A stretch of 33,760 bases of DNA from Microbacterium sp. (lineage in GTDB: Bacteria > Actinomycetota > Actinomycetes > Actinomycetales > Microbacteriaceae), in the NCBI GenBank assembly GCA_029239165.1, contig JAQZBG010000039.1:1-33760 (forward strand). Reading direction: 5' to 3'. A model generated the notes under the pieces. It saw only the letters and a list, made by a program, of their open reading frames with translations, was not told the origin of the DNA and made no database searches. Of this stretch, positions 1-33,760 are shown piece after piece. Both the position numbers and the translations under genes were made by a program. Within the stretch, counting starts at the first letter, position 1, and each line of letters starts with the position of its first letter.

Positions 1-328
1 CCTGCTCGTCTGCCCGTATCGCCACATCGCCACGTACGATCAGGCGACAGCGGAGGAGGTCGCCGAGATCGGCGCCCTCACACAGACGGCCATGCGGGTT
101 CTGCGCGAGGTGTCACGCTGCGACGGCTTCAACCTCGGCATGAATCAGGGCGCGGTGGCGGGAGCCGGCGTCGACGCCCACTTGCATCAGCACGTGGTGC
201 CGCGGTGGACGTCGGACGCCAACTTCTTCCCGATCATCGCGAAGACCAAGGCACTCCCGCAGCTCCTCGGCGAGGTGCGCGAGGCCGTGGCCAACGCCTG
301 GCCGACGCCGGAGCCGGCTACGGAGTAG
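1..328 (+). CDS. HIT-family protein, 5'-truncated by window edge
   Basis: Frame open from base 2; translation contains HIT motif region DAHLHQHVVPRW preceded by FNLGMNQG.AVAGAGV. Confidence 0.82.
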   Translation, partial: LLVCPYRHIATYDQATAEEVAEIGALTQTAMRVLREVSRCDGFNLGMNQGAVAGAGVDAHLHQHVVPRWTSDANFFPIIAKTKALPQLLGEVREAVANAWPTPEPATE

Positions 329-329
329 C

Positions 330-1181
330 TCAGCGCACCTGACGGGCGGTGAACTGCAGTCGCGGGTTGGCGTAGAACTCCTGCGCCTCGACCAGCTGAA
401 GTTCGCGCTCACCGGATTCGAGAGTGACCTTCAACAGGTCGTAGACGCTGGACGCCGTGCGCTCCAGAGCGATCTTCGCGCTGCCGGTCTCGACATAGTG
501 CGCCGTGAACAGCGCCGCCGTCACATCGCCGGAGCCGTTCGCCTTCATCGGCAGGTGCGGGGTCTGCACGAGCCAGGCGCCCTGGTCGTCGGCGGCGAGC
601 ATCTCGATGGTGCCCTGTTCGCGGTCGGGACGCTCGACGCTCGTCACCAGCACCGTGCGCGGGCCCATCGCGTGGGCGAGGTCGACCGATGCGAGTGTGG
701 ACTCGAGCGTGTCCGGCTCGGTGCCGGTGAGGAAGCCGAGCTCGAACTGGTTCGGCGTGATGATGTCGGCGACCGGGACGACGCGCTCACGCAGCAGCAC
801 GGGGATGGCCGGAGCCACGAAGCACCCCGACTTCGCGTTGCCCATGACCGGGTCGCAGGCGTAGACGGCGTTCGGATTGGCGGCCTTCACACGCGCGACG
901 GCGTCGATGATCACGTCTCCGATGCCTTCCCCGCCCTGGTAGCCGCTGAGAATCGCGTCGACCTGACCGAAGACCCCGCGCTCCTCGATGCCGGTGATGA
1001 CCTCGCGGACGTCGTCCGGAGCGATCAGCGGCCCGCGCCAGGCGCCGTAGCCGGTGTGGTTGGAGAAGTTCACGGTGTAGACCGGGAGCACCTCGACGCC
1101 GATGCGCTGCAGCGGGAACACCGCAGCGGAGTTGCCCACGTGCCCGTAGGCGACGGCTGACTGGATGGAGAGGATCTTCAT
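330..1181 (-). CDS. pdxY: Pyridoxal kinase PdxY
   Basis: MKILSIQSAVAYGHVGNSAAVFPLQRIG..., CDPVMGNAKSGCFV, ITPNQFELGFLTG, KANGSGDVTAALF are typical of PdxY/PdxK-family kinases. Confidence 0.93.
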   Translation of the reverse strand: MKILSIQSAVAYGHVGNSAAVFPLQRIGVEVLPVYTVNFSNHTGYGAWRGPLIAPDDVREVITGIEERGVFGQVDAILSGYQGGEGIGDVIIDAVARVKAANPNAVYACDPVMGNAKSGCFVAPAIPVLLRERVVPVADIITPNQFELGFLTGTEPDTLESTLASVDLAHAMGPRTVLVTSVERPDREQGTIEMLAADDQGAWLVQTPHLPMKANGSGDVTAALFTAHYVETGSAKIALERTASSVYDLLKVTLESGERELQLVEAQEFYANPRLQFTARQVR

Positions 1182-1226
1182 TCTCCGGCTCTTTCGTTCA
1201 GGGCAGGCGGGTGCCCGCGAGGGTGG

Positions 1227-2534
1227 TCATCGCCCGGCGGCGACGAGATCGGCGACGAGGGTCTCGGCGTCATCATCGGTCAGGTCGTGCACGGTCAGGC
1301 GAAGGTGGTGCGAGGGGTCTGCGCGGTCGTCGAGCGCGAAGTCGTCGCCGGTGCGGGCCAACCACCCCCGGCGCATCAGCCGATCGGCGACGATTCGGGC
1401 GGGTTGCGGCAGTTCGACCCACAGGCTCAGACCGTCGGACGCCGTCGCATCGATACCGCCGGCGCGCAGTCGTTCGGCGAAGGCGGCGTTCCGCTCCGCG
1501 TAGTGGGTGGCCGCTGTGGCGACCTCGGACATCACGCTCTCATCGGTCAGCTGCGTCAGTGCGAGACGCTGCAGGAGGTGACTCACCCACGTGGTGCCGG
1601 GACTCAGGCGCATCGCCAACCGCTCGGCGGTCTCCGCATCCGTCGCCGCGATCGCGAGGCACATATCGGGGCCGAGGAACTTCGACACGGAACGGACGAG
1701 CGCGAATCGACGGTGGTCCGGGCCGATGAGTGACTCGTACGGGCGCTGCGAGAGCATCGAGAAGTGATCGTCCTCGATGATCAGCACGTACGGGTGGTCG
1801 GCGAGCACAGCTCGCAGATCCGCGGCTCGCGACGCCGTGAGGCTCGCCCCGGTGGGGTTCTGCGCGCGCGGGGTGCAGATGATCGCGCGGACTCCGGCAT
1901 CCAGGGCGGCACGCAACCCGTCGACGGTCATGCCCTCGGAATCCACGGGGACGGGGATGGCTCGGTACCCGCCGAGGCGCACCGTGTGGATGCTGGCCAG
2001 GAAGCAGGGGTCCTCGAGAGCCACCGCATCGTCGCGCATCAGCGCCTGCGCGAGCAATCGCTCCACCGCGTCGACCGCGCCGCTGGTGATCGTGATGCGG
2101 AAGTCGACGTCGGTGAGGTCGGCCGAGATCCACCGCCGTGCCCACTCCTCGAGTCCCCGGTCGATCACGGGCTCGCCGTAGAGGACGGGGCGCGAGGCGA
2201 TGGTCATCAGGGCGGATGCCGGATCGGGGATGAGTCGCGGGTCCGGGTTGCCCGTGCCGATGTCCCGGAGAACCGTGTCGGGGGCATACCCCTCCTGCGC
2301 CACGGCTTCGAGGCCCGCGACCACGGTGCCGGCGCGTCCGCGCGAGATCACCAGTCCGGCCTGAGCGAGTTGACGGTACGCGGCAACGGCGGTGTTCCGA
2401 TTCACGCCCAGGGTCGCGGCCAACTCGCGCACCGGCGGAAGAACGCTCCCGGGCTGCAGGGCTCCGCGGTCGCGCAGCGAACGCACGCTGTCGGCGATCT
2501 CCGATGCGGTGGTGCCTGTGATCTGGTCGCTCAT
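1227..2534 (-). CDS. MocR-family regulator (GntR wHTH fused to aminotransferase-like domain), likely PdxR
   Basis: N-terminal GntR wHTH (LPPVRELAATLGVNRNTAVAAYRQLAQAGLV) plus PLP fold type I aminotransferase domain; divergent from pdxST. Confidence 0.88.
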   Translation of the reverse strand: MSDQITGTTASEIADSVRSLRDRGALQPGSVLPPVRELAATLGVNRNTAVAAYRQLAQAGLVISRGRAGTVVAGLEAVAQEGYAPDTVLRDIGTGNPDPRLIPDPASALMTIASRPVLYGEPVIDRGLEEWARRWISADLTDVDFRITITSGAVDAVERLLAQALMRDDAVALEDPCFLASIHTVRLGGYRAIPVPVDSEGMTVDGLRAALDAGVRAIICTPRAQNPTGASLTASRAADLRAVLADHPYVLIIEDDHFSMLSQRPYESLIGPDHRRFALVRSVSKFLGPDMCLAIAATDAETAERLAMRLSPGTTWVSHLLQRLALTQLTDESVMSEVATAATHYAERNAAFAERLRAGGIDATASDGLSLWVELPQPARIVADRLMRRGWLARTGDDFALDDRADPSHHLRLTVHDLTDDDAETLVADLVAAGR

Positions 2535-2544
2535 GGTCCTCCTC

Positions 2545-2593
2545 AGTGATTCTAGGTCGAATCGGACAGTGCTACGTTTGATCTAGATCAAAC
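2545..2593. promoter_or_regulatory. Candidate PdxR operator region between divergent mocR-type gene and pdxS
   Basis: AGTGATTCTA (2545-2554), AGTGCTA (2568-2574) and perfect 18-bp palindrome GTTTGATCTAGATCAAAC (2576-2593) in a 90-bp divergent intergenic gap. Confidence 0.6.
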
Positions 2594-2624
2594 CCGACTT
2601 CGGTGCATCCGACAGGAGTTCCCC

Positions 2625-3518
2625 ATGACCGAGCAGACAACCACTGGATCCTCGCGCGTCAAGCGCGGCCTCGCCGAGATGCTCAAGGGCGGCGTCATCA
2701 TGGACGTCGTCACCGCTGAACAGGCGAAGATCGCCGAAGACGCGGGCGCCGTCGCCGTCATGGCGCTCGAGCGTGTGCCGGCCGACATCCGTGCACAGGG
2801 TGGCGTCTCACGCATGAGCGACCCCGACATGATCGACAGCATCATCGATGCGGTCTCGATCCCGGTGATGGCGAAGGCGCGCATCGGACACTTCGTCGAG
2901 GCCCAGGTGCTGCAAGAGCTGGGCGTCGACTACATCGACGAGTCCGAAGTGCTCTCGCCGGCCGACTACGTGAACCACATCGACAAGTACCGGTTCACCG
3001 TGCCGTTCGTGTGCGGCGCCACCAACCTGGGGGAGGCACTCCGCCGCATCAACGAAGGTGCGGCGATGATCCGCTCCAAGGGCGAGGCCGGCACCGGCGA
3101 CGTCTCCGAGGCGATGAAGCACATCCGCAAGATCCGTGGAGAGATCGCGGCCCTCGCGGCTCTCCCCAAGGACGAGCTGTACGTCGCCGCCAAAGAGCTC
3201 CAGGCGCCGTACGAGCTGGTCGCGGAGATCGCGGAGACGGGCACGCTTCCCGTCGTGCTGTTCGTGGCCGGAGGAGTCGCGACCCCGGCGGACGCCGCGA
3301 TGATGATGCAGCTCGGAGCCGACGGCGTCTTCGTGGGCTCGGGCATCTTCAAGTCGGGCAACCCGGCCGAGCGCGCCAAGGCCATCGTCAAGGCCACCAC
3401 GTTCTTCGACGACGCCACCGTGATCGCGGAGGTCTCGCGCGGACTCGGCGAGGCGATGGTGGGCATCAACGTCAGTGACCTCCCCGCGCCGCACCGTCTC
3501 GCCGAGCGTGGCTGGTAA
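2625..3518 (+). CDS. pdxS: Pyridoxal 5'-phosphate synthase lyase subunit PdxS
   Basis: [56 protein letters not shown] and the rest are highly conserved PdxS sequence. Confidence 0.98.
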
Positions 3519-4119
3519 CACCCGCGTCGGAGTCCTCGCGCTGCAGGGCGACGTGCGCGAGCACGCCGCCCTGCTCGCGCACCTGGGCGCCGACGTCATG
3601 CTGGTGCGTCGGCCGGAAGAGCTCTCATCCGTCGACGGCCTCGTGATCCCCGGCGGCGAGTCCAGCGTGATCGACAAGCTGTCGCGCATCTTCGGGATGC
3701 AGGAGCCGATTCGCACCGCGATCCGTGCCGGACTACCCGTGTACGGGACGTGCGCCGGACTCATCCTGCTCGCGGACACGGTGCTCGACGGGATCGACGG
3801 CCAGGAATCCTTCGGTGGAATGGACATCGACGTCCGTCGCAACGCTTTCGGGCGCCAGACGGAGTCGTTCGAGACGGAACTCGACGTCCCCGCGCTGGGG
3901 GAGCCTCCGGTGCACGCGACGTTCATCCGTGCCCCGGTCGTGGAGCGGGTGGGCACCGGTGTCGACGTCTTGGCAGCGCTCACGGACGGCACGGTCGTCG
4001 CCGTCGAGCAGGGCAGCCTGCTCGGAACGAGCTTCCACCCCGAGGTCGACGGCGAGACGCGCTTTCACGAACGCTTCCTCGAAAAGGCCCGGGCCCGCAC
4101 CGGGACGCGCGTGCGCTAG
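3508..4119 (+). CDS. pdxT: Pyridoxal 5'-phosphate synthase glutaminase subunit PdxT
   Basis: [53 protein letters not shown] start at 3508 (alternative GTG 3475) overlapping the end of pdxS. Confidence 0.95.
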
Positions 4120-4796
4120 CGTCGACGGTCGAGCAGCCAGTCGTACAGTTCGGGGTTGTCGTAGGTCTCGGTCCAGGAATCATGGCCGACCCCCGCATAT
4201 CGCGTGAACCGCACGTCGGCGTCGAGCGACCGGAGTTCGGTGATGATCTCCTCCGTGGCGGCGATCGGCACGACATCGTCGGCGTCGCCGTGGAAGGCCC
4301 AGACAGGGAGGTGACGAATCGGCGCCGCACTCTGCATCCAGAGCCCACCGCAGATCGGCGCGATCGCGGCGAACCGATCGGGATAGCGCACCGCCAGACT
4401 CCAGGTTCCGAAGCCGCCCATGCTGAGCCCGGTCACCGAGATGCGGGCCGGACCGACACGGTGCGTCGAGACGACCTCGTCGAGAAGCCCGGACAAGGTC
4501 GAGAGCTCCGTGACCCACTGACTCGACTCACCGCACTGAGGGGTGACGAGGATGAAGGGGAACTCGTGACCGTCATCTGCCAGACGCGGCGGGCCGTGCA
4601 CCGCAGCGAGGTCAAGGTCGGAACCTCGCTCGCCCGCACCGTGCAGGAACAGCACCAGGGGCCACAGTCTGCCCGGATCGGCGTCGTAGGCATCCGGAAG
4701 GTGGACCAGATAGCGCAGCACATCTGCCGGGGTCGGGGCGTCGTCGCGCACGTCCGCGGTGCGGACGGCAGGAAAGATGTGTCGTGATCTGCGCAT
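4116..4796 (-). CDS. Alpha/beta hydrolase (esterase/phospholipase-like)
   Basis: LVLFLHGAGERG oxyanion region, ISVTGLSMGGFGTW nucleophile elbow GLSMGG, VWAFHGDADDVVP, and a late GHDSW His. Start at 4796 is supported by GGAGG just upstream; the longer ORF to 4889 is less likely. Confidence 0.8.
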   Translation of the reverse strand: MRRSRHIFPAVRTADVRDDAPTPADVLRYLVHLPDAYDADPGRLWPLVLFLHGAGERGSDLDLAAVHGPPRLADDGHEFPFILVTPQCGESSQWVTELSTLSGLLDEVVSTHRVGPARISVTGLSMGGFGTWSLAVRYPDRFAAIAPICGGLWMQSAAPIRHLPVWAFHGDADDVVPIAATEEIITELRSLDADVRFTRYAGVGHDSWTETYDNPELYDWLLDRRR

Positions 4797-4940
4797 GCAT
4801 CCATCCTCCGCCATCCGTGCCGATCGTCCGACAGGACGCTGCTCCAGAGGGTCTGTTGGCGGAAGACGCATCGTGAATCCCGCAAGCATTTACGTGGGAT
4901 GAGCCGGCTCGGTCGAAGGTTTCGTGCCCGGTCGCAGCGG

Positions 4941-6311
4941 TCACCAACGGATACGCAGAAACTCCGCACGGAGTTTCTCGCCTCGCTGGGGGTTCAGGGT
5001 CTCGACCCAGGAGATGGGGCCGAGCAGATGTGCACGGAAATCGACGAGTCGGCGGTGATTCTGGCTGCCCGGACCGTGCACGACGCAGTTGTGGATCGTC
5101 GCCTTGAGCCGGTCGTAGTCGTCCCGTGAGACATTCGTTCGCTGGTTGACGACGATTCCGGTCACGCTCTGCCTGACGCCCTGGCGTCGGACCCTCGTTT
5201 TGTGGGGGTTGGCCAGGTGCCCCTCGTCCTCGATGATCCGCTGCACACCACGGATGAAGGCATCAGGTCGCTTCGCGAGTCTCGGACCGCCGCTGAACGC
5301 GAGGTCATCGGCGTATCGCGTGTAGGTCGCATCGACGCCATCCGCCCATCCCGTCAGCCGTGAATCGAGGCGCCGGATGGCGAGGTTAGCAAGCATCGGC
5401 GAGGAGGGGGCGCCCTGCGGCAGATGACTCGTGGCCAGAGCCCGACGTAGGGCGAACCGCTCGTCGGATGATCCGCCCGGTGGCATGGCAGCAAGCACGC
5501 GCGGAGGAACGGCGTTGGTGCACAGCCCGGTCACGACGTGCGCGACGGGTTCGGACAGTCCCGACTGCCGAAGTGTTCCGTAGATGCGACCGGCCGTCAC
5601 GCGGGAGAAGAACGTGGTGAGGTCGAGGGATATGACGATGTCGGCCCCCGTGTGGCGCGCCGCCCCAGTGGCCGCGCTGCGACCGGGCATGAAGCCGTGG
5701 GCGGCATCGTTCACGGCTATGAGGCCGAGCACCTGTTCCAGGAGACCGCGCTGCACGCGGCGCATCCGTTGCTCCGGGATCTCCAGCAACCTGGGGATCC
5801 GCCCGTGCCGTGTGCGCCACTCGTACCGGTAGTGGTGCAAGGCGCCTGAGCGTGCGCGACGATTCCACTGTTTGGTGTCGGCGAGCCACTGGAGCTGGCC
5901 GACGTCCAGATCGAGCGCGGCGGCGAGATCCGGGATGCTGTCGATGCGGGGAAGAGCGCCCGAGGGCGGCTGCGACGCCGACGGACCGATTACGCGGTGG
6001 TGGATGCGCAACGGCGCGCGGCGCTCGTCGGCCTTGCGCACCGCTTCTGCGAAATCGGGCGAGCGGAGGATCACCGACGTCAGCAGTCGCGGGGCATCGA
6101 CAGGCGGGCGGACGAAGGAGGTCAACACGTCGCCGACGAGCGGAGAGAGCCAACGGCGACGCGCTCCCATGACGTACGCGCCGGCCTCGACGAGCTGCTC
6201 TTTCGCCCAGACCTCTGAGGCGAGGAAAGCATCGGCCAGAGAGGCGGCCACCAACGACGGCAACGGTCGCGGCGTGCGCCCAAGCACGCGTGACGCGGTG
6301 GAGGGCGGCAT
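4941..6311 (-). CDS. Retron-type reverse transcriptase with about 120-aa N-terminal extension
   Basis: RT motifs: ISLDLTTFF, LPQGAPSSPMLANL, YTRYADDLAFSG, NPHKTRVRRQGVRQSVTGIVVN (VTG of region Y), and C-terminal HLLGPISWVETLNPQRGEKLRAEF typical of retron RTs. Confidence 0.93.
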   Translation of the reverse strand: MPPSTASRVLGRTPRPLPSLVAASLADAFLASEVWAKEQLVEAGAYVMGARRRWLSPLVGDVLTSFVRPPVDAPRLLTSVILRSPDFAEAVRKADERRAPLRIHHRVIGPSASQPPSGALPRIDSIPDLAAALDLDVGQLQWLADTKQWNRRARSGALHHYRYEWRTRHGRIPRLLEIPEQRMRRVQRGLLEQVLGLIAVNDAAHGFMPGRSAATGAARHTGADIVISLDLTTFFSRVTAGRIYGTLRQSGLSEPVAHVVTGLCTNAVPPRVLAAMPPGGSSDERFALRRALATSHLPQGAPSSPMLANLAIRRLDSRLTGWADGVDATYTRYADDLAFSGGPRLAKRPDAFIRGVQRIIEDEGHLANPHKTRVRRQGVRQSVTGIVVNQRTNVSRDDYDRLKATIHNCVVHGPGSQNHRRLVDFRAHLLGPISWVETLNPQRGEKLRAEFLRIRW

Positions 6312-6339
6312 CAGTGGGCAGCCGTGGAGCGGGCACCGG

Positions 6340-6510
6340 GCGTGCGATGGCCTGCGTACGACTCGTCCATCAGTGCGGGCACCGGTCTGCGCGAAGCGCA
6401 GTAAGGCGCCTGCGGCGTTCGTTCCAGGTCAGACTGCGTACCCCGGGGTGACCCCGGAGAGAGCGGAACACGTCGTGAACCACTCGCCTCGTCCGCAAGC
6501 CATCGCACGC
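6340..6510 (-). ncRNA. Candidate retron msr-msd non-coding RNA
   Basis: Inverted repeat a1 (6489-6510) and a2 (6340-6361): GCGTGCGATGGCTTGCGGACGA pairs with TCGTACGCAGGCCATCGCACGC (20 WC, 1 G.U, 1 mismatch). Internal hairpins at 6441-6459 and 6375-6413. Located directly upstream of the RT on the same strand. Confidence 0.85.
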
Positions 6511-6514
6511 GGCC

Positions 6515-6520
6515 ACGATA
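6515..6520 (-). promoter_or_regulatory. Possible -10 element (TATCGT) for the retron ncRNA/RT transcript
   Basis: TATCGT on the minus strand (plus-strand acgata) fits TAnnnT; expected start is about 5-8 nt downstream, at the beginning of a1. No clear -35. Confidence 0.4.
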
Positions 6521-6615
6521 GCAAGGAACACCAACGTCCGGATGGCATCGACCGCCGCCCCGGGCGATTGCGCGACTACGCGGCCATTCGCGAATATGCG
6601 AGCGCGTCAGCCCCT

Positions 6616-6640
6616 GCGGTCGCGCTCGGATCGCGACTGC
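6616..6640 (-). terminator. Hairpin just downstream of the ABC permease stop, possible terminator isolating the retron
   Basis: Minus strand GCAGTCGCG-atccgag-CGCGACCGC, 9-bp arms with one A.C mismatch; no U tract. Confidence 0.4.
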
Positions 6641-6642
6641 GA

Positions 6643-7986
6643 CTACTCCACGGCGAGGGTGCGCGGAATCTCGGTGCGGAGCGCGGTGACCGTCGGCAGG
6701 ACTGTGGCGGCCAGGAGCAGAGCCAGTCCACCGCCGGCGATCAGCCCGATCGTCGGGAACGCGATGATGGGGCCGGACAACGAGAGCTTTCCGGCGATGA
6801 CGAGGCCTCCGACCGCCGTGGCGGCTACCCCCAACAGGGCCGCAGTGACCGCATAGGCGACAGCCTCCCAGATCGCAGTGAGCACGATCGCACCGCGCGT
6901 GGAGCCCACGGCCTGGATGAGCGCGAACTCCCGCTCGCGGGTATGACCGGACATGAACACGGTCGCCGCGGCTGCCACGCCCGAAAGGAGGAGAGGCCCG
7001 CCGAGGAGGATCACGACCCCCTCGGGGGCGAGGTCGAACCCCGCGTCGCTGCCGCTTCGCGCGGCTTCCGCCGCGGCCAGCGTCACGCCGGTCGTGTAGA
7101 GCCCTCCCGCGAGGGCGATCGCCACCATGAGCGGCCCGATCGCCGCGCTCGACCGAGCCAGGCGGTACCTGGCGGAGTTCCGGGCGAGGAACCACGTCGC
7201 GGAGGCCGTCGTCGGCAGCAGCGAAGTCCAGCCGCGGAGGACGAGAGGGAACACGATCGGCCCTGCGGCGGCAAGGGCGGCCGCGATCAACGGTGTGAGC
7301 AGGATGGCCTGCCCCGAGAATGCGGACATCGACGCGTCGCCGTCGAGGTTCATCGCGAGCGCCGTGGTGCCTGCAAGAGCGGACACGGTCAGGATCATGC
7401 GGATCCATCCCATCCGCACCCGCGGGGGCTCTGCATCGCGAAGTGCCTCGATCGCCGGGGTCCGACTGGCCCGCCGTGCGCTGCGCAGCCCTCCGAGCAC
7501 CACCGTGAGCGCGACCGCGGCGATCACGAGGAGGCCGCTGCCCATGCCGAGGTGGAGGCTGACGCCCTGCATCTCGGGCCACTCCCGGAACACCCAGACG
7601 AAGAAGGATGGGAACACCGGCAAGGCGAGGAGCCAGCCGACGAGCGCGCCGACAATGCCGATGACGCCGAGCTGGCTGAGCACCACCGCGGCGACCAGCG
7701 CGGGCCGTACGCCGACGAGCTGCCACAGCGCGTAGTCGCGCAATTGCAGGGCGATCGTGAGATTCGCCGCGGAACTGAGCACGATGAGCGCCGTGATCGC
7801 CGCGAACATGATCACAGCGGAGCTGGTGCTGGCGAGCCCTTCCTGCACAGCGCCAGCGTGGAAGGCGCCGGTCTCGAGCAGACCGGCGGCGTGCGCACCG
7901 ACGAATCCGGAGGTGACGGTCACGGCGAGCACTCCGAGCCACACGCGCCAGCGCATGATCAGATCGGAGGCGATCAGGGCGATCAC
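6643..7986 (-). CDS. ABC transporter permease (FtsX/MacB-like)
   Basis: Multiple hydrophobic segments; RSARRASRTPAIEALRDAEPPR and REREFALIQAVGSTRGAI typical of FtsX-like permeases; 4-bp overlap with the ATPase gene. Confidence 0.88.
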   Translation of the reverse strand: MIALIASDLIMRWRVWLGVLAVTVTSGFVGAHAAGLLETGAFHAGAVQEGLASTSSAVIMFAAITALIVLSSAANLTIALQLRDYALWQLVGVRPALVAAVVLSQLGVIGIVGALVGWLLALPVFPSFFVWVFREWPEMQGVSLHLGMGSGLLVIAAVALTVVLGGLRSARRASRTPAIEALRDAEPPRVRMGWIRMILTVSALAGTTALAMNLDGDASMSAFSGQAILLTPLIAAALAAAGPIVFPLVLRGWTSLLPTTASATWFLARNSARYRLARSSAAIGPLMVAIALAGGLYTTGVTLAAAEAARSGSDAGFDLAPEGVVILLGGPLLLSGVAAAATVFMSGHTREREFALIQAVGSTRGAIVLTAIWEAVAYAVTAALLGVAATAVGGLVIAGKLSLSGPIIAFPTIGLIAGGGLALLLAATVLPTVTALRTEIPRTLAVE

Positions 7987-8723
7987 GCCGAAGCCCCGGC
8001 GAGAGTGATCGCCTCGAGGACCTGTTCCGGAGTGGGCCGTCGCAGTTCTCGATGGATCGTCCCGTCGCGGAGCACGAGGACACGATCGGCGAGCGCGGCG
8101 GCCTCGAGATCATGGGTGACCATGACGACGGATCCGCCGTCACCGACCGACGCACGGAGCAGGCCGAGCACATCGGTGCCCGTGGCCGTGTCGAGCGACC
8201 CAGTCGGTTCATCCGCGAACACGATGTCCGGCCGCAGCGCGAGCACGCGGGCGATGGCGATCCGCTGCTGCTGGCCGCCCGAGAGCTGTCCGGGTCGATG
8301 CCCGCCGCGGTCGGTCAAGCCGACGTCCGCGAGCGCACGGTCCACGGCCACGCGCTGCACGCTCCGCCGTGCGAGCCGTGCGGGAAGCGCGATGTTCTCC
8401 CGTGCCGTCAGCGAAGGGATGAGATTGAAGGACTGGAAGACGAACCCGACATGTCGACGACGCAGGTCGGCGAGCGCACCGCGCCGAAGGGAAGAGAGCT
8501 CTCGACCTGCGAGGTGGACGCTCCCGGTGTCGTAGGGCTCGAGACCCGAGAGGCAGTAGAGCAGGGTCGATTTGCCGGAACCGCTCGGACCGACGATGCT
8601 CACCATCTCGCCGGGATGCACGTCGAGGGATATCCCGCGCAGGACGGAGACGCGCGGCTCCTTCCGACTGGTTCCGGGAAATGTCTTCTCGAGCTTCGCG
8701 GCGCGAATCAGTGGTTCGATCAC
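7983..8723 (-). CDS. ABC transporter ATP-binding protein (LolD/MacB-like)
   Basis: Walker A GPSGSGKSTLLYCLSG, signature LSGGQQQRIAIARVLA, Walker B IVFADEPTGSLD. Confidence 0.95.
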   Translation of the reverse strand: MIEPLIRAAKLEKTFPGTSRKEPRVSVLRGISLDVHPGEMVSIVGPSGSGKSTLLYCLSGLEPYDTGSVHLAGRELSSLRRGALADLRRRHVGFVFQSFNLIPSLTARENIALPARLARRSVQRVAVDRALADVGLTDRGGHRPGQLSGGQQQRIAIARVLALRPDIVFADEPTGSLDTATGTDVLGLLRASVGDGGSVVMVTHDLEAAALADRVLVLRDGTIHRELRRPTPEQVLEAITLAGASA

Positions 8724-8780
8724 CCCTCCATTCGAGCTCGTACCGGAAGGCTCGGCGAGAGACCGGAGTGGACAGTCGTG

Positions 8781-8796
8781 GTAGAGCTGGCTCTAC
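8781..8796. promoter_or_regulatory. 7-2-7 inverted repeat between divergent ABC operon and histidine kinase
   Basis: GTAGAGC-TG-GCTCTAC, perfect 7-bp arms. Confidence 0.5.
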
Positions 8797-8846
8797 TCTT
8801 CGCTCGATCGCCCGCTGCCCGGCTCCGCGATCCGTAGGGTTGAGGC

Positions 8847-10130
8847 ATGAGAGCGCCGACCGTGTGGCACGCGATGATGCGCGCACCCTGGCGGTTCCTG
8901 TTCGGCGCGTGGCCATGGCGCGCTCTCGGCTACCTGTCGGCGAGCGTCGCGATCGGTCTTCTGCTGCTGCCGATCACCATCCTGACGCTTCTGCTTCTGC
9001 CCCTCTGGGGCATCGCGATCGGCGCGCTCGAGCGGCGGCGTACTCGGCTCCTGGGCTTTCCTGCTCAGCCGTCCGGTCACGTCCCCCTCGGGCGCGACCA
9101 ACGTCATATCTGGCTGTCCGTGCGGATGAGCGAGGGGGCGACCTGGAGGGAGACGGTCGCGCTGCTGCTCGATCTGGTCGTCGGCTGGCTCGTGCTCGCC
9201 CTGCTGTTCTTCCAGGGGCTGCTGCTCGTGCTCCTCGTCTATGTCGCCGTGTCGGGGGTGCGTGGCCCCACGCAGCTCAACCTCTTCGGTGACGTCTGGA
9301 TCGTCGCGACTCCGCACACGTGGTTGCTGCTCGTCCCGATCGCCCTGCTCTCACTGTGCGTGTTCGCCTACGCCAACGCCGTGTTCGCCGCAGGGCAGGC
9401 CACACTGCTGCGTTCGCTCTGCGGTCCTCGACAGCGCGAGATGACTCGCAACGTGGAGCGCCTCGTGCAGTCGCGCGCTGCGCTGGTCGAAGCCTTCGAG
9501 GCGGAGCGGCGGCGCATCGAACGCGACCTGCACGATGGCGTCCAGCAGGAGCTCGTGACGCTCGCCGCACGCCTCGGCATGGTGAGTCTCGAACTCGACG
9601 ACCTCGACGCGACCGGTGCCGACACCGCCCCGGTCCGTGGCGCGCTCGACGTCGCCCAGGGACAGGCGGAGCACGCGATGGCGACGCTGCGGGACACCGT
9701 GCGCGGCATCCATCCTGCCGTTCTCACCGACCACGGACTCCGGGCGGCCCTGGACGAGTTGGCCGACCGGGCGCCGATCCCACTCCGGCTGGAGATCCCG
9801 GACCTCGGCAGGCTTCCGGTGCCGGTCGAGACGGCCGCCTACTATTTCGTGACGGAGGCGATCAGCAACGCGGCCAAGCACACCGTCGCGACCAGGCTGA
9901 CCGTGCGTGCCGGGGTGACGAACGCCGTCCTCGACGTGCTCGCCACCGACGACGGGCAGGGCGGAGCGGATGCGAGTGGGGGAACCGGGTTGAGAGGACT
10001 CACTGAACGCGCCGCCACCCTCGGTGGTCGGTTCACCATCGACAGCCCGGACGGCGGGCCGACGACGCTCCGCATGACGATGCCGCTGCACGCGGACTGG
10101 GCGGTGTCAGATGCGACTGCTGCTCGCTGA
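8847..10130 (+). CDS. Membrane sensor histidine kinase (HisKA_3 type)
   Basis: N-terminal TM segments; ERRRIERDLHDGVQQELVTLAARLGM H-box; YYFVTEAISNAAKH N-box; DDGQGGADASGGTGLRGLTERAATLGG G-boxes. Confidence 0.93.
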   Translation: MRAPTVWHAMMRAPWRFLFGAWPWRALGYLSASVAIGLLLLPITILTLLLLPLWGIAIGALERRRTRLLGFPAQPSGHVPLGRDQRHIWLSVRMSEGATWRETVALLLDLVVGWLVLALLFFQGLLLVLLVYVAVSGVRGPTQLNLFGDVWIVATPHTWLLLVPIALLSLCVFAYANAVFAAGQATLLRSLCGPRQREMTRNVERLVQSRAALVEAFEAERRRIERDLHDGVQQELVTLAARLGMVSLELDDLDATGADTAPVRGALDVAQGQAEHAMATLRDTVRGIHPAVLTDHGLRAALDELADRAPIPLRLEIPDLGRLPVPVETAAYYFVTEAISNAAKHTVATRLTVRAGVTNAVLDVLATDDGQGGADASGGTGLRGLTERAATLGGRFTIDSPDGGPTTLRMTMPLHADWAVSDATAAR

Positions 10131-10773
10131 AGACTCCGCGCTGCTCCGCGAGGCGCTGACGGCTCTGCTCGAACGGCTCGGCCACATCGTCGTCGCGACG
10201 GCGCAGTCGGCGCCCGAGCTGCGGGAGGCGTTCGAACGTCTCACCGCGGCCGGCGGCCCACCCGACCTCGTCGTGACCGACGTGCGCATGCCGCCGGACG
10301 ACACGGATGACGGACTCCGCGCAGCGCTCGACATCCGCGCCCTCCACCCGGCGCAACCCGTCATGGTGCTCTCCCAGTACATCGCGGACACGTACGCGCG
10401 AGAGCTGCTCACGCTTCCGGGTGGCGGCATCGGCTACTTGCTGAAGGATCGGGTGAGTCGTGTCCGCGACTTCGCGACCGCACTGGACACGGTCGCAGAG
10501 GGCGGCACCGTCATCGACCCGGACGTGGTCCAGCACCTTCTGAGCAGTTCGCGTCAGGGGCCGCTCGACGCGCTCACCGGGCGGGAGCGCGAGGTCCTCG
10601 GCCTGATGGCAGACGGACAGTCGAACGCCGACATCGCCGACTCGCTCACGCTCACGGATGCTGCGGTGAGCAAACACATCGGCAACATCTTCACGAAGCT
10701 CGGTCTCGGCCCCATCGAGGAGAACCGTCGCGTGAGAGCCGTCCTGACCTACCTCGACGCCGCGCGCTCCTGA
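10111..10773 (+). CDS. NarL/FixJ-family response regulator
   Basis: Receiver MRLLLAEDSALLREAL...DLVVTDVRMPP plus LuxR HTH LTGREREVLGLMADGQSNADIADSLTLTDAAVSKHIGNIFTKLGL; overlaps kinase gene end. Confidence 0.95.
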   Translation: MRLLLAEDSALLREALTALLERLGHIVVATAQSAPELREAFERLTAAGGPPDLVVTDVRMPPDDTDDGLRAALDIRALHPAQPVMVLSQYIADTYARELLTLPGGGIGYLLKDRVSRVRDFATALDTVAEGGTVIDPDVVQHLLSSSRQGPLDALTGREREVLGLMADGQSNADIADSLTLTDAAVSKHIGNIFTKLGLGPIEENRRVRAVLTYLDAARS

Positions 10774-11699
10774 ACCTGCAACAGCGCCACGAGCCACCGC
10801 AGTGCAGGGAGCGCCTGGGCCCGTTGGAATGCGCGGAGCCCGGGAAGCTCGGGTATCTCGGGTTGCGCCTGCGCGTGCCAGAGGTACGACGCGAAGCCCG
10901 AGATCACCGGCAGCATGTCGTGAGCAGGCGGAGCTCCGTGCTCTTCGAAGAGTGGCCATGCCTCTTCGCAGGAGGGGCCGCCGGATGCCTCGACGCTCGG
11001 CAGCAGACACGGGAGATCGATCCAGGGGGCACCGCGGCGGGCGTGCGGCCAGTCCAGCAGTCGGGCGCCCGCTTCGTCGATCAGGATGTTGTCGGCGCGG
11101 ACGTCATCATGCACGACGACGTCGCCGTCCACCGCGTCATGGACGCCTCCTTCGATGCGCAGCAGCTCCGGTATCCACTGCCGTGACGCATCCGGGAGTC
11201 CCGCGAGCAGATGCGCATCGTCGGCGATCTCGGCCCACCGCGAGAAGCCGTGCACCATGGTGTCTGCGGCGGTGGGCAGGGTCGCCGGCGCAGGAGTGGT
11301 GGAGAGCATCCGGAGGGTGTCCGCGACGGCGTGCAGGTCATCGGTCGTCCAAGGGCTTCCCGGGTGATGCCCGTCGATGGCCTCGAGCACGAGCGCGGCG
11401 CCGGCCGTCTCATCGATCTCGCCCATCACTCCGGGGGCGATCGTCGGCGGCAGCGTCGCCACCACCTGCATCTCCGCGCGAAGGAAGCGCAGGGAATCGA
11501 GGTGCCAGTCTCGCGCGCAGGCTTTCACGAAGGCCTTCCCCTTGGTGGTGGTGACGACACCCGCGTAGGACGCGCTGAATCCGCTCTGCGCGGGGTCATC
11601 GCGGACGAATCGTCCTCCGATCACGTCCACGATGCGCGCGCGGAGCACCAGGGGGAGTGCGGTCCACTCCGGTCGAAGCCGGTCTGCGCCTGCGTTCAT
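10749..11699 (-). CDS. Aminoglycoside phosphotransferase (APH)-family protein
   Basis: VVHDDVRADNILIDEAGARLLDWPHARRGAPWIDLPCLLPSVEASGG kinase-like catalytic loop (HDDxRxDN) and DWP region; start chosen at MNAGADRLRPEW. Confidence 0.82.
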   Translation of the reverse strand: MNAGADRLRPEWTALPLVLRARIVDVIGGRFVRDDPAQSGFSASYAGVVTTTKGKAFVKACARDWHLDSLRFLRAEMQVVATLPPTIAPGVMGEIDETAGAALVLEAIDGHHPGSPWTTDDLHAVADTLRMLSTTPAPATLPTAADTMVHGFSRWAEIADDAHLLAGLPDASRQWIPELLRIEGGVHDAVDGDVVVHDDVRADNILIDEAGARLLDWPHARRGAPWIDLPCLLPSVEASGGPSCEEAWPLFEEHGAPPAHDMLPVISGFASYLWHAQAQPEIPELPGLRAFQRAQALPALRWLVALLQVQERAASR

Positions 11700-11792
11700 C
11701 GTGACGTTCCCTTCGCTCGCAGCGTCGCGATATCCCCGGGGCACGGGTTCCTCGACGCTAGCAGCAGCCGGCGGCAGGGCCAACGGTCTCGG

Positions 11793-13187
11793 TCACTCGG
11801 GGCGTGGACCGGCGGCAACGAGGCTGCGGACCGCCTCGACCGTACGTTCGACATCCTCCGGAGTGGTCGCCCACGACGACATGGAGCACCGGAGCGCCGC
11901 ACGGCCATCCCACTCGGCACCCGTCATGGCGGCCGTCCCCTCCGTGAGGATGGCGGCCCCGAGGGCCCGCGTCGCTTCGTCGGACCCGAGCCGGAACATG
12001 ACCTGCGTGTAGTCGACGTCGTTGAGGACCTCCACCGTCGTCACAGATCCGAGGCCCGAGGCCATCGCGACGGCGTTCGCATGCAGACGGTCCATCAGCG
12101 CGGCGACACCCGCCCTGCCGAGACTGCGCAGCGCCGCCCAGGCGGGAACGCCGCGCGCGCGACGCGAGAGCTCGGGGGTGACATCCCACGGGTCGAGCCC
12201 TGAATAGATCAGGTAGTCGCCTCCGGTCCGGAACGCGGCGATGGAGTCCGCCGGATCCCGCACGATCGCCATGCCGCAGTCGTACGGCACGTTCAGCGTC
12301 TTGTGGGCGTCAGTCGCCCAGGAGTCGGCATCCGCCATCCCTGCGGTGAGGGGGCTGAGTGTGGGTGACGCCGCCGCCCACAGGCCGAACGCACCGTCGA
12401 TGTGAACCCAGGCGCCGTGCCGGTGTGCGATCGGGACGAGAGCGGCGAAGTCATCGAAGGCGCCGGTGTGCACCTCTCCCGCCTGCAGGCACACGATGAG
12501 GGGCCCCTCCCCGTCGGCGAGCGCTCGCTCGAGTGCCTCCGCACGCATTCTCCCTTGGGCGTCCGAGGCGACGACCGTCAATTCCGATCGCCCGATCCCG
12601 AGGAAGCGCGCTGCACGGTCGATGGAGCCGTGTCGGTCCGCGCCGACGACGAACCGGAGTGGGGGAGAACCACGGAATCCCTGCTCGGCGATGTCCCATC
12701 CCGCACGCGCCAGAACCGCGTGTCGCGCGGTGGCCAGGCAGGTGAAGTTGGCGAGTTGCCCACCCGTGACGAAGCCGACGCTGGCTGTCGCGGGGAGGCC
12801 GAAGAGGTCGAGCATCCACTGCCCGGCAACGCGCTCCATCGCCACGGTCGCGGGTGTGAGAGTGGAGGAGCCGGAGTTCTGGTCCCACGCCGAGACGAGC
12901 CAATCCGCAGCCAGGGCCGCCGGATGCGTGCCGCCGATGACGAAGCCGAAGAACCGGCCGCCGGGAATCGCGACGAGGCCGGGATCGGCGACGGTGGCCA
13001 TCTCCTCGACCACTGCCGCGGGGTCCATGCCGTGTTCCGGGAGCGGGCCGCCGAAGCCCGCGAGCATGTCGTCGAGCGATGCCCTCGGCCACACCGGCCG
13101 TTCGGCGACCGAGTCCAGGAAGCGGAGGGCGGCATGGTGCGCGGTCTCGAGTGCGCGGGTCCGGTCGTCGGGAGCCATCTCGTTCAT
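11793..13187 (-). CDS. PLP-dependent decarboxylase (DDC/aromatic-L-amino-acid decarboxylase family)
   Basis: [61 protein letters not shown] (PLP lysine [11 protein letters not shown]). Confidence 0.93.
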
Positions 13188-13358
13188 GTCTCAGGACTAC
13201 ACCCGGGCGTCGTGCGGCACCAGAGGTCGCTCGAGCACATCGGCGCGCGAGGGATCGGATGCCGCTCCGCCGGGTTGCTGATCGGTCGACCCCGGCTATT
13301 CGATAGAATGGACGACGCCCTGGGCACGCTCCGGGGCGGATACGACGAGCGGAGACTT

Positions 13359-14099
13359 ATGTCCGGGCATTCCAAGTGGGCGACCACGAAGCACAAGAAG
13401 GCCATCATCGACTCCAGGCGCGCGAAGTACATCGAGGTCGCTGCGAAGCTCGGCGGACCCGACCTGGCGGGCAACCCGACGCTCTTCGACGCGGTTCAGA
13501 AGGCGAAGAAGACGTCCGTTCCCAAGGACAACATCGACCGCGCGGTGAAGCGCGGTGCGGGTATCGGCGGCGAGGCCGTCGAGTACCTCTCGATCATGTA
13601 CGAAGGTTATGGACCCAACGGTGTGGCGCTCATGATCGAGTGTCTGACCGACAACAAGAACCGTGCGGCCGCCGAGGTGCGCACGGCCCTCAGTCGCAAC
13701 GGTGGCACTCTCGCCGACCCCGGCAGCGTGGCCTACAACTTCAGCCGCAAGGGCGTCATCGTCGTCGGCTCCGAGGGAACGACCGAGGACGACGTCATGA
13801 TGGCGGCGCTCGAGGCGGGCGCTGAAGAGATCGAACCGCATGCCGAGGGCTTCGAGGTCATCACCGAGGCGACAGACCTGGTTTCGGTGCGCACCGCGCT
13901 GCAGGAGGCCGGGATCGACTACGAGTCCGCAGATGTCGAGTTCGTGCCCAACCTCAAGGTCGAGATCGACGCCGACACCGCGCGGAAGGTGTTCCGCCTG
14001 ATCGACGCTCTCGAAGACAGCGAAGACGTGCAGAACGTATTCACCAACTTCGACCTCTCGGCCGAGGTGCAGGCCGAACTCGAGAACGACGACGCGTAG
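13359..14099 (+). CDS. YebC/PmpR family transcriptional regulator
   Basis: [66 protein letters not shown] typical YebC N-terminus. Confidence 0.97.
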
Positions 14100-14144
14100 G
14101 CGCGCCGGACGGCCGGTGTCTGTTCGGCCGCCTAGCCTGGGGGA

Positions 14145-14729
14145 GTGACCTCCTCCCTGCGCGTGCTCGGCATAGACCCCGGTCTCACACGCTGTGGTGT
14201 CGGGATCGTCGACGTCGACCGTTCGCGTCGCGGCACGCTGGTGCACGTCGGAGTGATCCGATCGGCGCCCGATGCCGAGATCGGCGACCGTCTCGCGATC
14301 GTGGCGGCCGGAATCCGTGAGGTGATCGCGCATCATCGGCCGGATGCGGTCGCCGTCGAGCGGGTGTTCGCTCAGCAGAACACCCACACGGTGATGGGAA
14401 CCGCGCAGGCCAGCGGGGTGGCGCTGCTGATCGCTGCCGAATCCGGCCTGCCCGCAGCAACCCACACACCGAGCGAGGTGAAGGCGGCCGTCACCGGCTA
14501 CGGCGCGGCCGACAAGCGGCAGGTGCAGACCATGATCGCGCGCATCCTGCGGCTGGATGCGCTGCCGCAGCCGGCCGATGCGGCGGACGCCCTGGCGATC
14601 GCGCTGTGCCATGCCTGGCGTCGCGGAGGGCCGGCGGCATCCGGGGTGAGTGCGATGACCCCCGCGCAACGGGCCTGGGCGGATGCCGAGAAGCGTGTCG
14701 CTCGAACATACGTCCGAACCACGCCCTAG
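14145..14729 (+). CDS. ruvC: Crossover junction endodeoxyribonuclease RuvC
   Basis: LRVLGIDPGLTRCGVGIVD, AVERVFAQQNTHTVMGTAQASGVAL, YGAADKRQVQTMI, DAADALAIALCHAW. Confidence 0.97.
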   Translation: MTSSLRVLGIDPGLTRCGVGIVDVDRSRRGTLVHVGVIRSAPDAEIGDRLAIVAAGIREVIAHHRPDAVAVERVFAQQNTHTVMGTAQASGVALLIAAESGLPAATHTPSEVKAAVTGYGAADKRQVQTMIARILRLDALPQPADAADALAIALCHAWRRGGPAASGVSAMTPAQRAWADAEKRVARTYVRTTP

Positions 14730-14738
14730 GCTGGGGGG

Positions 14739-15340
14739 ATGATCTCCTCACTGCACGGCGTCGTCCAGCATGCGACGTCCGATCAGGTCGTCATCGACGT
14801 GGGTGGTGTCGGATTCGCCGTCGCCGTCCCTGCCGAGTGGGGGAGAAGCTCCTCCTGCACACGAGCCTCATCGTTCGTGAGGACTCGCTCTCGCTGTTCG
14901 GGTTCGCCGATCGGGGCGAGCTGGAGATCTTCGGACTGCTGATCAGCGTCACGGGCGTCGGGCCGAAGTCGGCGCTGGGAGTCCTCTCGCACCTCACGGG
15001 GGATCAGATCGCCGAAGCTGTGACGGCCGAAGACGATGCGCCGTTCCGGCGGGTCTCGGGTATCGGGCCCAAGACAGCGAAGCTCATCGTGCTGCAGCTC
15101 GCCGGCAAGGTGCAGGCGTTCGCTGCGCCCTCGAAGCCCGCGGCGTCGGGCAGTACCGATGTCGTCACCCAGGTGGCCGCGGCACTGGTCGGACTCGGGT
15201 GGTCGGAGAAGGTCGCCGCCGAGGCGGCGGCGCAGACAGCAACCGAAGCCACGGAGGCGGAGCGGGCGACCGTCGCCCTGCTGCTGCGGCGCACTCTCGC
15301 GCTCCTCGGCCCTGCGCAGGGAGGCCAGGCGCGTGTCTGA
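14739..15340 (+). pseudogene. ruvA: RuvA with internal frameshift (5' part 14739 to about 14836; 3' part about 14837-15340 in another frame)
   Basis: MISSLHGVVQHATSDQVVIDVGGVGFAVAVPA in one frame; VGEKLLLHTSLIVREDSLSLFGFADRGELEIFGLLISVTGVGPKSALGVL in another. About 7-8 residues between them are missing compared with typical RuvA. Confidence 0.85.
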
Positions 15341-16358
15341 TCCCCTCGACGCGACGGAACCCTCCGACGAGACGGAGCTCGCGATCGAAGGCGCGCTGCG
15401 CCCGACGAGCCTCGGCGACTTCGTCGGACAGCAGAAGGTGCGCGGGCAGCTGCAGCTACTGCTCGAAGCGGCGCGCATCCAGAGCCGACCTGCCGACCAC
15501 ATTCTGCTCGCCGGCCCTCCGGGGCTCGGGAAGACGACGTTGGCGATGATCGTGGCGCACGAGAGCGAACGCCCTTTGCGCCTGTCGAGCGGCCCGGCGA
15601 TCCAGCACGCCGGCGACCTCGCTGCGCTGCTGTCGAGCCTGGTGCCGGGGGAGGTGCTCTTCATCGACGAGATCCATCGGATGGCACGCTCGGCGGAAGA
15701 GATGCTGTACCTCGCGATGGAGGACTATCGGATCGACATCATGGTCGGCAAGGGTGCGGGAGCGACGAGCATCCCGCTCGAGCTCTCGCCCTTCACGCTG
15801 GTCGGTGCCACGACTCGGTCCGGTCTGCTGCCGAACCCGTTGAGAGACCGGTTCGGGTTCACCGGACACCTCGAGTTCTACGACGAGTCCGAGCTCGAGC
15901 AGGTGATCGCCCGTTCCGCCGCCGTCCTCGGGGTCGACGTGCCGACCGATGCGCTCTCCGAGATCGCTCGCCGCTCGCGCGGCACACCCCGTATCGCGAA
16001 CCGTCTGCTGCGCAGAGTCCGCGACTACGCGCTCGTGCACGGCGACGGTGGGGCGACGATCCACGACGTCCGCGCGGCCCTCGAGCTCTACGACGTCGAC
16101 GCGATCGGCCTCGACCGGCTGGACCGCGCGGTGCTGGAGGCGCTGGTCCGCCGCTTCCGCGGGGGACCGGTCGGCCTGAACACGCTCGCCGTGGCGGTCG
16201 GCGAAGAGGGCGAGACCGTGGAGAGTGTGGTGGAGCCATACCTCGTGCGCATCGGCTTCCTCGGACGGACTCCGCGTGGTCGCGTCGCGATGCCGGAAGC
16301 GTACGCGCACCTGGGCGTCGCGCATCCGGACGGGATGCTTAAGTTGGATGACCTATAA
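15333..16358 (+). CDS. ruvB: Holliday junction branch migration helicase RuvB
   Basis: [78 protein letters not shown] start at 15333. Confidence 0.98.
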
Positions 16359-16359
16359 T
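16354..16359 (+). promoter_or_regulatory. Consensus -10 hexamer TATAAT for yajC-secDF transcription
   Basis: Perfect TATAAT overlapping the ruvB stop codon, 71 nt upstream of yajC; no clear -35. Confidence 0.4.
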
Positions 16360-16430
16360 CACTGAAGACTTCCCGGTTACCTTCGCGCGCCCAAAGGCTG
16401 GAGCGTGCACCTGAGAAAGGCGCTTCCCCC

Positions 16431-16847
16431 ATGCCCATGGAATTCCTGCTCTTCGGCCTTCTCGCCGTCCTCCTCGTCTTCATGATCTTCAACACGCGCA
16501 AGCGCACGAAGCAGATGAAGGCCGAGCAGGAAGAGAAGGCGACCAAGACCGTTCCCGGCGCCAAGGTGCTCCTGCAGGGCGGGATCTACGGAACGATCGT
16601 CTCGTACGACCCCGAGGACCTCGACACGCCGGCATTGGTCGAGATCGCGCCCGGCACCATCATCGATGTCCACAGCCAGGCGATCCTCCGCGTCGTCGAG
16701 CCGAAGGACGCGGTCGTCGACGCCCCCGTCGATGTGATCGACGAGGCCCCCGTCGCCGATTCGCACGTCGACGAGACGGTCGCCCCGGCAGTCGAGACCC
16801 CCGAGGAGACGCGCGCTCGCCTCGAGCGCGACGCCGACGACAAGTAA
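16431..16847 (+). CDS. yajC: Preprotein translocase subunit YajC
   Basis: Single TM followed by FNTRKRTKQMKAEQEEKATKTVPGAKVLLQGGIYGTIVSYD. Confidence 0.94.
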   Translation: MPMEFLLFGLLAVLLVFMIFNTRKRTKQMKAEQEEKATKTVPGAKVLLQGGIYGTIVSYDPEDLDTPALVEIAPGTIIDVHSQAILRVVEPKDAVVDAPVDVIDEAPVADSHVDETVAPAVETPEETRARLERDADDK

Positions 16848-16902
16848 TTTCCGCGGCCGACGCGGCCCTCGGATCTCCGTCCTCCCAGAAAGCTGAACAC
16901 AC

Positions 16903-18651
16903 GTGGCTTCATCTTCTCCCGTCCGTCATGCCTGGCGGGTCCTCCTCGGCCTGCTCCTCGTGACGGGTGTGCTCTTCGGCATCAACTCGCTGGGCGTGTA
17001 CCTCATCAAGGACGCCGAGGGACAGCCGGTGAGTTCCTGGACGCCTGAGCTCGCGCTCGATCTGCAGGGCGGCACGCAGATCGTCCTCAGCGCCGAGACC
17101 GAGGACGGCGCGGCTCCGACACAGGAGCAGCTGGACCAGGCCGCAGCGATCATCCGCCAGCGTGTGGACGCATCCGGTGTGGCCGAGGCCGACATCACGA
17201 CCGAGGGCGGACAGAACATCGTCGTCCAGATCCCGGGCGAGGCGGACGCACAGACCCGTGAGCGGATCCAGGCGAGTGCGCAGCTCGAACTGCGCCCCGT
17301 GCTGTACACGACGGCTGCGAGCACGGAGTTCGTCGGCGAAGACGGCAACTCCACCCCGTACCCCAGCCCGGATCCGTCGCTGAACGCGTCGCCGACCGCC
17401 ACGCCGACCGACGCGAGCGACCTCTCCTGGGTCACGGACAAGCTGGCAGCGGAATTCCAGGCCTACGACTGCGAGAACCCCGACAACGATCCCGCTCGTG
17501 CCCCGAGGGATCAGCCGGTCGTCGCGTGCTCCCCGGACAAGGCGCAGAAGTTCCTCCTCGGCCCGGCCGAGCTCGATGGAACCGCGATCACCGATGCCTC
17601 CGCGGGCCGCGACCAGAAGTCCGGCGCGTGGATCGTGCAGCTGACCATGAACGGCGAGGGCGGCGACGCCTTCGGCGAGGTCAGCACGCGTCTGAACCAG
17701 AACCGCATCGACGGACTGTCGCCGCGCGATCAGTTCGCGTTCGTGCTCGACGGCGACGTGATCAGCGCGCCGCGGATGAACGGCGTCATCCTCGATGGTC
17801 GCCCCAGCATCTCGGGCAGCTTCACGCAGGAGACCGCGACGACCCTCGCCGACCAACTGAAGTTCGGCGCCCTGCCCCTCAGCTTCGTCGTGCAGAGCTC
17901 CGACACGATCTCCGCGACTCTCGGAACGCAGCAGCTGCAGATCGGCCTGATCGCGGGACTCATCGGTCTCGCTCTCGTCGCCATCTACTCGCTCATCGTG
18001 TATCGAGCGCTCGGGTCCGTGATCATCGCCTCGATCGCGGTGATGGCCGTCCTCACCTACATCATCATCTGCATCCTGGCGTGGCGCCTCGGCTTCCGTC
18101 TCTCGCTCGCGGGCGTCGCCGGCCTGATCGTCTCGATCGGCTTCACCGCCGACTCGTTCATCGTCTACTTCGAACGAATACGAGACGAGCTCCGCGACGG
18201 AAAGTCGATCACCGCCGCCGTGGAAGACGGCTGGGGGCGCGCGAAGCGCACGATCTACATCTCGAAGTCGATCAACATCCTGGCGGCGGTCGTGCTGTAC
18301 ATCCTGGCCGACGCCACGGTGAAGGGCTTCGCGTTCACGCTCGGCCTCACGACCCTCATCGACGTATTCATCTTCGTGATCTTCACGCACCCGGTGATGC
18401 AGCTGCTCGCCCGTACCCGGTTCTTCGGCGGTGGGCACAAGCTGTCGGGCCTCGATCCCGCGGCGCTCGGTGCGGTCTACCGGAACCGTTCGCAGTTCCG
18501 TGAGGTCGCCGCGGCGACTGCGGGGCGCGGGGCGAAGAACGCCCGCTCCCGCGCGGAGGCGGAACGGCGCCAGACCATCGCAGAACGAAAGCGCGCCGAG
18601 GCACTCGCGGGCGACAGATCCACCAAGCCCGGAAGTGAGGGAGACGCCTGA
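16903..18651 (+). CDS. secD: Protein translocase subunit SecD
   Basis: LALDLQGGTQIVL, IIRQRVDASGVAEADITTEGGQNIVVQIPG, SecD TM core GLIVSIGFTADSFIVYFERIRDELRDGKS; GTG start. Confidence 0.96.
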   Translation: MASSSPVRHAWRVLLGLLLVTGVLFGINSLGVYLIKDAEGQPVSSWTPELALDLQGGTQIVLSAETEDGAAPTQEQLDQAAAIIRQRVDASGVAEADITTEGGQNIVVQIPGEADAQTRERIQASAQLELRPVLYTTAASTEFVGEDGNSTPYPSPDPSLNASPTATPTDASDLSWVTDKLAAEFQAYDCENPDNDPARAPRDQPVVACSPDKAQKFLLGPAELDGTAITDASAGRDQKSGAWIVQLTMNGEGGDAFGEVSTRLNQNRIDGLSPRDQFAFVLDGDVISAPRMNGVILDGRPSISGSFTQETATTLADQLKFGALPLSFVVQSSDTISATLGTQQLQIGLIAGLIGLALVAIYSLIVYRALGSVIIASIAVMAVLTYIIICILAWRLGFRLSLAGVAGLIVSIGFTADSFIVYFERIRDELRDGKSITAAVEDGWGRAKRTIYISKSINILAAVVLYILADATVKGFAFTLGLTTLIDVFIFVIFTHPVMQLLARTRFFGGGHKLSGLDPAALGAVYRNRSQFREVAAATAGRGAKNARSRAEAERRQTIAERKRAEALAGDRSTKPGSEGDA

Positions 18652-19640
18652 TGCCTTCCATGAGTGAATTCGGAAACAACCTCTACTCCGGCAAGACCTC
18701 CTTCCCGTTCGTCGGCAAGCGTCGCCTGTGGTTCATCATCGCGATCGTGCTGGTCGTGGGCTCGGCCCTCGTGCCGCTCATCCGTCCCATCCAGTTCTCG
18801 ATCGAGTTCACCGGTGGATCCCAGTTCACGGTGCAGGCACCGGACACGGTCGACCAGGACACCGCGAAAGAGGCCGTCCAATCGGTCGTTCCCGGAGCGG
18901 CGACCAAGGTCGTCGTGGTCAACGAGAAGGACATCCGAGTCCAGACCGACCAGATGAGCGCTGCCGAAACGCAGCAGGTCGCGGACGCACTCGCGGACGC
19001 ATACGGAGTCGACCCGTCGAACGTCGCGTCGTCGTTCATCGGTCCCGCGTGGGGTGAGAACGTCACGAAGCAGTCGCTGTGGGGTCTCGCGATCTTCCTC
19101 GCGCTCACGTTCCTCATCCTCGCGATCTACTTCCGCACCTGGAAGATGTCTGCTGCGGCGATCATCGGCCTGCTCGACGTGCTCGTCATCACGGTGGGCG
19201 TGTACGCGCTGGCCGGGTTCGAGATCTCGCCGGCCGCGGTGATCGGCTTCTTGACGATCCTGGCGTACTCGCTGTACGACACCACCGTCGTGTTCGACAA
19301 GATCAGGGAGAACACGACGGAAGACGGGGAGAAGTCCGCCCGTTTGTTCGGTGAATCGGTGAACCTCGCCGTGAACCAGACGCTCGTGCGCTCGATCAAC
19401 ACGTCCGTCGTCGCGGCGCTGCCCGTCGGTGCGGTTCTCTTCATCGGTGCCTTCTGGCTCGGCGCGGAATCGCTCACCGACATCTCGCTGTCGATCTTCG
19501 TCGGCATCCTCGTCGCGACCTACTCCACGCTGTTCGTGGCTGCACCGCTGTACTCGCTGTTCCGCGAGAACGAGCCGCAGCTCAAGGAGCGCGACGCCCG
19601 CATCCGCGAGGCTCGCAGCCGGGCATCCGTCCAGGCCTGA
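18651..19640 (+). CDS. secF: Protein translocase subunit SecF
   Basis: IEFTGGSQFTV, ILAYSLYDTTVVFDKIRENT, VNQTLVRSINTSVVAALPV. Confidence 0.96.
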   Translation: MPSMSEFGNNLYSGKTSFPFVGKRRLWFIIAIVLVVGSALVPLIRPIQFSIEFTGGSQFTVQAPDTVDQDTAKEAVQSVVPGAATKVVVVNEKDIRVQTDQMSAAETQQVADALADAYGVDPSNVASSFIGPAWGENVTKQSLWGLAIFLALTFLILAIYFRTWKMSAAAIIGLLDVLVITVGVYALAGFEISPAAVIGFLTILAYSLYDTTVVFDKIRENTTEDGEKSARLFGESVNLAVNQTLVRSINTSVVAALPVGAVLFIGAFWLGAESLTDISLSIFVGILVATYSTLFVAAPLYSLFRENEPQLKERDARIREARSRASVQA

Positions 19641-19703
19641 GCGGCGTCCGAGCGAACGCTCGGCACCCTCAGCACGCGTAGGATGAACTGATCGGGAGGT
19701 GAG

Positions 19704-21959
19704 TTGATGGCGGAACCGCAGACGTCATCGCAGGGTTCGAGTCTGCGACGGCTGGTTCCCCGCATCTTCTCCCGCGCGTCCCGCATCAATGACCTCGACA
19801 ACCTGATCCGCACGGTCCGTGCGAACCATCCCAAGGGCGATTTCTCCGTCATCGAGCGCGCGTACGCGGTTGCGAAGGAGAAGCACGAAGGGCAGAAACG
19901 CCAGAGCGGCGAGCCGTACATCACGCACCCGCTGGCGGTCGCGCAGATCCTCGCCGAACTCGGGCTGGGCCCGCGGGCCATCGCCGCCGCGCTCCTGCAC
20001 GACACGGTCGAGGACACGGGCTACGCGCTGACGGATCTCACGGCCGAGTTCGGCGACGAGGTCGCGATGCTCGTCGACGGCGTGACGAAGCTCGACAAGG
20101 TCAAGTACGGCGAGAGCGCGCAGGCCGAGACCGTCCGCAAGATGATCGTGGCGATGTCGAAGGACATCCGCGTGCTGCTCATCAAGCTCGCCGACCGGCT
20201 GCATAACGCACGCACCTGGGGCTTCGTCCCGCCGGAGAAGGCGACGAAGAAGGCCAAGGAGACGCTCGAGATCTACGCCCCGCTGGCGAACCGTCTCGGT
20301 ATCCAGGCGATCAAGTCGGAGCTCGAAGATCTCTCGTTCGCCGTGCTGCACCCGAAGATCTACAACGAGATCCACAGCCTCATCGCGCAGCGGACTCCGC
20401 AGCGTGAGAAATACCTGGCGCAGGTGGTCGAGGAGATCGACGAGGATCTGCGCGATCTCCGCATCCGCGGCAAGGTCGTCGGTCGGCCCAAGCAGCTCTA
20501 CTCGGTGTACCAGAAGATGGTCATCCGCGGCCGCGAGTTCGACGACATCTACGACCTGATCGGCATCCGCGTGCTCGTCGCCTCCGTGCGCGACTGCTAT
20601 GCCGTCCTGGGCGCGATCCATGCGCGTTGGACGCCGCTGCCCGGCCGGTTCAAGGACTACATCGCCACCCCGAAATTCAACCTCTATCAGTCGCTGCACA
20701 CGACGGTCATCGGCCCGGCCGGACGCACGGTCGAGATCCAGATCCGCACCCACGAGATGCACCAGCAGGCCGAGTACGGCGTGGCTGCGCACTGGATGTA
20801 CAAGGAGCGGATGAACGGCGGCGGCAAGACCGAGGTCCGGGCTTCCGACACCGACATGGCGTGGCTCGCGCATATCTCCGACTGGCAGGCCGAGACCGCC
20901 GACCCCGGAGAGTTCCTCGACTCGCTGCGCTTCGAGATCGGTGCGAAGGAGGTCTACGTCTTCACGCCGAAGGGGCGTGTGATCGGTCTTCCCGCCAGCG
21001 CCACCCCCGTGGACTTCGCCTACGCGGTACATACCGAGATCGGCCACCGCACAATGGGTGCGAAGGTCAACGGGCGTCTCGTGCCCCTCGAATCGGAGCT
21101 CAAGAGCGGCGACGTGGTCGAGGTGTTCACCTCGAAGAACCCCGATGCCGGGCCCAGCCAGGACTGGCTCGGTTTCGTCGCCAGCACGCGCGCACGGAAC
21201 AAGATCCGCGGCTGGTTCACCAAGGAGCGCCGCGAAGAGGCGATCGAGCAGGGCAAGGAGGCGATCGCGCGGGCGATGCGTCGCCAGAACCTGCCTCTGC
21301 AGAAGTTGATGAGCCAGGATTCGTTCGCGGAGGTCGCTCGCGGACTGCACTACGAAGACGTCTCGGCGCTGTACGCCGCTGTCGGCGAAGGGCACGTGTC
21401 CACGCAGTCGGTGCTCGAGAAGGTCACCGCTCTGGTGGCGGCCAACGAGCCGAACACCGGTGTGATCGACCTTCCGGGCAGCGTTCCGACACGTGAACCG
21501 CGATCCGGCGACTCCGGCGTGCTCGTGCGCGGCGCCAACGACATCCTCGTGAAGCTCGCCAAGTGCTGCACTCCGGTTCCCGGCGATCAGATCGTCGGCT
21601 TCGTCACGCGTGGCAGCGGTGTCTCCGTGCATCGGGCCGACTGCGTCAACGTCAAGGCGCTCAGCGGCGAACAGGACCGCTTCGTCGAGGTGTCGTGGGC
21701 GCCGACGACCAAGAGCGTGTTCCGCGTGCAGATCCAGGTCGAGGCCCTCGACCGATCCGGCCTGCTGTCCGACGTGACGCGCGTGCTGAGCGAGCACCAC
21801 GTCAACATCCTCTCGGCGACGGTCACCACCACCGATGAGCGCTTGGCGCTGAGCCGATTCGTCTTCGAGATGGGCGATGCGGTGCATCTCGACCGCGTGC
21901 TGAATGCGGTCCGCCGGATCGACGCCGTCTACGACGTGTACCGCGTCACCTCCTCCTGA
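19704..21959 (+). CDS. relA: RelA/SpoT bifunctional (p)ppGpp synthase/hydrolase
   Basis: HD domain (PYITHPLAVAQIL...ALLHDTVEDT), synthetase (GRPKQLYSVYQKM...YDLIGIRVLV), TGS and ACT domains. Confidence 0.97.
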   Translation: MMAEPQTSSQGSSLRRLVPRIFSRASRINDLDNLIRTVRANHPKGDFSVIERAYAVAKEKHEGQKRQSGEPYITHPLAVAQILAELGLGPRAIAAALLHDTVEDTGYALTDLTAEFGDEVAMLVDGVTKLDKVKYGESAQAETVRKMIVAMSKDIRVLLIKLADRLHNARTWGFVPPEKATKKAKETLEIYAPLANRLGIQAIKSELEDLSFAVLHPKIYNEIHSLIAQRTPQREKYLAQVVEEIDEDLRDLRIRGKVVGRPKQLYSVYQKMVIRGREFDDIYDLIGIRVLVASVRDCYAVLGAIHARWTPLPGRFKDYIATPKFNLYQSLHTTVIGPAGRTVEIQIRTHEMHQQAEYGVAAHWMYKERMNGGGKTEVRASDTDMAWLAHISDWQAETADPGEFLDSLRFEIGAKEVYVFTPKGRVIGLPASATPVDFAYAVHTEIGHRTMGAKVNGRLVPLESELKSGDVVEVFTSKNPDAGPSQDWLGFVASTRARNKIRGWFTKERREEAIEQGKEAIARAMRRQNLPLQKLMSQDSFAEVARGLHYEDVSALYAAVGEGHVSTQSVLEKVTALVAANEPNTGVIDLPGSVPTREPRSGDSGVLVRGANDILVKLAKCCTPVPGDQIVGFVTRGSGVSVHRADCVNVKALSGEQDRFVEVSWAPTTKSVFRVQIQVEALDRSGLLSDVTRVLSEHHVNILSATVTTTDERLALSRFVFEMGDAVHLDRVLNAVRRIDAVYDVYRVTSS

Positions 21960-22497
21960 CAGCGAGGCGCTGCAGAGCCGCTGAACCCATGCGGCTGCCC
22001 GGCACACGGCGCAGGTCCTGCAGCGCGACCATCGCCGCTTCCGGCGTCTCGGGGCAGGCCATGGCGAGAAGGTCCATCCACGGCAGCACCCGAGGGTCGC
22101 GGTGCAGTGTCGTCGCGAGGTCGAGCATGGTCCGCGCTGGACTGGACACCGCGACGCCGCCGGTGATCCGGACATCGGCTGCGAGGATCACGGTGTCGTG
22201 GAACACCACGCGGGAGCTGGTGACCGGACGGATCCGGCGGTCCACACAGCGCTTGATGTGATGGACGGCCGGCGGCAGGTCACCGGCGCCGTGGATCCAC
22301 GCGGCCGTCTGGTTGCAGGCCGCCGTACCGGGGCGGATGAGCGCGGCGACGGAGCTCGCCCGGACGTCCGGACCTTCCAGGAGGTCGGCCGGGATGTAGG
22401 CGTCGCCCACTTCGACGACATGGCCGTCGATGCGGGCAGCGCTGAGCTCGGTCTGGCTCAACCGTTCACCGGGGACATAGAGGAACGCGGGGTGCAT
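21946..22497 (-). CDS. Hypothetical protein resembling AbiEi-family antitoxin-like proteins
   Basis: MHPAFLYVPGERLSQTELSAARIDGHVVEVGDAYIP...AALIRPGTAACNQTAAWIHGAGDLP...VFHDTVILAADVRITGGVAVSSPARTMLDLA layout; convergent 14-bp overlap with relA. Confidence 0.55.
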   Translation of the reverse strand: MHPAFLYVPGERLSQTELSAARIDGHVVEVGDAYIPADLLEGPDVRASSVAALIRPGTAACNQTAAWIHGAGDLPPAVHHIKRCVDRRIRPVTSSRVVFHDTVILAADVRITGGVAVSSPARTMLDLATTLHRDPRVLPWMDLLAMACPETPEAAMVALQDLRRVPGSRMGSAALQRLAVRRR

Positions 22498-22559
22498 CAC
22501 GCCAGTCTGGCGCAGTGCACCCCGCGTCCGAGACGGTCGCGGAGACCTGTGGAGAAGCG

Positions 22560-23918
22560 TCAGCCGCCCAGAGCGCTCAGCCACGCACGGCGAGCCTCGA
22601 GTGCGTCAGCGGCCTCCTTGGCCGCCTTCTTGTCGCCGGCCTTCTCGGCCGCGGCGACCTCGGCTTCGAGCTTCTCGATGGCCTCCAGCAGCTGCGAACT
22701 CATGTCGTTCGCGCGTGCCTTGGTCTCGGGGTTGTTCTTCTTCCAGTCGACGTCCTCGCGTGCCTTCACACCCTGCTCGATGGCACGGAGCCGATCGTCC
22801 AGCGCACGCTCCTTGTCGCGGGGGAAGATGCGGCCGATCTCGTCCCACTGACGCTGGATGCGCGTGAGAAGGGCGCGGGCGCGCTTGATGTTGGACTCGT
22901 CGGCGACGGCCTTCGCCTCTTCGAGAAGAGCCTCGCGCGCCTCGATCTTCGGAGCGGACTCCGCTTCTTCCGCCGCGGACTGCTCGGCTCGAGCCGCATA
23001 GAGAGCGTCGCCCGCAGCCTTGAACCGTGCCCAGAGCGCGTCGTCCGCCTTGCGACCGGCGCGGCCGGCTGCCTTCCATTCGTCGAGCAACGTGCGGTAC
23101 GCGGGAATCCCGTCGGTGCCACGCGGTGCGAGAGCCTCCGCGCGCTCGACCAGACGGGTCTTCACGTCGCGGGCGCTCTTGTGCGCATCGTCGAGCTCGG
23201 AGTAGAACGCGCGACGCTGCTTGTCGACGACGGCGCGCGCATCGCGGAACCGCTTCCAGAGCTGCTGGGAGATGCCCTTGGAGAGGCGGGGCCCGTTCTG
23301 CTGCTGGGCCTGCCATGCGTCGAAGAGCTCGCCGAGTTCGGCGGTGACCTGCTTCCACTGCACCTTGCTGAGATCGCGAGCGGCGATGGCCTCGGCCTTC
23401 TCGACGAGCTCCGTACGCTCGGCGATTGCCTTGTCGACCAGCTCCTTGGCCTGCTGCGCTTCTTGCTCGGTGGCCTCGGACAGCGAGGAGGTCAGTGCGT
23501 TGAGCCGATCACGGAGTCCTGCGAGGTCTCCGACCGCGGCGGCATCGGTCGCCTCGTCGATGAGATGCGCGGCCTGCTTCGCGAGGTCGCTCGCCGACGC
23601 GCCACCGGCCTGCTTGCGCTGCTCGAGGGTGTGCACCTTGAAGGCGATGTCGTCGAACTTGCGCACGAAGTAGGCGAGTGCCTCCTCGGGCGTACCGTCG
23701 GGATACTGCCCCACGACGCGCCAGACATCGCCTTCACGCACCTCGACGGTGCCGTCGTCCGAGACGCGGCCCCATTCGGCAGAGGTGGAAGACGCTGCGG
23801 GCGACGGTGCGGGCGCAGCAGGCGTGACCGCCGCCGGCTTGGGCGTCTTCGGCGGCATCGGCACAGCGGGCGGTGCGGGGACGGGGGGAGTCGGCTTCGA
23901 AGGCTCGGTGGCAGACAC
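22560..23918 (-). CDS. DUF349 domain-containing protein
   Basis: Repeated W..F..A.....KQ...F..L..A helical units (LWKRFRDARAVVDKQRRAFYSELDDAHKSARDVKTRLVERAEAL) typical of DUF349; Pro/Ala-rich N-terminus. Confidence 0.88.
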   Translation of the reverse strand: MSATEPSKPTPPVPAPPAVPMPPKTPKPAAVTPAAPAPSPAASSTSAEWGRVSDDGTVEVREGDVWRVVGQYPDGTPEEALAYFVRKFDDIAFKVHTLEQRKQAGGASASDLAKQAAHLIDEATDAAAVGDLAGLRDRLNALTSSLSEATEQEAQQAKELVDKAIAERTELVEKAEAIAARDLSKVQWKQVTAELGELFDAWQAQQQNGPRLSKGISQQLWKRFRDARAVVDKQRRAFYSELDDAHKSARDVKTRLVERAEALAPRGTDGIPAYRTLLDEWKAAGRAGRKADDALWARFKAAGDALYAARAEQSAAEEAESAPKIEAREALLEEAKAVADESNIKRARALLTRIQRQWDEIGRIFPRDKERALDDRLRAIEQGVKAREDVDWKKNNPETKARANDMSSQLLEAIEKLEAEVAAAEKAGDKKAAKEAADALEARRAWLSALGG

Positions 23919-23980
23919 GTGATTCTCCTTGCGCGGTAGGGCCGCGGGAGGCGGAAAGGACGAGGCTCAGCCTATCGATC

Positions 23981-24027
23981 CGCGTAACACCGCCCCGGCT
24001 TTTCGCGAAACACCGTGTCTCTATCGT
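23981..24027 (+). promoter_or_regulatory. nirB promoter with tandem CGCGWAACACCG repeat and -10-like TATCGT
   Basis: CGCGTAACACCG (23981-23992) and CGCGAAACACCG (24004-24015), 23 bp start-to-start; TATCGT 24022-24027. Confidence 0.6.
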
Positions 24028-24052
24028 CGAGTCCACGGACAGAGGAGGGCTC

Positions 24053-26632
24053 GTGATCGTTCGAGAGAGCACATCATCGGATGTCGTGGTCGTGGGGGCC
24101 GGGATGGTCGCGCACCGATTCGTCGAGAGCCTGCTCCGCGGCGAGGGCGCGGCTCCGACCGTCACCGTCATCGGGGAAGAGGCGCGAGCCCCGTACGACC
24201 GCGTTGGCCTGACTTCCTTCTTCACCGGTGCGAGCGCCGACGACCTCGCACTCGACGCGCAGACCCTGCAGGACGAGCGGGTGCGCTTCATCGCTGACGA
24301 CCGCGTGACGGGGATCGATCGCGCTCGTCGCACGGTGCGCACGCGCTCGGGCGTGGTCCATGCCTACGGGACCCTGGTCCTCGCCACCGGCTCGTACGCA
24401 CTGCGGCCGGCTGTCGACGGCGCAGACCTCCCCGGCTGTTTCGTCTATCGCACGCTCGACGACGTCGCCGCGATCGACGCGTTCGTCCAGCGCCGCACGG
24501 CGGAACTCGGCCGACCGCTGCGGGGGACGGTGATCGGCGGTGGTCTGCTGGGCCTGGAGGCCGCCGGCGCGTTGCAGGGTCTCGACGTCGAGTGCACCGT
24601 GGTGCAGTCGTCCGACCGGCTCATGTCCGCCCAGCTCGACCTCGCGGGCGGCACCATCCTGCGTCGCCTCATCGAGTCGAAAGGCATCGATGTGCGGACG
24701 GGAACCCGCACCACACGGCTCGATCCGGACGCGTCCGGCTCCGTCGCGGCACTGCAGTTCCAGGACGGCAGCATGCACGACGCGGACATCGTCATCTTCA
24801 CGGTCGGTGTGCGCCCGCAGGACTCGCTGGCCCGACTCGCCGACCTCGCCGTGCACCCCAGCGGTGGTGTGCTGATCGATTCGCGATGCCGGACCGCAGA
24901 CGACGACATCCTCGCGATCGGCGAGGTCGCCAGCTTCGAAGGGCGCTCCGTCGGGCTCGTGGCCCCCGGATACGCCATGGCGGAGGTGGCGGCGACGCGA
25001 CTCCTCGGCGGCGACGCGACGTTCCCGGGCTATGACGACTCCGCGAAGCTGAAGCTCTCCGGCGTCGATGTGGCGAGCTTCGGCGACGCCTTCGCGACCA
25101 CGCCGAACGCACTGGACGTCGTCTACACAGACCCGGTCAACGGCGTGTACAAGAAACTCGTCCTCTCCGACGACGCGAAGACCCTCCTGGGCGGCATCCT
25201 CGTCGGCGACGCCTCCGCGTACGGATCGCTGCGGCCCCTGGTGGGAGCTGCACTGGGCGCTGACCCGGCTGCGTATCTGATGCCGGAGGGAGGCGCCGCA
25301 CTCCCCGACAACGAGCTGCCGGCAGAGGCGGTCGTCTGCTCCTGCTCGAACGTCACAGCCGGACGCATCCGTGAGGCGGTGCACGCCGAAGGCTGCACGG
25401 ATGCCGCCGCCGTGAAGGCCTGCACCAAGGCGGGCGCGACGTGCGGCTCCTGCATCTTCGCGGTGAAGAAGATCGTCGGCCAGGAGCTGACCAAGCTCGG
25501 ACAGACGACATCCGACGCACTGTGCGAGCACTTCTCGATGTCGCGTCGTCAACTCTTCGACGCGGTGCGCGTGTCCGAGCTCACGACCTTCAGTGCGATC
25601 ATCGCCCGTTTCGGGACCGGACGCGGCTGCGACATCTGCAAGCCGGCCCTCGCGAGCATCCTCTCCGTCCTCGTCGGCGCGCACGTGCTCGACGGCGAGA
25701 ACGCCGCTCTGCAGGACACCAACGATCACGTCATGGCCAACATGCAGAAGGACGGCACCTACTCGGTGGTGCCGCGGATGCCAGGCGGCGAGGTCACCCC
25801 CGCGGGGCTGATCGCGATCGGGAACATCGCCGAGACCTACGGGCTCTACACGAAGATCACCGGTGGGCAGCGGATCGACATGTTCGGCGCCCGTCTCGAG
25901 CAGCTGCCGCAGATCTGGCAGCGCCTGGTCGATGCCGGATTCGAGTCGGGACAGGCATACGGCAAGGCGCTGCGCACGGTGAAGTCCTGCGTCGGCTCCA
26001 CCTGGTGCCGCTACGGGGTGCTGGATGCCGTCGGCATGGCCGTGCGTCTCGAGCTCCGCTACCGGGGCCTGCGTGCCCCGCACAAGCTCAAGGTGGGTGT
26101 GTCGGGCTGCGCCCGCGAATGCGCGGAGGCGCGCTCCAAGGACGTCGGTGTGATCGCCACCGAGACGGGTTGGAACATGTATGTCGGTGGGAACGGCGGT
26201 TTCTCTCCCCGCCACGCGGAACTGCTCGCCGCCGACCTCGACGACGAGGGCCTGATCCGCGCGATCGACCGCTTCTTCATGTACTACATCCGCACGGCGG
26301 ACCGTCTTCAGCGCACGGCGGGGTGGTGCGCCGAACTCGACGGCGGGCTGGACGGCCTCCGCGAGGTGATCTTCGACGACAGTCTCGGCATCTGCGACGA
26401 CCTCGATGCGGCCATGGGCGTTCATGTCGATCGCTATGAGGACGAATGGGCGGCGACGCTGCGCGACCCGGTGAAGCTGCGGCGGTTCGAGTCGTTCGTG
26501 AACGCGACGGACACTCCCGACCCCTCGCTGGCATATGTGCCCGAGCGCGGTCAGGTGCGTCCGGCGACGACGGAGGAGCGATCCGATGCATCGGTGCTCA
26601 TCGCGGGGACGACGTTGGAGGTGCGACGATGA
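24053..26632 (+). CDS. nirB: Nitrite reductase (NADH) large subunit NirB
   Basis: FAD/NAD domain, BFD-like [2Fe-2S] domain (VVCSCSNVTAGRIREAV...TCGSC), siroheme/[4Fe-4S] sulfite-reductase domain (SCVGSTWCRYG, KVGVSGCARECAEARSKDVGVIATETGWNMYVGGNGG). GTG start 24053 with AGGAGGG upstream. Confidence 0.95.
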   Translation: MIVRESTSSDVVVVGAGMVAHRFVESLLRGEGAAPTVTVIGEEARAPYDRVGLTSFFTGASADDLALDAQTLQDERVRFIADDRVTGIDRARRTVRTRSGVVHAYGTLVLATGSYALRPAVDGADLPGCFVYRTLDDVAAIDAFVQRRTAELGRPLRGTVIGGGLLGLEAAGALQGLDVECTVVQSSDRLMSAQLDLAGGTILRRLIESKGIDVRTGTRTTRLDPDASGSVAALQFQDGSMHDADIVIFTVGVRPQDSLARLADLAVHPSGGVLIDSRCRTADDDILAIGEVASFEGRSVGLVAPGYAMAEVAATRLLGGDATFPGYDDSAKLKLSGVDVASFGDAFATTPNALDVVYTDPVNGVYKKLVLSDDAKTLLGGILVGDASAYGSLRPLVGAALGADPAAYLMPEGGAALPDNELPAEAVVCSCSNVTAGRIREAVHAEGCTDAAAVKACTKAGATCGSCIFAVKKIVGQELTKLGQTTSDALCEHFSMSRRQLFDAVRVSELTTFSAIIARFGTGRGCDICKPALASILSVLVGAHVLDGENAALQDTNDHVMANMQKDGTYSVVPRMPGGEVTPAGLIAIGNIAETYGLYTKITGGQRIDMFGARLEQLPQIWQRLVDAGFESGQAYGKALRTVKSCVGSTWCRYGVLDAVGMAVRLELRYRGLRAPHKLKVGVSGCARECAEARSKDVGVIATETGWNMYVGGNGGFSPRHAELLAADLDDEGLIRAIDRFFMYYIRTADRLQRTAGWCAELDGGLDGLREVIFDDSLGICDDLDAAMGVHVDRYEDEWAATLRDPVKLRRFESFVNATDTPDPSLAYVPERGQVRPATTEERSDASVLIAGTTLEVRR

Positions 26633-26991
26633 CGCTCAGGGCCGAGACCGCCGCACGGGTGCGCGTGTGCGCGCTGAGCGACCTCGAGGTGGAGCGAGGC
26701 AGGGCGGCACTGTTCGGCTCCGTCCAGATCGCTCTCTTCCTCCTGGCCGACGGCTCGGTGCACGCGGTGTCCAACCTCGACCCCTACAGCGGCGCCCATG
26801 TGATGTCACGCGGGATCGTGGGCACGCGGGGCGATGTCCCGACGTTGGCTTCGCCGATGCACAAGCAGGTCTTCGACCTTCGAACGGGTGAATGCCTCGA
26901 CACGCAGGGGAAGGCGCCGGCGTCGCTGCGGGTCTGGGACGTGACCGTTCGCGACGGCCAGATCGAACTGAACATCGAGGAGAGCCGATGA
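26629..26991 (+). CDS. nirD: Nitrite reductase (NADH) small subunit NirD
   Basis: Rieske-like small subunit: FLLADGSVHAVSNLDPYSGAHVMSRGIVGTRGDVPTLASPMHKQVFDLRTGECLD; ATGA overlap with nirB. Confidence 0.95.
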   Translation: MTLRAETAARVRVCALSDLEVERGRAALFGSVQIALFLLADGSVHAVSNLDPYSGAHVMSRGIVGTRGDVPTLASPMHKQVFDLRTGECLDTQGKAPASLRVWDVTVRDGQIELNIEESR

Positions 26992-28223
26992 CTGTGATGC
27001 TGGGTGTCGACCTCACGGAGCGCGACGTGCTCCTGGTGGGCGGTGGCGCGGTCGCCGCGAAACGCCTCCGGCGCTTCCTCGACGAAGGGGCGCGTGTGCG
27101 GATCGTCGCGCCGGCACTGCACCCCGACACGGCGCAGCTGGTCGAGCGTCTGGGCCTCGCGTGGCGCATCGGACGCTTCCGCGGATCCGATCTCCGCGGG
27201 GCGTGGCTCGTCCACGCGGCGACGGGTGACGCCCGCGTCGACCGCGAGGTCGGGGAGCGCTGTGAACGCAAGCGGATCCTGTGCATCAACGCGTCCGACG
27301 GAGCCCGCGGTTCCACCCGGCTCACGGCGCAGGCCGAGGTCGGCGACGTGACCGTCGCGGTGACGAGCACGATCGGCGCCGATCCGCGTCGATCGGTCGC
27401 TGTGCGAGATGCGATCGTCGGTCTCGTGGGCGAAGGCCGTCTGCCGCTGCGGCGGCGCCGTGCCGGTCGGAGCGGACGAGTCGACCTGGTCGGCGGCGGA
27501 CCGGGGCCGGTGGACCTGATGACGGTGCGCGCCCGCCGGCTCATCGCCGAGGCCGACGTCGTCGTGACCGACCGCCTCGGGCCGGCGACGGAGATCGTGC
27601 GCGGGCTCGACCCCGACGTGGAGGTGATCGACGTGGGGAAGCTCCCCGGTCGGCATCCGGTGCCACAAGAGGAGATCAACCGCATCATCGTGGCGCGAGC
27701 GGCGGAGGGCCGGCGCGTGGTCCGCCTCAAGGGCGGGGATCCGTTCGTGTTCGGACGCGGGGGCGAGGAGATGCAGGCATGCCTCGCGGCGGGCATACCG
27801 GTCGACGTCACCCCGGGGATCTCGAGCGCGATCGCCGTCCCGCAGGCAGCAGGCATCCCGGTCACGCATCGAGGTACGGCGGCGGCATTCCACGTCGTGA
27901 ACGGTCAGGGCGCCATCGGCGAGGGCACGCTCGCGGCGCTGGCCGACGCGACGGTCACCACGGTCGTCCTGATGGGTGTGGCCGCGCTCGAGCGTCTCGT
28001 CGCCACAGCACTCGCACAGGGGGTGCCGGCGGAGCGGCCGATGGCATTCGTCGAGAGCGGGCACACGGCACAGCAGCGGACCACTCGAACCACCCTGGGA
28101 CGAGCGGTCGCCGACGCGCAGGCGGTCGGCCTCCGCAACCCGGCGGTGATCGTGATCGGCGAGGTCGCGAGCGCTCGGCTGCTGCTCCCCTCCTCGGACT
28201 CGATCGGAGCTGTCCTGGCGTGA
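26988..28223 (+). CDS. cysG: Siroheme synthase (precorrin-2 dehydrogenase plus uroporphyrinogen-III C-methyltransferase)
   Basis: VLLVGGGAVAAKRLRRFL N-terminal domain; VDLVGGGPGPVDLMTVRARRLI, VVRLKGGDPFVFGRGGEE, VTPGISSAIAVPQAAGIPVTHRG SUMT motifs. Confidence 0.94.
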   Translation: MTVMLGVDLTERDVLLVGGGAVAAKRLRRFLDEGARVRIVAPALHPDTAQLVERLGLAWRIGRFRGSDLRGAWLVHAATGDARVDREVGERCERKRILCINASDGARGSTRLTAQAEVGDVTVAVTSTIGADPRRSVAVRDAIVGLVGEGRLPLRRRRAGRSGRVDLVGGGPGPVDLMTVRARRLIAEADVVVTDRLGPATEIVRGLDPDVEVIDVGKLPGRHPVPQEEINRIIVARAAEGRRVVRLKGGDPFVFGRGGEEMQACLAAGIPVDVTPGISSAIAVPQAAGIPVTHRGTAAAFHVVNGQGAIGEGTLAALADATVTTVVLMGVAALERLVATALAQGVPAERPMAFVESGHTAQQRTTRTTLGRAVADAQAVGLRNPAVIVIGEVASARLLLPSSDSIGAVLA

Positions 28224-29350
28224 CGATCCGTGCTCCACTGACCCCGGTTCTGGCCGGATGCACCATCGTCGTGGCCGCCGACAGGCGTTCCGGCGACCTG
28301 GTCTCCGCTCTCGAGCGGCGCGGTGGACAGGTGTACCGCGCGCCCGCTCTGAGCATCATCCCGAATGAAGACGACGAGGTCCTCATCGCCCGTACGCGCG
28401 ACCTGATCGCCGCGCCTCCCGACATCGTGATCGTGACGACCGGGGTGGGGTTCCGCGGCTGGATCGACGCCGCGCATGAGAACGACCTGGCCGAGAAGCT
28501 CACCGGTGCGCTGGCCGGGGCGCAGTTCATCGCTCGAGGACCCAAGGCGCACGGAGCGATCCAGCAGGCGGGGTTCATGGCCGACTGGGTGGCCGAGTCC
28601 GAGACCTCTGCCGAAGTGGGGGACTACCTCACCGCGGAAGGAGTGGTCGGGCGGCGCATCGCCATCCAGCACCACGGCGCGGGCGCCGACGGCCTCGACA
28701 CCCTCCTGTCGGGACTGGGCGCAGACGTGGTCAGCATCACCGTGTATCGCTGGGGTCCGCCGCCGGATCCTCAGATCGTGCGCCGCTCCGTCGTGCAGGC
28801 GGGGGCGGGTGAGGTGGACGCCGTCCTCTTCACCTCCGCACCCGGTGCCGCCGAGTGGGTCAGGACGGCCGTCCGGGCCGACGCGCTCGAGGCGATCCGA
28901 CGCAGAGCCGCGTCCGGGCGGTTGCTGCTGGCCGCTGTCGGGCCGATCACGGCCGCGCCGCTCGCGGAGGCCGGGCTCAAGGCCACACTCGCCGCGCGCG
29001 GCCGTCTGGGCTCGCTGGTGCGATGCGTGGTCGACCATTACGCCTCCGGTGCCGCACCGCAGCTGCAGACGGCGCTCGGTGCGATGGAGATGCGCAGCGG
29101 CGGTGTGCTGATCGACGGCGCGTTCGTCCCGCTCTCACGCGCCGGTGCCAGCATCCTGAGCGAGCTCTTCGATGCCGCCGGACGCGTGCTCTCGCGGGAG
29201 GAGCTGGGACTCGCTCTGCCCCGCGGCGGTGAGAGCGCCCACGCCGTGGAGATGGCGGTCGCCCGGCTTCGCGAAGCCTTGGGCGGCGCCGCGGCGATCC
29301 AGACGATCGTCAAACGTGGCTACCGACTCACGGTGGAGGAACCCCGATGA
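28220..29350 (+). CDS. hemD: Uroporphyrinogen-III synthase fused to C-terminal OmpR-type winged helix
   Basis: HemD-like N-terminal two-domain region (AVLFTSAPGAAEWVRTA) plus C-terminal LSREELGLALPRGGESAHAVEMAVARLREALGGAAAIQTIVKRGYRL wHTH. Confidence 0.88.
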   Translation: MTIRAPLTPVLAGCTIVVAADRRSGDLVSALERRGGQVYRAPALSIIPNEDDEVLIARTRDLIAAPPDIVIVTTGVGFRGWIDAAHENDLAEKLTGALAGAQFIARGPKAHGAIQQAGFMADWVAESETSAEVGDYLTAEGVVGRRIAIQHHGAGADGLDTLLSGLGADVVSITVYRWGPPPDPQIVRRSVVQAGAGEVDAVLFTSAPGAAEWVRTAVRADALEAIRRRAASGRLLLAAVGPITAAPLAEAGLKATLAARGRLGSLVRCVVDHYASGAAPQLQTALGAMEMRSGGVLIDGAFVPLSRAGASILSELFDAAGRVLSREELGLALPRGGESAHAVEMAVARLREALGGAAAIQTIVKRGYRLTVEEPR

Positions 29351-30024
29351 CCACCCTTGTCGCCTGCTCTCATGGGACCGACTCGCCCGACGGACGCCGC
29401 ACGGTCGAAGGAATCGTCGACCTCGTGCGGGGGCGCATACCGAAGACGCGGGTCGTCCAGGCGTTCGTCGACGTGCAGGAGCCGGCTGTGTCCGACGTCG
29501 TCGAACGGGAGCGTCTCGACGATGACGTCGTCGTGGTGCCGCTGCTGCTCTCCGTCGGCTTCCATACCGCGGTCGACATCGCGCGCGCCGTGCGCCCGTA
29601 CGACGACGTCCGGCAGGGGGAGCCGCTGGGCACCCACCCGCTGATCGCCGAGGTGCTGAGAGCGAGGCTGCGTACCGCCGTGCACGACCGCTGGCTTCCC
29701 GGGGACCATGTCGTGCTCGCGGCGGCGGGTTCCAGCAACCCGGCGGCGGTGGTCGATGTCACGGCGGCCGCCGCTCACCTGGCCGATCTGATTCCGGTGC
29801 CGGTCACCATCGGGTACGCGTCGGCGATCGAGCCCCGCATCGCGGACGCTGTCACCGCCGCGCGGCAGAACGGCGCATCCAGGGTGATCGCCGCGAGCCA
29901 TGTACTCGCGCCGGGGTACTTCGCCGGTCTCGTGGAGCGATCTGGGGCGGACCTCGTGTCGGCGCCGCTCGGGGCGGACCCGCGCATCGCCGAGATCATC
30001 GTCGAGCGCTTCCGCTCGGCCTGA
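29347..30024 (+). CDS. Sirohydrochlorin chelatase (CbiX/SirB-like)
   Basis: LVACSHGTDSPDGRRTVEGIVDLVR, VVVPLLLSVGFHTAVDI, ASHVLAPGYFAGLVERSGADLVSAPLG. Confidence 0.9.
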   Translation: MTTLVACSHGTDSPDGRRTVEGIVDLVRGRIPKTRVVQAFVDVQEPAVSDVVERERLDDDVVVVPLLLSVGFHTAVDIARAVRPYDDVRQGEPLGTHPLIAEVLRARLRTAVHDRWLPGDHVVLAAAGSSNPAAVVDVTAAAAHLADLIPVPVTIGYASAIEPRIADAVTAARQNGASRVIAASHVLAPGYFAGLVERSGADLVSAPLGADPRIAEIIVERFRSA

Positions 30025-30054
30025 CCGGGCAGCGCGTCGGCACGTGCGTCGCAT

Positions 30055-30094
30055 GTGGGAGAGGGCGGATGCCGTGGCATCCGCCCTCTCCCAC
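30055..30094. terminator. Strong bidirectional terminator-like hairpin between cbiX and nirC
   Basis: GTGGGAGAGGGCGGATGCC-gt-GGCATCCGCCCTCTCCCAC, perfect 19-bp arms between convergent genes. Confidence 0.8.
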
Positions 30095-30104
30095 GCTCGT
30101 CCGG

Positions 30105-31028
30105 TCAGACCCGCGACGGCTCGCGCTCAGCGATGGTGCTGCCGAGTTCCCGCTCCTGTTCGTCCTCTGCGACCGTCGCTGCGACCGTCGCGCCTGCCCG
30201 GCGCCCGGCTCGACCTGCGTCGCGGGCAGCGCGAGCCTTCGGACGGCCATGCGTGAAGTAGATCGGCAGACCGACGAAGAGCAGGCCGCCGACGAGGTTT
30301 CCCACGACGGTCGGGAGTTCGTTCCAGACGAGGTAGTCCCAGACAGTGAAGTCGGCGCCCATCAGGAGTCCGGACGGGAACAGGAACATGTTCACGATGG
30401 AGTGCTCGAAGCCCATGTAGAAGAACAGCATGATCGGCAGCCACATCGCGACGATCTTGCCGACCGTGCTGTCCGACACCATCGCGAGAACCACGCCGGT
30501 GGACACCATCCAGTTGCACAGCACGCCGCGGATGAAGAGTGTGAGCATGCCGGCGGCACCGTGGTCGGCGTAGCCGACGGTGCGGCCGTGGCCGATCTCG
30601 CTGATCGCCTCGCCCACGGCGCTGGGCGCGGTCGAGAAACCGTACGTGAAGTACACGGCCATCAGGATCGCCACGAGGAAGGCGCCGCCGAAGTTGCCGA
30701 GGAAGACGAGTCCCCAGTTGCGCATCAGCGCGCCGAACGTGGCACCGGGTCGGCGGTCGAGCACAGCGAGCGGGCCGAGGGTGAAGACGCCGGTGAGCAG
30801 GTCGTAGCCCAGCAGGTAGAGCATGACGAACCCGACCGGGAAGAGGACGGCTCCGAGCAGCGGCTGGCCGGTCTGGGTCGAGACGGTGACGGCGAAGGCG
30901 GCGGCGATGGTGAGGAGCGCGGCACCCATGAAGGCACGGATCAGTGTGTCGCGGGTGGACAGCTGCAGCTTGTAGGCGCCGGCATCGACCATGCGCGTGG
31001 CGAGCTCGGCGGGCTTGATGTAGGACAC
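30105..31028 (-). CDS. Formate/nitrite transporter family protein (NirC-like)
   Basis: FNT family: MGAALLTIAAAFAV, GNFGGAFLVAILMAVYF, GVLCNWMVSTGVVLAM, MGFEHSIVNMFLFPSGLL, VWNELPTVVGNLVGGLLFVG. GTG start at 31028 with GGAGG upstream. Confidence 0.93.
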   Translation of the reverse strand: MSYIKPAELATRMVDAGAYKLQLSTRDTLIRAFMGAALLTIAAAFAVTVSTQTGQPLLGAVLFPVGFVMLYLLGYDLLTGVFTLGPLAVLDRRPGATFGALMRNWGLVFLGNFGGAFLVAILMAVYFTYGFSTAPSAVGEAISEIGHGRTVGYADHGAAGMLTLFIRGVLCNWMVSTGVVLAMVSDSTVGKIVAMWLPIMLFFYMGFEHSIVNMFLFPSGLLMGADFTVWDYLVWNELPTVVGNLVGGLLFVGLPIYFTHGRPKARAARDAGRAGRRAGATVAATVAEDEQERELGSTIAEREPSRV

Positions 31029-31197
31029 GGGACCTCCACGGAGACGGGAGCACGGATGCTCGGCTGCTTCGAGCATGCGCGAGCCCCGTTTCCGGGGGCC
31101 GCACGCGAGGTTACGGCTGTGGAGCGAATTCCTCACTTCCCGTTCATCGCGGTGTGAGATGACTGTCGTTATCCATCCGTGATGCGATCGTTCGCCG

Positions 31198-31244
31198 CGC
31201 GAAACACGTCGCGTGACATCGGCGAAACACGGGCCGAATAGCCT
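31198..31244 (+). promoter_or_regulatory. Promoter of the NirB-like flavoprotein with tandem CGAAACAC repeat and -10-like TAGCCT
   Basis: CGAAACAC at 31200-31207 and 31223-31230 (23 bp apart), GTGAC-N6-GAAAC at 31213-31228, TAGCCT at 31239-31244. Confidence 0.6.
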
Positions 31245-31284
31245 CGCGAGTACGGCACGATCGCCGCCGACAGGAGCCTTACCG

Positions 31285-32523
31285 ATGAAACACCCGCCTG
31301 CCACCGAGATCGTCGTCGTCGGGGCGGGGATGGCAGCGCAGCGTTTCGTCGAGCAACTCGTACATCGTGCCGACGACCACATGCGCGTGACGGTGATCGG
31401 CGATGAGGGTCGCCCACCGTACGACCGCACCCGCCTTCGGGAGCTGTTCCTCGGCGGATCCGCCGACGATCTTCCGCTGCCGCTCCACGCCTTCGAGGAC
31501 GACCGCGTCGAGTTGATCGTCGATGATCGCGTGTTGCACATCGACCGTAGGACCAAGACCGTGCGCACGCGTTCGCGTCGCGTTCATCGTTACGACGTCC
31601 TCGTGCTCGCGACCGGGGCTTCGGCCGGCCGGGTGGCTGTGGAGGGCGCGGGTCTTCCCGGCTGCTTCTCCTACCGCACCGTCGACGATGCGGAGGCGCT
31701 GCGTGACTTCGTGACCGTACGCGCATCGGAACTCGATCGGGATCTTCGCGGGGTCGTCGTCGGCGGCGGGCCCATCGGGCTCGAGGCGGCCGGTGCACTG
31801 CAGGCGATCGGAGTGGATGCCACGGTGGTGCAGTTCGCGGATCGGCTGATGGAAGCCCAGCTCGACGGTACCGCCGGAAGCATCGTGAAGCGCCATCTGC
31901 AGGCTCGAGGGATCGCGGTCCGAACCGGCACGCGGGTGACACGGCTCGATCCGGATGAGTCCGGCGTCGTCACCGCCATCGAGTTCCAGGACGGCACCTT
32001 CCAGCGCGTGGACGTCGTCGTGTTCACGGTCGGGCTGCGCGCGCGCGACGAGCTCGCCCGCAATGCGGGCATCGCGGTCCATCCCTACGGAGGCATCGTC
32101 ATCGACGACGGCTGCCGCACTTCGGATCCGGACGTGCTGGCCATCGGAGACGTCGCGAATCTCGACGGACGACGCTTCGGCCTCGTCGCTCCCGCTCGTG
32201 ACATGGCCGACGTCGCGGTCGGGTGCATCCTCGGCGACGAAGCGAGGTTCGCCGGGTTCGACGAATCCGCTGCCATCACCCTGGCCGGCGTCGAGGTGGC
32301 GAGCTTCGGGGACGCGCTGGCACGGACACCCGATGCGGTCGACGTGCTCTACGCGGACCCCGTCGCCGGGGTCTACCGGAAGCTGGTGCTGGCGGGCGAT
32401 GCTCACACGCTGCTGGGCGGAATCCTGGTCGGCGACGCCTCGGCATACCCGGCGCTGCACACTCTCGTCGGCGCGCGCCTGGAAGCGGATCCGTCGTCGT
32501 ACGTCCTGCCGAGCCGCCTCTAG
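31285..32523 (+). CDS. FAD-dependent NAD(P)H oxidoreductase paralogous to the NirB N-terminal half
   Basis: Co-linear with NirB N-terminus (VVVGAGMAAQRFVEQL; TVIGDEGRPPYDRTRL; LLGGILVGDASAYPALHTLVGARLEADPSSYVLP), ending before the [2Fe-2S] domain. Confidence 0.92.
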   Translation: MKHPPATEIVVVGAGMAAQRFVEQLVHRADDHMRVTVIGDEGRPPYDRTRLRELFLGGSADDLPLPLHAFEDDRVELIVDDRVLHIDRRTKTVRTRSRRVHRYDVLVLATGASAGRVAVEGAGLPGCFSYRTVDDAEALRDFVTVRASELDRDLRGVVVGGGPIGLEAAGALQAIGVDATVVQFADRLMEAQLDGTAGSIVKRHLQARGIAVRTGTRVTRLDPDESGVVTAIEFQDGTFQRVDVVVFTVGLRARDELARNAGIAVHPYGGIVIDDGCRTSDPDVLAIGDVANLDGRRFGLVAPARDMADVAVGCILGDEARFAGFDESAAITLAGVEVASFGDALARTPDAVDVLYADPVAGVYRKLVLAGDAHTLLGGILVGDASAYPALHTLVGARLEADPSSYVLPSRL

Positions 32524-32543
32524 CGGGAGCCGCCGGCCGTTCG

Positions 32544-32852
32544 TTACTCCGCGGGGGTTTCGGAGGGGAGCGGTGCCGGGCTCTCGGTCGGTGCGGTCGT
32601 CGGCGAGTCGGTCGGCGCCGTCGTCGGCTCGACGGTCGGGGTGGGCGTCGGTTCCGGTGCGGTCACCTGCGCGTGCACGACCTGGCTGCCGATCGCGGCG
32701 ACGACGATGACGCTGCCGACGATCGCTGCGATCGTGTTGTCGCGGACGCGGCGCCGGATCTGCCCTTCGTGCCAGCGGGTGCGCGCGGCGTGCAGTCGAG
32801 CGCGCTCCGCAGCGGTGCGTGACTGTGCGTTTTTGGAACCGCGTGCGGCCAT
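32544..32852 (-). CDS. Hypothetical single-pass membrane protein with Pro/Thr-rich tail
   Basis: One TM (TIAAIVGSVIVVAAIGSQVV) followed by PTPTPTVEPTTAPTDSPTTAPTESPAPLPSETPAE. Confidence 0.7.
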   Translation of the reverse strand: MAARGSKNAQSRTAAERARLHAARTRWHEGQIRRRVRDNTIAAIVGSVIVVAAIGSQVVHAQVTAPEPTPTPTVEPTTAPTDSPTTAPTESPAPLPSETPAE

Positions 32853-32956
32853 GCCCTGGATCTCCCGTTCCGACGCCGGTGCTCGGCGTCGCCTGAGAGC
32901 CTACCGGGAGGTGCTCGCTCGTCCGAAGTGTCGGGGGCCGCCGGTAGCCTGGAGGG

Positions 32957-33760
32957 ATGACGTCCCCTGCCGCGCTGCTCTCCGGGCAGACGCCTCTCGC
33001 CGTGCGCATGCGCCCGATCTCGCTCGACGAGGTCGCGGGGCAGCGGCACCTGTTGCGCGCAGGGTCTCCCATCGTCGCCCTCGCCGATCCGGAGGCGACC
33101 TCACCCGGCGCGGTGTCGATCATCCTGTGGGGTCCGCCTGGCACCGGCAAGACCACTCTCGCGCAGGCGATCGCCCGCTCATCCGGACGCCGGTTCGTCG
33201 AGCTGTCCGCCATCACGGCCGGCGTCAAAGACGTGCGCGAGGTGATGCAGGAGGCGATCACGCAACGCGACCTCTACGGTCAGACGACGATCCTCTTCCT
33301 CGACGAGATCCACCGGTTCACCAAGGCCCAGCAGGACGCTCTGCTGCCCGGCGTCGAGAACGGGTGGGTGATCCTGATCGCCGCGACCACGGAGAACCCC
33401 TCGTTCTCCGTGATCTCTCCTCTCCTGTCCCGCTCCCTGCTGCTCACGCTGCAGCCGCTCACCGACGACGACATCGGCGTGCTCGTGGATCGGGCCGTCG
33501 TGGATGCTCGTGGGCTGAACGGTGCCGTCGCGCTGAGCGCCGAGGCGCGAGCCGCGCTGATCAGGCTCGCATCCGGAGACGCCCGGCGCGCGCTCACCGG
33601 ACTCGAGGCCGGCGCTGCCGTCGCTCTCTCGCACGCTTCGGCTGCGCCCGACGATTCGACTGCGCACGAATCGGGGGAGAACGACACAGCTCCGGTCCCC
33701 GAGGTCTCCGCCGACGACGTGGCGCAGGCAGTCGATAAGGCCCTGCTGCGCTACGACAGG
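32957..33760 (+). CDS. rarA: Replication-associated recombination protein A (RarA/MgsA AAA+ ATPase), 3'-truncated by window edge
   Basis: MTSPAALLSGQTPLAVRMRPISLDEVAGQRHLL, SIILWGPPGTGKTTLAQAIA, TILFLDEIHRFTKAQQDALLPGVENG, LIAATTENPSFSV. Frame is open to the window end, so it is absent from the ORF track. Confidence 0.95.
   Translation, partial: MTSPAALLSGQTPLAVRMRPISLDEVAGQRHLLRAGSPIVALADPEATSPGAVSIILWGPPGTGKTTLAQAIARSSGRRFVELSAITAGVKDVREVMQEAITQRDLYGQTTILFLDEIHRFTKAQQDALLPGVENGWVILIAATTENPSFSVISPLLSRSLLLTLQPLTDDDIGVLVDRAVVDARGLNGAVALSAEARAALIRLASGDARRALTGLEAGAAVALSHASAAPDDSTAHESGENDTAPVPEVSADDVAQAVDKALLRYDR

What the first reader, a model, noticed from the sequence alone, without database searches (positions are those of the whole stretch)
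6340..6510. 22-position a1/a2 inverted repeat delimits a 171-nt ncRNA
Read on the minus strand, a1 = GCGTGCGATGGCTTGCGGACGA (6510-6489) and a2 = TCGTACGCAGGCCATCGCACGC (6361-6340). They pair over 22 positions: 20 Watson-Crick, one U.G, one G.A mismatch. The wobble pair suggests selection on RNA pairing rather than a recent DNA palindrome. Such a repeat 127 nt apart is very unlikely by chance even at this GC. It sits where retron a1/a2 would be expected, with a2 ending 28 nt before the RT start codon.
Basis: seen in the sequence. Interest (0 to 1): 0.88.

Follow-up and report, generated by a model that had tools for sequence, protein, structure and literature searches.

The report
Actinobacterial retron with translated template RNA
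A small bacterial genetic unit makes a folded RNA whose two ends pair, and it sits just before its own reverse transcriptase gene; the same RNA family is found beside this enzyme in many bacterial phyla, and in this lineage the RNA also appears to be read by ribosomes to switch on the enzyme, which is unusual for such 'retron' elements.

Summary
Observation confirmed. On the minus strand, a1 6510-6489 and a2 6361-6340 pair over 22 positions (20 Watson-Crick, one U.G, one G.A), 127 nt apart, 28 nt before the RT start. Interpretation supported: this is a retron ncRNA. In 37 family homologues 20 of 22 a1/a2 pairs show two-sided changes; a covariance model then finds the RNA directly beside 79 of 80 RT homologues from Actinomycetota to Acidobacteria, Planctomycetes, Proteobacteria and Myxococcota. 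The RT is a full retron RT (closest solved folds all retron RTs) of PADLOC's RT_other/RT_outgroup class, with a six-helix N-terminal domain of no known relative. No third gene is conserved; the unit moves as about 1.64 kb: promoter, ncRNA, RT. Rfam has no such family. Beyond the finding: in Microbacteriaceae a1 begins at a leaderless start codon (-10 box 12-13 nt upstream) and its frame crosses the whole ncRNA, then fuses to the RT or stops on its start codon (UGAUG here). So the template RNA probably doubles as a translated leader coupled to RT synthesis. One genus carries the ncRNA inverted and lacks that start codon. msDNA production and function are untested.

The parts
6515..6520 (-). extended -10 promoter element (TGC TATCGT); predicted transcription start at 6508
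   Evidence: TANNNT starts 5-15 nt before a1 in 38/43 Micrococcales and 54/59 distant loci, against a mean of 0.9 and 2.6 loci for equal-width upstream windows.
6489..6510 (-). a1, 5' arm of the terminal helix
6488..6488 (-). predicted priming (branching) guanosine, directly after a1 (GAGG here; CAAGC/CGAGC in distant homologues)
   Evidence: Position by analogy to the retron rule in PMC6868368; invariant G in A2. Inferred.
6461..6485 (-). msr stem-loop 1
   Evidence: 11 pairs, 10 with two-sided changes.
6441..6459 (-). msr stem-loop 2, CUCCGGGG-NNA-CCCCGGGG, nearly invariant
   Evidence: in distant phyla 4 of its 8 pairs have two-sided changes.
6375..6413 (-). stem-loop 3, predicted msd (reverse-transcribed) hairpin
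   Evidence: Helices 4 and 5 covary; assignment as msd is by analogy.
6340..6361 (-). a2, 3' arm of the terminal helix
6311..6508 (-). leaderless leader ORF, GTG 6508 to TGA 6313-6311, 65 codons, overlapping the whole ncRNA; its stop shares a base with the RT start (TGATG)
4941..6311 (-). retron reverse transcriptase, 456 aa (PADLOC RT_other / RT_outgroup)
6024..6311 (-). RT N-terminal six-helix domain (residues 1-96), no Pfam or PDB relative
4912..6554 (-). transferable unit (promoter + ncRNA + RT) found in other genomic contexts in Microbacterium sp. TPD7012 and M. murale

Best explanation
This is a compact two-part retron of an uncharacterised class. A promoter at about 6520 starts transcription at 6508, at the 5' end of a1. 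The RNA folds into a1/a2, two msr stem-loops and an msd hairpin. The RT binds it, primes from the 2'-OH of the G after a1 (6488) and copies the msd hairpin into a short branched msDNA (inferred, not shown). No separate effector gene exists; the conserved N-terminal six-helix domain of the RT is the most likely sensor or effector part (inference). In Microbacteriaceae the same RNA is first a leaderless message: ribosomes start at the GTG inside a1, cross the ncRNA and reach the RT by in-frame fusion or stop-start coupling. Because the start codon lies in the a1/a2 helix, folding of the retron RNA should shut off RT synthesis from that molecule, which would give autoregulation (inference).
For: a1/a2 and internal helices: 87% of cells paired, covariation 0.413 against 0.148 shuffled and at most 0.114 slid. 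In 59 distant sequences 90% paired, 49 of 56 pairs with two-sided change, 0.576 against 0.150. A model hit beside each of 79/80 RTs chosen only by protein. RT: VTG motif invariant, GAxxH in region X as an N-substituted NAxxH (the same position is substituted in Mx65); AF2 pLDDT 92.7, top 18 PDB fold matches are all retron RTs, Ec86 TM 0.80. Unit boundary 6554-4912; no conserved neighbour. Leader ORF: of 54 loci, 43 have an in-frame ATG/GTG at a1 and 41 of these have TANNNT 11-13 nt upstream (control phases 1/10 and 0/22); 42/43 reach the RT (20 coupled, 22 fused), against 3/11 loci without the start codon. The inverted ncRNAs lack the start codon in 5/5.
Against: No transcript, ribosome profile or msDNA data. 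A2 rows were chosen for having the repeat, and A5 was aligned by the model, so both percentages are somewhat inflated (slid and shuffled controls partly answer this). Related genomes are not independent. Leader-frame substitutions show no clear codon-position bias, so no peptide is under visible selection. L040 has a premature stop. Most distant phyla lack the leader ORF.
Confidence: 0.8

Rival explanations
1. The RNA is only a cis-acting leader that regulates RT translation and is not a reverse-transcription template.
For: Leader ORF and start-codon coupling in Micrococcales; a1 contains the start codon.
Against: In five genomes the ncRNA is inverted and cannot be the RT leader, yet the whole structure is kept; it is also kept in phyla without the leader ORF. 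The anatomy follows the retron msr-msd plan and the RT is a retron RT.
Confidence: 0.08
2. The pairing is a DNA feature (terminal inverted repeat, binding palindrome) or chance.
For: High G+C; the unit is mobile.
Against: Chance rejected by resampling; strand-specific wobble; compensatory changes with G-U intermediates and a constant 127-nt core; unit ends do not coincide with a1/a2.
Confidence: 0.01
3. The region is simply the 5' coding part of the RT gene, and the structure is a by-product.
For: In 22 loci with the a1 start codon the frame is fused to the RT frame, and the PADLOC RT_other profile extends into that part for one fused protein.
Against: In 20 loci including the window the frame differs from the RT frame; there is no codon-position signal; the RNA is conserved where frames are closed and where it is inverted.
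Confidence: 0.03
4. The RT belongs to another RNA-templated system (DRT or DGR type) that makes a different cDNA.
For: Some DRTs also use a neighbouring structured RNA (PMC12039810 abstract); no effector gene here.
Against: HMM, PDB sequence and fold searches all rank retron RTs first, with DRT2, DGR and group II far below; a1/a2 plus a G after a1 is the retron layout.
Confidence: 0.06

Closest known systems
PADLOC RT_other (PDLC02949) / RT_outgroup (PDLC03740), retron RTs without an assigned type
   Same: Full-length match 573 and 536 bits including the N-terminal extension. The RT family itself is catalogued.
   Different: The library model is protein only; I found no published description of its ncRNA, promoter, two-part composition or leader ORF in the papers held (Mestre 2020 is not held).
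Myxobacterial retrons Mx162 (Mxa1) and Mx65 (Mxa2), PADLOC RT_XIII
   Same: Extended N-terminus; Mx65 also has an N-substituted NAxxH and a GAGC priming site (PMC6868368); the a1/a2 search recovers the 33-34 position a1/a2 of Mx162-like loci.
   Different: Their look-alikes in Myxococcus fit RT_XIII best, the window RT does not (288 bits against 573); the ncRNA model does not hit them; Mx162-like ncRNA has no a1 start codon and no open frame. That L184/L187 are Mx162 and L183 Mx65 is inferred from RT length and motifs.
Retron Eco1 (Ec86)
   Same: RT fold (TM 0.80 on target); msr-msd-RT order; a1/a2 helix.
   Different: No effector gene here; six-helix N-terminal domain; leader ORF through the ncRNA.
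Translational coupling by stop-start overlap (PMC6728339)
   Same: ATGA/GTGA/TGATG overlaps of leader ORF and RT.
   Different: The upstream 'gene' is the retron template RNA itself.

Membership tests
Retron | RT with retron regions X (NAxxH) and Y (VTG) and retron RT fold | tested here: met
   VTG invariant; X is GAxxH, a position also reported substituted in Mx65 and Ec48; fold and sequence searches.
Retron | structured ncRNA next to the RT with pairing a1/a2 ends | tested here: met
Retron | priming G directly after a1 in an AGC-like motif | tested here: met
   GAGG in the window, CAAGC/CGAGC in distant loci; use as primer not tested.
Retron | msr stem-loops followed by an msd hairpin | tested here: met
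   Three covarying hairpins.
Retron | production of msDNA with a 2'-5' branch | not testable with these tools
   Needs RNA/DNA work.
Retron (tripartite form) | separate or fused known effector | tested here: not met
   No conserved neighbour; N-terminal domain without known relatives.
Retron type XIII (Mx162/Mx65) | RT best matched by RT_XIII | tested here: not met
   288 bits against 573 for RT_other; Mx162-like and Mx65-like loci score 443 and 418 for RT_XIII.
PADLOC RT_other / RT_outgroup | RT matches the model over its length | tested here: met
   E 1.6e-172 and 1.2e-161.
Known Rfam RNA families | match at gathering score | tested here: not met
   none.
Anti-phage defence system | protects against phage | not testable with these tools
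   No experiment; the window context is housekeeping genes, not a defence island.

The most novel reading that the evidence does not exclude
A retron whose template RNA is also its message switch. Ribosomes start at a leaderless codon inside a1 and cross the msr-msd to make RT; once RT and ncRNA assemble, a1/a2 pairing hides that codon. Translation and retron assembly would then be mutually exclusive states of one RNA, so a block of host translation (for example by a phage) could itself change the RT-to-template balance. Together with the absence of an effector gene, this would be a new regulatory and functional plan for retrons.
Probability: 0.3. Interest if true: 0.85.

Novelty: new variant of a known kind. 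Interest (0 to 1): 0.62.

Why it matters
It gives an unassigned retron RT class a defined RNA partner, conserved from Actinomycetota to Proteobacteria and Planctomycetes, with a ready covariance model. It offers effector-less two-part retrons from G+C-rich actinobacteria, a group with no characterised retron in the papers read here. It also makes a direct test possible of whether a retron template RNA is translated and whether that controls RT supply.

Tried and rejected
first a1/a2 scan of the homologues ignored locus orientation and used weak gap costs; results discarded and redone. Rfam at gathering and permissive thresholds: nothing. Conserved effector gene: clustering of neighbours in 44 plus 80 loci gave only the RT, its overlapping frames and generic ABC transporters. 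Mx65 identity of this family: rejected, the Mx65-like locus L183 fits type XIII and carries no model hit. Peptide selection in the leader ORF: no consistent codon-position signal. The first leader-ORF tables (39/39) had left out loci without a start codon; one search is the unbiased recount and is the one to use. N-terminal domain: no Pfam or PDB relative. Phage origin: viral contigs and phage records hold only distant RTs without the N-terminal domain. Mestre 2020 could not be read, so whether it already lists an ncRNA for this class is open.

Full report
What was checked. The fold of 6330-6520 (minus) closes with a1/a2 at -99.8 kcal/mol, z -3.3. It is the strongest long-range inverted repeat in the window, and 0 of 100 whole-window Markov resamples reach its minus-strand score.

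What the gene is. The ORF 6311-4941 (minus, 456 aa) is a retron RT. PADLOC RT_other 573 bits and RT_outgroup 536 bits come first; NCBIfam's best models are retron RTs, below their cut-offs. A profile of 18 homologues matches retron RTs first in the PDB. AlphaFold gives pLDDT 92.7, and the 18 best fold matches are all retron RTs. Region Y (VTG) is invariant; region X reads GAxxH instead of NAxxH, and the retron review reports a substituted Asn for Mx65 and Ec48 (PMC6868368). Residues 1-96 form a confident six-helix domain with no Pfam or PDB (best E 2.0) relative.

Homologues. 45 of 400 same-family genomes carry the RT, mostly at 50-65% identity, in 12 of 85 genera. The nearest named relatives are Microbacterium sp. 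TPD7012 (94%) and M. murale (86%), so the window is from Microbacterium or very near it. A helix of 16-30 positions with a core of almost always exactly 127 nt lies upstream of nearly every RT although its sequence differs.

Covariation. On 37 aligned ncRNAs (A2) 20 of the 22 a1/a2 pairs have two-sided changes and the two innermost pairs are invariant; the whole structure scores 0.413 against 0.148 shuffled and 0.055-0.114 slid. These rows were selected for having the repeat; the internal hairpins were not, and they covary too. The model built from them recovers the unselected family members at E below 1e-15. It also finds a full-length match directly beside the RT in 79 of 80 GTDB loci selected by protein only; the exception, L141, has little sequence upstream of its RT. 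In 59 distant sequences, 49 of 56 pairs have two-sided change and 90% of cells pair against 63% shuffled. RNAalifold adds a short closing helix between the bases after a1 and those before the msd hairpin. Mx162-like and Mx65-like type XIII loci in Myxococcus are not hit, while a further Myxococcus RT group, 42-44% identical to the window RT, is hit in all members searched.

Composition of the unit. Nucleotide identity between the window and L093 (95%) covers only 6554-4912, and with L075 (85%) only 6550-4940; outside it the contexts differ. So the transferred unit is promoter, ncRNA and RT. Neighbour clustering in 44 and 80 loci finds no third partner. The family is chromosomal or on large replicons: phage and viral collections hold only distant RTs.

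Promoter. A TANNNT element starts 5-15 nt before a1 in 38 of 43 and 54 of 59 loci; equal-width upstream windows average 0.9 and 2.6 loci. In the window it is TATCGT at 6520-6515, which places the start at 6508, inside a1.

The leader ORF. At 6508 there is a GTG. Its frame runs through the whole ncRNA for 65 codons and stops at TGA 6313-6311, which shares its A with the RT ATG. In the unbiased recount of 54 Micrococcales-type loci, 43 have an in-frame ATG/GTG at the 5' end of a1, and 41 of these have the -10 box 11-13 nt upstream (control phases: 1 of 10 and 0 of 22 starts). Of the 43, 20 stop on the RT start codon, 22 are fused in frame with the RT and one (L040) is closed early. Of the 11 loci without such a start codon only 3 reach the RT. 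Where a1 has shifted (Curtobacterium group) the start codon and -10 box have shifted together. Several other Actinomycetota and the Myxococcus group show the same stop-start overlap; Acidobacteria, Planctomycetes and Burkholderia-type loci mostly do not. Mx162-like loci do not. Stop-start overlaps of the ATGA and TGATG type are described as a basis of translational coupling (PMC6728339, abstract). Substitutions show no clear codon-position bias, so what is kept appears to be passage of ribosomes, not a peptide.

Inverted ncRNA. In five genomes of one genus the ncRNA is on the strand opposite to the RT with its own -10 element, and none of the five keeps the start codon. A Solirubrobacterales contig (L101) is also inverted. 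This separates the two roles: the RNA structure is kept when it can no longer be the RT leader, and the start codon is not.

Mechanism. Shown by sequence: the conserved RNA, its structure, the retron RT, the two-part unit, the conserved start codon and coupling. Inferred: priming at G6488, copying of the msd hairpin into msDNA, translation of the leader, and repression of RT synthesis when a1/a2 folds. Biological role (probably phage defence, as for retrons with known function) is not shown, and without an effector gene the N-terminal domain is the candidate.

Known or new. The RT class is catalogued in PADLOC as an unassigned retron group. No Rfam family exists for the RNA. The papers found do not describe it, but the main classification paper (Mestre 2020) could not be read, so novelty of the ncRNA itself is provisional. 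The overlap of a retron template RNA with a coupled leader ORF and the inverted ncRNA are, to my knowledge, not described.

Noticed in passing
L060, L062, L063, L068, L069 (ncRNA upstream of RT, opposite strand); L101 4758-4936: The retron ncRNA is inverted relative to its RT in all five sampled genomes of one Microbacteriaceae genus and in one Solirubrobacterales contig, with its own -10 element; unusual for retrons.
   Followed up: partly
L081 (record titled Vibrio cholerae strain 35D) and L079 (MAG titled Acidobacteria bacterium): Both carry an Arthrobacter-like copy of the RT and ncRNA at 53-57% identity to the window; the first record is probably mislabelled or contaminated, the second may be a binning error.
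   Followed up: no
Myxococcus genomes, e.g. L165, L171, L181: About half of 27 sampled Myxococcus-type genomes carry a further retron, of the window's class, besides Mx162-like and Mx65-like ones; it also shows the leader-ORF/RT stop-start overlap.
   Followed up: partly
window 330-3518: Vitamin B6 cluster: pyridoxal kinase PdxY, a PtsJ/MocR-like regulator and PdxS synthase near the retron; ordinary genes.
   Followed up: no
L066 7846-8017: A one-base insertion in stem-loop 2 goes with a leader ORF fused in frame to the RT, where its genus relatives are stop-start coupled; either state lets ribosomes reach the RT.
   Followed up: partly
L043 8170-9666, PADLOC profile RT_other positions 27-57: For the fused protein of L043 the profile match extends into residues encoded by the ncRNA, so the proteins behind the profile may have been annotated from the start codon inside a1.
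   Followed up: partly

Follow-up and report, generated by a model that had tools for sequence, protein, structure and literature searches.

The window considered in this study is a stretch of 33,760 nt from Microbacterium sp. (contig JAQZBG010000039.1), on whose minus strand a small hairpin lies upstream of a gene for a reverse transcriptase (RT). A sequence-only reading had proposed that the hairpin is the msd segment of a retron, the part of its RNA that is copied into DNA. The locus raises two questions: whether the hairpin is a genuine retron template, and how the RNA that carries it is related to the message of the RT gene that it adjoins. The features discussed are collected in Table 1.

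Table 1. Coordinates in the window of the RNA elements, reading frames and putative promoter element, with the basis for each.
Feature	Position	Strand	Basis
-10 box TATCGT (TANNNT class), 6 nt before GTG	6515-6520	-	sequence
Mini-ORF, 65 codons, from GTG at a1 base 1 through the whole ncRNA	6311-6508	-	reading frame
a1, 5' strand of 20-bp end stem	6489-6508	-	both-side change at 15/20 pairs
Candidate priming (branching) G, directly 3' of a1, in conserved GAG	6488	-	inferred
msr stem-loop 1, SL1 (GAGTGG/CCGCTC)	6461-6485	-	both-side change at 4/6 pairs
msr stem-loop 2, SL2 (CTCCGGGG TCA CCCCGGGG), nearly invariant	6441-6459	-	alignment
Linker, SL2 to hairpin; possible site of cDNA 3' end	6414-6440	-	position only
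Probable msd stem, hairpin 3 of the RNA	6375-6413	-	covariation; folding alone and in whole region
Template stretch, msd hairpin to a2; predicted first bases copied	6362-6374	-	position; inferred
a2, 3' strand of end stem	6342-6361	-	covariation
Retron-type RT, 456 aa	4941-6311	-	profile, sequence and fold matches; motifs
RT N-terminal helical domain, residues 18-96	6024-6260	-	model; conserved

The hairpin and the RNA that contains it

Read from 6413 down to 6375, the minus strand is GCAGGCGCCTTACTGCGCTTCGCGCAGACCGGTGCCCGC, with the fold ((.((((((...((((((...))))))...)))))).)). In isolation the hairpin has a calculated energy of -22.8 kcal/mol (z -3.0), which a single one of 200 dinucleotide shuffles equals. 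Identical helices arise when the region is folded whole, and the plus strand, as DNA, makes the identical stem. What excludes chance, however, is mainly the comparison across sequences, that is, pairing and compensatory changes. In an alignment of 21 sequences, 87.5% of cells are paired in the outer helix and 96.8% in the inner one; both sides have changed at 6 of the 8 outer and 3 of the 6 inner pairs (9 of the 14 pairs in the hairpin). Fold and alignment together thus confirm the sequence, position and pairing first proposed for the hairpin, with one correction: the outer helix had been drawn with six base pairs, and its innermost pair (C-G here) is paired in just 7 of the 21 relatives, so that the conserved outer helix, as judged from the alignment, is one of 5 bp plus 2 bp. 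A Rho-independent terminator was considered and rejected, there being no T run after the hairpin.

The hairpin is part of an RNA of about 167 nt on the minus strand, directly upstream of the RT gene and framed by a 20-bp stem between its two ends (a1 and a2), which is paired in 90.7% of cells. Taken together, the five helices (end stem, SL1, SL2, and the outer and inner helices of the hairpin) are paired in 92.5% of cells, as compared to 42-46% in controls with the partner slid along the sequence and a level reached in none of 500 shuffles. Compensatory changes are found at 28 of the 48 pairs in the alignment, whose 21 Microbacteriaceae sequences were drawn from loci selected for having a start codon (considered below). 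Unaided, RNAalifold arrives at these helices too, with one addition: a short GGY/RCC helix by which the msr part would be closed. Upstream of the RT, eight Microbacterium loci have in common a sharply bounded conserved block of about 190 nt, which is present, with many changes, in other genera of the Microbacteriaceae.

The layout is that of a retron RNA. Retrons have complementary a1/a2 ends of about 8-30 nt, and the stem here is of 20 bp; msr stem-loops come first, then an msd hairpin ahead of a2, all upstream of the RT and all conserved. The G at 6488, which is invariant in the 21 sequences, agrees with the position rule for the priming G (PMC6868368, where GAGC and CAGA variants are also known). 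The start of msDNA had been predicted near plus-strand position 6362 (ctcgtccatcagtgcgggcaccgg), and this is the first base past the a1/a2 stem.

A covariance model (R1) was trained on Microbacteriaceae sequences. Of 100 homologue loci, it detects the RNA next to the RT in 99, the remaining one (L002) having almost no sequence upstream of its RT match, and it finds a single copy in the RNA's own genome (3.7 Mb). Matches outside the training set come from Nocardioidaceae-type and Geodermatophilaceae-type families and from records of Tsukamurella, Dietzia and Burkholderia; the label Nocardioidaceae is presumptive, families having been assigned by way of named relatives (Modestobacter) or by inference. 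Since the model reaches families and genera on which it was not trained, the RNA family predates, by this comparison, the block's sequence similarity within Microbacterium, and the hairpin belongs to the family throughout. In one family, 47 of 112 genomes carry the retron family. A gathering scan of the window against Rfam gave zero matches, and phage records gave only distant ones, of 25% identity.

Members of this ncRNA family are present on two Burkholderia megaplasmids (L134, 2620-2805; L135, 2568-2753), with RTs 42-43% identical to that of the window, the one in L134 lacking an annotated feature. In genus g46, ncRNA and RT point in opposite directions (L028, 1287-1471, and L125, 5787-5971, both minus strand), and in L007 it lies some 300 nt upstream of the RT, with purine-rich DNA between. 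RT matches are fragmented or contain stops in five genomes (G1439, G1459, G1497, G1501 and G098), a sign that the RT gene may often decay, and most of this is in the family of Modestobacter.

The reverse transcriptase and its surroundings

The motifs NAXXH and VTG define retron-type RTs (PMC6868368). The RT encoded here has VTG at residues 383-385, in a VTGxVVN context, YADD at 333 and, at region X, NDAAH at 201, one substitution away from NAXXH. The protein carries Pfam RVT_1, and its best profiles are of the PADLOC RT_other/RT_outgroup class (PDLC02949 and PDLC03740, E 1.6e-172 and 1.2e-161), matched over nearly the full length; the next is RT_XIII (PDLC02956, E 3.5e-86), which covers residues 118-454. 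NCBIfam retron profiles match below their cut-offs. An AlphaFold2 model (mean pLDDT 92.7) finds its best fold match in the Ec86 RT (Z 27.0, 302 residues aligned, rmsd 3.1), and retron RTs are the top RT matches by profile, by PDB sequence and by fold alike.

An RT beside a structured RNA, with no separate effector, might also be expected of a defence system outside the retrons, such as DRT2 or DRT9, one that would copy another segment of the RNA. The RT speaks strongly against it: the Drt2 profile scores 31 bits, where its cut-off is 390 and the St85 retron RT profile scores 147, and the folds of DRT2 and DRT9 rank far below those of retron RTs. I consider this alternative exceedingly improbable. 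The sequence-only assignment of the hairpin as msd stem is instead well supported, by its covariation, by the position of the RNA beside the RT and by the match of the RT model to the Ec86 RT. Enclosed by a1/a2, placed after two msr-like stem-loops and before a2, and next to a retron-type RT, the hairpin is probably the DNA-template stem of a genuine retron RNA.

No gene other than the RT is shared among 28 loci, within flanks of 3-6 kb, and with neighbours so unconserved, no effector is apparent. The helical domain at the N-terminus of the RT has no clear match in PDB (best Z 3.6); an effector or sensor function would most naturally reside there, though this is a guess.

As to the surroundings, the cassette is flanked by a hydrolase/pdx cluster on one side and an ABC transporter on the other (4116-4889 and 6643-8723 of the window). 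In Microbacterium sp. A20 (L031) the same downstream side is joined to a match for the end of the window's gene at 10749-11783, and the upstream side of the cassette has therefore been rearranged. Elsewhere in the window, two ORFs (23873-26632 and 31213-32523) that resemble FAD/NAD oxidoreductase (nitrite-reductase-like) domains have very similar starts, likely the result of a partial duplication.

A putative start codon at the first base of the RNA

Here a1 opens with the bases GTG, and from this codon an open frame runs through the whole ncRNA to a TGA (6313-6311) that shares its A with the ATG of the RT (TGATG, 6309-6313). A GTG or ATG is found at these bases in 96 of the 99 loci hit by the covariance model, 91 of them within one base of the aligned position and five (L008, L011, L014, L020 and L022) read by eye, the alignment of the model being shifted there by about 3 nt; it is absent in L007, L028 and L062. 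In the homologues the codon usually comes 6-7 nt after a TANNNT -10 box. In M. tuberculosis, both such boxes, centred 7-12 nt ahead of the transcription start site (TSS), and mRNAs that lack a leader are well documented (PMC3898074). From the spacing between box and codon, the transcript is predicted to be leaderless, starting at or next to a1 base 1.

An alternative view of these facts would be that the RNA is an ordinary untranslated retron ncRNA, that the RT has its own start, and that the open frame is a by-product of GC richness and of the constraints on the RNA. Indeed, openness of the frame is a weak test. Stops are few in GC-rich DNA and open frames common, so that shuffled sequences in which the RT start is kept still arrive, on average, at the RT 67% of the time, and the case for translation rests on the conservation of the start codon, on frame controls and on loci with a single possible start. 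Among the 21 aligned sequences, a1 position 1 is always G or A and position 2 always T, while the a2 partner of the latter is A in 9, C in 8, G in 2 and T in 2. Because these loci were chosen for having a start codon, it is the drift of the partner and not the constancy of the base that is informative, and the count of 96 in 99 given above is the less biased measure. The frame that begins at a1 reaches the RT with at most one overlap in 34 of 41 cases (one representative per ncRNA cluster), as against 8 and 15 for the other two frames. In nine loci where the frames are fused (L008, L009, L014, L015, L018 and L020-L023), the a1 codon is the sole ATG, GTG or TTG ahead of the conserved RT domain.

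The frame enters the RT usually by in-frame fusion or by an overlap of the form ATGA, GTGA or TGATG, and the overlaps recur despite widely varying lengths of the spacer between a2 and RT. In plasmids of Tsukamurella and Dietzia, the mini-ORF ends in ATGA exactly at the independently annotated start of the RT. The Shine-Dalgarno (SD) score at coupled RT starts is on average that of the background (-2.8 vs -3.5); strong SDs (-14.2 and -10.6) are found in L007 and L028, where RNA and RT lie apart or inverted and the a1 codon is missing. The chains from frame to RT fail in 7 of 88 cases, some of these in apparently broken RT genes, and the chains with three overlaps (Modestobacter) are weak evidence for coupling. 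In L012, an in-frame TGA in SL1 breaks the mini-ORF, and three overlapping restarts then reach the RT frame.

What seems to be preserved is frame and start, not protein. The three codon positions are equally variable (entropy 0.78/0.76/0.75), and their GC contents (0.71/0.70/0.65) differ from those of the RT (0.71/0.53/0.80). A candidate conserved peptide (SPGxPRGT) was rejected, since SL2 alone explains the motif and codon positions are alike. With codon statistics that give no sign of selection on the peptide, the product of the mini-ORF is probably a by-product. The equal variability of codon positions suits an untranslated RNA as well, as do two g46 loci in which ncRNA and RT are split or inverted, so that the RNA is kept uncoupled. 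Set against the retention of start-codon bases as their partners drift, the nine single-start loci, and recurrent overlaps at RT starts that lack an SD, an RNA that is merely untranslated appears unlikely. So far as comparison of the loci can tell, this RNA seems in many actinobacteria to have a second part to play, as the translated beginning of the message for its own RT.

If the RT message begins with this RNA and ribosomes read it, as predicted, the RNA might be no more than a translational leader, an attenuator whose hairpin regulates expression of the RT and is never copied. Such a leader would have little reason to show the full retron layout (a1/a2 ends, msr loops and msd hairpin) together with a retron RT, nor to persist 300 nt from the RT or inverted with respect to it (L007 and L028). 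Moreover, the Burkholderia relatives keep the RNA with no start codon at a1, in keeping with PMC3898074, in whose counts leaderless mRNAs are rare among enterobacteria. The attenuator is appreciably less probable than even the untranslated ncRNA.

Proposed workings and relation to known systems

The reading that I prefer, with a probability of about three in four, is that of a solo retron of the PADLOC RT_other/outgroup class, whose RNA would be both the template for msDNA and a leaderless mRNA read into the RT. The element is, on this account, an outgroup-class retron with a new arrangement of coding and template. Transcription would begin at a1 base 1 or adjacent to it, as the -10 box indicates, and the first 167 or so nt would fold in the order a1, msr SL1, msr SL2, linker, msd hairpin and a2. 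By analogy with the retron family, the RT would bind the RNA, prime at the G beside a1, and copy upward from about 6362 through the hairpin, giving a short branched msDNA; my guess is that its 3' end falls in the linker, before the very stable SL2. The same 5' end would serve as leaderless mRNA, with the GTG frame that opens a1 spanning the ncRNA and ribosomes delivered to the RT by TGATG coupling here and by ATGA or GTGA overlap or direct fusion elsewhere.

When the RNA is folded, its start codon would be hidden in the end of the a1/a2 stem, and translation and formation of the RNP should therefore exclude each other. A tentative extension, which I regard as slightly less likely than not, is that each transcript is either message or template: ribosomes would have to pass through a1, msr, msd and a2 for the RT to be made, and RNA that is folded, bound by RT or copied would hide or destroy the start, and the RT, by negative feedback on its own synthesis, would be self-limiting.

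Retron ncRNAs have, to my knowledge, been regarded as non-coding and as lying apart from the reading frame of the RT. A search of the literature, of limited coverage and so of little weight as to absence, found no report of a leaderless, translationally coupled or translated retron ncRNA. If the preferred reading is true, a retron can limit its RT without an SD site, RT starts as annotated in this clade can leave out residues that the ncRNA encodes, one family merges template and coding start across several actinobacterial families, and a small solo retron is on offer for genome editing in actinobacteria.

Among known systems, Retron-Eco1 (Ec86) resembles this one in the fold of its RT (Z 27.0) and the VTG motif, in an a1/a2-framed RNA upstream of the RT with msr loops and then an msd hairpin, and in a priming-type G beside a1. 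It differs in that the RT here has an extra N-terminal part of about 115 residues, there is no neighbouring effector gene, and the ncRNA opens with a start codon that would be read through into the RT. By RT profile the likeness is greatest to the PADLOC RT_other/RT_outgroup class, whose profiles are the best and nearly full-length matches. That of the type XIII retron RT (PDLC02956) leaves the N-terminal part unmatched, and no conserved partner gene is seen here. The leaderless mRNAs of M. tuberculosis (PMC3898074) are alike in that a TANNNT box places the TSS on a GTG or ATG, whereas here the predicted leaderless coding start is also the first base of a retron RNA.
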